The position numbers and the translations under genes are program-made. Under the pieces are notes generated by a model, which did not search any database, had not been told where the DNA came from, and saw only the letters and a list, made by a program, of their open reading frames with translations. Positions 1-64,000 of a DNA stretch of 64,000 nucleotides are shown here, piece by piece. This stretch comes from Comamonas sp. GTDB taxonomy: Bacteria > Pseudomonadota > Gammaproteobacteria > Burkholderiales > Burkholderiaceae_C. The stretch lies in the NCBI GenBank assembly GCA_021166775.1, contig JAJPEQ010000011.1:1-64000 (forward strand). Reading direction: 5' to 3'. How positions within the stretch are numbered: position 1 is the first letter of the stretch; the number at the start of each line of letters is the position of its first letter.

Positions 1-141
1 GAAATGGTGATGCCCGGCGACAACGTGTCCATGACCGTCAAGCTGATCCACCCCATCGCCATGGAGGAAGGCCTGCGCTTCGCCATCCGCGAAGGCGGAC
101 GTACCGTGGGTGCGGGCGTCGTGGCAAAGATCATCGAGTAA
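1..141 (+). CDS. tuf: Elongation factor Tu, C-terminal end (partial)
   Basis: Only the last 46 codons are inside the window. They read as the end of EF-Tu domain 3, including [18 protein letters not shown] and a terminal [16 protein letters not shown]-Tu is the GTPase that brings aminoacyl-tRNA to the ribosome. It is followed within 11 bp by tRNA-Trp and then secE, which is the usual betaproteobacterial order, so the tRNA is probably processed from a tuf-tRNA-secE transcript. Confidence 0.97.
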
Positions 142-151
142 GGGGTTTCAT

Positions 152-227
152 AGGGGCATAGCTCAATTGGCAGAGCGTCGGTCTCCAAAACCGAAGGTTG
201 TAGGTTCGATTCCTACTGCCCCTGCCA
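152..227 (+). tRNA. tRNA-Trp (anticodon CCA)
   Basis: The 76-nt sequence folds as a cloverleaf: acceptor AGGGGCA, D arm with GCTCAATTGGCAGAGC, anticodon loop CTCCAAA, T arm GTAGGTTCGATTCCTAC. The 3' CCA is encoded. The CCA anticodon reads UGG, giving tryptophan. It lies between tuf and secE. Confidence 0.97.
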
Positions 228-247
228 CACCGGGTGGCGCGTGACAG

Positions 248-269
248 AGCCCGTCAGGTCTGACGGGCT
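248..269 (+). terminator. Palindromic hairpin between tRNA-Trp and secE
   Basis: Ten-base arms AGCCCGTCAG and CTGACGGGCT face each other with almost no spacer, so the real loop would be four bases. The T tract after it is short (TT then CGG), so it may be a processing hairpin or weak terminator rather than a full intrinsic terminator. Confidence 0.5.
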
Positions 270-306
270 TCGGCGTCTGCGCGGTGCATTGAATACAGGA
301 ACATGA

Positions 307-690
307 ATGGCGACTTCCCAGGTTGAAACGGTTTCCACGGCGGCAGACAGGGCCAAGCTGGTTCTGGCGGTGCTGCTCGTGGTTGCTGCATTGGCGGGTT
401 TTTATTTTCTCGGCCGCGAAGGCGCCCTGGTGCAATGGGGTTCGCTCGTGGTCGGGCTTGTGGCGGCCTGCGTCGTGTTTCTGCTTTCCGAGGCCGGGCA
501 TCAGTTGATTGCGTTGTCGCGGGATTCGTGGCGTGAGATGGGCAAGGTGGTGTGGCCCACGCGCAAGGAAACCATGCAGATGACGGTTTACGTTTTCGCG
601 CTCGTGGTCCTGATGGCGTTCTTTCTCTGGTTTACCGACAAGACGCTGGAGTGGGTGCTCTACGACCTGGTACTCGGGTGGAGGAAGTGA
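307..690 (+). CDS. secE: Preprotein translocase subunit SecE
   Basis: A 127-residue membrane protein, the same length as E. coli SecE. Three hydrophobic segments are visible (about residues 15-35, 42-63 and 93-115). The conserved SecE loop [17 protein letters not shown] lies before the last segment. SecE clamps SecY in the SecYEG channel of the inner membrane. Its TGA stop overlaps the nusG ATG by one base, so the two genes are translationally coupled. Confidence 0.97.
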
Positions 691-1277
691 TGTCGGAGAT
701 GACCGAGGGGGCGCAGGTGGCGCCGCAGGAAGATGGGGCCGGCTCCAATTTGCGCTGGTATATCGTGCATGCCTATTCGGGCATGGAGAAGGCCGTCGAA
801 CGCAATATTCTCGAGCGCATCAAGCGCTCGGGGATGCAGGAGAAGTTTGGCCGGATCCTCGTTCCCACCGAGGAGGTGGTGGAGGTGCGCAACGGCCAGC
901 GACGCACGACGGAGCGCCGGCTGTACCCGGGCTATGTGTTCGTGCAAATGCTCATGGACGACGATACCTGGCATTTGATCAAGCACACCAACAAGGTGAC
1001 GGGCTTTGTCGGCGGCGCCAAGAACCGTCCTGCGCCGATTTCCGATGAAGAGGTGCGCAAGATCGAGAGTCAGGTGCAGGAGGGTACGGAAAAGCCCCGG
1101 CACAAGATTGAGTTCATCACGGGCGAAATGGTGCGCGTCAAGGACGGCCCCTTCACTGATTTCAACGGAACCGTCGAAGAGGTCAACTATGAAAAGAGTC
1201 GCCTGCGCGTGGCGGTGACGATTTTCGGGCGATCCACACCGGTGGAACTGGAGTTTGCCCAGGTCGAGAAGTCCTGA
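690..1277 (+). CDS. nusG: Transcription termination/antitermination factor NusG
   Basis: 195 residues from the ATG that overlaps the secE stop; an upstream in-frame ATG at 552 lies inside secE and is rejected. The N-terminal NGN domain begins at [17 protein letters not shown] and contains [12 protein letters not shown]-terminal KOW domain reads [20 protein letters not shown]. NusG binds RNA polymerase and connects it to Rho or the ribosome. The secE-nusG pairing followed by ribosomal protein genes is standard. Confidence 0.97.
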
Positions 1278-1403
1278 GTCTCGACAGATTTTCGTACCAG
1301 GGCTTTTCGGCTCGGCCTTGTGTGCGTTGGATAGTTCTAGAGTCGTTCACCCCCGGGGAGCTTGACCGTCGCAGGTCGGGCGATGTACCCGCAAGGAGTT
1401 TTC

Positions 1404-1835
1404 ATGGCGAAGAAAATCGTCGGCTTCATCAAGCTGCAAGTGCCAGCTGGCAAAGCCAACCCATCCCCTCCCATTGGCCCGGCGTTGGGTCAACGTGGTT
1501 TGAACATCATGGAGTTCTGCAAGGCGTTCAACGCGCAGACCCAAGGTGTGGAGCCCGGCCTGCCGCTGCCCGTGGTGATCACGGCGTTTGCGGACAAGAG
1601 CTTCACCTTCATCATCAAGACGCCGCCGGCGACCGTGCTGATCAAGAAGGCGATCAAGCTGGACAAGGGTTCGGCCAACGCCAAGGCGACCAAGGTCGGC
1701 AAGATCACGCGCGCTCAGCTCGAAGAGATCGCCAAGACCAAGCTCAAGGACATGAACGCCGCCGACGTGGACGCCGCCGTGCGCACGCTCGCCGGTTCGG
1801 CCCGCTCGATGGGCGTCGCGGTGGAGGGTGTGTAA
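1404..1835 (+). CDS. rplK: 50S ribosomal protein L11
   Basis: 143 residues, starting at ATG 1404 after an AAGGAG at 1394-1399. The sequence [20 protein letters not shown] and the following [18 protein letters not shown] are typical of L11. L11 binds 23S rRNA at the GTPase-associated centre. rplA starts at the base after the rplK stop, so the pair forms the L11 operon, which in other bacteria is repressed by free L1. Confidence 0.97.
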
Positions 1836-2531
1836 ATGGCCAAGCTCACGAAGAAACAGAAAGCCCTGGAGGGCAAGGTGGACAGCGGCAAGCTGTACAC
1901 GCTCGTGGACGCACTCGGTCTGGTCAAGGAGGCGGCCACGGCCAAATTCGATGAATCGATCGACGTCGCGGTGCAGCTGGGCATTGACGCCAAGAAGTCC
2001 GATCAGGTGGTGCGTGGTGCCGTCGTGCTGCCCAACGGCACGGGCAAGACCAAGCGTGTCGCCGTGTTCGCCCAGGGAGCCAAGGCGGAAGAGGCTGCGG
2101 CCGCTGGTGCCGACGTGGTGGGCATGGACGATCTGGCAGCGCGCGTGAAGGCGGGCGACATGCCGTTTGACGTCGTCATCGCGGCGCCGGACGCGATGCG
2201 CGTGGTCGGCCAGCTCGGCCAGATCCTCGGCCCGCGTGGCCTGATGCCCAATCCCAAGGTCGGTACGGTCACCCCCGACGTGGCCACGGCGGTGAAGAAC
2301 GCCAAGGCCGGCCAAGTCCAGTTTCGCGTGGACAAGGCGGGCATCGTGCATTCGACGATCGGTCGGCGTTCGTTCGACGTGGCCAAGCTCCAGGGCAACC
2401 TGGTGGCGCTGGTGGAGGCGCTGAACAAGGCCAAGCCGGCGACGAGCAAGGGTGTGTATCTGCGCAAGGTGGCGGTGTCGAGCACCATGGGCGTGGGTGT
2501 GCGCGTGGACACGCAGACTTTGAGCGCCTGA
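1836..2531 (+). CDS. rplA: 50S ribosomal protein L1
   Basis: 231 residues (E. coli 234), beginning [16 protein letters not shown]. The L1 signature [20 protein letters not shown] is intact. L1 forms the mobile L1 stalk at the E site and in many bacteria represses its own operon. It abuts rplK with no spacer and is followed by a 232-bp leader region before rplJ. Confidence 0.97.
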
Positions 2532-2763
2532 GTGGCAAAGGATTGGAGCGCTCTTGCAGGCGCTCCGGTGGTGGGCGGTGCGGTGATGCACTGGCCATCC
2601 AAGACCGTTGGTGTGCACAAGGGGGTGCGCTCAAATCCACGGAGCCAACGCAGATGGCGACCCCGCTGATTTTGGAATTCGGATTCCTCGACAGTTGGTC
2701 GCTGCAAACGAAGAGCGTGCATCAAGGGGTTTGCCCCGAAGTGCGCATATGAAGGAGTAGACC
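2532..2763 (+). promoter_or_regulatory. rplJL leader (probable L10 autoregulatory region)
   Basis: 232 bp without a convincing gene. It contains a hairpin with arms GGAGCG (2545-2550) and CGCTCC (2561-2566) and ends with a strong GAAGGAG (2751-2757) in front of a TTG start. In other proteobacteria the L10-L12 complex binds the rplJ leader to control translation; the position fits, but I did not verify the L10-binding fold. Confidence 0.5.
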
Positions 2764-3270
2764 TTGAGTCTGAATCGCAGTGAGAAAGAAGCGGTCATCC
2801 ATGATGTGACCGGGCTCGCCGCCAAAGCTCAAACGCTCGTGATCGCGGAGTACCGTGGCATCACGGTCGCCGACATGACGAAACTGCGCGCCAGTGCCCG
2901 CAGCCAGGGGGTGTCCTTGAGTGTTCTGAAGAACACCCTGGCACGCCGGGCGGTGAATGGCAGCAGTTTTGAAGTGCTGGTCGACCAGATGACCGGCCCT
3001 CTGATCTACGGCTTCTCCGAAGACGCTGTGGCCGCCGCCAAGGTGGTGGCCGATTTCGCGAAGACCAACGACAAGCTGGTGATTCGCGGCGGCGCCTTCG
3101 CGGGCAAGGCCCTGGACGTGAACGGCGTGAAGGAGCTGGCCAGCATCCCTTCCAAGGACGTGCTGCTGGCCCAGCTGTGTGGCTTGCTCATGTCGCCGAT
3201 CTCCCGCACCGCCGTGGTGCTGGGTGCGCTGGCGGCGAAAAAAGGCGAAGGTGCACCGGCGGCTGCCTGA
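2764..3270 (+). CDS. rplJ: 50S ribosomal protein L10
   Basis: 168 residues from a TTG start, chosen because GAAGGAG ends six bases upstream and the translation begins [20 protein letters not shown] as in L10. L10 anchors L7/L12 dimers to form the ribosomal stalk. A non-ATG start fits a gene whose translation is tightly regulated. rplL follows after 48 bp. Confidence 0.95.
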
Positions 3271-3318
3271 AGCACCCGTCTGCACACAACGTAACAACCA
3301 ACATTCGTAGGAAATCAA

Positions 3319-3699
3319 ATGGCATTCGATAAAGACGCATTCCTGACCGCCCTGGATGGCATGACGGTGCTGGAACTCAATGACCTGGTCAAGGCCATTG
3401 AAGAGAAATTCGGCGTGAGCGCTGCGGCCATGGCCGCGCCGGCCGCCGGTGGTGCGGCCGCGGGTGGCGCGGCCGCCGCCGAGGAGAAGACCGAATTCGA
3501 CGTGGTGCTGACCGAAGTCGGCGCCAACAAGGTCTCGGTCATCAAGGCCGTGCGCGAAATCACCGGCCTGGGCCTGAAGGAAGCCAAGGACCTGGTCGAC
3601 GGCGCGCCCAAGACCGTCAAGGAAGCCATGCCCAAGGCCGACGCCGAAGCCGCCGCCAAGAAGCTCACCGAAGCGGGCGCGAAGGCCGAGCTCAAGTAA
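3319..3699 (+). CDS. rplL: 50S ribosomal protein L7/L12
   Basis: 126 residues (E. coli 121). The N-terminal dimerisation part ([20 protein letters not shown]) is joined by a long Ala/Gly hinge (about residues 35-56) to the C-terminal factor-binding domain, with [20 protein letters not shown] and [13 protein letters not shown]. It recruits translation GTPases. A GGAAA-type site precedes the ATG. Confidence 0.97.
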
Positions 3700-3715
3700 G
3701 CACGTTCCTTGCGCC

Positions 3716-3747
3716 GGGCTGGGGGTCTTGCAAGAGGCCTCCAGCCC
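3716..3747 (+). terminator. Attenuator-like hairpin between rplL and rpoB
   Basis: Arms GGGCTGG (3716-3722) and CCAGCCC (3741-3747) extend inward with GG/CC pairs and are followed only by TTGG. An incomplete terminator here fits the known partial termination between rplL and rpoB in other bacteria, which lowers rpoBC expression relative to stalk proteins. The rest of the 277-bp spacer holds a second possible hairpin (GCCGC/GCGGC near 3770-3805) and no gene. Confidence 0.5.
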
Positions 3748-3976
3748 TTGGCGCTTTGTGGCGGTTGCGCCGCAGAGCGCACCAGAAAGCGGCCTCGGGG
3801 TTGTTTTCTAGTGTCTTCTGCTCTTGTCCGACAACGGAAGATGCCTTGGTTCGGGCGATGTGCAACGCATCGCCGTCCGCCATGGTTGGTAGTGGCCAAC
3901 CGCCAAGCCCATGGGCTGTATGAGTCCGTGGGGCAGTCGTCGAAGACCGTTTCTCATGTCTTTGCCCGGAGTATTC

Positions 3977-8101
<4,125 letters not shown>

Positions 8102-8232
8102 CGCAGGGTGGATGTAATGGAAAAGTGAGCTGATAACGCTTGTTCATCAATGAGTTCAGATTGTTTTCATTTTGAAATCATTGTTTGACAGGCGCTGACA
8201 GCTAGTATTTTTGATACAAGGGAAAGAGTCAC
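8102..8232 (+). repeat. rpoB-rpoC spacer with a dispersed repeat copy
   Basis: The 131-bp spacer is AT-rich compared with its neighbours. It contains TAACGCTTGTTCATC (about 8133) and TGACAGGCGCTGACAGCTA (8186-8204). The motif TGACAGGCGCTG, three bases, GCTA recurs at the same spacing at 25686-25704. A GGGAAAGAG before the rpoC ATG is the ribosome binding site. Confidence 0.55.
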
Positions 8233-12462
<4,230 letters not shown>

Positions 12463-12486
12463 GCAGGCGCTCAGCCGCACATGGAC

Positions 12487-12521
12487 AGGCCCGTCGCACC
12501 CCACGGTCGGCGGGCCTTTCT
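12487..12521 (+). terminator. Intrinsic terminator after rpoC
   Basis: Arms AGGCCCG (12487-12493) and CGGGCCT (12511-12517) followed by TTTCTC. It lies 25 bp after the rpoC stop and ends the long ribosomal protein-RNA polymerase transcription unit. Confidence 0.7.
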
Positions 12522-12542
12522 CATCTCTGGAGAGGCCGGCGT

Positions 12543-13088
12543 ATGACGTGGATGCACTGGCTGGCGTTGCTGCTCGCGCTCGTGCTGTTCTGGATGGTAG
12601 GTGCGTACAACCGCCTCGTGCGCTTGCGCTCGGCCGTGCTGCAGGCCTTCGGCGCGCTCGACACGTTTTTCGTGCGCTGGATCGCGTTGACGAGCGAATG
12701 CCTGGCCGCGCTGGACGATCTGTCCCCTGACGGCGGCATGGCCGATGCCCACGCCGCCGTGGCTGCCGCGACCACGCAGCTGGGCGCCTCGCTGGCGGTG
12801 GCGCGTGCGCGGCCGCTGGACGGCGGCGCGATCGCCGCGCTGGGGGCGGGCGTGCAGGCGCTTGCGGGGGCATGGCAGACGCTGATCGGCCACGATGGCG
12901 GGGGCGATGCGACGGTGCAGGGCGAACTGGTGCTGTGGGCGCGTCAGAACGAGAGCCTGCGCCAGCAAAGCGTTCCAGCGCGAACGGCCTTCAACGAGGC
13001 GGTGGCCGGCTACAACGGCGCCGTCGCGCAGTTCCCGGCCAGTGTGCTCGCCTGGCTGTTCGGGTTCAGGGAGACCCACGGCCTGTGA
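12543..13088 (+). CDS. LemA-like membrane-anchored protein
   Basis: 181 residues with one N-terminal membrane segment (about 5-22) followed by a long helical region. The stretch VGAYNRLVRLRSAVLQAFGA matches the LemA signature of a YN-LV-LR helix after the anchor, but the usual LemA continuation (DVQLKRR-LIPNL) is replaced by LDTFFVRWIALTSECLAAL. LemA proteins are helical bundles of uncertain function. Its TGA overlaps the rsmB GTG (GTGA), so it is co-translated with rsmB. The LemA assignment is probable. Confidence 0.65.
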   Translation: MTWMHWLALLLALVLFWMVGAYNRLVRLRSAVLQAFGALDTFFVRWIALTSECLAALDDLSPDGGMADAHAAVAAATTQLGASLAVARARPLDGGAIAALGAGVQALAGAWQTLIGHDGGGDATVQGELVLWARQNESLRQQSVPARTAFNEAVAGYNGAVAQFPASVLAWLFGFRETHGL

Positions 13089-14434
13089 CGGACCAGGCCC
13101 TGTCCCCGCCGCTGTGGCGGCTGCTGCACGAGACCGCAGGCTGCGTGCGCGCGGTGAGTCAGGGCACGTCGGCCGCGCTCGCCCTCGCGGCTGTCGCACC
13201 GCCGCTGCGTCCCGGCACACAGGCGCTCGTCTTTCATGTGCTGCGCCAGCTGGGGCGCGCGCGGGCGCTCGCGCGCGCGCTGGTGTCCCGTCAGCCGCAG
13301 GCCGACACCCACGCCTTGCTGGCGAGCGCGCTGGCGCTGCTCTGGGACCCGCTGGCGGCGCCCTACGAACCCTTCACGCTCGTCAATCAGGCGGTGGAAG
13401 CGGCCCGGCGCAACGCCCGCACGCGCGCGCAGGCCGGTTTCATCAACGCCTGCCTGCGCCGTTTTCTGCGTGAGCGCGATGCGCTGGTCGCGGCCACGCA
13501 GGGCGACGAGGTGGCGCGCACCAACCATCCGGCGTGGTGGCTGCGGCGTCTGCGCGCGGACCATCCCGAGCACTGGCAGGACATCGTCGAGGTGGACAAC
13601 CGGCCGCCCTCGATGATCCTGCGTGTTTCAGAGTCAAAAACGACCGTAAGGAAGTACCAGCAGGCACTGGCAGCTATCGGCATGGAAGCATTCGAGACCG
13701 GAGACAGCGGCCTGATCCTGCGCCACCCCGTCCCGGTGTCGCGCCTGCCGGGGTTTGATGCGGGCTGGGTGACGGTTCAGGACGCGGCCGCTCAACGCGC
13801 GGCGCCCCTGCTGCTCGATGGGCTCGATCCGCAGCGCCCCGTGCGTGTGCTCGACGCCTGTGCGGCCCCGGGGGGCAAGACGGCCCACCTGGCCGACTGG
13901 ATCAAGGCGCGTGGCGCGCCCTGGAGCGTGACGGCGCTGGAGGTTGATGCCCAGCGTGCGCGCCGTATCGACGAAAACCTGCGGCGGCTCGATCTTGCGG
14001 CGCAGGTGCTGGTGGCCGACGCGGGCGCGGTGGGCACGTGGTGGCAGGCGGCGGGCGGCGAAGCGTTCGATGCCATCTTGCTCGATGCGCCGTGCACGGC
14101 CTCGGGCATCGTGCGCCGCCACCCCGATGTACGCTGGCTGCGCCGCGAAAGCGACATCGCGCAGCTGGCGGCGCAGCAGGCGCGCCTGCTCGAGGCGCTG
14201 TGGCCGTGCGTGCGCGCGGGCGGGCGACTGCTGTACAGCACCTGTTCGGTGTTCCGTGCCGAGGGCGACGAGCAGATCGCCGCGTTTCTTGCGCGCCACA
14301 CCGATGCACGTCTGATGCCCTCTGCGGGCCATATGTTGCCCACGCAGGGGGACGCGAGTGCCGCCGTCCGGGACAATGCGGATCGTGAGCACGATGGATT
14401 CTTTTATGCACTGCTGCGCAAGTCGGTGGCCTGA
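13085..14434 (+). CDS. rsmB: 16S rRNA (cytosine-967-C5)-methyltransferase RsmB
   Basis: 449 residues from the GTG overlapping the previous stop. The N-terminal NusB-like RNA-binding domain covers about residues 1-140. The methyltransferase domain has the SAM motif DACAAPGGKTAHLADW, the LDAPCTASGIVRRHPDVRW loop and the catalytic-cysteine motif YSTCSVFRAEGDEQI. It methylates C967 of 16S rRNA. The stretch at 13634-13680 resembles the dispersed repeat found elsewhere in the window, and codes for the segment around TTVRKYQQALAAIGM. Confidence 0.93.
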   Translation: MTDQALSPPLWRLLHETAGCVRAVSQGTSAALALAAVAPPLRPGTQALVFHVLRQLGRARALARALVSRQPQADTHALLASALALLWDPLAAPYEPFTLVNQAVEAARRNARTRAQAGFINACLRRFLRERDALVAATQGDEVARTNHPAWWLRRLRADHPEHWQDIVEVDNRPPSMILRVSESKTTVRKYQQALAAIGMEAFETGDSGLILRHPVPVSRLPGFDAGWVTVQDAAAQRAAPLLLDGLDPQRPVRVLDACAAPGGKTAHLADWIKARGAPWSVTALEVDAQRARRIDENLRRLDLAAQVLVADAGAVGTWWQAAGGEAFDAILLDAPCTASGIVRRHPDVRWLRRESDIAQLAAQQARLLEALWPCVRAGGRLLYSTCSVFRAEGDEQIAAFLARHTDARLMPSAGHMLPTQGDASAAVRDNADREHDGFFYALLRKSVA

Positions 14435-15083
14435 GGGGGGCCTGCCGCGCCGCCTGGGCGCCGCGCTGCGGGTGTGGTTGACCGCCCTCGCGTTCCTGGG
14501 GCTGCTGCTGCCCATGGTGCAGGCCCAGGAGGCCGGGCGCGCCGCGTTGCAGCTGCGGGTGGAGCGCAGCGCGCAGGGCGTCTTCCTTTCGGCCGTGGTG
14601 CCGGTGCAGCTGCCACCGTCGGTGGAAAACGCCTTGCTCAACGGCATCGCCATGCACTTCGTGGCGCAGGCGCAGATCCTGCGCCACCGCTGGTACTGGA
14701 GCGACAAGGTGCTGGTCAATGCCATGCGCTACATGCGCCTGAGCTACCAGCCCCTGACGCGCCGCTGGCGCGTGGCTCAGGCGTCCGAGCCCATCGCGCC
14801 CAGCGGCCTGGGGATCGCGCTGGCGCAGAATTACGATACGCTGCAGGAGGCGCTCGCGGCCATGGGGCGCATTTCGCGCTGGCGCGTCGCGCAGGCGTCC
14901 GAGCTGGACGAGGACACGCCCTACACCCTGCGCCTGAACTACCGGCTCGACACGTCCCAACTGCCGCGCCCGCTGCAATGGGGCGCGGTCGGCGGGATCA
15001 ACTGGAACTTGCAGCTGGAGGGCGCGGCCCCCGTACCCGAGACCGTGCAGCCGCTGCCCGAGGTGCCGCCGCAAGAGCCATGA
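14394..15083 (+). CDS. DUF4390 domain protein (exported)
   Basis: 229 residues if started at ATG 14394; a GTG at 14385 or ATG at 14406 are also possible, and all overlap the end of rsmB. A signal-like hydrophobic stretch (LTALAFLGLLLPMVQAQ) is followed by a domain of about 190 residues. LRHRWYWSDKVLVNAMRYMR and LSYQPLTRRWRV are the recognisable DUF4390 features. The function is unknown. It sits between rsmB and the histidine kinase and overlaps both (ATGA at the kinase start), so it may act with the kinase in the envelope. Confidence 0.8.
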   Translation: MDSFMHCCASRWPEGGLPRRLGAALRVWLTALAFLGLLLPMVQAQEAGRAALQLRVERSAQGVFLSAVVPVQLPPSVENALLNGIAMHFVAQAQILRHRWYWSDKVLVNAMRYMRLSYQPLTRRWRVAQASEPIAPSGLGIALAQNYDTLQEALAAMGRISRWRVAQASELDEDTPYTLRLNYRLDTSQLPRPLQWGAVGGINWNLQLEGAAPVPETVQPLPEVPPQEP

Positions 15084-17377
15084 CCCAGGAATCCACCCGT
15101 CCCGCAGGTTCGGCACGGCGCGCGGCCAGCCGCTCGCGCAGCGTGCGCTGGGCCGTGGGGATGGGCGCCGGCATCATGTCGGCGATCGCAGTCGTGCTGC
15201 TGTTTCTGCTCACGCTGGCGACGAACAACCGCGCGATCTACGAGCGCAATTTCGGCTGGCTGGTCGTGGTCAACGTGCTGGTGGCGGCCATCCTGCTGGC
15301 CGTGCTGGTCTGGGGCGGCGTGCGCCTGCTCATGCGCCTGCGCAAGGGGCGCTTCGGCAGCCGTCTTCTGCTCAAGCTCGCGGCCATCTTCGCGCTGGTG
15401 GGCGTGGTGCCCGGCCTTTTGATCTACGTGGTCTCCTACCAGTTTGTCTCGCGTTCGATCGAAACCTGGTTCGATGTGGAGGTGGAGGGGGCACTCAATG
15501 CGGGGGTGAACCTGGCTCGCGTCACGCTTGAAACGCTGGCGAGCGACATGGCCGCCAACACGCGCAGCGCCAGCAGCCAGCTCAGTCAGGTGCCCGATGC
15601 CGGGGCCGGCCTGGTGCTCGAGCGCATGCGCGACCAGCTCGGCGCCAGCGACCTCGTGCTCTGGAGTGCGGCCGGTCAGCCGCTGGCCAGCGCAGGGCAG
15701 TCCCTGCTCAAACTCAACCCGACGCGCCCGAGTGCGCAGATGCTGCAGCAGGCGCGCCAGCAGCGCGGCGCCTGGCAGATCGAGGGGCTGGAGGATGCCA
15801 CAGACGCGCGCGCGACCCTGCATGCGCGTGTGCGCGTGCTCGTCCCCGTGGTCAATCCGCGCGTGGGGCTGCTGGAGGAATCGCGCTATCTGGAGACGGT
15901 GACGGAGCTGCCCCCGGCGCTGGTGAGCAATGCCGTGGCCGTGCAGCAGGCCAATCGCGAGTACCAGGAGCGGGCGCTCGCGCGCGTCGGGTTGCGGCGC
16001 ATGTACATCGGCACGCTCACGCTCAGCCTGTTTCTCGCGGTCTTTGGCGCGGTGCTGCTGGCGGTGATCCTGGGCAACCAGCTCGCACGTCCCCTGCTGG
16101 TGCTGGCCGATGGCGTGCGCGAGGTGGCGGCCGGCAACCTCGCGCCCAAGGCGGCGCTCGAAAGCCGTGACGAGCTCGGCCAGCTCACGCGCGCCTTCGC
16201 GCTCATGACGCAGCAGTTGGCGGACGCGCGCGCGCAGGCCAACCACAGCATGCAGGCGCTGGACAGCGCGCGCGCGCGCCTGCAGACCATCATGGACAAC
16301 CTCACCGCAGGCGTGATCGTGCTCGACCCCGAAGGCTGCATCCGCACTTGCAACCCGGGCGCCACACGCATCCTTCGGGTGCCTCTTGCGGCGTGGCAGG
16401 GCAAGCCGCTGGCCGAGGTTCCCGAGCTGGCCGATTTCGCTCACGCGGTGCAGCGGCAGTTCGAGCAATTCCTGGGCAGTGTCGACCGCCACGGCCTGGA
16501 CCACTGGCAACACGCCTTCGAGCTGCATGGCGCCGGCAATGCGGCGGCCGGGATGGCGTCGCAGGGTATCAGCCTCGTGGCACGCGGCGCCGAGCTGCCC
16601 GACAACGCGCGGCTGCTGGTGTTTGACGACATCTCCGAGATCGTCTCGGCCCAGCGGGCCCAGGCCTGGGGCGAGGTGGCGCGCCGCCTGGCGCATGAAA
16701 TCAAGAACCCGCTCACGCCGATACAGCTTTCCGCCGAACGCCTGGCGCTCAAGCTCGACGGCAAGCTCGCGCCCGCGGAGCAGACCGTGCTCACCAAGTC
16801 CGTGAAAACCATCGTCGAGCAGGTGGACGCGATGAAGCGTCTGGTCAACGAATTCCGCGACTATGCCCGTCTGCCCGCGGCCAATCTGCATCCGCTCGAT
16901 CTGAATGCCCTGGTGAGCGACGTGCTGCATTTGTACGGTGAAGAAACCGCGGCGGTGCCCGTTCGCGCCGACCTCGACCCGCGATGCCCGATGGTGGCCG
17001 GTGATGCGCAGCAGCTGCGCCAGGTGGTGCACAACCTGCTGCAAAATGCCCAGGACGCCACCCTGCAGGCCGAGGCGTGCGCCGAGCATCGTCGTGAGCC
17101 GGTGGTGCTGCGCACCAGCTGGAACGAAGGCACGCAACGGGTGCGCCTGACGGTGAGCGATGGCGGCGCGGGCTTTCCCGAGCACATCCTGCGCCGCGCC
17201 TTCGAGCCCTATGTCACCACCAAGCCGCATGGGACGGGACTGGGCCTGGCCGTGGTGAAGAAAATCGCGCAGGAGCACGGCGCGCGGGTGGACATCTCCA
17301 ACCGCGTCGAAGAGGGCCGGATTCTTGGCGCGCAAGTCTCGCTATCATTCGAGGTGGCGCCGCAGGCGGCGGTGTGA
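15080..17377 (+). CDS. NtrY-like sensor histidine kinase
   Basis: 765 residues starting at the ATG overlapping the DUF4390 stop. Membrane helices lie at about 25-46, 59-79 and 99-120, then a periplasmic sensor part, a fourth helix near 308-332, a HAMP linker, a PAS domain (about 395-500), a dimerisation domain with the phospho-accepting histidine His539 in LAHEIKNPLTPIQ, and an ATPase domain with HNLLQNAQDA and GTGLGLAVVKKIAQEHG. The layout matches NtrY, the nitrogen/redox-related kinase. It is paired with the regulator that starts 40 bp downstream. The signal sensed cannot be read from sequence. Confidence 0.88.
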   Translation: MTQESTRPAGSARRAASRSRSVRWAVGMGAGIMSAIAVVLLFLLTLATNNRAIYERNFGWLVVVNVLVAAILLAVLVWGGVRLLMRLRKGRFGSRLLLKLAAIFALVGVVPGLLIYVVSYQFVSRSIETWFDVEVEGALNAGVNLARVTLETLASDMAANTRSASSQLSQVPDAGAGLVLERMRDQLGASDLVLWSAAGQPLASAGQSLLKLNPTRPSAQMLQQARQQRGAWQIEGLEDATDARATLHARVRVLVPVVNPRVGLLEESRYLETVTELPPALVSNAVAVQQANREYQERALARVGLRRMYIGTLTLSLFLAVFGAVLLAVILGNQLARPLLVLADGVREVAAGNLAPKAALESRDELGQLTRAFALMTQQLADARAQANHSMQALDSARARLQTIMDNLTAGVIVLDPEGCIRTCNPGATRILRVPLAAWQGKPLAEVPELADFAHAVQRQFEQFLGSVDRHGLDHWQHAFELHGAGNAAAGMASQGISLVARGAELPDNARLLVFDDISEIVSAQRAQAWGEVARRLAHEIKNPLTPIQLSAERLALKLDGKLAPAEQTVLTKSVKTIVEQVDAMKRLVNEFRDYARLPAANLHPLDLNALVSDVLHLYGEETAAVPVRADLDPRCPMVAGDAQQLRQVVHNLLQNAQDATLQAEACAEHRREPVVLRTSWNEGTQRVRLTVSDGGAGFPEHILRRAFEPYVTTKPHGTGLGLAVVKKIAQEHGARVDISNRVEEGRILGAQVSLSFEVAPQAAV

Positions 17378-17417
17378 CAAGACCGCCGCGGTGAATCGAG
17401 AGGGTGCATTCAAAGAC

Positions 17418-18110
17418 ATGGCAAATATTCTGGTGGTCGACGACGAGTTGGGGATACGCGACCTGCTGTCCGAAATCCTCAACGACGAAGGCCATAGCGT
17501 TGATCTCGCGGAGAACGCCAGCCAGGCGCGTTCCGCCCGCGAGGCGAGCGCCTATGACCTGGTGCTGCTGGACATCTGGATGCCCGATACCGATGGCGTT
17601 TCGCTGCTCAAGGAGTGGGCCACCTGCGGTCAGCTCACCATGCCCGTGATCATGATGAGCGGACACGCCACGATCGAGACGGCCGTCGAGGCCACGCGCA
17701 TCGGGGCGTATTCCTTTCTTGAAAAACCCATCACGCTGCAGAAGCTCCTCAAGGCCGTGGAGCAGGGCCTGACGCGCACGGCGCCGGGTTCGGCCAAATC
17801 CAGGGGCAACGGGCGCGGTGGTGTGGTCGCGCCGGGCACGAACATGTTTGCACCGGGTGCGCTCGCTGTCGGCGCGCCCCCCGAGCCGGAGCCCGATCCG
17901 GGACCGCTGCCGCACCAGGGTTTCGACCTGGATCGACCCTTGCGCGAAGCGCGCGACGGATTTGAAAAGGCCTACTTCGAATTCCATCTGGCGCGCGAGG
18001 GCGGCTCCATGACACGCGTGGCGGAAAAGACGGGCCTGGAGCGCACCCACCTGTATCGCAAGCTGCGCCAGCTCGGCGTCGATCTTGGGCGCAACAAGCG
18101 CAACGGCTGA
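17418..18110 (+). CDS. NtrX-like response regulator without AAA+ domain
   Basis: 230 residues from ATG 17418 (MANILVVDDELGIRDLLSEI). The receiver has acidic residues at 8-9, phospho-acceptor Asp52 in LLDIWMPDTDG, Ser81 and Lys103. After a Pro-rich linker (about 145-175) comes a Fis-type helix-turn-helix, MTRVAEKTGLERTHLYRKLR, at the C terminus. Classical NtrX (about 450 residues) has a central sigma-54 AAA+ ATPase domain, absent here with no sign of a frameshift. It is therefore probably a DNA-binding regulator that does not drive sigma-54 promoters. Confidence 0.85.
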   Translation: MANILVVDDELGIRDLLSEILNDEGHSVDLAENASQARSAREASAYDLVLLDIWMPDTDGVSLLKEWATCGQLTMPVIMMSGHATIETAVEATRIGAYSFLEKPITLQKLLKAVEQGLTRTAPGSAKSRGNGRGGVVAPGTNMFAPGALAVGAPPEPEPDPGPLPHQGFDLDRPLREARDGFEKAYFEFHLAREGGSMTRVAEKTGLERTHLYRKLRQLGVDLGRNKRNG

Positions 18111-18146
18111 AAGCGCGGCCGTGCCGTGGGTCGGCCAAATTCCCCC

Positions 18147-18152
18147 TATAAT
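18147..18152 (+). promoter_or_regulatory. -10 element of the tRNA-Phe promoter
   Basis: A perfect TATAAT ends 10 bp before the mature 5' end of tRNA-Phe. No good -35 is visible at the expected distance. Confidence 0.6.
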
Positions 18153-18162
18153 CACGCGCTCT

Positions 18163-18238
<76 letters not shown>

Positions 18239-18244
18239 CCATTT

Positions 18245-18274
18245 AACGCCCAACTGTTCTCAGTTGGGCGTTTT
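18245..18274 (+). terminator. Intrinsic terminator after tRNA-Phe
   Basis: Arms AACGCCCAACTG (18245-18256) and CAGTTGGGCGTT (18261-18272) enclose a four-base loop and run into TTTT. It is one of the strongest hairpins in the window. The 228 bp between it and the next stop codon (18275-18502) hold no gene I can support. Confidence 0.9.
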
Positions 18275-18502
18275 CACTTCCAGACCCCGCAACGTACGCG
18301 GGGTTCGCGCGCATTCTGCGTGTGCCTGGGGGGTGGTCAGAACTGGTGCCCGTGGTGGCTGGTGCGACCCTTTTCTGCCCTCTGTTCTCTGGAAATCTCC
18401 GCCAACTTTTTCGCCGTAGCACACGCACATCGCCTTGCGTGACAACGACTTGTGCTTGTGTCGGTTTCTTGAGTTCGCCGACCGGCTTGGACGAGCAAAC
18501 CA

Positions 18503-18964
18503 TCAGGACGAAGCGAGGTCCGGGGACGCGCACGGCATCCAGTACACGCCTTGGCGCCGGTTGGACTTCACGAGTGCTCGGTAGGCATGCAGCGGACCCT
18601 CGTACTCCGGCTTCCCCTTGTTCGTGGTCTTCACCTTGAACAGGTCGATCGGCTTGTCGCTCGTCTGGCCAGCGCGCGTCATGATCCTCTCGCCGTCCAC
18701 CTCGGCGCCCTTGAACGACCACAAGGCACTGAAGACGGCCGCCTGACCGTCCGTGCACCGAATCGGGCCATGGGTCCAGTCATCCAACGTCACCCATCCG
18801 AAGTCGGTCGAGAACGGCCCGCGCACGGGCGTCCAGGGATCGGCAGCGACCATTGGTTCCGGAGTCGCGCCCGGCCGGATGTGGGCGATGCCGCCGCGGT
18901 AGAAGGTGAAGCGCTCCTCCAGAGGCAGCCACTCGATCCCAGTGGCAAACGGAGCCCCACGCAT
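18503..18964 (-). CDS. Phage-like protein with possible DNA-binding C-terminal half
   Basis: 153 residues from ATG 18964; an in-frame ATG at 19024 adds 20 low-complexity residues. The first half is rich in aromatic residues and glycine (FTFYRGGIAHIRPG, FGWVTLDDWTHGP). The second half (TDGQAAVFSALWSFKGAEVD, then SDKPIDLFKVKTTNKGKPEY) looks like a compact winged-helix-type domain. I do not recognise the family with certainty. It faces the opposite way to the surrounding genes and lies in the tRNA-Phe insert next to a holin-lysozyme remnant, so a phage origin is likely. Confidence 0.55.
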   Translation of the reverse strand: MRGAPFATGIEWLPLEERFTFYRGGIAHIRPGATPEPMVAADPWTPVRGPFSTDFGWVTLDDWTHGPIRCTDGQAAVFSALWSFKGAEVDGERIMTRAGQTSDKPIDLFKVKTTNKGKPEYEGPLHAYRALVKSNRRQGVYWMPCASPDLASS

Positions 18965-19079
18965 CTGGGCGGTCCTGGGGGGCGATGACCCGGATGTCGG
19001 CGCCAGACACGCGGATCCGATCAAAGACGGCTGGCTCGGCCTAAAGGCGGGTCAGACTCCTGGAGAGCAGCACCGGTTC

Positions 19080-19250
19080 ATGGCGCTGTATTGCGCTGCC
19101 AAGACGGCGGCGTTCGCGGCGGCCGTCACTGCTGGCGCGGCTTGGGGCACGGCGATTCTGCATGCATGGACCGAGGCCGATCAGGCGCTGTGGGCCGGCG
19201 TGCTCAACTTCTGGTTCCTTGGTCGCGTGTTCGACCGGGTGCGGCCGTGA
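19080..19250 (+). CDS. Small holin-like phage membrane protein
   Basis: 56 residues from ATG 19080 (MALYCAAKTAAFAAAVTAGA), with a hydrophobic Ala-rich helix and a second hydrophobic segment near LWAGVLNFWFLGRVF. Its TGA overlaps the GTG of the lysozyme remnant (GTGA), the usual coupling of holin and endolysin genes in phage lysis cassettes. The holin role is inferred from size, helices and neighbour; there is no unique motif. Confidence 0.5.
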   Translation: MALYCAAKTAAFAAAVTAGAAWGTAILHAWTEADQALWAGVLNFWFLGRVFDRVRP

Positions 19251-19531
19251 TCGGAGTGCCGCAGGCAGCGGTCGATCTGGCCAAGCGGTTCGAGGGATTC
19301 CACCGCGTGCCGAAGTCCGACCCCGGTCGCGCCCATCCCTATGTCTGCCCGGCCGGCTTCTGGACGATCGGCTACGGCCACCTCTGCGACCCGACGCATC
19401 CGCCGATCACGGATGCCGAGGGCGAGGCCTACCTGGCGCAAGACTTGATGACCGCCCTCAGCGCAACGTTGCGCTTCTGCCCGGTGCTGTCCACCGAAAC
19501 CGAAGGTCGTCTCGCGGCTACGCGTGCCTGA
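19247..19531 (+). pseudogene. Truncated phage lysozyme (GH24 endolysin) remnant
   Basis: 94 codons from the GTG overlapping the holin stop. The N-terminal half is clear: AVDLAKRFEGFHRVPKSDPG with the catalytic Glu, then VCPAGFWTIGYGHLCDP, the GH24 active-site block. The sequence fails just after LSTETEGRLAA, where lysozymes normally continue into about 70 more residues, and stops at TRA. GH24 enzymes are usually 145-190 residues, so this copy lacks its C-terminal lobe and is probably inactive. The break lies 98 bp upstream of the AbiE gene. Confidence 0.75.
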
Positions 19532-19580
19532 TCGGTAATCGCATCCGGCGACAGTGCGCCCAGTGGCGCGGTTCCTATCC

Positions 19581-19629
19581 ATCGGTTATTATTGACATTT
19601 ACCGATGTTATGGAACAATATGCCGGATC
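19581..19629 (+). promoter_or_regulatory. abiE promoter with inverted-repeat operator
   Basis: A consensus -35 TTGACA (19592-19597) and CAATAT (19616-19621) with an 18-bp spacer lie so close to the ATG at 19630 that the message would start within a few bases of it. ATCGGT (19581-19586) and ACCGAT (19601-19606) form an inverted repeat around the -35. AbiEi antitoxins are known to repress their own promoter by binding inverted repeats, so this is the likely operator. Confidence 0.6.
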
Positions 19630-20229
19630 ATGGACACGACCGCCGACAAGCTGCTGGAGCTGGTGCGCACGCGGGGACTGCTGCGCCCGCACGATCTGGC
19701 CCCACTGGGCATCCCACGGGTGGCCCTGACGCGGGCCGTTCGGCGCGGGCAACTGGAGCGCGTCGGGCGCGGCCTGTACGGCCTCGTGGCGCGTCCGGTG
19801 TCCGCCCACGGCACGCTGGCCGAAGTCGCGCGCCGCGTGCCCAAGGGCGTGGTCTGCCTGCTGTCGGCGCTGCGCGTCCACGACCTAACGACCCAGGCCC
19901 CGTTCGAGGTGTGGCTGGCCATCGACAACAAGGCCGCTGCCCCGAAGCTGGACTACCCGCCGCTACGTCTCGTGCGCTTCTCCGGCGCGGCGCTGAGCGA
20001 GGGCGTCGAGGAACACGTTGTCGATGGTGTGACCGTCCACGTGACCAGCGTCGCCAAGACGGTGGCCGACTGCTTCAAGTACCGTAACAAGATCGGCATC
20101 GACGTGGCGCTGGAAGCGCTGCGCGAGGCGTGGAACGCCAAGCGCATGACCAGCGACGAGATATGGCACTACGCCAAGATCGACCGCGTCGCCAACGTGA
20201 TGCGTCCCTATCTGGAGAGCCTGGCATGA
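19630..20229 (+). CDS. abiEi: AbiEi-type antitoxin / transcriptional repressor
   Basis: 199 residues starting MDTTADKLLELVRTRGLLRP. The N-terminal 60 residues form a winged helix ending in RGQLERVGRGLYGLVAR, typical of AbiEi. The C-terminal part (VPKGVVCLLSALRVHDLT, then SVAKTVADCFKYRNKIG) matches the AbiEi antitoxin domain. Members neutralise AbiEii indirectly (type IV) and repress the operon. The stop overlaps the toxin start (ATGA). It is preceded by its own promoter and no good ribosome binding site. Confidence 0.88.
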   Translation: MDTTADKLLELVRTRGLLRPHDLAPLGIPRVALTRAVRRGQLERVGRGLYGLVARPVSAHGTLAEVARRVPKGVVCLLSALRVHDLTTQAPFEVWLAIDNKAAAPKLDYPPLRLVRFSGAALSEGVEEHVVDGVTVHVTSVAKTVADCFKYRNKIGIDVALEALREAWNAKRMTSDEIWHYAKIDRVANVMRPYLESLA

Positions 20230-21149
20230 ACGAACCTGACAAGACCAGGCGCAATGTCGCCGCGTCGGTTCGCGCCCGGCTGCTCAACAAGGCCCGGGCC
20301 GACAAACTCGACTTCAACCTGCTTCTGACCCGCTACGCGCTGGAGCGCGTCCTGTACCGCCTGAGCGTTTCGGAGCAGCACGGTCAATTCTTGCTCAAAG
20401 GTGCGCTGCTGTTCGACATCTGGTTCGACGTGCCGCATCGCCCGACGCACGATGCCGACCTGCTCGGCTTTGGCTCCACCGAAATCCCGCATCTGGAGAA
20501 TCTATTTCGCCAGATCAGTCAGATTGCCTGCGATGACGGCATCGTGTTTCAGGCCGACAGCGTGAAGGCCGCCGAAATCCGCAAGGAGGCCAACTACGCG
20601 GGCGTCCGCGTGACGATGATCGGCCTGCTCGATGGCGCGCGCTGCCCGGTGCAGATCGACATCGGCTTTGGCGACGCCGTGACGCCCGGCCCGGACAACG
20701 TGCAGTACCCGGTCATCCTCGACGGCATGCCGCAGCCGCAACTGCGGGTCTATCCCCGCTACACCGTGGTCGCCGAAAAGCTCGAAGCGATGGCCAAGCT
20801 CGGCATCCTCAACAGTCGGATGAAGGACTACTTCGACCTCTGGGTTCTCGCCGGACATTCCGACTTCGACGGAGCGGTACTGGCCACGGCCATTCGCGCC
20901 ACGTTCGAGCGCAGGGGTACGGCCATCCCGCCCGGAGCGCCGCTGGGCCTCACCGATGAGTTCGGCCTGGACGAGCAGAAGACAAAGCAGTGGCAGGCGT
21001 TCCTGCGCAAGAACACCTTGGAGCCGATGCCGCTCAAGACGGTGATCGAGGCGCTGCGCGAATTTGTGTTGCCCGTGCTGGCCGCGCTCGCGGCAGGCGA
21101 AGGTTTCGACCGCCAGTGGCGCGCGGGCGCGGGATGGGATGCGGCCTGA
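20226..21149 (+). CDS. abiEii: AbiEii-type nucleotidyltransferase toxin
   Basis: 307 residues. The nucleotidyltransferase core is visible in GQFLLKGALLFDIWFDVPHR followed by PTHDADLLGFGS, with the metal-binding Asp pair in DAD. Further family blocks are CPVQIDIGFGDAV, YTVVAEKLEAMAKLGI and SRMKDYFDLWVLA. AbiEii proteins block growth after phage infection; studied relatives use nucleotides to modify target RNAs. The gene looks intact and is coupled to abiEi. A tRNA-like fragment begins 18 bp after the stop, marking the island edge. Confidence 0.9.
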   Translation: MNEPDKTRRNVAASVRARLLNKARADKLDFNLLLTRYALERVLYRLSVSEQHGQFLLKGALLFDIWFDVPHRPTHDADLLGFGSTEIPHLENLFRQISQIACDDGIVFQADSVKAAEIRKEANYAGVRVTMIGLLDGARCPVQIDIGFGDAVTPGPDNVQYPVILDGMPQPQLRVYPRYTVVAEKLEAMAKLGILNSRMKDYFDLWVLAGHSDFDGAVLATAIRATFERRGTAIPPGAPLGLTDEFGLDEQKTKQWQAFLRKNTLEPMPLKTVIEALREFVLPVLAALAAGEGFDRQWRAGAGWDAA

Positions 21150-21711
21150 CGTCAAGCCGACGTGGCAGTTCGATTCCGCGTTTGGGGATCGAACCGCAGA
21201 CCATCGCGGCCCAGCGCCGGTGCCAAACCTATGCCGGCAATTTGGCGATGGTCTGAACGCGCGTCCCGCTGCCTGTCTCGAAGTTCTGCAGGGCGTCGAG
21301 CCCTCGATCATCCTCTTCGCTGGCGCAGCGGCGCGCCCAAACCCCGCGTTCACCCCAGCCGCTCGCGCTCACCGCTGCGGGGGGCTTGCGGCCGGAATTC
21401 TTGCGGCGCATCCAAGGCCGTGATGCCCGCTTTTGGTCGCCGCGCCGGACCAGCGCTCACGGCACAAAGGTTTCGACTTGTACCCTTGCCCTCTGCCGGG
21501 CCGGGATGCGATGGATTCGGGACTGGGCCGCCCCGTGCGGATTCGCGCCATTGCCGCCACTTCGATCTCCGCTGCGGGGAGGGCCTTCTGTCAGGCAGGT
21601 GCGGGGGCGCACACTTTCTTTGATATCAGTGTTTTCCCCAAGAACAAAATCAGTTTTTGGGCTTGTATTTGATTATTAAATATAAATAAGATCAGTGACA
21701 GGAGATGTCTC
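21150..21711 (+). other. 562-bp non-coding stretch at the island's right edge
   Basis: No frame here gives recognisable protein. At 21168-21179 it carries the same 12 bases (GTTCGATTCCGC) as the T arm of tRNA-Phe (18215-18226). A reverse-oriented T-arm-like GGGGATCGAAC follows at 21184-21194. The middle (21200-21620) looks like scrambled GC-rich debris. The last 90 bp are AT-rich and serve as the promoter region of the next operon. Confidence 0.5.
21640..21711 (+). promoter_or_regulatory. AT-rich promoter region of the aromatic catabolism operon
   Basis: A sharp fall in GC content gives TTGATTATTAAATATAAATA (21669-21688), an imperfect palindrome with ATTT/AAAT ends that overlaps -10-like AT-rich sequence. 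MarR-type repressors of phenylpropanoid operons often bind such sites, and a MarR gene ends the cluster. AGGAGA lies 7 bases before the ATG. Confidence 0.4.
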
Positions 21712-22506
21712 ATGTCACGTACCCCTCAGGATCTTGAGGTCGAATTTGTCGGTCGACAGCGGCAGATCGCCGTGGTGCGGCTGACGCGCGCGGCCAAGCG
21801 CAATGCCTTGTCCGATGGCTTGATCGCAGCGTTGCGCGATGCCTTTCTGAACATGCCGTCCGGCGTGCGCGCTGCGGTGTTGTGCGGCGCAGGAGCGCAT
21901 TTTTCCGCTGGGCTTGATTTGTCCGAGCTCAAGGAGCGCGACGCAGCCGAGGGCCTGCATCATTCGCGTGGTTGGCACGTGGCGCTCAATGCGATCCAAT
22001 ATGGGCCGGTGCCGGTGGTGGCCGCGCTGCATGGCGCGGTGGTCGGCGGCGGGTTGGAGCTGGCGGCCGCCAGCCATGTCCGGGTGGCCGATGCGACGGC
22101 CTTCTACGCCTTGCCCGAGGGCTCACGCGGGATTTTCGTGGGCGGCGGCGGTTCGGTGCGCATCCCCAAACTGATCGGCGTGGCGCGCATGGCGGACATG
22201 ATGTTGACCGGTCGTGTGTACGGCGCCGAGGATGGCGAACGTCTGGGTTTTGCGCAGTATCTGGTGCCTGAGGGCCAGGCGTTCACCAAGGCGATGGAAC
22301 TGGCAAAGCGCATCGCCACGAATGCGCCCTTGACCAATTACGCGCTGATGCACGCGTTGCCGCGCATCGCCGAACAGCCCGCCGACCATGGCCTGATGAC
22401 CGAGGCATTGATGGCTGCGATCGCGCAATCCGCGCCCGACGCCAAGCAGCGCGTGCGCGATTTTCTCGCCGGCAAGGCGGGGACCAAGGTCAAGCGAGCC
22501 GAGTGA
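21712..22506 (+). CDS. Crotonase-family enoyl-CoA hydratase/isomerase
   Basis: 264 residues. The oxyanion-hole motifs are AHFSAGLDLSEL and GAVVGGGLELAAASHVRVAD, followed by PEGSRGIFVGGGGSVRIPKL. Family members hydrate or isomerise enoyl-CoA, or cleave hydroxycinnamoyl-CoA. As the first gene of an operon with a feruloyl-CoA synthase and a thiolase, it probably acts on a cinnamoyl-CoA-type intermediate. The exact reaction (hydratase versus hydratase-lyase) cannot be decided here. Confidence 0.85.
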   Translation: MSRTPQDLEVEFVGRQRQIAVVRLTRAAKRNALSDGLIAALRDAFLNMPSGVRAAVLCGAGAHFSAGLDLSELKERDAAEGLHHSRGWHVALNAIQYGPVPVVAALHGAVVGGGLELAAASHVRVADATAFYALPEGSRGIFVGGGGSVRIPKLIGVARMADMMLTGRVYGAEDGERLGFAQYLVPEGQAFTKAMELAKRIATNAPLTNYALMHALPRIAEQPADHGLMTEALMAAIAQSAPDAKQRVRDFLAGKAGTKVKRAE

Positions 22507-22516
22507 GGGGAAGGTG

Positions 22517-24409
22517 ATGACGCGCACCCATCAGGACCTCCCGAAATTTCGCCCGTTGACCTTTGGTGTGACGCGCGTGAGCGTGCGCGACGCGGCTGGC
22601 GGTGTGCAGTACCTCGTGGCGCAGCAGCCGCTTGCGGCATTCGATGCGCGCATGTCCGACAGTCTGCTGCGCTGGGCGCGCACGACGCCCGACGCCACGT
22701 TCCTGGCGCAACGCGTGCGCGAGGCCGACGCCAGCCTGGGCGACTGGCGTCGCGTGAGCTATGCACAGGCGCTGGACGCTGCGCGACGCATCGGTCAGGC
22801 GCTGCTTGACCGCAAATTGAGCGCCGAGCGGCCCGTGATGATCCTGAGCGAGAACAGCCTGGAGCATGCGCTGCTGGCGCTCGCCTGCCTGTGGGTCGGT
22901 GTGCCCTGGGCGCCGATCTCGCCGCCGTATTCGATCGTGAGCAAGGATTTCGGCAAGCTGCGCCACATCATGGCGACGCTCACGCCCGGCCTGATCTGGG
23001 CCGAGGATGGCGCGCGCTACGGCGCGGCGATCGCTGCCACCGCGCCGGGCGGCGCGGAGCTGGTGCTCTCACGGGGGCTGGATGCGCCGGCGCTCGCGGG
23101 CCGCGCGATCACGCCGCTGGCCGAGCTGCTGGCGACCGAGGCAACGCCGGCCGTGGATGCCGCGCAGGCCGCCGTCGGGCCGGACACCATCGTCAAGTTC
23201 CTCTTCACCAGCGGTTCGACCAAGAACCCGAAGGCGGTCATCAACACCCACCGCATGTGGTGCGCGAACCAGCAGCAGATGCGCCAGTCGATGCCCACGC
23301 TGCAGGAGGAGAAGCCGGTGCTCGTGGACTGGCTGCCGTGGAACCACACCTTTGGCGGCAATCACAACTTCGGCATGGTGCTGGCCAACGGCGGCACGCT
23401 CTACATCGACGATGGCCGCCCGACGCCGGCGCTCGTGGGAGAGACGCTGCGCAATCTGCGCGAGATCGCGCCGACCTTGTACTTCAATGTGCCCACGGGG
23501 TTCGATGCGATCGCGCAGGCGATGAAGCAGGACGCGGCGCTGCGGCGCAAGCTGCTTTCGCGCGTCAAGATGTTTTTCTACGCCGGGGCGTCGCTGCCGC
23601 AATCCGTCTGGGACGCGCTGTCGCAAAGCGAAGAAGCCGAGCTGGGCGAGCGCATCGTGATGGCCTGCGGCTTCGGCATGACCGAGTCCTCACCCTACGG
23701 CCTGTTTCCTACCAGTCCCGACATTCGCGCGGGCGAGCTGGGCGTGCCCACCCCGGGCATGCAGTGCAAGCTGGTGCCGGTGGACGGCAAGATCGAGCTG
23801 CGCTACCGCGGCCCCAACATCACGCCGGGCTACTGGCGCGCGCCCGAAGTCACGGCCGAATCGTTCGACGAAGAAGGGTTTTTCCGCACCGGCGACGCGG
23901 TGCGCTGGATCGACCCCGAAGACCCGCATCGCGGTCTGCGCTTTGACGGGCGCATCGCCGAGGATTTCAAACTGGCCACCGGCACTTTCGTGAGCGTCGG
24001 GCCGCTGCGCGCCAAGGCCATTGCCGCAGGCGCGCCGTACATCCAGGACGTGGTGGTCACCGGGCTGGATCGCAACGAAGTGGGCGCGCTGGTGTTCACC
24101 ACGGCGGCGGTGCGCACTTTGGCCGACTTGCCCGCGGACGCGCCGCTCGACGATGTGCTGCGCCATCCGGTCGTCGTTGCCCATTTCCGGGAGGTGTTGA
24201 CCCGGCTCGCGCGTGAGGCCACCGGCAGCGCGAGCCGCATCGCGCGTCTGACGCTGCTGGTCGAGCCGCCGTCGATCGACAAGGGCGAGGTGACCGACAA
24301 GGGTTCGATCAACCAGCGCGCCGTGCTCCATGTGCGCGCCGCGCTGGTGCGGGCGCTGTACGACGAAGCGCCGGACATTCTCGTGATCAAGCCAGGAGTG
24401 CAAGCATGA
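22517..24409 (+). CDS. Feruloyl-CoA synthase-like acyl-CoA synthetase
   Basis: 630 residues from ATG 22517, preceded by GGGGAAGG; a GTG one codon earlier is less likely. The AMP-binding motif is FLFTSGSTKNPKAVINTH; later blocks are MACGFGMTESSPYG and GFFRTGDAVRW. Length and the N-terminal extension (FRPLTFGVTRVSVRDAAGGV) match the feruloyl-CoA synthase branch rather than generic fatty acyl-CoA ligases. It would activate ferulate, p-coumarate or a related acid with ATP and CoA. Its stop overlaps the thiolase start (ATGA). Confidence 0.85.
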   Translation: MTRTHQDLPKFRPLTFGVTRVSVRDAAGGVQYLVAQQPLAAFDARMSDSLLRWARTTPDATFLAQRVREADASLGDWRRVSYAQALDAARRIGQALLDRKLSAERPVMILSENSLEHALLALACLWVGVPWAPISPPYSIVSKDFGKLRHIMATLTPGLIWAEDGARYGAAIAATAPGGAELVLSRGLDAPALAGRAITPLAELLATEATPAVDAAQAAVGPDTIVKFLFTSGSTKNPKAVINTHRMWCANQQQMRQSMPTLQEEKPVLVDWLPWNHTFGGNHNFGMVLANGGTLYIDDGRPTPALVGETLRNLREIAPTLYFNVPTGFDAIAQAMKQDAALRRKLLSRVKMFFYAGASLPQSVWDALSQSEEAELGERIVMACGFGMTESSPYGLFPTSPDIRAGELGVPTPGMQCKLVPVDGKIELRYRGPNITPGYWRAPEVTAESFDEEGFFRTGDAVRWIDPEDPHRGLRFDGRIAEDFKLATGTFVSVGPLRAKAIAAGAPYIQDVVVTGLDRNEVGALVFTTAAVRTLADLPADAPLDDVLRHPVVVAHFREVLTRLAREATGSASRIARLTLLVEPPSIDKGEVTDKGSINQRAVLHVRAALVRALYDEAPDILVIKPGVQA

Positions 24410-25653
24410 AATCCAGAGGTTTTTTCACCGCCTTCGACGACGTCTGGATGCTGGACGGCGTGCGCACGCCGATGGTGGACTATTGCGGCGCTTTGGGCCA
24501 CGTCTCGCCCACCGATCTGGGCATCAAGGTGGCGCGCGAAGTGCTCGCGCGCACTGGCGTGGCAGCGGGCGACATCGGTTCGGTGGTCTGCGGCAACATG
24601 GCGCCCGGCGATTTCGACCAGTTCTTCCTGCCGCGCCACATCGGTCTGTACGCGGGCGTGCCCGTGGAGGTGCCGGCCATCATGGCGCAGCGCATCTGCG
24701 GCACCGGCTTCGAATTGTTTCGCCAGGCGGGCGAGCACGTGCGAGGCGGTTCGTGCGAGGCGGCGCTGGTGGTGGGCACCGAGAGCATGACGCGCAATCC
24801 GATCGCGGCGTTCGACCACCGCACCGGTTTCAAGCTCGGTGCGCCGGTGGGGTTCAAGGACTACATGTGGGAGGCGCTGAAGGATCCGGCACCTGGCATC
24901 AACATGATCCAGACGGCCGAGAACCTGGCCAGGAAGTATGGCATCACGCGCGAGCAGGTCGATGCCTTCGCCAGCGCATCGTTCGCTCGTGCCGTGGCGG
25001 CGCAGGAGAGCGGCTTCTTCGATGGCGAGATCGTGCCCGTGGTGGGCGAGAAGTTCGAGCTGCAAGGCTACAGGCCGCGCGGCATCCGGCTGCAGGGCAA
25101 GGTGAGCGAGGTGGCGCGCGACACGCACCCTCGGCCCTCGCCTGTCGAGGTGCTCGCCAGGCTCAAGCCGGTGTTCGAGGGCGGGGTGCAGACCGGCGGC
25201 AACTCGGCCGCGCTGGTGGACGCGGCGGCTGCCGCTGTGGTGGCGAGCGGCAGCTACGCCACATCCTGGGGCAAGGCCCCGCTGGCGCGCATCGTCGGTG
25301 CGGCAGCCGTGGGCGTGCCGCCCGAGATCATGGGCATAGGCCCGGCACCGGCGATCCGGCTGCTGCTGGAGCGCACGGGCCTCACGCTCGACGACATCGG
25401 CCGCATCGAGGTCAACGAGGCGCAGGGCGCGCAGACGCTGGCCGTGGCCAAGGAGCTGGGCCTGGACATGGCACGGCTCAACGTCAACGGCGGGGCGATC
25501 GCGCTCGGCCACCCGCTGGCCGCCACCGGCGTGCGCCTGACGATCACAGTGGCGCGCGAGATGCGGCGTGCGGGAGTCAGGTGGGGCATCAGTTCGGCCT
25601 GCGTCGGCGGCGGTCAGGGCATGGCCCTGCTGCTGGAAAACCCGGCGGCCTGA
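24406..25653 (+). CDS. Thiolase (acetyl-CoA acyltransferase)
   Basis: 415 residues with all three active-site motifs: Cys in AQRICGTGFELFRQA, His in NGGAIALGHPLAATGVR and Cys in SSACVGGGQGMALLL. Thiolases split 3-ketoacyl-CoA with CoA. Its coupling to the acyl-CoA synthetase suggests beta-oxidative side-chain shortening of the activated aromatic acid rather than only the retro-aldol (vanillin) route. Confidence 0.9.
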   Translation: MKSRGFFTAFDDVWMLDGVRTPMVDYCGALGHVSPTDLGIKVAREVLARTGVAAGDIGSVVCGNMAPGDFDQFFLPRHIGLYAGVPVEVPAIMAQRICGTGFELFRQAGEHVRGGSCEAALVVGTESMTRNPIAAFDHRTGFKLGAPVGFKDYMWEALKDPAPGINMIQTAENLARKYGITREQVDAFASASFARAVAAQESGFFDGEIVPVVGEKFELQGYRPRGIRLQGKVSEVARDTHPRPSPVEVLARLKPVFEGGVQTGGNSAALVDAAAAAVVASGSYATSWGKAPLARIVGAAAVGVPPEIMGIGPAPAIRLLLERTGLTLDDIGRIEVNEAQGAQTLAVAKELGLDMARLNVNGGAIALGHPLAATGVRLTITVAREMRRAGVRWGISSACVGGGQGMALLLENPAA

Positions 25654-25660
25654 ATTTCAA

Positions 25661-25712
25661 GATAAATTGGCCTCTAACGCTTATCTGACAGGCGCTGGTG
25701 GCTATCGATAAA
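25661..25712 (+). repeat. Dispersed repeat copy between thiolase and SDR genes
   Basis: Two blocks, GCCTCTAACGC and TGACAGGCGCTGGTGGCTATC, within 52 bp. The second recurs at 8186-8204 at identical spacing, and the whole pattern recurs in reverse orientation at 53783-53832. Its end touches the ribosome binding site of the next gene. Confidence 0.65.
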
Positions 25713-25724
25713 GGAGTCATGGCC

Positions 25725-26489
25725 ATGCAGATCCATGGACAATCGGCACTCGTCACCGGCGGCGGTTCGGGCCTGGGCGAGGCGACGGCACGCGAGCTGG
25801 CGCGCCTGGGCGCGAAGGTGGCGGTGCTTGACGTGCATCTGGAGCAGGCGTGCCGTGTCGCGTCCGAGATCGGCGGCGTCGCGATCGAAGCCGACGTGAC
25901 AAGCGCCGAAGGCATGCAGGCGGCCATCGAACAGGCCGCCGCGGCCCACGGCCCGGCGCGCATCCTGATGCAGATCGCCGGCATCGGCACCGCCAAGCGC
26001 ATCATCGGCAAGGACGGCAGCGCGGCGGCACTGGAAGACTTCGTCCGCGTGGTCAACGTCAACCTGATCGGCACCTACAACGCGGCGCGCCTGTTCGCTG
26101 CCGCCTGTGCCAGGCTGGCGCCGATGGAAGACGGCGAGCGCGGCGTCATGGTGTTCACCGCCAGCGTGGCGGCCTTCGACGGCCAGGTCGGTCAGCAGGC
26201 CTACAGCGCCAGCAAGGGCGGCGTGGTCGGCATGACGCTGCCGATGGCGCGCGATCTGGCGCAGCACGGCATCCGCGTGTGCACCATCGCGCCGGGGCTG
26301 TTCAACACACCGCTGATGCGCACGCTGCCCGAGCCGGTGCAGGCCTCGCTCGCGGCGTCGATTCCTTTCCCCTCGCGCCTGGGCAAGCCGCAAGAGTTTG
26401 CCGAGCTCGCCTGCCACATCGTCACCAACGGCCACCTGAACGGCGAAGTCATCCGCCTGGATGGTGCGCTGCGCATGGCGCCACGCTGA
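25725..26489 (+). CDS. Short-chain dehydrogenase/reductase
   Basis: 254 residues from ATG 25725, eight bases after AAGGAG; an ATG two codons earlier would be too close to that site. The Rossmann motif TGGGSGLGEA and the catalytic YSASKGG are present, and the C terminus (NGHLNGEVIRLDGALRMAP) is typical. It resembles 3-hydroxyacyl-CoA dehydrogenases of the SDR class, which would supply the ketone step between the crotonase and the thiolase. Confidence 0.88.
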   Translation: MQIHGQSALVTGGGSGLGEATARELARLGAKVAVLDVHLEQACRVASEIGGVAIEADVTSAEGMQAAIEQAAAAHGPARILMQIAGIGTAKRIIGKDGSAAALEDFVRVVNVNLIGTYNAARLFAAACARLAPMEDGERGVMVFTASVAAFDGQVGQQAYSASKGGVVGMTLPMARDLAQHGIRVCTIAPGLFNTPLMRTLPEPVQASLAASIPFPSRLGKPQEFAELACHIVTNGHLNGEVIRLDGALRMAPR

Positions 26490-26501
26490 GCGCGCATTGT
26501 C

Positions 26502-26915
26502 ATGAGCAAGACCACCGTTTACGAAGTCAAGGTGATGTTCGGCGACTGCGACCCGGCCGGCATCGTGTTCTTCCCGAATTTCAGCAAGTGGATGGACGCC
26601 TCCTCGCTGGACTTTTTCATGCAGTGCGGCGTGCCGCCCTGGCGCGAGCTCAAGGAAAGCCACGGGATCATCGGCACGCCGCTGCTGGAGATCCACACGA
26701 AATTCATGCACCCCGCCACCTACGGCGACGTGCTGCAGGTGCGCACCCACATCGAGTCCTGGGCCGCCAAGACCTTCGTGCAGAAGCACGTCATCACGAA
26801 AGGCGATGTGGTGCTGTGCGAGGGCCGCGAGACGCGCGCCTTTTGCATCCATCCCGAGGGCGGGCGCCTGCAGGCCATCCCGGTGCCCGATTTCATCAAG
26901 GACAAGTGCGCCTGA
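26502..26915 (+). CDS. 4-hydroxybenzoyl-CoA thioesterase-family protein
   Basis: 137 residues with the hot-dog motif FGDCDPAGIVFFPNFSKWMD near the N terminus; the Asp in DPAGI is the usual catalytic residue. Enzymes of this family release aromatic acids such as 4-hydroxybenzoate from CoA. In this operon it would set free the shortened aromatic acid after the thiolase step. It lies 12 bp after the SDR gene. Confidence 0.88.
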   Translation: MSKTTVYEVKVMFGDCDPAGIVFFPNFSKWMDASSLDFFMQCGVPPWRELKESHGIIGTPLLEIHTKFMHPATYGDVLQVRTHIESWAAKTFVQKHVITKGDVVLCEGRETRAFCIHPEGGRLQAIPVPDFIKDKCA

Positions 26916-26970
26916 CGATGGCGCGCGAGTCTGCATTCTCCGTTTTTCAACGCGCCATTCAGGAGATACC

Positions 26971-28110
26971 ATGAAGCGCTTTCACCTCCAGGCCCTCGCG
27001 GCCGCCGTTGCCGTCGCCGCCAGCGGCGCGGCTTTTGCGGACATCACCATCGGCGTCGTTGCGCCGCTGACTGGCCCGGCATCGGGGCTGGGTATCCCGG
27101 TGGGTAACCAGGTCAAGCTCTGGCCCAAGGAGATCGCGGGCGAGAAGCTCAACGTGATCCTGTTGGACGATGCCACCGATCCGACCAACGGCGTGAAGAT
27201 CGCCAAGAAGTTCGTCACACAGGACAACGTGGACGTGATCATGGGCTCGGTCGCCACGCCGGTGGCCGCCGCCGTCTCGCAGGTGGCGGAGGAATCGCAC
27301 ACGCCGCAAATTTCCTGGTCGCCGGTGGCGACGCCCGCGGGCAAGGACCACTGGCTGTTCCGCCTGCCGCAATCGACCGCCGTCATGGGTCACGCGATCA
27401 TCGAGCACATGAAGAAGCAGGGCATCAAGTCGGTCGGCTTCCTTGGCTACAGCGATGCCTATGGAGAGACCTGGCTGGTGGACTTCAAACCGCTGCTGGA
27501 CGCCGCGGGCATCAAGTTCGGCCCCGTCGAACGCTTCGCGCGAGCCGACACCAGCGTGACCGGCCAAGCGCTCAAACTCGTGTCCGCCAAACCGGATGCG
27601 ATTCTCGTCGTCGCCTCGGGCAGCGGTGCGGCCATGCCCGAGGTGTCGCTGCGCGAGCGCGGCTACAAGGGGATCGTCTATCAGACGCACGCCGCCGCCA
27701 CCAGCGATTTGATGCGCGTTGGCGGCAAGGCGGTCGAGGGCACCTACGTGGTCTCGGGCCCGGCTGTGCTGGCCGAGCAACTGCCAGACAACCATCCCTC
27801 CAAGGCCGAGGCCATCAAATTCGTTCAGCAGTACGAGAAGGCCTATGGGCCGGGTTCACGCAACCAGTTCGCCGGCCATGCCTACGACTCCGTGATCGTG
27901 ATGGAGAAGGCGGTCCCGATGGCGCTCAAGACGGCCAAGCCCGGCACGCCGGAATTTCGCGCCGCGCTGCGCGATGCCTTCGAGCACATGGGCCGCACCG
28001 TGCTGGCGCACGGCGTGATCGACTGGACGTCGAAAGACCACTGGGGTTACACGTCCGATACCGGCGTGATGATGAAGGTGGTGGACGGCAAGTTCAAGGT
28101 CGAGAAATAA
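26971..28110 (+). CDS. Periplasmic branched-chain-type substrate-binding protein
   Basis: 379 residues with a signal peptide (MKRFHLQALAAAVAVAASGA, cleavage after AFA). The mature part begins DITIGVVAPLTGPASGLGIP, the type I periplasmic binding fold of leucine/amide-type ABC systems. Relatives near coumarate/ferulate operons bind aromatic acids. No permease or ATPase gene is present nearby, so it would have to share a transporter. AGGAG precedes the start by five bases. Confidence 0.9.
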   Translation: MKRFHLQALAAAVAVAASGAAFADITIGVVAPLTGPASGLGIPVGNQVKLWPKEIAGEKLNVILLDDATDPTNGVKIAKKFVTQDNVDVIMGSVATPVAAAVSQVAEESHTPQISWSPVATPAGKDHWLFRLPQSTAVMGHAIIEHMKKQGIKSVGFLGYSDAYGETWLVDFKPLLDAAGIKFGPVERFARADTSVTGQALKLVSAKPDAILVVASGSGAAMPEVSLRERGYKGIVYQTHAAATSDLMRVGGKAVEGTYVVSGPAVLAEQLPDNHPSKAEAIKFVQQYEKAYGPGSRNQFAGHAYDSVIVMEKAVPMALKTAKPGTPEFRAALRDAFEHMGRTVLAHGVIDWTSKDHWGYTSDTGVMMKVVDGKFKVEK

Positions 28111-28126
28111 GCAAGAAATCACTGCC

Positions 28127-28161
28127 CAGCGCCTGTCTTGAGAGCTCTGGGCGCTGTTTTT
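28127..28161 (+). terminator. Intrinsic terminator of the aromatic operon
   Basis: Arms CAGCGCC (28127-28133) and GGCGCTG (28150-28156) followed by five T. It lies 16 bp after the binding-protein stop. Confidence 0.8.
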
Positions 28162-28175
28162 CAAGGGAAACCGCC

Positions 28176-28508
28176 TTGCCTTTTCGTCCCGGGACCGAAG
28201 CCCGCATCTTCCTGCTGAGCGAGGTGCCGCCGGCGCCCGCGCAGTGGCAGGCGCAGGCGCCGTTTGCCGGGGTGGACGCGGCGCTGGCTACCCAGGTGCT
28301 GGAGGAGGCGGGCTGGCCCGCGCTCGCGGCCGATCCGACGCACGGCGGCCAGGGCCTGCCCGCCGTGCTCGAAGCCGCCGCTGCGGGCGCGCCCGATACC
28401 GAGTGCCGGCTTGTGCCGATGTGCGTGCTCAGGCGTTGGGTATTGCCGAAGTTCACGATGCGCTGTGCGATCATTGGCGATCGTTTGCCCGTGACTGCCG
28501 TCTCGTGA
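28176..28508 (+). pseudogene. Remnant of an acyl-CoA dehydrogenase gene
   Basis: An open frame from TTG 28176. Its first 66 codons resemble the start of a long-type acyl-CoA dehydrogenase: MPFRPGTEARIFLLSEV, then VLEEAG joined directly to GWPALAADPTHGGQGLPAVL. In intact enzymes about 50 residues separate these two blocks, so an internal deletion seems to have fused them. After residue 66 the frame runs into unrelated sequence that overlaps the MarR start. The reading is based on remembered family sequence and is moderately sure. Confidence 0.5.
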
Positions 28509-28981
28509 TTGCGCCCGCTGCTTCTGTTTCCGATATCGACCCCTGCGCCACTGTGGATACGGTGGACGTCGCTTTCTTGCAGACCTTGGTGGGTTTCAAT
28601 GCACGCATGGCGGCGCTCAAGGCGATCGGCGCGTTCATCCCGCGCATGGTGCCCTATGGCCTGCGTATCGTCGATTTTTCGATCCTTTCGATCGTGCACC
28701 ACAACCCGGGCGTCACGTCTCGCCAGTTGTGCGATGCGCTCAATCTGCTGCCGCCCAACCTGGTGGGCAAAATCGCGGCACTCGAAAAGCGCGGTCTGCT
28801 CTTGCGCCATCCGCACCCGCTGGATGGCCGCGCCTTCGGCCTGCATCTGAGCGTCGAGGGCCGCACGTTGATGCAAGAGACGGAACCTCTCGTCAGCGAG
28901 ATGGATGCCAGCATCGCCGCCACGCTCACACCCGCCGAGCGGCGCACCTTGCAGCGGCTGCTGCGCAAGCTCTACGAGTGA
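28505..28981 (+). CDS. MarR-family transcriptional regulator
   Basis: 158 residues from a GTG start; no ATG is available before the conserved region. The winged helix is visible in FSILSIVHHNPGVTSRQLCD, LLPPNLVGKIAALEKRGLLL and HPLDGRAFGLHLSVEGRTLM. MarR-type proteins repress aromatic catabolic operons and release DNA on binding the acyl-CoA product. It lies downstream of the operon terminator, so it probably has its own promoter. Confidence 0.85.
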   Translation: MIAPAASVSDIDPCATVDTVDVAFLQTLVGFNARMAALKAIGAFIPRMVPYGLRIVDFSILSIVHHNPGVTSRQLCDALNLLPPNLVGKIAALEKRGLLLRHPHPLDGRAFGLHLSVEGRTLMQETEPLVSEMDASIAATLTPAERRTLQRLLRKLYE

Positions 28982-29011
28982 TGGCGCGCGCCGCCGTCGC
29001 TGCGGCGCGCC

Positions 29012-30154
29012 TCAGTCCCCGGTGACGCCCATCGCGTCCAGAGCCTTGGCCAGTTGACCCACGCTGCGATCGACATGGCCCCATTTGTCCAGGCCGAACA
29101 GGCCCAGGCGGAATGTGGAGAAATCCGCGCCCTCATCGCATTGCAGCGGCACGCCCGAAGCGGTCTGCAGGCCCACCTGCAGGAATTTCTTTCCGCTCTT
29201 GATGTCGGGGTCGGTGGTGTAGCTCACGACAACGCCCGGGGCCTTCCAGCCCTCGGCCGCCACACTGGGAAAGCCCCGGCGCTCGAGCAGGGCGCGGACC
29301 TTGGCGCCGAGTTCGATTTGCTGCTCGCGCACTTTCTCGAAGCCGCGCGCGCGCGCCTCCTGCATGGCGTCGCGCAGGTGCACGAGCGGGTCGGTGGGCA
29401 TGGTGGTGTGGTACGCGTGCTGACCCTTTTCATAGCCCTGCGCGATCTGCATCCATTTTTTCAGATCGCACGAGAAGCTGGAACTCTTCGTGGGCTCGAT
29501 GGCGGCGCGCGCGCGTTCGGAGAGCATCACCATGGCGCAGCAGGGCGAGCTGCTCCAGCCCTTTTGCGGCGCGGAGATCAGGACATCGACGCCCGTGGCC
29601 TGCATGTCGACCCACATCGCACCCGAGGCCACGCAGTCGAGCACGAACAGCGCGCCCACTTCGTGCGCGGCGCCGCTCACCGCGCGGATGTAATCGTCGC
29701 TCAGCATGATGCCGCTTGCCGTCTCCACGTGCGGTGCGAAAACAACCTTGGGCTTTTCCTTGCGGATCGCTTCGGTGACTTCTTCAGCAGGGCAGGGTGC
29801 CCACGGCGCCTGGCTGCCCGCGCCCTGGCGGCGTGCCTTGCAGACCACGGCGCCGCCGCCCAGGCCCCCTTCCTCGAAGATCTGGGTCCAGCGGTAGCTG
29901 AACCAGCCGTTGCGCACGATCAGCACTTTCTCGCGGTTGGCGAACTGGCGCGCCACGGCTTCCATGCCGAAGGTGCCGCTGCCCGGCAGCACGACGGCCG
30001 TGTGCGCGTGATAGACCTCCTTGAGCGTGGCGAGGATGTCCTGCATCACGCGCACGAAGCGCTGCGACATGTGGTTGAGCGAGCGGTCGGTGTAGACCAC
30101 GGAAAACTCGAGCAGGCCCTCGGGGTCCACCTCGGGCAACAGTCCTGGCATCAT
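29012..30154 (-). CDS. Class V PLP aminotransferase (alanine-glyoxylate / serine-pyruvate type)
   Basis: 380 residues; the start is one of two tandem ATGs following GAAGGAG on the minus strand. The PLP lysine lies in DVLISAPQKGWSSSPCC. Blocks such as VVLPGSGTFGMEAVARQF and FVLDCVASGAMWVDMQATGV are typical of the aminotransferase V fold. It converts glyoxylate or pyruvate with an amino acid donor; the substrate is not fixed by the sequence. It converges on the MarR gene with a GC hairpin between (about 28983-29011). Confidence 0.88.
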   Translation of the reverse strand: MMPGLLPEVDPEGLLEFSVVYTDRSLNHMSQRFVRVMQDILATLKEVYHAHTAVVLPGSGTFGMEAVARQFANREKVLIVRNGWFSYRWTQIFEEGGLGGGAVVCKARRQGAGSQAPWAPCPAEEVTEAIRKEKPKVVFAPHVETASGIMLSDDYIRAVSGAAHEVGALFVLDCVASGAMWVDMQATGVDVLISAPQKGWSSSPCCAMVMLSERARAAIEPTKSSSFSCDLKKWMQIAQGYEKGQHAYHTTMPTDPLVHLRDAMQEARARGFEKVREQQIELGAKVRALLERRGFPSVAAEGWKAPGVVVSYTTDPDIKSGKKFLQVGLQTASGVPLQCDEGADFSTFRLGLFGLDKWGHVDRSVGQLAKALDAMGVTGD

Positions 30155-30249
30155 CAATCTCCTTCAATGACGGTAGCGCGGCGCGGCATGCAAGCGCCGC
30201 GGGGCCGGTTCAGCTTAGCATGACCCTTGTCCCATGGATGGGGACGCTG

Positions 30250-30972
30250 CTAAGGCGCCGGGGCGGCGTACTGGCGTGCGCCAAAGATGCCGCTGCCCAC
30301 GCGCACCATGGTGCTGCCCGCGTGGATCGCCGCCTCGAGATCGGCGGTCATGCCGAGCGAGAGCGTGTCGAATTCGCCGTGGCCTGACGGCAAGCGCGCT
30401 GCGATGGCGTCGAACACCTCGCGCACGCGCCGGTGAGCGGCGCATTGCGCCTCGAAATCAGGCTGCGGATCGGGGATGCTCATCACGCCGCGCAGGCGCA
30501 GCCGTGGCAGTTTCGCCACGAAGAGGGCCAGTGCCACGGCGTCCTCGGGTGAGACTCCGGACTTGGTTGGGCCGCCGTCCGCGTTCACCTGGATGCAGAC
30601 GTTCAGCGGAGCCAGGTCCTGGGGCCGCTGGTCATTCAGCCGCTGGGCGATCTTGGCCCGGTCTATCGTCTGCGCCCAGTGAAAGTGCCGGGCCACGAGC
30701 TGGGTCTTGTTGCTCTGGATGGGGCCGATGCAGTGCCACTGCAGGGGCGGTGCGTCCGGCCCGGCCAGGGCGGCGATCTTTTCGACGGCCTCCTGGATGT
30801 AGTTCTCGCCGAAAGCGCGCTGACCCGCACGTGCGGCTTCCAGCACGGCTTGCGTGCCAAAGCTCTTGGAAACCGCGAGCAGGCGGACCTCGCCAGGCAG
30901 GCGTCCGCAGGCGGCGCAGGCGCGTGCAATGCGGGCCTGCACGGCTTGTAGGTTGTCGCTGATCATCGTCAT
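30250..30972 (-). CDS. yggS: YggS-type PLP homeostasis protein
   Basis: 240 residues (ATG 30972; ATG 30966 is an alternative). PLP-binding lysine in VRLLAVSKSFGTQAVLEAAR, followed by FGENYIQEAVEKI, WHCIGPIQSNKTQLVARHF and LSLGMTADLEAAIHAGSTMV. Single-domain proteins of this family control free pyridoxal phosphate. It is divergent from pilT with a 46-bp gap, as in many proteobacteria. Confidence 0.95.
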   Translation of the reverse strand: MTMISDNLQAVQARIARACAACGRLPGEVRLLAVSKSFGTQAVLEAARAGQRAFGENYIQEAVEKIAALAGPDAPPLQWHCIGPIQSNKTQLVARHFHWAQTIDRAKIAQRLNDQRPQDLAPLNVCIQVNADGGPTKSGVSPEDAVALALFVAKLPRLRLRGVMSIPDPQPDFEAQCAAHRRVREVFDAIAARLPSGHGEFDTLSLGMTADLEAAIHAGSTMVRVGSGIFGARQYAAPAP

Positions 30973-31018
30973 AATGCCTGCCAGAGCGTACTGCATACTC
31001 ATTGCGAGAGGGACACAC

Positions 31019-32062
31019 GTGGATATCACCCAGCTCCTGGCCTTCAGTGTGAAAAACAACGCGTCGGACCTGCACCTGTCGGCGGGGCTGCCGCCCATGA
31101 TCCGCGTGCACGGCGACGTGCGTCGGATCAATGTCGATGCGCTCGATCACAAGACCGTCCATGCCATGGTGTACGACATCATGAGCGATGCGCAGCGCAA
31201 GATCTATGAAGAATTCCTCGAGGTGGACTTTTCCTTCGAGATCGAGGGCTTGGCGCGCTTTCGGGTCAATGCGTTCAACCAGAACCGCGGCGCGGCGGCG
31301 GTGTTCCGCACGATTCCGAGCAAGATTCTGACGCTCGAGCAGCTGAACGCGCCCAAGATTTTTGCCGACCTGGCGCTCAAGCCACGCGGCCTGGTGCTGG
31401 TCACGGGCCCGACGGGCTCGGGCAAGTCCACCACGCTCGCGGCGATGGTCAATCACCTGAACGAGACCGAGTACGGGCACGTCCTCACGATCGAGGACCC
31501 GATCGAGTTCGTGCACGAATCGCGCAAGTGCCTGGTGAATCAGCGCGAGGTCGGGCCGATGACCCTGTCGTTCGCCGCCGCCCTGCGATCGGCCCTGCGC
31601 GAAGACCCGGATGCGATCCTGGTGGGTGAAATGCGCGATCTCGAAACCATCCGCCTGGCGATGACGGCGGCCGAGACGGGCCACCTGGTTTTCGGCACCT
31701 TGCACACCTCGTCGGCGGCCAAGACCATAGACCGCATCATCGACGTCTTTCCGGCGGAAGAAAAGGACATGGTGCGGGCCATGCTCTCCGAGTCGCTGCA
31801 GGCGGTGATCTCGCAGACGCTGTGCAAGCTCAAGGATGGGTCGGGGCGCGTGGCCGCTCACGAGATCATGCTGGGCACGAGCGCGATTCGCAACCTGATT
31901 CGCGAGGCCAAGGTGGCGCAGATGTATTCCACCATCCAGACGGGCAACAGCATGGGCATGCAGACGCTTGATCAGAACCTCACGGATCTTGTGCGGCGCA
32001 ACGTGATCAGCCCGGCCGAGGCACGCAGCAAGGCCAAGATACCGGAAAATTTCCCCGGGTGA
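31019..32062 (+). CDS. pilT: Type IV pilus retraction ATPase PilT
   Basis: 347 residues from GTG 31019 (MDITQLLAFSVKNNASDLHL). Walker A GPTGSGKST, Asp box GHVLTIEDPIEFVHES, Walker B area PDAILVGEMRDLETIRLAM, His box GHLVFGTLHTSSAAKTIDRI. It hydrolyses ATP to depolymerise pilin at the inner-membrane base. Followed by a cNMP-binding gene and then pilU. Confidence 0.97.
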   Translation: MDITQLLAFSVKNNASDLHLSAGLPPMIRVHGDVRRINVDALDHKTVHAMVYDIMSDAQRKIYEEFLEVDFSFEIEGLARFRVNAFNQNRGAAAVFRTIPSKILTLEQLNAPKIFADLALKPRGLVLVTGPTGSGKSTTLAAMVNHLNETEYGHVLTIEDPIEFVHESRKCLVNQREVGPMTLSFAAALRSALREDPDAILVGEMRDLETIRLAMTAAETGHLVFGTLHTSSAAKTIDRIIDVFPAEEKDMVRAMLSESLQAVISQTLCKLKDGSGRVAAHEIMLGTSAIRNLIREAKVAQMYSTIQTGNSMGMQTLDQNLTDLVRRNVISPAEARSKAKIPENFPG

Positions 32063-32136
32063 TGTGATGGGGTGGCGCGCACGCGCGTCGCCGACTTATC
32101 CCCCGCGGGGGGGTCATAACAAAGGGAGTGTTTGCC

Positions 32137-32766
32137 ATGAAAGGCATACTCGGCCTGCTCAAGGCGAAGTACGGCAAGTCTTCGGAAGAAGCCCCGGAGT
32201 CGGCATTTTTCACGACGGCATTCGTGGGCCAGGGGGTGGATGATGCACTCCTGATCCCCTGGGAGGCACGGGCCACCGAGATTGGCGCCAAGCGCCTGCC
32301 CAAGAGCCGCGGCGGCAAGCTGCTGGAGGCGCTGTGGTCCAAGGACAAATACATGTCGCATCTCGATCAGGACGCGGTCGAGCGCATGGAGCGCTTCTTT
32401 CAGTTCGCTTCGGTGCCGCCCAATCGCGATGTGATCCGCCAGGGGGAGTACGGCAACTTCATGGTGGTGCTGCTCAATGGCACGATCGCGGTCGACCGCC
32501 TGCAACCCTGGGGCGAGCAGCTGCGCCTGGCCGAGACGCGCCCCGGCGATATTCTGGGCGAGATGTCGCTGCTCGACAGCGGCATCCGCTTTTCTTCATG
32601 CACCACGTTGACGGACTGCGAATTGGCTGCCTTGAACGCCGAGGCCATGGATGAAATGATGACCAAGGACCCGCAACTGGCCGCCAGCCTGGTGGCCTTG
32701 CTGGCGCGCAAGCTCTCCCAGCGCTTGCGCGTGGTCAGTGCGCGTCTGAGCGACCATCAGAATTGA
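32137..32766 (+). CDS. Cyclic nucleotide-binding domain protein between pilT and pilU
   Basis: 209 residues from ATG 32137 after AAGGGAG. The first 70 residues are unassigned; the rest is a CAP-type beta roll with VIRQGEYGNFMVVLLNGTIA and PGDILGEMSLLDSGIRFSSC, the phosphate-binding cassette. No helix-turn-helix follows, only a terminal helix (ASLVALLARKLSQRLRVVSA), so it is not a CRP-like regulator. Its place between the two retraction ATPases suggests it links nucleotide signalling to twitching. A palindrome CCCCCGCGGGGG precedes it near 32100. Confidence 0.85.
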   Translation: MKGILGLLKAKYGKSSEEAPESAFFTTAFVGQGVDDALLIPWEARATEIGAKRLPKSRGGKLLEALWSKDKYMSHLDQDAVERMERFFQFASVPPNRDVIRQGEYGNFMVVLLNGTIAVDRLQPWGEQLRLAETRPGDILGEMSLLDSGIRFSSCTTLTDCELAALNAEAMDEMMTKDPQLAASLVALLARKLSQRLRVVSARLSDHQN

Positions 32767-32808
32767 TGGCACACATGAGGCAGGCACGCAGCTTACGGAG
32801 GAGTCACG

Positions 32809-33945
32809 ATGGAACGCGATCAGGCCAGCAAATTCATCAATGATCTGCTCAAGCTGATGGTCAGCCGCGGTGGCAGCGACTTGTTCATCACGGCGGATTT
32901 CCCACCGGCGATCAAGGTGGACGGCAAGATGACCAAGGTGTCGCCGCAGCCGCTCACGGCCATGCACACGCTCACGCTGGCGCGCTCGATCATGAGCGAC
33001 AAGCAGGTGGCCGACTTCGAACGCACCAAGGAATGCAACTTCGCGATTTCCCCGGTGGGCATAGGGCGCTTTCGCGTCAACGCCTTCATTCAGCAGGGCA
33101 ACGTGGGCATGGTGCTGCGCACGATTCCACTGAGTCTGCCGACGATCGACGACCTGGGGCTGCCGCAGGTGCTCAAGGAAGTGGTGATGACCAAACGCGG
33201 CCTGTGCATCATGGTGGGCGCGACGGGCTCGGGCAAATCGACCTCGCTGGCGGCCATGGTGGACTGGCGCAACGAAAATTCCTACGGTCACATCGTCACG
33301 GTGGAAGACCCGATCGAGTTCGTGCATGCGCACAAGAACTGCGTGGTGACGCAGCGCGAGGTCGGGCTGGACACGGAGAGCTGGGAGGCGGCGCTCAAGA
33401 ACTCGCTGCGCCAGGCGCCCGACGTCATCCTGATGGGTGAAATCCGCGACCGCGAGACCATGGAGCACGCCGTCGTGTTCGCCGAAACCGGTCATCTGTG
33501 CCTCGCGACGCTGCACGCCAACAGCGCCAATCAGGCGCTCGATCGCATCATCAATTTTTTCCCCGAGGAGCGGCGCGCGCAGCTGCTCATGGATCTGTCG
33601 CTCAACCTCAGGGCGCTGATCTCGCAGCGGCTCGTGCCCAAGCAGGACGGAAAAGGGCGCATCGCGGCGGTCGAGATCATGCTCAATTCGCCGCTGATCG
33701 CCGACTTCATCTTCAAGGGTGAGGTGGCCGAGATCAAGGACGTGATGAAGAAGAGCCGCAACATGGGCATGCAGACCTTCGACCAGGCGCTGTTCGACCT
33801 CTTCGAGGCCAACCTCATCAGCTACGAAGATGCGCTGCGCAATGCCGATTCGCTCAACGACCTGCGTCTGCAGATCAAGCTCTCGAGCCAGCGCGCCAAG
33901 TCGGGCGACCTGGCCGCGGGGACGGAACAGTTTGCGATTGTGTGA
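32809..33945 (+). CDS. pilU: PilT-dependent pilus retraction ATPase PilU
   Basis: 378 residues with Walker A VGATGSGKSTS, GHIVTVEDPIEFVHAHKNCV, PDVILMGEIRDRETMEHAV and GHLCLATLHANSANQALDRI. The longer C-terminal tail and the sequence MERDQASKFINDLLKLMVSR match PilU. It assists PilT in retraction against load. GGAG precedes the ATG. Confidence 0.96.
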   Translation: MERDQASKFINDLLKLMVSRGGSDLFITADFPPAIKVDGKMTKVSPQPLTAMHTLTLARSIMSDKQVADFERTKECNFAISPVGIGRFRVNAFIQQGNVGMVLRTIPLSLPTIDDLGLPQVLKEVVMTKRGLCIMVGATGSGKSTSLAAMVDWRNENSYGHIVTVEDPIEFVHAHKNCVVTQREVGLDTESWEAALKNSLRQAPDVILMGEIRDRETMEHAVVFAETGHLCLATLHANSANQALDRIINFFPEERRAQLLMDLSLNLRALISQRLVPKQDGKGRIAAVEIMLNSPLIADFIFKGEVAEIKDVMKKSRNMGMQTFDQALFDLFEANLISYEDALRNADSLNDLRLQIKLSSQRAKSGDLAAGTEQFAIV

Positions 33946-33958
33946 AAGGCGGTTGGTG

Positions 33959-34891
33959 ATGGCAAGTGGTATCGAGGCGCGCAGTTACGCGCAGGTGGCG
34001 CCGCGCAAGGTGGCGTTTCTGGGCCTGGGCGTGATGGGCTATCCGATGGCGGCGCATCTGCTGCGGGCGGGCCATGCGGTCACGGTGTACAACCGGACGG
34101 CTTCAAAATCAGAGGCATGGCGCGATGAATTCGCGGGCGATGGAGTCGCCAAAAGTGCTGCGACGCCGCGTGAGGCGGCGCAGGGCGCGGACCTGGTGTT
34201 CTGCTGTGTGGGCAACGACGACGATCTGCGCTCGGTGGTGCTGGGCAGTGACGGCGCCTTCGGGGGCATGAAGCCGGGTGCCATTTTTGTCGATCACACG
34301 ACGGCCTCGGCCCAGGTGGCGCGGGAGCTGCACGCCAGAGCGCTTGCATCGGGCCTGCAGTTCGTCGATGCGCCGGTTTCGGGCGGGCAGGCGGGCGCGC
34401 AAAAGGGCGTGCTCACGGTGATGTGCGGGGGGGACCCGGCAGCGTTCGACGTGATCCAGCCCGTGGCCATGGCGTATGCGCGCGCATGCACGCGCATCGG
34501 CGCCAGCGGCGCCGGGCAGCTTGCGAAGATGGTCAATCAGACCTGCATTGCGGGCCTGGTGCAGGGCCTGGCGGAGGCGATCGCGTTCGGCGCGCGGGCG
34601 GGCCTGGACATGCCGCTGGTGCTCGATGTGATCGGCAAGGGCGCGGCACAGAGCTGGCAGATGGACAACCGCGGCCGCACCATGGTCGAGGGCAAGTTCG
34701 ATTTCGGCTTTGCCGTCGACTGGATGCGCAAGGACCTGGGCCTGGTGCTCGACGAGGCCAAGCGCAATGGCGCGCTGCTGCCGGTTACGGCGCTCGTGGA
34801 TCAGTTCTACGCCGAAGTGCAGCGCGAGGGTGGCAACCGCTGGGACACCTCCAGCCTGATCGCCCGGTTGACGCGAAACCCGAAGGCCTGA
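33959..34891 (+). CDS. NAD(P)-dependent beta-hydroxyacid dehydrogenase
   Basis: 310 residues. The Rossmann motif KVAFLGLGVMGYPMAAHLLR, the substrate motif FVDAPVSGGQAGAQKGVLTV and the catalytic-lysine block GQLAKMVNQTCIAG define the 3-hydroxyisobutyrate/tartronate semialdehyde reductase family. It starts 13 bp after pilU. The substrate is not determinable; the glyoxylate-type aminotransferase nearby makes tartronate semialdehyde one option. Confidence 0.9.
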   Translation: MASGIEARSYAQVAPRKVAFLGLGVMGYPMAAHLLRAGHAVTVYNRTASKSEAWRDEFAGDGVAKSAATPREAAQGADLVFCCVGNDDDLRSVVLGSDGAFGGMKPGAIFVDHTTASAQVARELHARALASGLQFVDAPVSGGQAGAQKGVLTVMCGGDPAAFDVIQPVAMAYARACTRIGASGAGQLAKMVNQTCIAGLVQGLAEAIAFGARAGLDMPLVLDVIGKGAAQSWQMDNRGRTMVEGKFDFGFAVDWMRKDLGLVLDEAKRNGALLPVTALVDQFYAEVQREGGNRWDTSSLIARLTRNPKA

Positions 34892-34899
34892 GCGCGCGC

Positions 34900-35541
34900 T
34901 TATTGACGCGCGGCGGCAGCAGGTGCGCTGGATGAGGGGGCCGGCGCCCCGCCGGGGATGATCTCGAACACGCGCACCACCTTGCGCACGCCATCGATGC
35001 TGCGGGCGGCATCGGTCAGCTGGCTGGACTGGTACGGTGTGACGCGCCCCATCAGGAACACCTCGCCGCGCTCGGTCACGACCTTGAAGGCATTGGTGGC
35101 CACGAGATCGTTGTAGTCCACGAGCTTGGCGCGCACCTTGCCGGTGATGTAGCTGTCGTTGGAGCGTTCGGACATCGTGGAGTTGGGCATGACGCCCAGC
35201 GCATTCACGACCGATTTCACGTTTTGCACACCCTGCACGATCTTCTGCACACGCTGGCTGTCCTCGGCGGTGGGCACTTCGCCGGTGATCAGCGCCTGGC
35301 GGTTGTAGCTCGTGACATTCACGTGCACCCGTTCGCCGAACGCCTCCGTGATGCGGCTTGCGGCGCGCAGCTCGATGCCTTCATCCTCCACTTGCGTGCC
35401 CGTGGTGCGCGGATCGGTGGCGACCATGGCACCCACCGCAGCGCCCGTGCCGACGACGAGCGGCACGCAGGCGCTCAGGCCCGAGGCCAGCAGCGTCGCA
35501 GCGAGCACGGTGCGCAAGACAGGAGCGGAATGAAAGGTCAT
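34900..35541 (-). CDS. BON-domain lipoprotein (DolP/YraP-like)
   Basis: 213 residues. Signal peptide with lipobox LSAC near residue 25, then two BON domains (about 45-115 and 125-195), e.g. VHVNVTSYNRQALITGEVPT and FKVVTERGEVFLMGRVTPY. The tail is Pro/Ala/Ser-rich. Homologues sit in the outer membrane, bind anionic phospholipid and support envelope integrity. It is convergent with the dehydrogenase gene, eight bases apart. Confidence 0.9.
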   Translation of the reverse strand: MTFHSAPVLRTVLAATLLASGLSACVPLVVGTGAAVGAMVATDPRTTGTQVEDEGIELRAASRITEAFGERVHVNVTSYNRQALITGEVPTAEDSQRVQKIVQGVQNVKSVVNALGVMPNSTMSERSNDSYITGKVRAKLVDYNDLVATNAFKVVTERGEVFLMGRVTPYQSSQLTDAARSIDGVRKVVRVFEIIPGGAPAPSSSAPAAAARQ

Positions 35542-35629
35542 GACGATGGACTTCCCAGGAAAATCGGACGCAACAAACGCGAAGAAGCAATCATACCGAG
35601 CCGCACGATGAGCACTGTTGCAAAACGGT

Positions 35630-36751
35630 TCAGAAGTCCAGCAGGCTCAGGCCGACGCTCAGCACCGTGCGCCGGCGGTTGTAGTCGATCAGGCTGTCGC
35701 CGTAGCCGGAAAACAGCGCGGTGTGCAGGCGCAGATTGGATCTGTCACCCAGCCGGTGCAGCCACTCCAGGCGCAGCGAACCGCGGGCATGGGCGCGCAG
35801 CGTGTGTCGCAGCGTGAGAGCCAGCGTGTCGTCCGAGGATGCGTTCCATCCCAGCGTCATCTCGGCGCGGCCGATGTAGTCGCTGATGTGCGGGTTGTCG
35901 TCGTTGGCCGCACTCTCGTGCAGGCGCTGCCAGATGCGGGCGGTGACGAGCCAGTCGTTGCCGCGTTCCAGTCCGGTCATCAGGTAGACGCGGTTCCAGC
36001 TTCGCGACAGCGGCAGGCTCTGCCCGTTGGATTGGTGCACGAGGCCGATGCCGCTGTAGCGCCAGCGCCAGCCCCAGGGCAGGTCGGCTGTGGTCGGATG
36101 GATGTAGACCAGCTCGGGTTCGTGGTCGGTGTTGCGAAACGGACGCGAGATGGCGGGCGAGAAGAGCTGCCAGTACGACTGCTGGGTGTAGCCGAACCAG
36201 AGCGAATCGCGCGCCGCCCCCTCGCCGGTGGTGAGCAGGTTCTTGGCCAGCTTGGTGCGCACCGAGAGCTGCAGGCGCATCTCGGTGCGTTTGTACGGGG
36301 TGAGGCCGCCGGCGTTGTTCAGCGGGTTGTCCGAGGTGGGCTGCTGGTTGACGGTGTTGGCGGTGACGACGGAAACGCTCAGGGGCCGGTAGCCGCGAAA
36401 TTGCAGCGTACCGCAGTCGCTGCCCGCCTCCAGCTCCCAGAAGCGCGAGAGGGTGGTGTAGGGGCCGTTGCGGCAGCCGTCACCGGGAGGCGCGGGCAGG
36501 TCGGGCAGGCTGGTCGTGACCGCTGTGGTGCGAGGCGCGTCGCCCCGTGCGTCGCTTCGGCGATCCGCAGCGGCCGCGGCGTCTGCCTGCTGATCGAGCG
36601 CCCATTGGTCGAAACAGGCCAGTCGCTCGGCGCTGGCGGCGATGGCGGTGCAGCGCTGCCATGGGCTTTGCGGTGTATCCGCGGCCAGCCCGGGCGAGGC
36701 GAACGCGGCCGCCGAGCAGGCAAGGAAGAGGGATGTCAGAGCATGATGCAT
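35630..36751 (-). CDS. pldA: Outer membrane phospholipase A
   Basis: 373 residues with a signal peptide. The catalytic motif of OMPLA is present as GIGLVHQSNGQSLPLSRSWN (His and Ser of HQSNG), followed by NRVYLMTGLE. The C terminus ends in Phe, as expected of an outer membrane barrel (LSVGLSLLDF). It removes acyl chains from misplaced phospholipids when the outer membrane is disturbed. The N-terminal 80 residues before the barrel are longer than in E. coli. Confidence 0.93.
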   Translation of the reverse strand: MHHALTSLFLACSAAAFASPGLAADTPQSPWQRCTAIAASAERLACFDQWALDQQADAAAAADRRSDARGDAPRTTAVTTSLPDLPAPPGDGCRNGPYTTLSRFWELEAGSDCGTLQFRGYRPLSVSVVTANTVNQQPTSDNPLNNAGGLTPYKRTEMRLQLSVRTKLAKNLLTTGEGAARDSLWFGYTQQSYWQLFSPAISRPFRNTDHEPELVYIHPTTADLPWGWRWRYSGIGLVHQSNGQSLPLSRSWNRVYLMTGLERGNDWLVTARIWQRLHESAANDDNPHISDYIGRAEMTLGWNASSDDTLALTLRHTLRAHARGSLRLEWLHRLGDRSNLRLHTALFSGYGDSLIDYNRRRTVLSVGLSLLDF

Positions 36752-36768
36752 GGGCGCGGGATCGATGG

Positions 36769-38811
36769 TCAGGTCGTGGGGAGCTGTGCCTTGAGCGCAA
36801 ATTCAGCGCGCAGCTGGCGCAGTTTTTCGCGCGGATCTTCGCGGCTCGTGGCCGCATCGAGCTGCATTTCGGCAATGAAACGGCTGGGTTGGCAGCTCAC
36901 CAGCTCGCGGCCCTTTTTGCGCTTTTTGGTCCAGCTCACCACCAGCGTGCGCCTGGCCCGCGTGATGCCCACGTACATCAGGCGCCGCTCCTCTTCCAGC
37001 CGGGTCTGAATCTGCTCTGGCGCGTCGCTGTCGTCCACCCTGAAGGGCAGCATGCCTTCGGTCACGCCTGCGAGCATCACGTGAGTCCACTCCAGGCCCT
37101 TGGCTGCGTGCAGCGTCGAGAGCGTGATCACGTCCTGCTCCTGCTCGCGCTCGGAGATGGTGGAGAGCAGGGCGATGTTGCGCGCCACGTCCAGCAGGCT
37201 GCGCGTTTGCGTGCTCGCGGTGGTGTCTGCCGCGTCGGCGATCTGGCCGCCCGCGCGCTGCGCCATCCAGTCGCAGAATTCAAGCACATTGCTCCAGCGC
37301 GCGGCGGCCACCTTGTCGCTGTCTTCCGCATCGTGCAGGTAGCGCTCGTAGCCGATTTCGGTGAGCCAGTCGGTGAGAAAACCCCGGGCGGCTTCGGCGC
37401 CGAGCGTGTGGCGTGCACGGTATTCCTGCTCGTTGATGCAGCGGCCGAATTCCGTGAGGCCGTCGATGGCCTTGCGCGGCAGCGCCGCGGCGAGGGTGGG
37501 GCTGAACAGGCTCTCGAAGAGACTGCTCTTGCGCTGGCTGGCGAACTCGCCCAGCCGGGCCAGCGTGGTGTGGCCGATGCCGCGCCGCGGCGTGGTGATG
37601 GCGCGCAGAAAGGCAGGGTCATCGTCCGGATTGGCCCAGAGGCGAAACCAGGCGCACAGGTCGCGGATCTCGGCGCGGTCGAAGAAACTCGTGCCGCCCG
37701 AGACCTTGTAGGGAATTGCCGCCCTGCGCAGCGCCTTCTCCAGCGGCCTGGCCTGATGGTTGGCGCGGTAGAGGATGGCGAAGTCCTTCCACGCGGGTGG
37801 CGGGTTGCTCGCCGCGCGCAGGCTTTGGATGCGCGCGACGGCGCGCTCGGCCTCGTGCTCCTCGTGGTCGCAGGACTGCACGCGCACTGGCTCGCCTTCC
37901 CCCAGTTCGCTGAACAAAGTCTTGGGAAAGAGCTTGGGATTGGGCGTGATCACGTGATTGGCTGCGCGCAGGATGGCCGAGGTGGAGCGGTAGTTCTGCT
38001 CGAGCTTGACGACCTTGAGTCGGGGGAAGTCCCGAGGCAGTTGCTTGAGGTTGTCCAGCGTCGCGCCGCGCCAGCCATAGATGCTCTGATCATCGTCACC
38101 CACGGCGGTGAAGCGGCCGCTGTCGCCAACGAGCAGTTTGAGCAGTTCGTACTGCGTGGCGTTGGTGTCCTGGTATTCGTCGATGAGGACGTGGCCGAGC
38201 TGGCGCTGCCATTTCTCGCGCACCTCGGGATGTTCACGCAGCAGGCGCATGGGCAGGCCGATCAGGTCATCGAAATCCACGCTCTGATAGGCCGCCAGAC
38301 GTTCCTCATAACGCAGCATCAGGACTGCCAGTTGCCGCTCGGCGTCGTCCTGGGCCTGCGCCAGAGCCTGCCGCGCCCCCATCCCCGCGTTCTTCAATGC
38401 GCTGATGCCCCATTGCCACTGACGCGCCGTGGCCAGGTCGGTGGCGGCGCCGGCGCAGTCCTTGAGGATGGAGGTGACGTCGCTCGTGTCCAGAATGCTG
38501 AAGTGCGGTTTCAGGCCGAGCGCCTGTCCGTCTTCGCGCAACAGCCGCACGCCAAGCGCGTGGAAGGTGCAGATCAGCACCTCGCGCGCGGCACGTCCGA
38601 TGAGCCCGCCGGTGCGCTCGCGCATTTCGGCGGCCGCCTTGTTGGTGAAGGTGATCGCGGCGATCTGTCGCGGCGCCAGCCCCTGTGAGATCAGGTGCGC
38701 GATCTTGTGCGTGATGACCCGCGTCTTGCCCGAGCCCGCGCCCGCCAGGACCAGGCAGGGGTGATCGGTGACGTGCACCGCCTGCAACTGAGCGAGATTG
38801 AGACCGGGCAT
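36769..38811 (-). CDS. rep: ATP-dependent DNA helicase Rep (UvrD/Rep family)
   Basis: 680 residues from ATG 38811 (MPGLNLAQLQAVHVTDHPCL); the frame is open 90 codons further upstream but reads as low-complexity Arg/Ala sequence. Helicase motifs: LVLAGAGSGKTRVITHKIAH, ITFTNKAAAEMRER, VLIDEYQDTNATQYELLKL, VGDDDQSIYGWRGA and LSTLHAAKGLEWTHV. Rep unwinds 3'-5' and clears proteins ahead of replication forks. It is divergent from the glycosyltransferase gene with a 172-bp spacer. Confidence 0.93.
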   Translation of the reverse strand: MPGLNLAQLQAVHVTDHPCLVLAGAGSGKTRVITHKIAHLISQGLAPRQIAAITFTNKAAAEMRERTGGLIGRAAREVLICTFHALGVRLLREDGQALGLKPHFSILDTSDVTSILKDCAGAATDLATARQWQWGISALKNAGMGARQALAQAQDDAERQLAVLMLRYEERLAAYQSVDFDDLIGLPMRLLREHPEVREKWQRQLGHVLIDEYQDTNATQYELLKLLVGDSGRFTAVGDDDQSIYGWRGATLDNLKQLPRDFPRLKVVKLEQNYRSTSAILRAANHVITPNPKLFPKTLFSELGEGEPVRVQSCDHEEHEAERAVARIQSLRAASNPPPAWKDFAILYRANHQARPLEKALRRAAIPYKVSGGTSFFDRAEIRDLCAWFRLWANPDDDPAFLRAITTPRRGIGHTTLARLGEFASQRKSSLFESLFSPTLAAALPRKAIDGLTEFGRCINEQEYRARHTLGAEAARGFLTDWLTEIGYERYLHDAEDSDKVAAARWSNVLEFCDWMAQRAGGQIADAADTTASTQTRSLLDVARNIALLSTISEREQEQDVITLSTLHAAKGLEWTHVMLAGVTEGMLPFRVDDSDAPEQIQTRLEEERRLMYVGITRARRTLVVSWTKKRKKGRELVSCQPSRFIAEMQLDAATSREDPREKLRQLRAEFALKAQLPTT

Positions 38812-38983
38812 GCGCGGGGCGAAAAACCGCTGATCATACGAGCCTCGCGGCCTGCGACAATCGCCCTCCGTGCTTTCGGTCCTTGCCCTCGCCCCCTTGC
38901 TTCCTGCCCTCGCGCCTTTCGCGCCGATCGGGCGGGTCTTCCTTGAACTTCCCGTGGTCGTCGGGCCGCATCCCTGACCCCGC

Positions 38984-40552
38984 ATGTCTCCTCCGGCTTC
39001 ACTTTCGACGCGCCAGGCTCTGGGCTGGCTGGCCGGTGCGTGCATGGTCTGGGCGTGCGCCTCATGGCTGGGCAATGCCAACCTGGACGGCTACCACGAC
39101 ATGCTGGAGAACTATGCGTGGTCGCAGCCGCTGCGCTGGGGCACGCACAAGCACCCGCCGTTTTTCAGCTGGGTCGTCGGGCTGTGGTTCGCGGTGTTTG
39201 CGCAGAACGATTTCAACTACCGGCTGCTCTCGTACGCCAACGTGTTCGTGGGACTGGCGGGGGTCTGGGTGCTCGGGCGGCGGCTCAGGCTCGGGGCGCT
39301 TGCCCCGTGGGGCGCGCTGCTGCTGCTCTGGAGCTTTCCCTACACCAGCCTGGCGGGCAAGTTCAACGCCAACAGCCAGCTGCTGTCCCTCTGGCCCTGG
39401 GCGACCGCGCTGCTGCTGGCGAGCTGGCAGGAGCGTGGCTGGCGCGGCGCCGGGGCCAGCGTGGCTCTGGGCCTGGTGGCGGCCGCCTGCATGTTGAGCA
39501 AGTACTTCAGCGGCGTGTTCCTCGCGGGCTTCCTGCTGCCGGTGTTCCTGCATGCCGAGGGTCGGCGCTGGCTGGCGACGCCACGGCCCTACCTGGCGCT
39601 GGCGGTGTTCGGTCTGGCACTCTGGCCGCATCTGGCATGGGTCGCTGCGCACGATTGGGCGCCGCTGGACTACGCCCTGGAGCAGGGGGGAGGCGCCACC
39701 TCGTGGAACTACATCGCGCGCTTTTCCCTGGCGCCGCTGTTCTACTGGCTGCCCGCCTGGCTCGCGCTGTGCCTCGTCTGGGCGCGCGCGCAGGCACGCA
39801 TCGACGGCACGCCCTGGGCGCGCGAGGCGGCACGCCTGTTGCTGCGCAGTTGGGTGCCGCAGGGCCGGGACGACGTGTTGTTCTGGCTTGCGTTCATGCC
39901 CTGGGCGCTGACACTGGGCTTTGGCGCGGTCGGCATCGCGGAGCTTTCCACCCCCTGGGCGATTCCGATCGGCTATGCCTTTTCCCTGCTGTGGCTGCGC
40001 AATCTGCGGCGGCTGGCGCCCGCGGTCGAGACCGCGGCACTGCGTCACCTGGCGCGCGCGTGGTGGCCGGTGCTGGCGCTGATATCGGCGCTGGGTGTGG
40101 GGCACGCGCTGTCCAACGCGCTGAGCGGTGATGAGGGCTACTACCGGCCGACGCAGGAGGCCGCGCGCGTTATCGTGCGCGACTGGCAGCAGCGTCACCC
40201 GGGCGCGCACCTCGGGTGGGTGGGCGGCGACTGGGCAGGCAATGCGATGCTCGCCTTTTATGCCCAGCCGCATCTGCTGACCGTACCGGGCCTGCCCGAC
40301 GGCGAGGAGGCCCGGATGTCGGTGGTCGGCCCCTGGCGATCGCGCGACGGCCTGCTGCTGTGTCTGCGCGGGCCGCTGTCGCGGGCACAGGACGCCACCG
40401 AGTGCGACCGCCAAGCGCAGCAGTGGCTCACCGCGCGCGGCCGGTCCGCGCAGCCCCGCGTGGTGCAGGTGGCGCGCAGCGGCTGGCGCTTTCCCCGGGC
40501 GCAGCCGTGGGTCTACGCGGTCTACGACGTGGAGGCCGGCGAGCACCCCTGA
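38984..40552 (+). CDS. GT39-like membrane glycosyltransferase
   Basis: 522 residues, largely hydrophobic with roughly ten to twelve membrane helices. The N-terminal loop DGYHDMLENYAWSQPLRWG, then THKHPPFFSWVVGLWFAV, is the acidic-loop and K-PP-W motif of ArnT/PMT-like transferases, which move a sugar from a polyprenyl phosphate onto lipid A or protein in the periplasm. The C-terminal soluble part starts near residue 385. Acceptor and sugar are unknown. No clear ribosome binding site is seen before the ATG. Confidence 0.82.
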   Translation: MSPPASLSTRQALGWLAGACMVWACASWLGNANLDGYHDMLENYAWSQPLRWGTHKHPPFFSWVVGLWFAVFAQNDFNYRLLSYANVFVGLAGVWVLGRRLRLGALAPWGALLLLWSFPYTSLAGKFNANSQLLSLWPWATALLLASWQERGWRGAGASVALGLVAAACMLSKYFSGVFLAGFLLPVFLHAEGRRWLATPRPYLALAVFGLALWPHLAWVAAHDWAPLDYALEQGGGATSWNYIARFSLAPLFYWLPAWLALCLVWARAQARIDGTPWAREAARLLLRSWVPQGRDDVLFWLAFMPWALTLGFGAVGIAELSTPWAIPIGYAFSLLWLRNLRRLAPAVETAALRHLARAWWPVLALISALGVGHALSNALSGDEGYYRPTQEAARVIVRDWQQRHPGAHLGWVGGDWAGNAMLAFYAQPHLLTVPGLPDGEEARMSVVGPWRSRDGLLLCLRGPLSRAQDATECDRQAQQWLTARGRSAQPRVVQVARSGWRFPRAQPWVYAVYDVEAGEHP

Positions 40553-40620
40553 AGCGCCGCCGAAATTCGGCGTCGCCCTGTGGTGTGGGCAGCCATGGCC
40601 GGCTGCGACAATCGCGTGCC

Positions 40621-41571
40621 GTGCTCGCCGTCCTCTCCACCACCTTTCCGTTTTTTGCGCTGGTCCTGTGCGGCTATGTGGCGGCGCGCGCGCGTGTCGT
40701 GCCCCTGATGGCCATCGGCGGGCTCAACACCTTCGTGCTGTATTTCGCGCTGCCTTGCCTTCTGTACCGCTTTGGCGCCAGCACGCCGCTGGCGCAGTTG
40801 CTCGATCCGGTGGCGGCGGGGGTGTATTTTTTCTGCGCCTTGGCGATGGTGGGCGCGGTGATGGCGCTCACCCGCCGGCGCTGGGGCTGGAACGATGCGT
40901 CGTTCATGGCGCTCGTCGCCGCCTTTCCCAATTCGGGTTTCATGGGCGTGCCGCTGCTGGTCGCGCTGATCGGCGAGCGCAGCGCGGGCACGGTGATTCT
41001 GACGATCGCGATCGACATGTGCCTCACGTCCTCGCTGTGCGTGGCGCTGTCGCGTCTGGACGCCAGCGGCGTGAAGGGCATGGCCCATGCGATGCGGCAG
41101 GCGTTGCGCGGCATGGCTGCCAATCCGATGCCGATCTCTATCGTGCTCGGTGCCTTGGCGTCGGCGTTTCAATGGCAGCTGCCGGGTCCGCTGGATCGCA
41201 CCGTCGCGATGCTGTCCGATGCCGCGTCTCCCGTGGCCTTGTTCACGATTGGCGCGGTGCTCGCGCGTTCGCAGCTCGATGGCCGCGAGGCAGTGGCGCC
41301 GGCCGAGTACGTCCCGACGGCGTTGGCCAAGCTGCTGGTGCATCCGGCGCTGGTGTGGGGCGCCGGGTGGCTCGCGATCCGCTTGGGCCTGCCGCTGTCG
41401 CCTGACACCCTGACCGCGCTGGTGTTGACGGCGGCGCTACCCAGCGCGAGCAACGTGGCGATGCTCGTCGAGCGCTTCGGCGCGCATACCGGGCGCGTGG
41501 CGCACGTCATCCTGGTGAGCACCGCGCTGGCCTTTGGGACTTTTTCAGCGCTGGTGGCCCTGCTCACCTGA
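40621..41571 (+). CDS. AEC-family transporter
   Basis: 316 residues from GTG 40621 with about ten membrane helices in two sets of five around a charged loop. FVLYFALPCLLYRFGAST near the N terminus and AAFPNSGFMGVPLLVALIGE are the auxin-efflux-carrier/malonate-transporter hallmarks. The substrate is probably an organic acid. The end overlaps the convergent diguanylate cyclase gene by 27 bp. Confidence 0.88.
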   Translation: MLAVLSTTFPFFALVLCGYVAARARVVPLMAIGGLNTFVLYFALPCLLYRFGASTPLAQLLDPVAAGVYFFCALAMVGAVMALTRRRWGWNDASFMALVAAFPNSGFMGVPLLVALIGERSAGTVILTIAIDMCLTSSLCVALSRLDASGVKGMAHAMRQALRGMAANPMPISIVLGALASAFQWQLPGPLDRTVAMLSDAASPVALFTIGAVLARSQLDGREAVAPAEYVPTALAKLLVHPALVWGAGWLAIRLGLPLSPDTLTALVLTAALPSASNVAMLVERFGAHTGRVAHVILVSTALAFGTFSALVALLT

Positions 41572-43362
41572 GGCCACCACGCGGTTGCGTCCCTGCTGCT
41601 TGGCGGCGTAGAGATGGCGATCCACCTGCGAGACGGCACTGTGCACGCTGTCGATCGCCGCCGGGTGTACGGTGAGCACGCCGATGCTGACCGTGACGTG
41701 CCGGGCCACCGGGGAACTCGCATGCGTGATGGCCAGGTCCGCGATGCTCTGGCGCAGGCCCTCGGCAAGCGCTCGCGCTCCCGCAGCGTCCGTCTCGGGC
41801 AGCACGATGAGAAATTCCTCGCCACCGAAACGCGCCGCCAGGTCAGGGGTGCGGTTGACCATGCGTGCGAGCAGGTGCCCCACGGTGCGCAGGCATTCGT
41901 CACCCGTCACGTGGCCGTAGGTGTCGTTGAATTGCTTGAAATAGTCGATGTCGATCATGATGAGCGACAGCGGCGCGCCCGAGCGTCTGAGCCGTGCGAA
42001 TTCGGTTTCGAGGACCAGGTCCAGATGGCGGCGGTTGGCCAGGCCGGTGAGCTTGTCGGTGCGGCTCAGGTGCGCCAGCTGGGTGTTGGCCGCCTCCAGG
42101 GCGCGCGTGCGTTCGGCCACGTGCTGCTCCAGCAGCGAGCGCTCCCGATCCAGCTCGGACAGCGCCTTGCGCCGGCCGCGTGACTGGAGCAGCAGCAGGG
42201 CGATCAAGGCGCCCTGCAGCGCCAGCAGCGTCGCGATGCCGATGATCTGCCCGCGGTAGGTGGCCCACACCGAGGTGTCTTGCCCGATGATGCGGGCGCT
42301 TGCCGGGAGCTGCTCGGCGGAGATGCCGAAGCGACGCATCACGCGCGCATCGAAAATGTCTTCGGTTGGCGCCTGCATGACCACGGGAATCTGGTCCGCC
42401 GGTGTGCCGTCCAGGATGCGCAGGGCCATGCGGGCGGCGGTTGCGCCTTGCTGATGTGCGGTGACGAAATGACCACCGAGCACGCCATGCCCGAGGTCTG
42501 AATCCCAGAACGCGTAGACCGGAAACGGGCTGGCGGCGGCGATGAGGCTGGAGCTTTCGTCCGGGGTGATCATCCGGCCGTTGGTGCGCTGGTTCGCCTG
42601 GCCGGCCAGAAACACCAGGGACGACGAAGGCAGTTCGGCCAGCCGCTGGCGGATGCGCGCCATCGGGGCATCCTTGATTTCCACGACGTCGAAGCGCTGG
42701 CGCAGTTCCGGGAAGATGGCGAACTCCGCCGCCTGCGCGACGCGTGCATTGGTGGAACTGGTGGTGGACGTGATGAAGGCGAGGGTGTGGGTGTCGGGGT
42801 GCACCTTGAGCGCCATCGCCACGGAATCCTCGATCGGCGTGGCCTCCGTCACGCCGGTGGCATTGGTCAGCCAGCGCGCCGTTTCCGGCGGAAAGTCGTT
42901 GTAGCCGCAAAACACCATGGGCACCCCCGGAAAGAGCTGCTCGCGGTATTGCATCGCGAACTCGAACGCCGGGTTGTCGCAGACCACTAGCACCTCGGGG
43001 CGATAGCTTCGGTATTTGGCCGCGAGGGTGCGCGCGATCAGCGGGATCTGGCCGCCGTAGCCGAAGCGTCGGCTGTCCAGGTACTCGAACGAGAGCTCGG
43101 TGGCGCGGCCCGAGCGCGCCAGTTCATCTTGCAGGGCCTGTTCGACGGCATCGCTCCAGGAATAGCCCCGGTGGTAGGAATTGATGAAGACGATGCGCGC
43201 GGCGGCGGCTGCCTGGCCCGCGGAGTCGGAAGGCGCCGCGCGGGCCGGCAACAGGGCGGCGGACAGCAGCAATGCGACGGCCAGCCATCCGAGGTGGTTC
43301 AGCGCAGTGTGCAGGCACGTGCAACCGTGGCCCTGCGAGGTGCTTCCTGGGGAGTGTCGCAA
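41545..43362 (-). CDS. Diguanylate cyclase with periplasmic ABC-type sensor domain
   Basis: 605 residues from TTG 43362; no ATG exists before the conserved region. After a signal/anchor helix (about 25-42) comes a periplasmic domain of the ABC substrate-binding class (IVFINSYHRGYSWSDAVEQA, then VLVVCDNPAFEFAM). A membrane helix (about 375-395) and a coiled coil lead to the GGDEF domain with DKLTGLANRRHLD, IDIDYFKQFNDTYGHVTGDE and the active-site signature RFGGEEF. It should make cyclic di-GMP in response to a periplasmic ligand. Confidence 0.9.
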   Translation of the reverse strand: MRHSPGSTSQGHGCTCLHTALNHLGWLAVALLLSAALLPARAAPSDSAGQAAAAARIVFINSYHRGYSWSDAVEQALQDELARSGRATELSFEYLDSRRFGYGGQIPLIARTLAAKYRSYRPEVLVVCDNPAFEFAMQYREQLFPGVPMVFCGYNDFPPETARWLTNATGVTEATPIEDSVAMALKVHPDTHTLAFITSTTSSTNARVAQAAEFAIFPELRQRFDVVEIKDAPMARIRQRLAELPSSSLVFLAGQANQRTNGRMITPDESSSLIAAASPFPVYAFWDSDLGHGVLGGHFVTAHQQGATAARMALRILDGTPADQIPVVMQAPTEDIFDARVMRRFGISAEQLPASARIIGQDTSVWATYRGQIIGIATLLALQGALIALLLLQSRGRRKALSELDRERSLLEQHVAERTRALEAANTQLAHLSRTDKLTGLANRRHLDLVLETEFARLRRSGAPLSLIMIDIDYFKQFNDTYGHVTGDECLRTVGHLLARMVNRTPDLAARFGGEEFLIVLPETDAAGARALAEGLRQSIADLAITHASSPVARHVTVSIGVLTVHPAAIDSVHSAVSQVDRHLYAAKQQGRNRVVASGEQGHQR

Positions 43363-43427
43363 GTGACAGATGCCAGTGATTCAGTACCTCATTATGTAAC
43401 CATCTGTGCGATGCAGGTATCCAATTT

Positions 43428-45533
43428 TCAGATGGCCTGCGGATCGACGTCGATCAGCCAGCGCACCAGGGCGCGGTGGCGGGTGCGTTCGGCGTGCAGC
43501 AAAGGCTGCCAGGCGGCGAGCAGGTGTTGCAGCGCGCCACGGTGGTGGCTCTCCAGAAGCATCTGCGCGCGCTCCACGTTGGCGACGCGTTGCACGGCGA
43601 GCGGCACCGGAGGGTAGAGGAAGACCTGATCCATGCCGGGCAGCTGCGCCGTCCGCGCCGCTTCGCTGGCGGCACGCAGAAAGTCTTGCGCGGCCTCTTG
43701 CGTGCGGGCGTCGGCGCGCAGCAGCGCCTGGTGCGAAAAGGGCGGCATGCCGGCCGCTTCACGCTCGGCCAGTTGTCGGGCGGCGAATGCGGGATAGTCG
43801 TGCCCGCGCAGCGCGGCAAACAGCGGGTGTTCGGGGTGCCAGGTCTGGACCCACAACTCCGGGGCCGATTGCTGTGCCTTCATGTACCGCGCGTCGCGCC
43901 CGGCACGCCCCCCCGCCTGCATCAGCAGGGCGAAGAGGCGCTCGGGCGCACGAAAGTCACTGGAGAAGAGCGCGCCGTCGGGCTGCACGGCCGCGACGAG
44001 CGTGACACGGCGAAAGTCGTGCCCCTTGGCCACCATCTGCGTGCCCACGAGCACGTCCACATCGCCCGCGTGCATCTGTGCCAGCTGTGCCTTGAGTGCG
44101 CCCCGGGCGCGCGTGGTGTCCGCGTCGATGCGCGCCACGCGCGCGGCGCGCCGCTGCGGCGTGATGACGTTGCGCAGCAGCTGCGCGAGCTGCTCCTCCA
44201 GCTGCTCGGTGCCGCGGCCGATGGGCAGGATGTCGGGATTGCCGCAGTCCGGGCAGGCGCGCGGCACGGGGCTGGCGGCGCCGCAATGATGGCAGCGCAG
44301 CGTGCGGTCGCTCTTGTGGAATACCTGTGTGGCCGAGCAGTGGGGGCAACCGCTCTTCCAGCCGCAGGCGCCGCAGTGCAGCACGGGCGCGAAGCCGCGG
44401 CGGTTGAGCAGCACGAGGCACTGCTCACCGCGCTGTACCCGTTCGGTGATGGCCGCGATCAGCGGCGGCGCGAACACGGCCTTGCGCGGCTGTTGCGACA
44501 TGTCGATGAGGCGCAGGCGCGGCAGCTCGCCCGCACCGATGCGCGCGGGCATGTGCAGGCGCTGGTAGCGAGGGGCCGCCGGGTCGCTGGCGTGCCAGCT
44601 CTCCAGCGACGGCGTGGCGCTGCCCAGGATCACCCGGGCGCCCACGTCGCGCGCGCGCCAGACGGCGAGGTCGCGAGCCGAGTAGCGCGCGCCCTCCTGC
44701 TGCTTGTAGCTGGCGTCGTGCTCTTCGTCGACCACGATGAGCACGAGTCGCGGCAGGCTGGCAAGGATCGCCATGCGGGTGCCGAGCACGATGCGTGCCT
44801 GCCCGGTGTGCGCGGCGAGCCAGCTCCTGAGGCGCTGCGCGGGCGTCATGGCGCTGTGCAGACTGACGATGGCGCTTGCGCCCCACAGGGCTTCAAAGCG
44901 TTCGCGAAAGCGTGCCTCCAGCTGGGGGGTGAGGTTGATCTCGGGCACCAGGACCAGCGCCTGGGCGCCGGGGTCTCGGGTCAGTGCCGCCTGGACGGCG
45001 TGCAGGTAGACCTCGGTCTTGCCGCTGCCGGTGCTGCCGAACAGCAGGAAAGGGCCTGAATGGGCATCCATTTCGGCTGCGGCGCCTTGCTGTTCGGCGC
45101 TGAGCACGATGGTTTCTGATGAGGCGGCCGGGTCGGCGTCCGGCGCGGGCGTGCCCGGAGGCACCCGGCGCAGTCGCCGTGCCAGCTGATCGGCGGTCAG
45201 CTCGCGCAGCGATGGGGGAAGCGCGGACAAGGCCACTTCGCCCAGGCTGCGCTGATAGTAGCGCGCCGTGAAGGCCACCAGGCGGCGCCAGGGAGCAGGC
45301 AGGGGCGCGAGTCCTTCCAGGACGGCGGCGACGCGGCGCAGCTTCGGGGGCTCTGACCCGGCGCCCTGCGGCTCATCCCACGTGATGCCCAGCACTTCGC
45401 GGGCGCCCAAGGGCACGCGCACCAGAGTACCGGCAGGCAGCGGCACGTCATGGGCGTAGCTGAGGATGGGTGCCGCGCTGCTGTGCGCTGGGGTTGGCAC
45501 AACGATGTGCACCGGGACGGCTGGGGTGGACAA
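43428..45533 (-). CDS. priA: Primosomal replication restart helicase PriA
   Basis: 701 residues from TTG 45533; a GTG at 45512 is an alternative. Walker A FGSTGSGKTEVYLHAVQAAL, VVDEEHDASYKQQEGARYSA and two zinc-binding Cys clusters (LHCGACGWKSGCPHCS, then CHHCGAASPVPRACPDCG) are complete. PriA binds stalled forks and reloads the replisome. The AT-rich spacer upstream carries inverted DnaA-box-like sites. Confidence 0.95.
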   Translation of the reverse strand: MSTPAVPVHIVVPTPAHSSAAPILSYAHDVPLPAGTLVRVPLGAREVLGITWDEPQGAGSEPPKLRRVAAVLEGLAPLPAPWRRLVAFTARYYQRSLGEVALSALPPSLRELTADQLARRLRRVPPGTPAPDADPAASSETIVLSAEQQGAAAEMDAHSGPFLLFGSTGSGKTEVYLHAVQAALTRDPGAQALVLVPEINLTPQLEARFRERFEALWGASAIVSLHSAMTPAQRLRSWLAAHTGQARIVLGTRMAILASLPRLVLIVVDEEHDASYKQQEGARYSARDLAVWRARDVGARVILGSATPSLESWHASDPAAPRYQRLHMPARIGAGELPRLRLIDMSQQPRKAVFAPPLIAAITERVQRGEQCLVLLNRRGFAPVLHCGACGWKSGCPHCSATQVFHKSDRTLRCHHCGAASPVPRACPDCGNPDILPIGRGTEQLEEQLAQLLRNVITPQRRAARVARIDADTTRARGALKAQLAQMHAGDVDVLVGTQMVAKGHDFRRVTLVAAVQPDGALFSSDFRAPERLFALLMQAGGRAGRDARYMKAQQSAPELWVQTWHPEHPLFAALRGHDYPAFAARQLAEREAAGMPPFSHQALLRADARTQEAAQDFLRAASEAARTAQLPGMDQVFLYPPVPLAVQRVANVERAQMLLESHHRGALQHLLAAWQPLLHAERTRHRALVRWLIDVDPQAI

Positions 45534-45864
45534 GCTGCGGTCGATGCTGTTGATTCATGACTTGAAATATTGCGCCAAGTTCATGAATTTATGGACATTT
45601 TCAAGCTATCCACGGGAGCTGTGGATAACTTTGTGGGTATCTTGGGTTCAAACAAGCGCAAGCCGCGCAGTTGCTGGATTTGGCCGGATTGCGCACGAAA
45701 ATGGCAATGACAAAAAACCCTTATAAATCAACGATGTGTATGGCGCGCGTACATCATCGTCATCGTGCGCTGCAACATGATGGGCGCCGCATGCGCTACA
45801 TTTTTTTTGTGCATAAGTCAGTCCGGGCCTCCTGTCAATACCGCGAACGCTGCGGTGCGGCGTC
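45534..45864 (-). promoter_or_regulatory. AT-rich priA-hemE spacer with inverted DnaA-box-like sites
   Basis: 331 bp without a gene, clearly less GC-rich than the neighbours. TGTGGATAA (45620-45628) is the exact complement of the DnaA box TTATCCACA. CTATCCACG (45606-45614) faces it, giving 7-bp arms TATCCAC/GTGGATA around a six-base spacer. The site is 73-95 bp upstream of the priA start. A run of eight T occurs near 45801-45808, before the hemE end. Confidence 0.5.
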
Positions 45865-46965
45865 TCACTGGCGCATCAGACGCCCGTGGTTGTGTACCGC
45901 CTCCACGAGCGTGCTGACGTGCTCCGGGGGCGTGTGCTGGCTGATGCCGTGACCCAGATTGAAAATCTGCGTCGGGCCCGCCGTGCCAGGGTCGGTGTGC
46001 GGTGGGCCGAAGCTGTCCATGACCATGCGCACCTGCTCGGCGATGACCTCGGGCGGGGCAAACAGCACGTTCGGGTCCAGGTTGCCCTGCAGCGCCTTCA
46101 CGTCTCCCACCCGCGTGCGTGCCTGGCCGAGGTTGACCGTCCAGTCCAGACCCAGCACTTCGCAATCGAGCGCCCGCATGTCCTGCAGCCACAGGCCGCC
46201 GCCCTTGGTGAAGACGATGCGCGGTACGGGGCTGCCGTCCGGCGCGTGGCGGTCGAGCAGCGAGAGCACCCGCTGCGTGTAGGCCAGGCTGAATTGCTGA
46301 AACGCCCCGTCGGCCAGCACCCCGCCCCAGCTGTCGAAGATCATCACCGCCTGCGCGCCGGCCGCGATCTGCGCGTTCAGGTACTGCGCCACGGCCGTGG
46401 CGTTGATGGCAAGCACCTGGTGCATGAGGTCGGGGCGCGCGTACATCAGGGTCTTGACGTGGCGATAGTCCTGCGAGCCGCGCCCTTCCACCATGTAGCA
46501 GGCCAGCGTCCAGGGGCTGCCCGAGAAGCCGATCAGCGGCACGCGCCCGGCCAGCGCCTTGCGGATGCTGGTGACGGCGTCGAAGACGTAGCGCAGCTTG
46601 TCCAGATCGGGCGCAGCGAGGCGCGCCACGTCAGTCTCGCTGCGGATGGCATGGTCAAAGCGCGGGCCTTCGCCTTCGGCGAACGTCAGGCCCAGGCCCA
46701 TGGCGTCGGGCACCGTAAGAATGTCCGAAAACAGGATGGCGGCGTCCAGCGGATAGCGATCGATGGGCTGCAGTGTCACTTCGGTGGCGTAGTCCACGTT
46801 TGTCGCAAGACCCATGAAGCTGCCGGCCCTGGCGCGCGTGGCGCGGTATTCCGGCAGGTAGCGGCCGGCCTGGCGCATCAGCCAGACCGGGGTGGTGTCG
46901 GTGGCCTGGCGCCAGCAGGCGCGCAGGAAGCGGTCGTTCTTCAGGGGAGCAAAGGCGCTGGTCAT
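45865..46965 (-). CDS. hemE: Uroporphyrinogen decarboxylase
   Basis: 366 residues with both family signatures: [20 protein letters not shown] near the N terminus and [20 protein letters not shown] in the middle. Lengths agree with the family (about 355). It decarboxylates uroporphyrinogen III to coproporphyrinogen III in haem synthesis. It is on the same strand as priA, downstream of the copper-type cluster. Confidence 0.96.
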
Positions 46966-47022
46966 CCGGGGATTGTCGCAGGCCGCGGTGGGCGGGACGC
47001 AGCCGGGCGGGTCGACAGCCTT

Positions 47023-48687
47023 TCAGTCGTCGAGCGTGACCGTGCCCTGCAGACTCAGCTGTGTGAATTCGTCGATCAGGATCGTGACGCGCACCGTCCA
47101 TTGCCCGCCGGTGGGGATCAGCACCCCATCCGCGCGCCACACCCCGGGACGCACCTGGCTGGCCTGCGCGTGCAAGGCCTCGATGCCGACTGCGCTGTTG
47201 GCGAGGGTGTAGCCCACCTGCCTGGCGTCCAGCGCCGCAGATGCACCGTCGCGGATCGATGCCGTGATGGACACCGGCCCGGCGCGGCCGGGCATGAGCT
47301 GCAGATCCACCGTGGCCCGGGCGTCGTGCAGCTGCACATGCCGACTCTCCTGCGCTGCGGCCGCGTGGGCCAGCGAGCGCGGCGGCACGGTGAAGCGCCA
47401 CAGCGCCACCACCGCGAGGATGGCCAGCAACATGGCGGTCTCCACGGCGATGGAGCGCCGCAGGCGCCCTGCGGCGCCGGCTTCGTCCCGCGCCACCGCA
47501 ACCGTGAGGCGCCAGCGATTGGCCGCGGCCAGCAGCAGCACGAGCGCCACCAGCGCCAGCTTGAGCACCAGCACGCGGCCGTAGTCGGTGCCCGTCAGAG
47601 CGGAGAAGTCCCCGAGCTGAATGGCCGCGAGTGTGAGCCCGGTCAGCACCAGCGCGGCCAGCGGGTAGACGATGAGCCGCGAAAAGCGCGCCAGCACGCG
47701 CGGGCCGAGGGGACTCCCCGCGCGCAGCGCGCTCGCCAGCGGAAGCAGCGCGCCCACCCAGAGCGCGACGCCCGTCGCATGCAGGAACACGGCCGCCCGC
47801 GTCGCCCACTGGGGCGGTGCGGTGCTTGCATGGCCGCTGGCCGCCAGCGCCAGCCCGAGGCCGACGAGCGCCAGCAGACTCGCGGGGCGCGCCGCCTCCG
47901 GCCTGCGGACACGGCGGGCAGCGAGCGCCAGGGCCAGGGCGCCCGCGGCGATGCAGAGCGTGACGCCATAGGGACTGCCCACGCCCGTGCGCCAGGCGTG
48001 CCAGCCTATGCCCTGCGCCGCGCCCAGCCCCAGCATGTCCGCGCCCTGCAGGCCAGGCGATGCCGCGGCGCTCAGCAGGCCCAGAAGCAGCGCGCCGTCG
48101 ATGGTGCGCTCCCCCGTGTGCTCCGAACCGACACCGGGGCGTGCGCCTGCCGGGGTGATCCAGGCACTGAAGAAGGCCCCGCCGACACCGACGAACAGGC
48201 CGATGTACAGCGCGATCCTGGCGAGCCAGATCGCCGCGGCGAGCGAGCCAGCCATCCCGGCCGCTGCCGATGCCGGCGCAGGCCGGACCGCTGCCGTGCC
48301 GACCGAAAACGTCACGACGCCGGCCACCGGGTGGCCGTCGGCGGAGATCACGTGCCAGCTCACGGCGTGAACGCCCCCGCCCAACGTCGGCAGTTGCACG
48401 GTGAGCGTGGTGCCACCCGCGTGGACGTCGCGCGGCGCGACCTTGCGCCCATCGGCTTCGACGATCTCGATGCGTGTGGGCGTGACGTCCTCGTCGAAGC
48501 GCAGCGTGAGCGCGCCGGGAGCCTGTGAGAGCACGCTGGCGCTCGCGGGCTCGGACTGCACCAGCGACGCATGGGCCCGTGCTCTGGGACTGGCCAGCAT
48601 CAGCGCCAGCAATGCGGCCAGGAGCAGGAGGCTGGCCGGCCAGGCGCGCAGGCTGCGCGCGTCGGGCGCCGCTGGTGCGTGCGTCAC
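47023..48687 (-). CDS. CopC-CopD fusion copper transport/resistance protein
   Basis: 554 residues from GTG 48687, overlapping the YcnI stop (GTGA). After a signal peptide the mature protein begins AHASLVQSEPASASVLSQAP, a CopC domain with an N-terminal copper-binding His, and a second His in AVSWHVISADGHPVAG. A CopD membrane domain with about eight helices follows (residues about 145-420), then a C-terminal soluble YtkA-like domain. CopC and CopD move copper across periplasm and inner membrane. Confidence 0.88.
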   Translation of the reverse strand: MTHAPAAPDARSLRAWPASLLLLAALLALMLASPRARAHASLVQSEPASASVLSQAPGALTLRFDEDVTPTRIEIVEADGRKVAPRDVHAGGTTLTVQLPTLGGGVHAVSWHVISADGHPVAGVVTFSVGTAAVRPAPASAAAGMAGSLAAAIWLARIALYIGLFVGVGGAFFSAWITPAGARPGVGSEHTGERTIDGALLLGLLSAAASPGLQGADMLGLGAAQGIGWHAWRTGVGSPYGVTLCIAAGALALALAARRVRRPEAARPASLLALVGLGLALAASGHASTAPPQWATRAAVFLHATGVALWVGALLPLASALRAGSPLGPRVLARFSRLIVYPLAALVLTGLTLAAIQLGDFSALTGTDYGRVLVLKLALVALVLLLAAANRWRLTVAVARDEAGAAGRLRRSIAVETAMLLAILAVVALWRFTVPPRSLAHAAAAQESRHVQLHDARATVDLQLMPGRAGPVSITASIRDGASAALDARQVGYTLANSAVGIEALHAQASQVRPGVWRADGVLIPTGGQWTVRVTILIDEFTQLSLQGTVTLDD

Positions 48688-49232
48688 GGCGTTTCCTTCG
48701 GCGTCAGGCGCAGGGAGGGTGCCGGCATCTCGAGGTGCCCGTTCTGGCCCGCCGCCGGGATCTCGATCCAGCGCTCCACCCTCTGCCCGCAGGTCTGCAC
48801 CACCGGAAAATACAGCGGTGTGCCCGGCGCCAGCGTCGAGGCGATCTGGCTGCTGAAGACGAATTCGTCGTAGTAGGCATCGGGCAGCGGGCCGCCCGAC
48901 CAGGTGATGGTGCGTACCCCGTCGGTCAACTGCGCGCCATGGTAAGCGTAGGCCTGCGCATATTTGCCATGGGTCATCGTGATTTCCCAGCCGGGCTTGG
49001 GCTGGGGCTTGACGGCAATGACTCCGGCGGGCATCTGCACGCTCAGCTGCGTCGTGGCCGCGCCCTTGCAGCCGTGCGGTACGCGCAGCACCGCCTTGTA
49101 GCTGCCGCCGACCTGCGCCTGCGCGGTCTGCAGTGACACGTGCGCCTGCGCCGCGCCGCCGCACAGGCTGACTGCGGCGAGTGCGAGGGGGGCAGTGAAG
49201 GTCCTCATCCCGGTGATTGTGCTTGCGTTCAT
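48684..49232 (-). CDS. YcnI/DUF1775 copper-associated exported protein
   Basis: 182 residues. After the signal peptide (ending AAQA) the mature chain begins HVSLQTAQAQVGGSYKAVLR, placing a histidine at the N terminus as in copper-binding YcnI. Other family blocks are VPHGCKGAATTQLSVQMP and TWSGGPLPDAYYDEFVF. YcnI-type proteins bind Cu(II) and pair with CopC/CopD. It is translationally coupled to the downstream fusion gene. Confidence 0.9.
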   Translation of the reverse strand: MNASTITGMRTFTAPLALAAVSLCGGAAQAHVSLQTAQAQVGGSYKAVLRVPHGCKGAATTQLSVQMPAGVIAVKPQPKPGWEITMTHGKYAQAYAYHGAQLTDGVRTITWSGGPLPDAYYDEFVFSSQIASTLAPGTPLYFPVVQTCGQRVERWIEIPAAGQNGHLEMPAPSLRLTPKETP

Positions 49233-49246
49233 GATGCTTCACTTTC

Positions 49247-51358
49247 TTAAAATTGATAGCGCATGCCGGCGTGGATGCTGCGTCCCGTGCCGGAGTAGAA
49301 GGTGCTGACGGGTGCGGCCGCGGCATTCAGCACCGGCGCGAAATCAGCCACGTAGCGCCGGTTGGTGAGGTTGCGCAGGTCCACGTAGAAGCTCAGGCCA
49401 TCGCTGAGCGCCGCGCCGAATCTGAGGCCCAGCAGCGCGTAGCCCGGCGTCCTCATTGTGTTGGCGTAATCGACCCAGGCGCCGCCGGGCACCCAGTCCA
49501 GCGTCGGCGTGGCGTAGAAGCCGTCGGCGCGCGTGTAGCTCAGCGCGGTGCGCAGCACGTGGCGCGGCAGTCCGGGGATGGCGTTGCCACCATGCTGCGG
49601 GTCGCCTTGGAAGCGGAAATCGCTCCAGTTCCACATCTGGCTGAGCTCAAGACGGTCGCCCGCGTTCTCCGCCACGAGGTTGCGCGCCAGCGTGAGCGAG
49701 GCGCCCAGCTCGATGCCCTGGTGCAGCGTGCGACCGGCGTTGAAGGTGGCGGCGGGCACCGTCGGATCGGTCGTGTACTGCAGCATCTCGCCGCGCACCC
49801 GCGAGCGGTAGTAGGTGGCGTCCCAACGCAGCGGGCCATGCTGGCCGCGCGTGCCGATCTCGGCCGTCCAGGCGCGTTGCGAGGCCAGCGGCACGAAACG
49901 GCTGGCGGCACCGAAGGTCTGCGTCAGATCGGTGAAATCGGGCACGTCTTGGCTGCGGGTGAGGTTGGCGAAAACCTGCACATGCTCGCGCGGCTCCCAC
50001 AGCAGGCCGATCTTCGGGTTCAGGCCGCTGTACGCCACCCTGTCGGACGCCGCATCCGGGTTGCCGGGCCGCACGCCGTGGTTGATGTAGTCCCGGTCGT
50101 GGCGCAGCGCCTTCACGCCCGCGACGAGGGCCAGGCGCGGCGTGACGAAGGTGCGGTTCTCCAGATACGCCTCGACGTTCAGCGCCTTCTGGCGCGCGTC
50201 CAGCGTGGGCGCGCCTGCCGCGCCGCCCTGGTTGACGAAGCGCCGCGCCTCGTAGCTGCCGCCGAACACGCGCGCGCCCAGCGTCATCTCGTTGCGGCGG
50301 GTGCCCATGTGCCACGCCCGGGTGAAGCGCGGCGCCACGCCCCAGGTGTCGCCGTTCGTCGTTAGCACCTGGAAGATCGGGTGGAACATGTCGGTGTGAA
50401 TCAGCCAGCTGTTCACGTCGAGCCGGCCGTCACCCAGCGCCACGCTGGTGCGGTTGGCCAGTCGCTGCACGCGCATGTCGCGCGCCTGGTTCTGCGCGAC
50501 GATGCCCGCCCCGGCCTGGCGCGGATGGCCCAGCGCGTCGGCCAGACTCAGCGTGCCCGGCAGCAATTGGTTGGTGGCGTAGATGCCGAGATAAAAACGC
50601 GTTTCGGCCGATGGCCCGAGCCGGTAGCCCAGGTTGCCGTTGAACTGCCCGTAGTTGCCGGTTTCATGCGCGCGCCAGCCGTCGGCGTGCGAGGCGGTGA
50701 GGTTGGCCAGCCAGTCCAGGTCGCCTGTCACGCGCGAGATCTGGCCGCTCGTCTGCACGTGGCCAAAGCTGCCGCCCGAGACTTGCACGATGGTGGGCGC
50801 CAGCGCCGTGTAGGCCGTGGGCGTGGCGAAGTTGATCGCGCCGCCGAGCGTGGACGCGCCCAGGCCCAGCGCGTTGCCGCCCTTGTAGATCTCGGTCGTG
50901 CGCAGGCTCATAGGGTCAATCTCGTAGAGGTCGCCGCTGCCGTCGGCGAGATTGGTCGGGATGCCGTCCTGCAGCAGCTCGATGCCGCGCACGTGGTAGC
51001 CGCGCGCAATGCCCGAGCCGCGGATCGACAGGCGCAGCTCCTGTCCGTAGCGGTTTTGCGTGACCACGCCGGGCGCGTCCTGTAGCACGTCGTGCAGGTT
51101 GGCCTGGTAGCGATCCAGCAGCGTGGCGTTGTCGATGAAGCCGACCGAGCCGGCGGTCTGCTCGATGGCCTCGCGCTGGCGCGTGACGCTGGGCACGGTG
51201 GGTGAGCCCGGTTCGGTATCGGTCACGGTGACCGTGGGCAGCGCCGGCGCCTCGGGCGCCGGGGCGGAGGGCTGTGCGTACGCCCCGACGCAGCACGACG
51301 CGGTGAGCACTGCCCGCCATGCGGCTCGCGCGCACGGTGCAGGGGAGGGGATGAACAT
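49247..51358 (-). CDS. TonB-dependent outer membrane receptor
   Basis: 703 residues from ATG 51358, after AAGGA. Signal peptide, then a plug domain (ANLHDVLQDAPGVVTQNRYG, LSIRGSGIARGYHVRGIELL) and a 22-strand-type barrel ending in aromatic SIHAGMRYQF. These receptors import metal complexes or cofactors using TonB energy. Its position before YcnI and CopCD suggests a copper chelate as substrate, but nothing in the barrel proves that. Confidence 0.9.
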   Translation of the reverse strand: MFIPSPAPCARAAWRAVLTASCCVGAYAQPSAPAPEAPALPTVTVTDTEPGSPTVPSVTRQREAIEQTAGSVGFIDNATLLDRYQANLHDVLQDAPGVVTQNRYGQELRLSIRGSGIARGYHVRGIELLQDGIPTNLADGSGDLYEIDPMSLRTTEIYKGGNALGLGASTLGGAINFATPTAYTALAPTIVQVSGGSFGHVQTSGQISRVTGDLDWLANLTASHADGWRAHETGNYGQFNGNLGYRLGPSAETRFYLGIYATNQLLPGTLSLADALGHPRQAGAGIVAQNQARDMRVQRLANRTSVALGDGRLDVNSWLIHTDMFHPIFQVLTTNGDTWGVAPRFTRAWHMGTRRNEMTLGARVFGGSYEARRFVNQGGAAGAPTLDARQKALNVEAYLENRTFVTPRLALVAGVKALRHDRDYINHGVRPGNPDAASDRVAYSGLNPKIGLLWEPREHVQVFANLTRSQDVPDFTDLTQTFGAASRFVPLASQRAWTAEIGTRGQHGPLRWDATYYRSRVRGEMLQYTTDPTVPAATFNAGRTLHQGIELGASLTLARNLVAENAGDRLELSQMWNWSDFRFQGDPQHGGNAIPGLPRHVLRTALSYTRADGFYATPTLDWVPGGAWVDYANTMRTPGYALLGLRFGAALSDGLSFYVDLRNLTNRRYVADFAPVLNAAAAPVSTFYSGTGRSIHAGMRYQF

Positions 51359-51504
51359 GAAAATTCCTTGATCGGCCCGGGCGCGCCGATGCGATCGTGC
51401 GCAAGGCCCGTGGCATGAAGACACGTGAAACACCACCGCACCCGCGCGGCGCGCGGCGCCCTGCGGCAGCGGTGGAATGCGTGGCGAAGCGGCGGCTTCG
51501 CGGC

Positions 51505-51903
51505 TCAGGCGGCGAAGGCGGGGGGGCCGCGCGGGCCGGGCAGGAGGGCGGGCTTGGTGCCCGGAACGTGGGCCGGGCCGGTCCGCATGAACCGAGCGGC
51601 CTTGGCCGTCGCCACCGCCGGTGGCACGGGTGCACCGGGCGCCGCGGCCGCGCCGTGGTGCGTGGCGCAACCCAACAGGCAGCACGGGGCATGTGGACAG
51701 GCCGGCTGCTCTGGCGTGGCTGGTGTCCCCGGGGAGGCGTGGCTTTGCGAGCAGATGTCGGAAGCCCATGGCGGCGTGTCCGCGGACGCGAGCGCGGGCA
51801 GGGGCGCGAGCGCGACAGCCATGGCGTACAGCAGCCATGCACAGGCGCAGACGATGGCGATCCACCGCCGCCGGATCTCGCGGAATGACGCTCCTGCCCT
51901 CAA
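51505..51903 (-). CDS. DUF2946 small exported protein
   Basis: 132 residues from TTG 51903, five bases after GGAGGC. An N-terminal helix (WIAIVCACAWLLYAMAVALA) is followed by DICSQSHASPG and CPHAPCCLLGCATHHG, the Cys/His pattern of DUF2946 proteins. These occur beside TonB receptors and copper genes and may carry metal. The C-terminal tail is Pro/Ala-rich. It is 146 bp upstream of the receptor on the same strand and is probably the first gene of the cluster. Confidence 0.7.
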   Translation of the reverse strand: MRAGASFREIRRRWIAIVCACAWLLYAMAVALAPLPALASADTPPWASDICSQSHASPGTPATPEQPACPHAPCCLLGCATHHGAAAAPGAPVPPAVATAKAARFMRTGPAHVPGTKPALLPGPRGPPAFAA

Positions 51904-52023
51904 TGTGCCTCCGATGCGTCCATGGTGACAGGGTTTTCCGCGCCGTCGCGGGCCGTGCACCAGGGTGTCGCCATTGTGCGGGAAAAAGCGCGCGCGGGTC
52001 GGGATTTGCGCTAAGGTGCGCCG

Positions 52024-52695
52024 ATGCAGCCCGACCTTCCCCGCCCCGAACATCGACAGGCCACACCCGCGATCGACAGCGATCACCCCGGCGTGCGGGC
52101 TTTCGCCAGGCAGCACGCCACGGGCGCCAGCGATCGAGAGCGCGCCGTGGCGCTCAACCTCGCGGTGCGCGACGGTTTTCGCTACGACCCCTACCGCATC
52201 GACCTGAGCCTGGCGGGCATGCGCGCGAGCTCGGTGCTCGCCCATGGCTACGGCTGGTGCGTGCCCAAGGCGGCGCTGCTCGCAGCCGCGGCGCGTGCGG
52301 TGGGTATCCCGGCGCGCCTGGGTTTTGCCGACGTGCGCAACCACCTCTCCACCGAGCGCATGCGCCGCACCATGAGGAGCGACATCTTCTACTGGCATGG
52401 CTACACCGAGCTGTGGCTGGACGGCGCCTGGCGCAAGGCCACGCCCGCGTTCAACATCGAGCTGTGCGAGCGCTTCGGCCTGTTGCCGCTGGAATTCGAT
52501 GGCGTGCACGATTCGCTCTACCACGCGTTCGATCGGGCGGGCCATCGCCACATGGAATACGTGAGCCAGCGTGGCAGCTTCGACGATCTGCCGCTGGCCG
52601 AGATCCATGCGGACTTCGAGCGCCTGTACCCGGGCTGGGCGGGGTGGCAAAGCGCGGACTTCCAGGCCGAGGTGCAGCAGGAGACGCCCTCATGA
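52024..52695 (+). CDS. Transglutaminase-like domain protein
   Basis: 223 residues. The catalytic Cys lies in LAHGYGWCVPKAALLAAAAR, followed by IPARLGFADVRNH and the His block SDIFYWHGYTELWLDGAWRK with a downstream acidic residue. The fold is the papain-like transglutaminase core, usually a peptidase or amidase in bacteria. No signal peptide, so cytoplasmic. It overlaps the thioesterase start (ATGA). Confidence 0.88.
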   Translation: MQPDLPRPEHRQATPAIDSDHPGVRAFARQHATGASDRERAVALNLAVRDGFRYDPYRIDLSLAGMRASSVLAHGYGWCVPKAALLAAAARAVGIPARLGFADVRNHLSTERMRRTMRSDIFYWHGYTELWLDGAWRKATPAFNIELCERFGLLPLEFDGVHDSLYHAFDRAGHRHMEYVSQRGSFDDLPLAEIHADFERLYPGWAGWQSADFQAEVQQETPS

Positions 52696-53159
52696 CGGCG
52701 GGCGTCGCGCCGTCCATTCCCGCCGGCTTCGAGGCCATTGAAATGGGTGGGGCGTTCATGGCCATCAACGGGCCCCTGTTCAAGCGCCGCCGCGATGGAG
52801 AATTTGCGCTCGGCCTGCGCATCGAGCCGCGGCATGTGAACCCCATGGCCAACCTGCATGGTGGCATGATGGCGAGCTTCTGCGACATGCTGCTGGTGCT
52901 CGTGGCGCACCACCAGAGCGAGGCGCTGCGCGCGCATTTCATGCCGACGGTGAGCCTGCAGCTGGACTACCTCGCCCCGGCGCCGTTGGGCTGCTGGATC
53001 GAGGGCGGTGGCCAGCTCCTGCGCACCACGCGTTCGCTGGCCTTCGTGCAGGCGCTGGTCACGGCCGATGGCCAGCCCTGCGTGCGCGCCAGCGGCGTGC
53101 TCAAGATCGGCCCGCTGATCGATGAGGTCATGGCGCGCGGGCGCGCGCCGTCGTCTTGA
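52692..53159 (+). CDS. PaaI-family hot-dog thioesterase
   Basis: 155 residues. The motif VNPMANLHGGMMASFCDMLL is the PaaI/DUF4442-type hot-dog active-site region (HGG...D), followed by VSLQLDYLAPAPLGCWIEGG. It should hydrolyse a small acyl-CoA. It is coupled to the transglutaminase gene and 56 bp upstream of an acyl-CoA-binding protein, a sensible acyl-CoA pairing. Confidence 0.88.
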   Translation: MTAGVAPSIPAGFEAIEMGGAFMAINGPLFKRRRDGEFALGLRIEPRHVNPMANLHGGMMASFCDMLLVLVAHHQSEALRAHFMPTVSLQLDYLAPAPLGCWIEGGGQLLRTTRSLAFVQALVTADGQPCVRASGVLKIGPLIDEVMARGRAPSS

Positions 53160-53215
53160 GGGTGCGGCCTTGCCCTAAGATGGATGCTGTTTCTCATGTC
53201 CTGCGGGAGCCCTTG

Positions 53216-53473
53216 ATGTCCGATCTGAACACTCTGTTCGAAGCCGCCGTTGCCAACTCCAAACTGCTCACCGAGCGCCCCGACAACGCGACACTGCTCA
53301 AGATCTACGCGCTCTACAAACAGGCGACCGAGGGCGACAACGTCGAGAAGAAACCCAGCCTCACCGACCTCGTGGCGCGCGCCAAATGGGACGCGTGGAC
53401 CAAACTCAAGGGCACGGCCGGCGACGCGGCCAAGCAGCAATACGTCGACCTCATCGAGTCGCTGCGCGAGTAA
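53216..53473 (+). CDS. Acyl-CoA-binding protein
   Basis: 85 residues, the standard length. LKIYALYKQATEGDNVEKKP and RAKWDAWTKLKGTAGDAAKQ contain the conserved Tyr, Lys and Trp residues that hold the CoA group in the four-helix bundle. It buffers and carries medium/long acyl-CoA in the cytoplasm. Confidence 0.95.
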   Translation: MSDLNTLFEAAVANSKLLTERPDNATLLKIYALYKQATEGDNVEKKPSLTDLVARAKWDAWTKLKGTAGDAAKQQYVDLIESLRE

Positions 53474-53487
53474 GGCGACGCGCGCGA

Positions 53488-53508
53488 GGGACTTGTTCAG
53501 CGTTGCCC
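53488..53508 (+). repeat. Solo terminal-repeat-like sequence
   Basis: CTTGTTCAGCGTTGCC here is repeated in reverse at 55841-55857 and imperfectly at 55982-56003. On the minus strand this copy supplies the last codons and TGA of the aminopeptidase gene. Confidence 0.55.
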
Positions 53509-54585
53509 AAGCGTGGCCAGCCTTGCCTCGCGTTCGTCGCGCGGCAGCTCGGCCAGTTGCTGCACTGCGGCGTGAAAACGCGGCCAGTCGCGTCCTTGCT
53601 GGTCAAAGAGCGCGATGAAGGCCGGCACCAGATCGTCGTAGGCGCCCTGGGCACCGAAACTGGCGTTGTTGGCATCGCGCACCCAGCGGTCCGTTGCCGC
53701 AAGCTGCTGCGCGCTGCTGCCCTGCGCCACCCAGCGTTCGCGCAGCTGGGCGTAATCGGCGCGAAAGCCTTCCATCGCTTTGTTTTTCATAGCTATCAAC
53801 GCGCTTGAAGCGGGCGTTGAGGCATGATTTTCTTTGTAAATTTCTGCCAGGCGCGTGCGTGTTGCACGGGTGAGCTTGCGCCACTCGCCACGCCGCACTT
53901 CGCTGGCCCGATAGGCCGCCAAGGCCGCAGGCGTCGCATGTTCGGCGAGCCAGCGCTCGGCGCCCAGCCGTCCGACGGCCGTGGCGTAGGACTCGTTGAA
54001 TGCGGTGTCTCCGGTGGCGTAGACCTTCTGGTGCGCCAATTCGTGCAGCATGAGACGTGCGAAATCGCCCTCGGGCCAGGCGATCCAGGTGGAGAGCAGC
54101 GGGTCGCCGCCGAGCCAGTTGCTGTAGCCCAGCGTCGAGTAGGCGGGCACGCCGTAGACGCTCACTTCCAGCCCGGTGGCCGCCAGCGCCGCCGCTTCGG
54201 TGCGTGCGTCGGCCTCATGAAAGTAGCCGCGGTAACCCACGCACCCCGCAATGGGAAAGCACCAGGTGTGTAGTCGCAGGGAATAGGGCGGCGCGGCCAC
54301 GACATTCCACACGGCGGCGCTGCGATGCAGCCGGGTGTAGCGTGTGTAGCTGGCGTTGTCCGGCAGCGCCAGCTCCTCGGTGGCGAAGTGGCGCAGCTGC
54401 CGGGCCAGTTCCAGGCGTTCACGCAGGGGTTCGGGTGTCTGGGGGCTGGCAATCCAGTCGGAAATCGGCTCGGCCGCCTGCAGCAGCGCCCAATGCCCGC
54501 GCAGCGATTGCCAGTAATAGCCGGCGCTCGTGCAGCCGCCGAGCAGCAGGCAGCACGGCAGCAGAATCAGGAGCAGGCGTTTCAT
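53497..54585 (-). CDS. Predicted zinc aminopeptidase (lipoprotein)
   Basis: 362 residues. Lipobox LLGGC at about residue 18, then a long domain with the metal motif LMLHELAHQKVYATGDTAFN (HExxH) and FNESYATAVG, as in the uncharacterised predicted aminopeptidase family. It is probably anchored in the outer membrane, facing the periplasm. Residues about 252-268 (ENHASTPASSALIAM) are encoded by a copy of the dispersed repeat, and the final codons lie in a terminal-repeat-like sequence. The frame is nevertheless intact. Confidence 0.85.
   Translation of the reverse strand: MKRLLLILLPCCLLLGGCTSAGYYWQSLRGHWALLQAAEPISDWIASPQTPEPLRERLELARQLRHFATEELALPDNASYTRYTRLHRSAAVWNVVAAPPYSLRLHTWCFPIAGCVGYRGYFHEADARTEAAALAATGLEVSVYGVPAYSTLGYSNWLGGDPLLSTWIAWPEGDFARLMLHELAHQKVYATGDTAFNESYATAVGRLGAERWLAEHATPAALAAYRASEVRRGEWRKLTRATRTRLAEIYKENHASTPASSALIAMKNKAMEGFRADYAQLRERWVAQGSSAQQLAATDRWVRDANNASFGAQGAYDDLVPAFIALFDQQGRDWPRFHAAVQQLAELPRDEREARLATLGQR
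53783..53832 (-). repeat. Dispersed repeat copy inside the aminopeptidase gene
   Basis: Read on the minus strand it has GCCTCAACGC, AAGCGCGTTGATAGCTATG and flanking A-rich ends, matching the order of blocks at 25661-25712. It is in frame and adds about 17 residues. Confidence 0.65.
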
Positions 54586-54617
54586 CTGGAAGGGGCGAGG
54601 CCGCGCACAATGGAGCC

Positions 54618-55271
54618 ATGCCTGAGATACATGATGCCGCGGGTCTGTTCCGCGATGACCGGGGTTGCGCGCGTTGCGCCTGGTGCGCGGCCACGCCGCT
54701 GTACCGGCACTACCACGACGAGGAATGGGGCTATCCCGTCGCCGATGATCGGCGCCTTTTTGAAAAGCTCTGTCTCGAAGGCTTCCAGGCGGGGCTGAGC
54801 TGGCTCACCATCCTGAACAAGCGCGAGGCCTTTCGCGCCGCCATGGCGAATTTCGAGGCCGAGGAACTGGCGCGTTTTGGCGCGGCCGAGGTGAAGCAGC
54901 TCCTGGCCAACGCGGCCATCGTGCGCCATCGCGGCAAGATCGAATCGGCCATCCACAACGCGCGCCAGGTCCTTCTGATGCGGGCCGAGTTTGGCTCGTT
55001 CGCGGCTTACGTCTGGCGCCATGCCGAGCAGGCGGCGCAGGCGCGGCCCGAACGCATCACGGCCGCGCAGCTGCGCACCATGACCACGTCGCCCGCGTCG
55101 CAGGCCCTGTCTCGCGATCTGAAAAAACGCGGCTTCACCTTCGTCGGTCCGACGACGATGTATGCCTTCATGCAGGCCATGGGCCTGGTGAACGATCACG
55201 TCGAAGGCTGCGCCGCGCGCGAGCGTGCCGACGCGGCGCGCGCCGCGTTTGTTCTTCCACGATCGAGATGA
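54618..55271 (+). CDS. tag: DNA-3-methyladenine glycosylase I
   Basis: 217 residues. CARCAWCAATPLYRHYHDEE gives the N-terminal zinc-binding residues; LCLEGFQAGLSWLTILNKRE and KKRGFTFVGPTTMYAFMQAM are the family blocks. It removes 3-methyladenine from alkylated DNA. The C terminus is Arg/Ala-rich and slightly longer than in E. coli (187). Confidence 0.95.
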   Translation: MPEIHDAAGLFRDDRGCARCAWCAATPLYRHYHDEEWGYPVADDRRLFEKLCLEGFQAGLSWLTILNKREAFRAAMANFEAEELARFGAAEVKQLLANAAIVRHRGKIESAIHNARQVLLMRAEFGSFAAYVWRHAEQAAQARPERITAAQLRTMTTSPASQALSRDLKKRGFTFVGPTTMYAFMQAMGLVNDHVEGCAARERADAARAAFVLPRSR

Positions 55272-55296
55272 GGGGCGCGGCGCTGCAGGCGGGCGA

Positions 55297-55467
55297 TCAG
55301 CCGCCCGCGTGCGTGCGCTTGCCGGGATTCTTCTTGTAGTGGGTGTGTGAGCCGCGCTCCAGGCTGGTGCGCTGGCCGCCGCCGTTCTTGACCCGCGGCA
55401 TGCCGGGCATGGGAGTGGGACGGGGCGTGCGTTGACGGTCGGCTTCGGTGACGATTTTGTTGCCCAT
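55297..55467 (-). CDS. Small basic conserved-type hypothetical protein
   Basis: 56 residues (MGNKIVTEADRQRTPRPTPM ... KKNPGKRTHAGG), rich in Arg, Lys, Pro and Gly, with no hydrophobic segment. I do not recognise a function; the composition suggests disorder or nucleic-acid contact. It stands alone on the minus strand between tag and a long non-coding stretch. Confidence 0.55.
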   Translation of the reverse strand: MGNKIVTEADRQRTPRPTPMPGMPRVKNGGGQRTSLERGSHTHYKKNPGKRTHAGG

Positions 55468-55840
55468 GGTGCTTGGCTCGTACAAGAGTGAGTTGGCTGA
55501 AAACCCTCTATTAGGCCATAGTTGGCAAGGCCGGGTGCCTCCTGCGCCGCGCTGCACCAGTGGTCGCACATGCCCACATCCGGCCTTTCCGCCGGGACGC
55601 CCCGATACCACGCCCACGGCCCACGCTCCTTTCAGGCACCAGCACCGCATCCAATTCATCGAGGTGGGGTGCGCATGCTGCAGGCGCAGGTCGAGCAGCG
55701 CCGTTTCCTGCCGCTCAGGGAGCGGAACGTGAAAAGTGGGACTCCGTGCGCAAACCTGGGACGCTTGACCATGAAATGGCGTCTCGCGCTCCGACGCCCG
55801 GCCCTACACTGAACTTGCGCATCGGTGTGGCCGCGCCTGA
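55468..55840 (+). other. Non-coding stretch upstream of the MITE-like element
   Basis: No frame gives recognisable protein; the few open frames disagree with each other and lack ribosome binding sites. It may contain the promoter of the small minus-strand gene. Confidence 0.4.
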
Positions 55841-56003
55841 GGCAACGCTGAACAAGCCCCTTGCGCGCTGCGCATTCCCGCCTGGGGCGGTCTGCAGCGT
55901 TGCAAATCCGCGCGGCAGCTGTGGCTGTCGCTGTGGTTCGCGCCTTGCATTCCACTGCCCATGCAGGGCATGCCCTAACGCGGAGACTTATTCAGCGTCG
56001 CCC
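55841..56003 (+). mobile_element. MITE-like element with inverted ends
   Basis: About 163 bp bounded by GGCAACGCTGAACAAG (55841-55856) and, in reverse, ACTTATTCAGCGTCGCC (55986-56002): 14 of 16 bases match. It has no open frame of its own. A further copy of the end occurs at 53488-53508. CTTGTTCAGCG-type ends are known from insertion sequences, but I cannot name the family. Confidence 0.5.
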
Positions 56004-56021
56004 TGAGCGGGGTTGATCGCG

Positions 56022-56047
56022 GGCCGGCCTCAGAACAAGGGCCGGCC
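56022..56047 (+). promoter_or_regulatory. GC hairpin before the lipoprotein operon
   Basis: GGCCGGCCT (56022-56030) and AGGGCCGGCC (56038-56047) can pair with one bulge around a seven-base loop, 46 bp before the first gene. No T tract follows. Confidence 0.35.
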
Positions 56048-56093
56048 GCGCAACATCGGTGTGGCAAACAACCCGTTCGACTCTGCCGACACC

Positions 56094-57674
56094 ATGAACC
56101 TCCCGTACCTCCTGCGTCCACTGGCGCCAGTCGCCCTGACCCTCGGCCTGCTCACGGCTTGCGGCGGGAACGGCGACGCACCGTCCCTGCATCCCGTGGT
56201 GCCCGCTGCGGTGCAGCAGGCGGTGGCGCAGCTCGACACCCTGGTGCCGCAGCTCATGGCGCGCACCGGCGTGCCGGGCGTGGCGGTATCGGTGGTCTAC
56301 GGGGGGCAGACGCTGTACGCGCGTGGCTTCGGCGCGCGCAAGCTGGGCGAGAGCGCACCGGTGGATGCCGACACCGTGTTCCAGCTCGCCTCGGTATCCA
56401 AGTCGATTGGCTCCACGGTGATGGCCGGCCAGATGCCGGGCAGCGCGGTGAACAGCCCGATCGACTGGAACACGCCGATCCAGCAGCTGCTGCCCGACCT
56501 TGAGCTTGCATACGCCGACCCCACGCTCAACGCGCGCCTGACGCTGGGCAACCTGTACGCCCACCGCTCGGGTCTGCACGACCACGCGGGCGATCGTCTG
56601 GAAGACCTGGGCTACAGCCGCGCCGAAGTCCTGCAACGTCTGCGCTGGGCCAAGCTGGAGTCTTTCGGCAGTTACTTCTACACCAACTTCGGCCTCACCG
56701 CCGCCGCCGAGGGCATGGCACGCGCCATGGGTGCCGACTGGGCCACGCTGTCGGAGCGCACGCTCTACCAGCCCCTGGGCATGGCGCACACCAGCTCTCG
56801 CTATGCCGACTTTGTTCTGCAGGGCAACCGCGCCTGGGGCCATGTGCAGATCGGCGTCACCTACGACAGCTACGGGGCCCAGCCGGCGCAGTACGAAGTG
56901 CAGGACCCGCCGCGCCAGCCCGACGCGCAATCGCCTGCTGGTGGCGTCAGCTCGACGGCCGCCGACATGGCGCGCTGGATGACGCTGGTGCTCGACCAAG
57001 GCCGGTGGCAAGGCAAGACGCTGCTCAGCCGCAAAGCGCTGGAGGCCGCGACGACGGCGCAGCCCGGCGGGCGCTACGGCTATGGCTTCAATGCCGGACC
57101 CGACCTGCACGGCCACCCCAGCCTGTCGCACAGCGGCGGGTTCGCGCTGGGCGCGGGCACATCCTTCGTGTTGTGGCCCGAGGCGGGCTTGGGCATCACG
57201 GTGCTCACCAACGCCCAGCCGCGCGGACTGGCCGAGGCCATCGCCCTGGCCTTTGGCGAGCAGGCGCTGGGCGACGTGCCTGCTGGCGCGCCCAGCCGCT
57301 ATTGGCTGGACTTCATGCAGCCGCAGATGCACGAGCTTTACAAGCCCGAGGGGGAACTGGCGGGTCAGCCGCCGCCGGCCCGTCCCGCACCGCCGCAGCC
57401 GTTGGTCGGCTACACCGGCCGCTACACCAACGCCTATTACGGCGACGCGCAGATCAGCCTGAGCGCCGACGGCGCCGCGCTCGAGCTCGCGATCGGCGCG
57501 CCGCCGCTGCGCTACGCACTCCGCCACTGGGACGGCGACGAATTCGCTTTCGACCTGATGGGCGAGAACGCCCCGCGTGGCTCGGTCTCGGCGGTGCGCT
57601 TCGCCCCGGGCGAGATGCGCATCGAATATTTCGGCCGCGACGTGACGCAAGGCCGGTTCACCCGTTTGCCCTGA
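56094..57674 (+). CDS. Serine hydrolase lipoprotein, class C beta-lactamase fold
   Basis: 526 residues from ATG 56094. Signal peptide with lipobox LLTAC, then GGNGD; no Asp at +2, which favours the outer membrane. The catalytic set is complete: SVSK (Ser100-Lys103), YTN (Tyr196-Asn198) and HSGG (His346). After the hydrolase domain (to about residue 410) comes a Pro-rich linker and a C-terminal beta domain beginning LVGYTGRYTNAYYGDAQISL. Relatives are esterases, D-aminopeptidases or carboxypeptidases rather than resistance enzymes. First of three lipoprotein genes, 16 bp before the next. Confidence 0.88.
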   Translation: MNLPYLLRPLAPVALTLGLLTACGGNGDAPSLHPVVPAAVQQAVAQLDTLVPQLMARTGVPGVAVSVVYGGQTLYARGFGARKLGESAPVDADTVFQLASVSKSIGSTVMAGQMPGSAVNSPIDWNTPIQQLLPDLELAYADPTLNARLTLGNLYAHRSGLHDHAGDRLEDLGYSRAEVLQRLRWAKLESFGSYFYTNFGLTAAAEGMARAMGADWATLSERTLYQPLGMAHTSSRYADFVLQGNRAWGHVQIGVTYDSYGAQPAQYEVQDPPRQPDAQSPAGGVSSTAADMARWMTLVLDQGRWQGKTLLSRKALEAATTAQPGGRYGYGFNAGPDLHGHPSLSHSGGFALGAGTSFVLWPEAGLGITVLTNAQPRGLAEAIALAFGEQALGDVPAGAPSRYWLDFMQPQMHELYKPEGELAGQPPPARPAPPQPLVGYTGRYTNAYYGDAQISLSADGAALELAIGAPPLRYALRHWDGDEFAFDLMGENAPRGSVSAVRFAPGEMRIEYFGRDVTQGRFTRLP

Positions 57675-57690
57675 CAACAAGGAGAGTTCC

Positions 57691-59727
57691 ATGTTTCAAC
57701 GCATCCACGCCGGGTTGGTCGTCCTGATCACTGCGGGTCTGCTGGCCGCCTGCGGTGGCGATGGCGGCGACGCTCCCGGCGTCAGTGCCGATGTCAGCAT
57801 GCGCATCCACATGCTGGCGGCACCCGCAGGCCGGTTGCTGCCGGGCGCTTCGCCGCAGGACTGGACCTTGGAGCTGGAACGGCCGCAACCCAATACTTTC
57901 TGGTTCGAGGACCGCCCTGGCCGCGCCAGCGGCGAGCAGGCCCTGGGCGATTTCCTGGGCGCCGCCTGGGAGCAGACCTACGGCGACATCGAACCGCACG
58001 CCACGCTGCATTTTCAGCAGGCGGGCGCGCTGCAGGCGATCTACGCCCGCGTGTCGCGCCCGGTGTATGACGCACAGTCAGGTCAGTTGCGCGTGCCGGT
58101 GTTCATCCTGGCCAACTCCGTGATCGCGATGGACGGGGCCCAGGCTCTCGGCAGCCCGCTGCTGGAGGTGCTGAACAACGCCGTCGATGACCGGGAGGTC
58201 GCTTCCTACATCCAGCATGCCGGTCAGGCGACGATCGTGCCCGAGGGCACCGCCGGCCACTACCGCCTGACCCTGCAGAACACCACCGGCCGCACGCTGA
58301 TGGTCGACAACGCCCCGGGTCAGTACCACGACAGCCGCGGCGTAGCCGAGTTCAGCGCTGGCTGGAGCAAACGATTCGCCGATCACGCGCCCAATGCCGC
58401 CGTCTACGGCACCACGGCCGCCGGCGCGACCTGGCTGTACTTCTTCACCCTGGATGCGCCACAGTTCGACGCCGCGACCAACACGCTCAGCTACAGCGCC
58501 ACCGCGCTGGGCGAGGGCCCCGCCGCCGCGCTGACCTTGGAGCAGGTTGCGCTCAATATCGACTCGGGTGCGTTCTCGCGCTTCCCCGACCTGGGCAAGG
58601 GCACGGCCTATCAGGCGTTCGGCCAAGGCTACGACCCGTCCACCGCCAACACCACCCGCATCTACTTTGGCAGCGATCCGGCACGCAAACAGTTCGGTGC
58701 GCTGTGGGGTACGCAGTCTTACCTGCAGCAGCCCTGCCAGCCCAACTGCCGAGACGATCTGCAGACCATGAAGGACATGGGCATCAACCTGGTGCGCGTC
58801 TACGACTGGGACCTGCGCAACGACCATCGTCCCTTTCTCGACCGTGCACAAAGCCTGGGCATCAAGGTGATCGTGCCGATCAGCAACTGGCTGGTGAACA
58901 ACCGGCAGTTCTGGGACGAGCAGATCCGCGACTATCTGAAACCAGGCAACTTCGCCAGCACCAGCGGTGGCGGCAAGCCCGACTGGCATCCCGCCATCGC
59001 CGGCATCACCGTCTCCAACGAGTTGGACCAGGAAATCCCGCGCGACGGTGGTGCCGCCTACCGAAGCGCCATTGACTTGACCGTGCGCTTGCTGCAGGAG
59101 GCTGAGCGCCAAGGTTTCGGCAAGAGCATGCACGTGGGCATTCCGGTCACCTTCGCACAGCGGCCGGGCGTCGCGGCGCCAGCCTGGGATCTGTTCGACC
59201 AGTTCGCCAACAAGCCTGAACTGGCGCCCTACCGTGCCCAGCTCATGCTGAACCCGAACTCCTACAACGAAGGCAAATTCCTGTTTGGCGACACACCCTC
59301 CGACCCGGCCGGCTGGATGCAGAAGACCTACGCGCGCTACAACCTGCCGGTGGTGTTCACGGAACTGGGTATGGATCGCGTGCAGCGGCCGGACTCGGTG
59401 GCGGTGGTGCGCGAGCAGCTGCAGCGCGGCCTGGCCTACCAGCAGGCGCATCCGCAGCAACTGCTCGGCTTGGTTCACTTCATGTTCGACAACAAGGTCT
59501 GGAAGCAGTCGGCCAACGGCGCGCCCGAAACCGACACCGAGGGCGCCTACGGCGCGTTCCGCCACGGCGCCACTCTCATGACCCTGCAGACCGTGAACGC
59601 CGATTACGAGTGGTACAACGGCGACACGCAGGTGAACGGCAGCTTCGTGATCGACAAACTGGAGCCCACGGCCACCTGCGCGCCGGTGGTTGAGACCTAT
59701 CAGGGCACGTTCGCGTGCACGCAGTGA
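57691..59727 (+). CDS. Exported lipoprotein with glycosidase-like TIM-barrel domain
   Basis: 678 residues from ATG 57691 with AAGGAG nine bases upstream. Lipobox LLAAC then GGDGGD. An unassigned N-terminal region (about 30-300) precedes a barrel-like domain opened by MKDMGINLVRVYDWDLRNDH and LGIKVIVPISNWLVNN. Glu444 in VSNELD and Glu558 in VFTELGMD occupy positions typical of the acid/base and nucleophile in clan A glycosidases, as in beta-1,3-glucan hydrolases and transferases. Substrate unknown. It lies between two serine hydrolase genes with short gaps. Confidence 0.75.
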   Translation: MFQRIHAGLVVLITAGLLAACGGDGGDAPGVSADVSMRIHMLAAPAGRLLPGASPQDWTLELERPQPNTFWFEDRPGRASGEQALGDFLGAAWEQTYGDIEPHATLHFQQAGALQAIYARVSRPVYDAQSGQLRVPVFILANSVIAMDGAQALGSPLLEVLNNAVDDREVASYIQHAGQATIVPEGTAGHYRLTLQNTTGRTLMVDNAPGQYHDSRGVAEFSAGWSKRFADHAPNAAVYGTTAAGATWLYFFTLDAPQFDAATNTLSYSATALGEGPAAALTLEQVALNIDSGAFSRFPDLGKGTAYQAFGQGYDPSTANTTRIYFGSDPARKQFGALWGTQSYLQQPCQPNCRDDLQTMKDMGINLVRVYDWDLRNDHRPFLDRAQSLGIKVIVPISNWLVNNRQFWDEQIRDYLKPGNFASTSGGGKPDWHPAIAGITVSNELDQEIPRDGGAAYRSAIDLTVRLLQEAERQGFGKSMHVGIPVTFAQRPGVAAPAWDLFDQFANKPELAPYRAQLMLNPNSYNEGKFLFGDTPSDPAGWMQKTYARYNLPVVFTELGMDRVQRPDSVAVVREQLQRGLAYQQAHPQQLLGLVHFMFDNKVWKQSANGAPETDTEGAYGAFRHGATLMTLQTVNADYEWYNGDTQVNGSFVIDKLEPTATCAPVVETYQGTFACTQ

Positions 59728-59735
59728 ACCGTGCC

Positions 59736-61604
59736 ATGACCACGAACGATCCACCCATCCCCATGCGCGGCGCCTGCCGTTTCGAGCCCTTGTCCAGCGC
59801 GCGCTGGCCCCGTCGGCGCCTGCTCCAGTGGGCCGGGACCGGCGCCTTGCTGCCGCTGCTGCCAGCCTGCGGTGGTGGCGATGATCCTCCCGATGCCGAG
59901 CACCTGGCCGAGGCGATTGACTGGGGCAAGCAGGCCATCGGGCAGGCGCTGCAGAGCACCGAGACCTCGGCCATCTCGGTCGCGCTGATGACCGAGGCCG
60001 GCGTGATCTGGCAGCAGGCCTTCGGCATGGCCGACCGTGCCGCCAGCCTGGCCGCTACGACGCAGACGCGTTTCAACGTCGGCTCGGTCAGCAAGGTGGT
60101 GGCGGCGCTGGCCGCCATGATCCTGTGCGACCGCGGCCAGCTCAGCCTGGATGCGCCCATCGCGCCGAGCCTGCCCGGCTTCACCATGTTGTCGCAGGGC
60201 TACCGCCGCATCACGCTGCGCCACCTGCTCAGCCACTCGTCGGGCCTGCCGGGCACCGATGCGCGCAACGTGTTCAGTTTCGCGCCCATTCCCGGCTATG
60301 CGCAGGACGGCGAACAAGGCCTGGCCTACTACCACCTCAAGCACGAGCCGGGCGAGCTGGCGGTGTACTGCAACGATGGCTTCACGATGGTCGAGTTGCT
60401 GGTGCTGGCCGCCACCGGCTTGCCCTACGCGCGTTTCGTGCAGCAGGAAATCTTCACGCCGCTGGGCATGGATCGCACGGAAATCCCGTTACAGCCTCTC
60501 GCCTCCGGCGCCTACGTCCACGCCTACAGCGGCGGGCAGCGCATGGGCCAGGAGTTCGTCAATGCCCACGCCACGGGCGGCGTGGCCTCGACGCCGGCCG
60601 ACATGATGAAGCTGGCCGCCCTGTTTCTGAATGAGGGTATCCATGAGGGTCGGCGCATCGTCTCCGCCGCAGCCGTGCGCGAGATGGGCCGCGACCAGAG
60701 CGCCGACCTGCGTATCAACCCCAGCCCGGAATGGCGCTGGGGTCTGGGCTGGGACAACGTGCGCCAGCTTGGCCTGGCCGGGGCCGGCATCGACGCCTGG
60801 ACCAAGAACGGCGGCACCACGTTCTTTGCCTCCGAGTTCTTCGTGCTGCCGCGTCAGCGCATGGCGCTGTTCATCAGCGGCTCCAGCCACACCTACGGTT
60901 CGCTGCCGATCGCCGAAGGCATCCTGCTGCGCGCGCTGCGGCGCACCGGGGCCATCGCCAAGCTGCCGTCGCCGCTCGTGCTCACCCCGCCGCCTTCGGC
61001 GTCCAGCCCGCCTGACACGGCCGGGCTGGAAGGCGTTTTCGGCAGTTCTCAGGCCCCGTTGAAGGTGCGTGCCAGCGGTGCTGCCGTCGACCTGCTGGAG
61101 TGGAAGCAGGGCGCCTGGCAGCCGCTGGCGCAGGGGCTGACGCTGCGCACCGACGGCTGGTGGTGGAGCGAGGCGCGGTCGGCGCCGTGCTACCGCTGGA
61201 TCCAGGCCGGTGGCCTGGACTATCTGATGCGCCGATCCACCGGTGGCTCCGGCCACTACCAATACGTCCTTCCATTGGCCCAGCGCTTGGCGCCGCTGGC
61301 CACCGAGCTGCCTGCTGGCTGGCGCGCGCGCATCGGTAGCCGCTGGCAGCCCATCAACGAATCGCCCGAATCCACCGCGCCAACCGAGCTGCAGATCACC
61401 ACCCTCGATCTGCTGCCCGACCTGCCCGGCTACGTGTTGTGGGGCGGCACCCAATTGCTGGTTGCCGACAGCGACGACCACGCCGGCATGGCCGTCAAGG
61501 TGCCCGGAAACAATGGCCGCGATCTGGACGAACTGCATGCCGAAATGCACGACGGTCAGGAGCTGCTGCGCACCGGCACCCTGCTGTATCGACGACTGTC
61601 CTGA
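59736..61604 (+). CDS. Second serine hydrolase lipoprotein, probable Tat substrate
   Basis: 622 residues from ATG 59736, eight bases after the previous stop. The export signal has the twin-arginine pattern RWPRRRLLQWAGTGALLPLL ending in lipobox LPAC. Catalytic motifs: SVSK (Ser117-Lys120), YCN (Tyr211-Asn213) and KNGG (357-360) in place of KTG. After residue 410 there is an extra domain of about 200 residues with no recognisable family. It differs clearly from the first hydrolase of the operon in export route and C-terminal part. Confidence 0.85.
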   Translation: MTTNDPPIPMRGACRFEPLSSARWPRRRLLQWAGTGALLPLLPACGGGDDPPDAEHLAEAIDWGKQAIGQALQSTETSAISVALMTEAGVIWQQAFGMADRAASLAATTQTRFNVGSVSKVVAALAAMILCDRGQLSLDAPIAPSLPGFTMLSQGYRRITLRHLLSHSSGLPGTDARNVFSFAPIPGYAQDGEQGLAYYHLKHEPGELAVYCNDGFTMVELLVLAATGLPYARFVQQEIFTPLGMDRTEIPLQPLASGAYVHAYSGGQRMGQEFVNAHATGGVASTPADMMKLAALFLNEGIHEGRRIVSAAAVREMGRDQSADLRINPSPEWRWGLGWDNVRQLGLAGAGIDAWTKNGGTTFFASEFFVLPRQRMALFISGSSHTYGSLPIAEGILLRALRRTGAIAKLPSPLVLTPPPSASSPPDTAGLEGVFGSSQAPLKVRASGAAVDLLEWKQGAWQPLAQGLTLRTDGWWWSEARSAPCYRWIQAGGLDYLMRRSTGGSGHYQYVLPLAQRLAPLATELPAGWRARIGSRWQPINESPESTAPTELQITTLDLLPDLPGYVLWGGTQLLVADSDDHAGMAVKVPGNNGRDLDELHAEMHDGQELLRTGTLLYRRLS

Positions 61605-61617
61605 CCGGAGCAACGCG

Positions 61618-61797
61618 GTGCCGGACTCGCCGGGCATGGGCCGTTCGGCGCGCAGATGCCAGTTGGGAACCGCCAGAATTCACGCCGCCTTGGCTCGCGC
61701 CGTGGGCAACGTCCGCCTCGTGTGGCGGCTGGCCAATCGCATCGGCGACATCGCCGTGCTGCACGGGGCCATGTACTGTTCGCGCGGCGCGCAGTAA
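61618..61797 (+). CDS. Possible small protein after the lipoprotein operon
   Basis: 59 codons from GTG 61618 with GGAG eight bases upstream. The end (VRLVWRLANRIGDIAVLHGA) could form one amphipathic helix. No family recognised; it may be a chance frame. Confidence 0.3.
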   Translation: MPDSPGMGRSARRCQLGTARIHAALARAVGNVRLVWRLANRIGDIAVLHGAMYCSRGAQ

Positions 61798-61820
61798 GCT
61801 ACCCATCTTTGCGTGCTGCC

Positions 61821-62147
61821 ATGCTATACAGATTCAAATCCCGCGCCACGTCCGACCTCATCATGCTCGAGCCCGTGGGGCGGCGGGTGCTGCAGATCGT
61901 CGGCAAGGCGCCTGACGACGCTCACGGCATCATCACGGTCGAGCAGATCCCCGCGGCCATTGCCGCGCTGCAGAAGGCCGTGGACGAGGAAGAGGCGGGT
62001 CAGGCGGCACCCGGGGGCCAGGCCGCCGATGATGCGGCGGAAGAACCGCGGGAACCCAGTGAGCGCATCTGGTTGCGCCAGCGCGTGGCGCCGTTCATCG
62101 ATATGCTGCAGATCAGCGCCGCTCAAGGTCGTGAGGTGACCTGGTAA
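61821..62147 (+). CDS. DUF1840 domain protein
   Basis: 108 residues starting MLYRFKSRATSDLIMLEPVG and containing RRVLQIVGKAPDDAHGIIT and WLRQRVAPFIDMLQISAAQG, the two ends of the DUF1840 family, found mainly in betaproteobacteria. A Glu/Ala-rich linker separates them. Function unknown. Confidence 0.88.
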   Translation: MLYRFKSRATSDLIMLEPVGRRVLQIVGKAPDDAHGIITVEQIPAAIAALQKAVDEEEAGQAAPGGQAADDAAEEPREPSERIWLRQRVAPFIDMLQISAAQGREVTW

Positions 62148-62426
62148 CGCACGGGCATCAACGGAAAAACCCGGAGGGTGAATCCCGCCAAATCGTAACG
62201 CAGTGTGTCTCGAAAAACCGCGGGCAACAAGTGTCAGAATCACGACTTGCCGCTGCCCTGAGTGAGGGCGTGGCTTGATCAGATAACCGTCCTGCTGGAT
62301 GCGCGGGACGAGCCCCTGGGCGCGGGGTCGGCTTCTCCAGGAGATCGAGGAGGAAGGCGACCGGTGTACGCCTGATCGGGGTTCGGGGCGCATCCGGCGT
62401 TCTCTCTTTTGTGGAGCCCCCTCGCC
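62148..62426 (+). promoter_or_regulatory. Structured leader upstream of nrdJ
   Basis: 279 bp without a gene, with a chain of possible hairpins: GGG/CCC around TGAAT (62176-62186); GGCA...AGT with ACT...TGCC (about 62223-62250); GCCCT/AGGGC (62255-62269); GTCC/GGAC and CCCC/GGGG pairs near 62290-62332. A structured RNA motif is described upstream of nrdJ genes, and this could be an example; I could not match its consensus by eye. It does not show a clear B12-box riboswitch core. Confidence 0.4.
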
Positions 62427-64000
62427 ATGCAACGTGAAACCACCGATCTCGCCCCCAACCTGAGCGCCCAGCCCATCAGTCTGGATGTGCTCAGCGAAAA
62501 ATATTTCAAGAATGGCGAGCAGACGGTGGATGAACTCTACGCGCGCGTGGCGCGTGCGCTCGCGTCCGTCGAAAAGCCCGAACTGCGCGAGACGCTGGAG
62601 GCGCGCTTTCGCGAGAACCTGCAGGCCGGTGCGATCGGCGCCGGCCGCATCATGAGCGCGGCCGGTACGGACATCCAGGCCACGCTCATCAACTGTTTCG
62701 TGCAGCCCGTGGGGGATTGCATCCAGGGCGTGGATGACGAAGGTTTTCCGGGCATCTACGAGGCCCTGCGCGAGGCGGCCGAGACCATGCGCCGTGGTGG
62801 CGGCGTAGGCTACGATTTTTCCCGCATCCGTCCGCGTGGCGCCGAGGTCAAGGGCACGCACTCGATGGCCTCGGGCCCGTGCTCGTACATCAACGTGTTC
62901 GACCAGTCGTGCTCGACGGTGGAGAGCGCGGGCGCGCGCCGCGGCGCGCAGATGGGGGTGCTGCGCATCGACCATCCGGACGTGCTCGATTTCATCACCG
63001 CCAAGCGCACGCCGGGGCGCTGGAACAATTTCAATGTGTCCGTGGGCGTGCCCGATGCCTTCATGCAGGCCGTCGAGAGCGACGGCCCTTGGGATCTCGT
63101 GCACAAGGCCCGGCCGGGCGCCGAAGTGATGCGCCAGGGTGGCCACCAGCGCGCCGACGGGCAATGGGTGTACCGCACGGTGCGCGCGCGCGAGCTCTGG
63201 GACACGATCATGCAGTCGGCCTACGACTTTGCCGAGCCGGGCATCCTGTTCCTGGATCACATCAACACCGACAACAACCTGAGCTACACCGAGCGCATCA
63301 ACGCCACCAACCCCTGCGGCGAGCAGCCGCTGCCTTCCTACGGCTGCTGCGACCTCGGCCCCATCATCCTCACGCGTTTCGTGCGCCATCCGTTCGGCTT
63401 TTCGGGTGAGGCCGGCTTTGATTTCGAGCGTTTCGCGCAGGTCGTGGCCACGCAGGTGCGGGCGCTGGACAATGTGCTGGACGTGACCTACTGGCCGCTG
63501 GAGCAGCAGCGCGCCGAGGCGGCGGCCAAGCGGCGCATCGGCGTGGGCTTCACCGGCATGGGCAATACGCTGGCGATGCTGGGGCTGCGCTACGACCGCC
63601 AGGAGGGGCGCGACATGGCGGTGCGCATCGCCGAGTGCATGCGCAACAGCGCCTATCGCGCGTCGATCGAACTGGCCAAGGAAAAGGGCGCGTTCCCCAG
63701 GTTCGAAGCCGACGGCTACCTGGCTCATGGCACCTTCGCCAGCCGCCTGCCGCAGGACATCCAGCACGACATCCGCGAGCACGGCATCCGCAACAGCCAC
63801 CTGCTGTCGATTGCGCCCACCGGCACGGTGAGCCTGGCGTTCGCCGACAACGCCTCCAACGGCATCGAGCCGCCGTTTTCCTGGACCTACACGCGCAGGA
63901 AGCGTGAAGGCGACGGCACGATGAGCGAGTACACCGTCGAGGATTACGCCTGGCGGCTGTACAAGACCCTGGGGGGCGATGTGAACCACCTGCCCGCCTA
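62427..64000 (+). CDS. nrdJ: Adenosylcobalamin-dependent ribonucleotide reductase (partial)
   Basis: The first 524 codons, running off the window end. The barrel residues are clear: LINCFVQPVGDCIQG with a redox cysteine, the NCE active-site triad in INATNPCGEQPLPSYGCCDL, and SNGIEPPFSWTYTRRK. There is no N-terminal ATP-cone. Class II enzymes reduce ribonucleotides with a B12-generated radical and work with or without oxygen. No separate small subunit is needed. Confidence 0.93.
   Translation, partial: MQRETTDLAPNLSAQPISLDVLSEKYFKNGEQTVDELYARVARALASVEKPELRETLEARFRENLQAGAIGAGRIMSAAGTDIQATLINCFVQPVGDCIQGVDDEGFPGIYEALREAAETMRRGGGVGYDFSRIRPRGAEVKGTHSMASGPCSYINVFDQSCSTVESAGARRGAQMGVLRIDHPDVLDFITAKRTPGRWNNFNVSVGVPDAFMQAVESDGPWDLVHKARPGAEVMRQGGHQRADGQWVYRTVRARELWDTIMQSAYDFAEPGILFLDHINTDNNLSYTERINATNPCGEQPLPSYGCCDLGPIILTRFVRHPFGFSGEAGFDFERFAQVVATQVRALDNVLDVTYWPLEQQRAEAAAKRRIGVGFTGMGNTLAMLGLRYDRQEGRDMAVRIAECMRNSAYRASIELAKEKGAFPRFEADGYLAHGTFASRLPQDIQHDIREHGIRNSHLLSIAPTGTVSLAFADNASNGIEPPFSWTYTRRKREGDGTMSEYTVEDYAWRLYKTLGGDVNHLPA

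Follow-up and report, generated by a model that had tools for sequence, protein, structure and literature searches.

Three lipoprotein genes and their products

The window, the whole 64,000-nucleotide stretch of DNA analysed here, contains three adjacent genes, P1, P2 and P3, and a direct repeat upstream of them. The features discussed below are:

55738–55764, + strand: operator-like direct repeat GGGACTC-N13-GGGACGC (GGGAC-N15-GGGAC, 20-bp period), exact match
56094–57674, + strand: P1, lipoprotein, class C-like (S12) serine hydrolase with a C-terminal DUF3471
57691–59727, + strand: P2, lipoprotein, tandem N-terminal module (residues ~36–292) followed by a GH-A-like barrel (~306–660)
57796–58566, + strand: N-terminal part of P2, two copies of a ~125-residue module (hhalign)
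59020–59022, + strand: codon of P2 E444, presumed acid/base glutamate
59362–59364, + strand: codon of P2 E558, presumed nucleophile
59736–61604, + strand: P3, Tat-type lipoprotein, class C-like serine hydrolase

The frames, and the gaps of 16 bp between P1 and P2 and 8 bp between P2 and P3, agree with what an earlier note on this DNA had read from the sequence. It had also described three exported lipoproteins marked by CGGNGD, CGGDGG and CGGGDD, and we likewise found lipoboxes at the ends of the signal peptides (LLTACGGNGD in P1, LLAACGGDGG in P2 and LLPACGGGDD in P3); these, and that of P4C described below, were assigned by eye, with no signal-peptide program. The twin-arginine signal proposed for the third gene is present as the stretch RRRLLQW in the signal peptide of P3. 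AGGAG forms the ribosome-binding site of P2. No such site was visible before P1, and a scan for sigma-70 promoters found none, with 0.5 expected by chance.

Both outer proteins scored over the cut-off of PF00144 (P1 164.1 bits, P3 174 bits, cut-off 27) and retain, as had been claimed, the full set of class C hydrolase motifs, in order: S100-V-S-K, Y196-T-N and H346-S-G in P1, and S117-V-S-K, Y211-C-N and K357-N-G in P3. These are the SxxK, YxN and KTG/HxG-type motifs of PF00144 class C-like hydrolases. The two proteins are only ~24% identical and differ in their C-terminal domains, which bears out the view that they are not simple duplicates: P1 carries DUF3471 at residues 427–490 (37.2 bits, cut-off 29.3), whereas residues 73–618 of P3, C-terminal part included, match PDB 9sn1 (E 2.7e-54). 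P3 is thus, over nearly its full length, a relative of this entry, a ‘Beta-lactamase family protein’; a literature search by its entry code returned unrelated papers only. Over-cut-off PF00144 matches and full motifs are features that P1 and P3 share with S12 DD-peptidases, AmpH and family VIII esterases. They differ from these in their lipid anchors, in their own C-terminal domains and in scores far under the cut-offs, both for named class C beta-lactamases (NCBIfam NF033085: P1 57.2 and P3 68.1 bits, cut-off 415) and for AmpH, which is among their better NCBIfam matches (P3 82.9 and P1 59.5 bits, cut-off 266). Among solved structures, the DD-peptidase 1sde is a relative of P3 (E 6e-19), and the class C-like relatives include carboxylesterases.

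The two N-terminal copies in P2 resemble each other (hhalign probability 98.6, E 5.9e-16), and copy 2 resembles stand-alone secreted proteins of genome G329 (98.9, E 3.8e-17; both E-values are for single comparisons). This part of P2 matched no Pfam or NCBIfam family at E≤1. For the rest of the protein, the earlier note had pointed to two well-placed glutamates in a barrel-like domain, and E444 (in VSNELD) and E558 (in FTELG) are indeed invariant in 10/10 aligned sequences, P2 itself counted. Searched against Pfam at E≤1, P2 matched GH72 (PF03198) alone, at 24.7 bits and below the cut-off of 25.9. The aligned proteins divide between GH72, matched by seven of the ten at E≤1 (best 5.4e-6), and GH5, with three; GH5 was over its cut-off in two relatives of P2. 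Gel4 was matched at E 0.0017, and its NE motif, like that of Gas2, aligns with E444. E558 falls opposite SEFG of Gas2 in an aligned stretch that scores −3.5 bits, a pairing that is only suggestive.

The structural model of P2 gave 85 Foldseek matches at E≤0.001, and glycosidase barrels make up most of the best 50 of these 85; the model is weak (mean pLDDT 64, TM to query <0.3, stretch 294–354 unresolved). In it, E444 and E558 stand just after strands 436–441 and 554–556, which would be strands 4 and 7 of a barrel. These matches point to a barrel that is clan GH-A-like. GH72 beta-1,3-glucanosyltransferases (Gas2, Gel4), and clan GH-A as a whole, resemble P2 in the predicted barrel suggested by the Foldseek matches and in the NE...TE glutamate pair, but P2 is under the family cut-off, has a duplicated N-terminal module and is a bacterial lipoprotein. 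P2 is probably an active glycosidase or transglycosylase.

A direct repeat shared with a second locus

The repeat at 55738 precedes the start codon of P1 by ~330 bp. GGGAC-N15-GGGAC occurs exactly at two places in the window's genome (2.9 Mb, 95% complete): here and at C9:105297, on another contig, between the gene of an AraC-type regulator and that of a lipoprotein, P4C. The regulator belongs to the AraC family by its HTH_18 domain (61.6 bits, cut-off 33.6). Its match to the AraC_binding_2 sensor domain is below the cut-off (22.1 bits, cut-off 27), which is exceeded by the regulator copies of loci L015 (48.6) and L017 (32.8).

We derived the pattern from these two places, so that other genomes and loci serve as tests. 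A matrix built without the window scored the 55738 site at 26.5 bits and the next best place in the window at 9.8. With one mismatch allowed, a match appeared in 37 of 100 shuffles of the window, so the site taken alone in the window is unremarkable. Nine further genomes held 29 matches, of which 11 lay in cluster loci against 0.13 expected for eight 20-kb loci in a total of 35.1 Mb (rounded; binomial 5.7e-19); the matches are not all independent, because G120, G213 and G283 belong to one genus and several positive genomes are close kin. The site was also present in both clusters of G300, which were examined later, and in three Pigmentiphaga-type loci.

Spacing was assessed over 18 loci, the window and 17 others that carry genes for P1, P2 or P4C. 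A spacer of 15 gave 18 matches, against five for the other 24 spacers (6 to 30) together, and the reversed pattern gave none. The site was found in 12 of 13 loci with such a regulator and in one of five without it, this one being the window; 12 non-cluster loci had none. Five of the 18 loci lack the site, among them L015 despite a regulator beside P1. Genome-wide there is no enrichment of the pattern, and the reversed control is commoner in 10/10 genomes (six against two in the window's genome), so the case for a regulon rests on position, spacing and regulator, not on number.

What is new here is the direct-repeat site common to the trio and the P4C locus, a short shared site by which two distant loci of one genome are joined into a candidate regulon. 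From these sequence patterns, the P1-P2-P3 and P4C loci very likely form one regulon. They are like AraC-controlled gene sets in having an HTH_18 regulator and a direct-repeat site upstream of the targets, but here the targets are lipoproteins and are split over two loci. Among the papers listed by literature searches, none described an AraC-controlled lipoprotein set over two loci.

Distribution of the genes and their cluster neighbors

We searched 299 genomes of the family for P1 and P3 at E≤1e-60. P1 was found in 11 and P3 in five, and the window's genome alone was in both sets. The trio as a conserved unit did not hold up, since P3 accompanies P1 and P2 only in the window's genome among the genomes searched; this is the outcome that the earlier note had named as refuting its idea. 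Part of the idea did survive: P1 adjoins a P2-type or P2-module protein in four further genomes of two genera (G196, G213, G283 and G301). P1 and P2-type genes lie there in clusters of varying make-up, in which lipoproteins and hydrolases stand with AraC-type regulators. Relatives of P1 with at least ~61% identity lie in clusters of P1's own kind, and cluster-type P1 is present in 7/299 family genomes. In a close relative, G095, we found no P1, P2, P3, regulator or P4C at the limits used, and the insertion site is empty. In four other genomes P3 occurs without the other members, and it has no tie to the system outside the window's genome.

P4C matched no Pfam or NCBIfam family over the cut-off. 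Its copy in the window's genome reached 12.7 bits against GH64 (PF16483; E 0.074, cut-off 27), and two of six other members matched GH64 at E≤10 (best E 0.1). P4C has invariant E-Y-T and N-I-S-Y-V-D stretches that may correspond to the two catalytic sites of GH64, Glu154 and Asp170 (residue numbers from PMC4758615). A P4C profile had no match among solved structures at E≤10, and a profile from a changed set of seven rows matched only carboxypeptidase B, at 0.094. The GH64 profile found nothing over 150 genomes, and neither did the controls, so this search was uninformative.

P1 and P4C occur in the same seven of 299 genomes. Six of these P4C genes were located through their nearness to P1, only the copy in the window's genome being a new find, and we therefore do not use the chance figure of 2.5e-14 for this overlap. 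In two genomes the cluster includes an S13 gene (138.3 bits in one and 115.2 in the other, cut-off 22.8); it can no longer be dismissed as a bystander of L015, since G300 also has S13 beside the same fusion gene. The model of fusion protein P0004 is poor (pLDDT 56) and gave no Foldseek match at E≤0.001. Its N-terminal module, modelled mostly at pLDDT 70–93, still gave none; its predicted fold may be unusual, or Foldseek may have missed it. A 959-residue lipoprotein matched no Pfam family over the cut-off and thus joins the P2 N-terminal module and P4C as a protein family unnamed in the libraries searched.

Possible function of the set

We lean towards a reading in which P1, P2 and P3 belong to a modular set of exported, lipid-anchored hydrolases under AraC control, of which the window holds one part. 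The regulator would sense a small molecule and then bind the direct repeat, turning on both loci. P2, as a retaining glycosidase or transglycosylase of GH-A type, and P4C, as a possible GH64-like enzyme, would together cut or rearrange a glucan, most likely a beta-1,3-linked one. P1 and P3 would strip ester- or amide-linked groups from it; in relatives this task would also fall to an alpha/beta hydrolase or a protein like S13 peptidases. The genes of this alpha/beta hydrolase and of the regulator in L017, L018 and L040 were detected by tblastn, under antisense frames.

Perhaps, then, the target of these envelope-anchored enzymes is a substituted beta-glucan. That it is beta-1,3-glucan, a reading drawn from weak family matches, is possible rather than probable. 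More speculative, and on balance somewhat unlikely, is the full proposal that beta-1,3-glucan (of fungal wall, or an algal or plant callose-type polymer) is attacked by an inducible system not described before. Its lipid-anchored enzymes would come from a GH-A family that is new (P2) and from a GH64-type family that has diverged very far (P4C), with a new carbohydrate-binding module swapped between the two; serine hydrolases would clear substituents, and AraC proteins would control the whole by reading GGGAC-N15-GGGAC. Should the glucan reading be true, it would add a bacterial route of attack on a fungal-wall polymer, possibly with new glycosidase families.

The set might instead remodel the envelope, with peptidoglycan or some other polymer of the cell itself as its substrate: P1 and P3, together with the S13 protein that relatives have, would trim peptides, and P2 and P4C would cut the glycan. 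The S13 genes, whose family is that of D-Ala-D-Ala carboxypeptidases, are consistent with this, as are the AmpH matches of P3 and P1 and the relationship of P3 to 1sde. A gene so sparsely distributed as cluster-type P1 is, however, unlike a core wall enzyme, and neither P2 nor P4C matches any Pfam peptidoglycan hydrolase family; we regard this explanation as unlikely. It also seems quite improbable that the core of the set is P1, P3 and the relatives' alpha/beta hydrolase, attacking an external ester or polyester in the manner of family VIII-type esterases, with P2 as an accessory. Several serine hydrolase types do recur across the clusters, and carboxylesterases are among the solved relatives, but such a role poorly explains why one N-terminal module carries glycosidase-like domains of two different kinds.

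Finally, the trio could be chance neighbors, three lipoprotein genes with separate tasks gathered at one insertion site. The restriction of the full trio to the window's genome among those searched and the empty site in G095 would agree with this, but the short intergenic gaps, the pairing of P1 with P2-type or P2-module genes in two genera and the upstream repeat common to the trio and the second locus argue against it, and we think it very improbable.

The composition of the trio gave no sign of a recent foreign origin: its GC is 0.682 against 0.669 for the window, and its GC3 differs by no more than one standard deviation from that of 40 other genes called by a simple gene finder. A plasmid origin was likewise set aside: none of 72,556 plasmid records matched P2 at E≤1e-5, and P1 had 12 matches to plasmid records at E≤1e-60, all with <60% identity. 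Among the phage families of PHROGs, none was matched by P2 or P0004, two were matched by P1 and two by P3.

The lipoprotein genes and their distribution

The three adjacent genes lie where the earlier note had placed them:

56094-57674, +, P1, lipoprotein gene
57691-59727, +, P2, lipoprotein gene
59736-61604, +, P3, lipoprotein gene

Profile matches and motifs identify P1 and P3 alike as complete serine hydrolases of the class C-like type. P1 carries DUF3471 at its C-terminus, and PDB 9sn1 is a relative of P3 (E 2.7e-54, residues 73-618). The literature search, with most subscription papers outside its coverage, found no paper on this gene set and none containing the word DUF3471.

The idea that the three form a conserved unit did not hold up, as P1, P2 and P3 were found together only in this genome (G000). 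P1 occurs in 11 of 299 family genomes (E<=1e-60) and 3 of 9 genus genomes (E<=0.001). Seven of the 11 have a cluster-type P1 with E below 1e-200, a boundary chosen, once the list had been inspected, where E jumps from 1e-214 to 1e-126. P2 occurs in 4/299, its own genome included (E<=0.001), and P3 in 5/299 (E<=1e-60), with no other member found near its relatives in four genomes. P1 adjoins P2-type genes in G301, G283 and G213. At six P2 loci (L009-L014), from Eoetvoesiella, Pigmentiphaga, Allopusillimonas and other Alcaligenaceae, no P1 or P3 was found within about 10 kb (E<=1e-5).

The neighbours of the trio are genes which we take, by their sequences, to be tag, a DUF1840-like gene and nrdA. 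In genome G095 they stand in that order, with tag 94% identical and 323 bp between the first two; in the window this interval is 6552 bp and contains the trio. G095 lacks P1, P2 and P3 as well as the AraC-type regulator and the lipoprotein P4C, whose genes lie together on contig C9 of G000, all at the limits used, and the two loci may therefore be gained or lost together.

The predicted P2 barrel, the N-terminal module and P4C

No Pfam family exceeded its cut-off in P2; the sole match at E<=1 was GH72 (24.7 bits vs a cut-off of 25.9), and NCBIfam gave none at E<=1. We aligned ten P2 proteins (the window's copy, L009-L014, and L016, L017 and L018 from G196, G283 and G213), of which seven match GH72 and three GH5 at E<=1. 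Their profile matches Gel4 (E 0.0017) and Gas2 (E 0.073), and the two glutamates singled out earlier, E444 and E558, are invariant in all ten. The predicted model of P2 is weak (pLDDT 64, pTM 0.51). It gave 85 Foldseek matches at E<=0.001, and glycosidase barrels make up most of the best 50, with mannanase, GH1, Gel4, Gas2, GH5 and GH128 among the types listed. In this model strands 436-441 and 554-556 are followed by E444 and E558, respectively; counted with a first strand that falls in a stretch the model does not resolve, they may correspond to the fourth and seventh strands of clan GH-A barrels.

Within the N-terminal 260 residues of P2 a module is repeated in tandem (hhalign 98.6, E 5.9e-16); this module seems to be a separate family without a name. 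Single copies form small secreted proteins in the distant genome G329 (98.9, E 3.8e-17):

L055:1393-1923, single-module secreted protein
L056:1447-1944, single-module secreted protein

G196 and G300 encode proteins of 961 and 953 residues that join the module to another large domain, P4C, and in G196 this fusion adjoins P1. G300 also has a P2-type barrel of 415 residues without the module. Judging from these sequences, the module is swapped between the P2-type barrel and P4C.

In G000, P4C is encoded as a lipoprotein 3' of the AraC-type regulator gene, itself 65% identical to its G283 counterpart. A P4C profile (E<=1e-20) found 7 of 299 genomes, identical to the seven with cluster-type P1, an overlap that is largely built in because six of the seven P4C genes had been found beside P1 and made the profile. 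Two points go beyond this: P4C is absent at that limit from every one of the 299 genomes that lacks cluster-type P1, and the sole further P4C is that of G000. At E<=1e-30 the regulator family was found in four of nine genus genomes (G000, G196, G300, G301), all of which except G300 have P1.

P4C matches GH64 at E 0.074 in G000 and in two of six other proteins (best E 0.1); solved structures gave no support for GH64. Its invariant stretches E-Y-T and N-I-S-Y-V-D presumably resemble the regions of the catalytic Glu154 and Asp170 of GH64. PMC4758615 names these two residues and Thr156, and PMC13251364 associates GH64 with thaumatin-like proteins and beta-1,3-glucan.

The set probably works as co-induced enzymes, lipid-anchored at the outer face of a membrane, an arrangement expected of a system that utilises or attacks an extracellular polymer. 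P2 points weakly to glucan through its GH72 and GH5 similarity, and P4C, more weakly still, through GH64. Because these pointers are weak and solved structures give P4C no support, we regard glucan as a tentative substrate, less likely than not.

A direct repeat shared by the two loci

Comparison of the regions upstream of P1 (window 55738) and P4C (C9:105297) revealed one direct repeat, identically spaced in both, GGGAC-N15-GGGAC. Across 17 loci and the window, a spacer of 15 gave 18 matches, two being these source places; the other 24 spacers within 6-30 gave five altogether and the reversed pattern none. The site is present in 13 of the 18 loci: 12 of 13 with this regulator family and one of five without it, namely the window. 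Twelve non-cluster loci (L043-L052, L119, L120) have none. Cluster genes have one exact site each in L011, L012, L014, L016 and L040 and two each in L017, L018, L039 and L042; L097, the L042 cluster taken further out, has three, and both G300 clusters carry it.

Ten whole genomes hold 31 exact matches, two in G000, both at the system, and 29 in the other nine, 11 of these at clusters where 0.13 were expected (8 loci x 20 kb in 35.1 Mb; binomial 5.7e-19), although not all are independent because G213, G283 and G120 are of one genus. The reversed pattern is commoner than the site in all ten genomes, so the site is not frequent genome-wide.

Exact sites at clusters / in the whole genome
G196 1/3
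G301 2/3
G136 1/4
G213 2/6
G283 2/5
G120 3/4
G294 0/2
G270 0/2
G095 no matches

Taken alone, the window is less telling: with one mismatch permitted, 37 of 100 shuffles gave a match. With a matrix built without the locus under test, its site scores 26.5 bits vs 9.8 for the window's next best place; its first half-site is GGGACTC, unlike the usual GGGACGC. Two P1 clusters lack the site. In one (L015, G196) a regulator copy lies beside P1 nonetheless and may read another site; in the other (L041 with L098, G294) no regulator of this family was found. P2 loci L009, L010 and L013 have neither.

Other genes of the clusters and the window

AraC-type regulators recur around cluster genes, in up to three copies (L017, L018), as do P4C, IPTL-CTERM proteins and a Tat-type alpha/beta hydrolase (best solved relative SMU_737, E 1.3e-28). 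An S13 peptidase-like protein occurs in clusters of G196 and G300. Three P4C-bearing clusters encode a lipoprotein of 954-977 residues (74-85% identity with the L040 copy). No Pfam family exceeds its cut-off in this protein, and no solved structure matches it under E 0.9. A four-gene exported-protein family lies near AraC-type genes; all three members scanned match the IPTL-CTERM tail. A 41-bit matrix site lies 261 bp from the L017 member and roughly 90 bp ahead of a regulator gene, and this family is perhaps also part of the proposed regulon.

Recurrent cluster genes
L040:12690-15569, 954-977-residue lipoprotein
L041:4044-6908, 954-977-residue lipoprotein
L042:10911-13844, 954-977-residue lipoprotein
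L016:15482-16177, exported-protein family
L039:14144-14863, exported-protein family
L117:11317-12000, exported-protein family
L017:304-1434, exported-protein family

By eye, the L016, L039 and L117 clusters, from three genomes of the genus, share MFS exporter-like frames on one flank and nucleoside-type ABC transporter-like frames on the other. Elsewhere in the window, overlapping genes at 19630-20229 and 20226-21149 make up a putative AbiEi/AbiEii toxin-antitoxin pair, and a short frame next to them (19247-19531) resembles part of a phage lysozyme.
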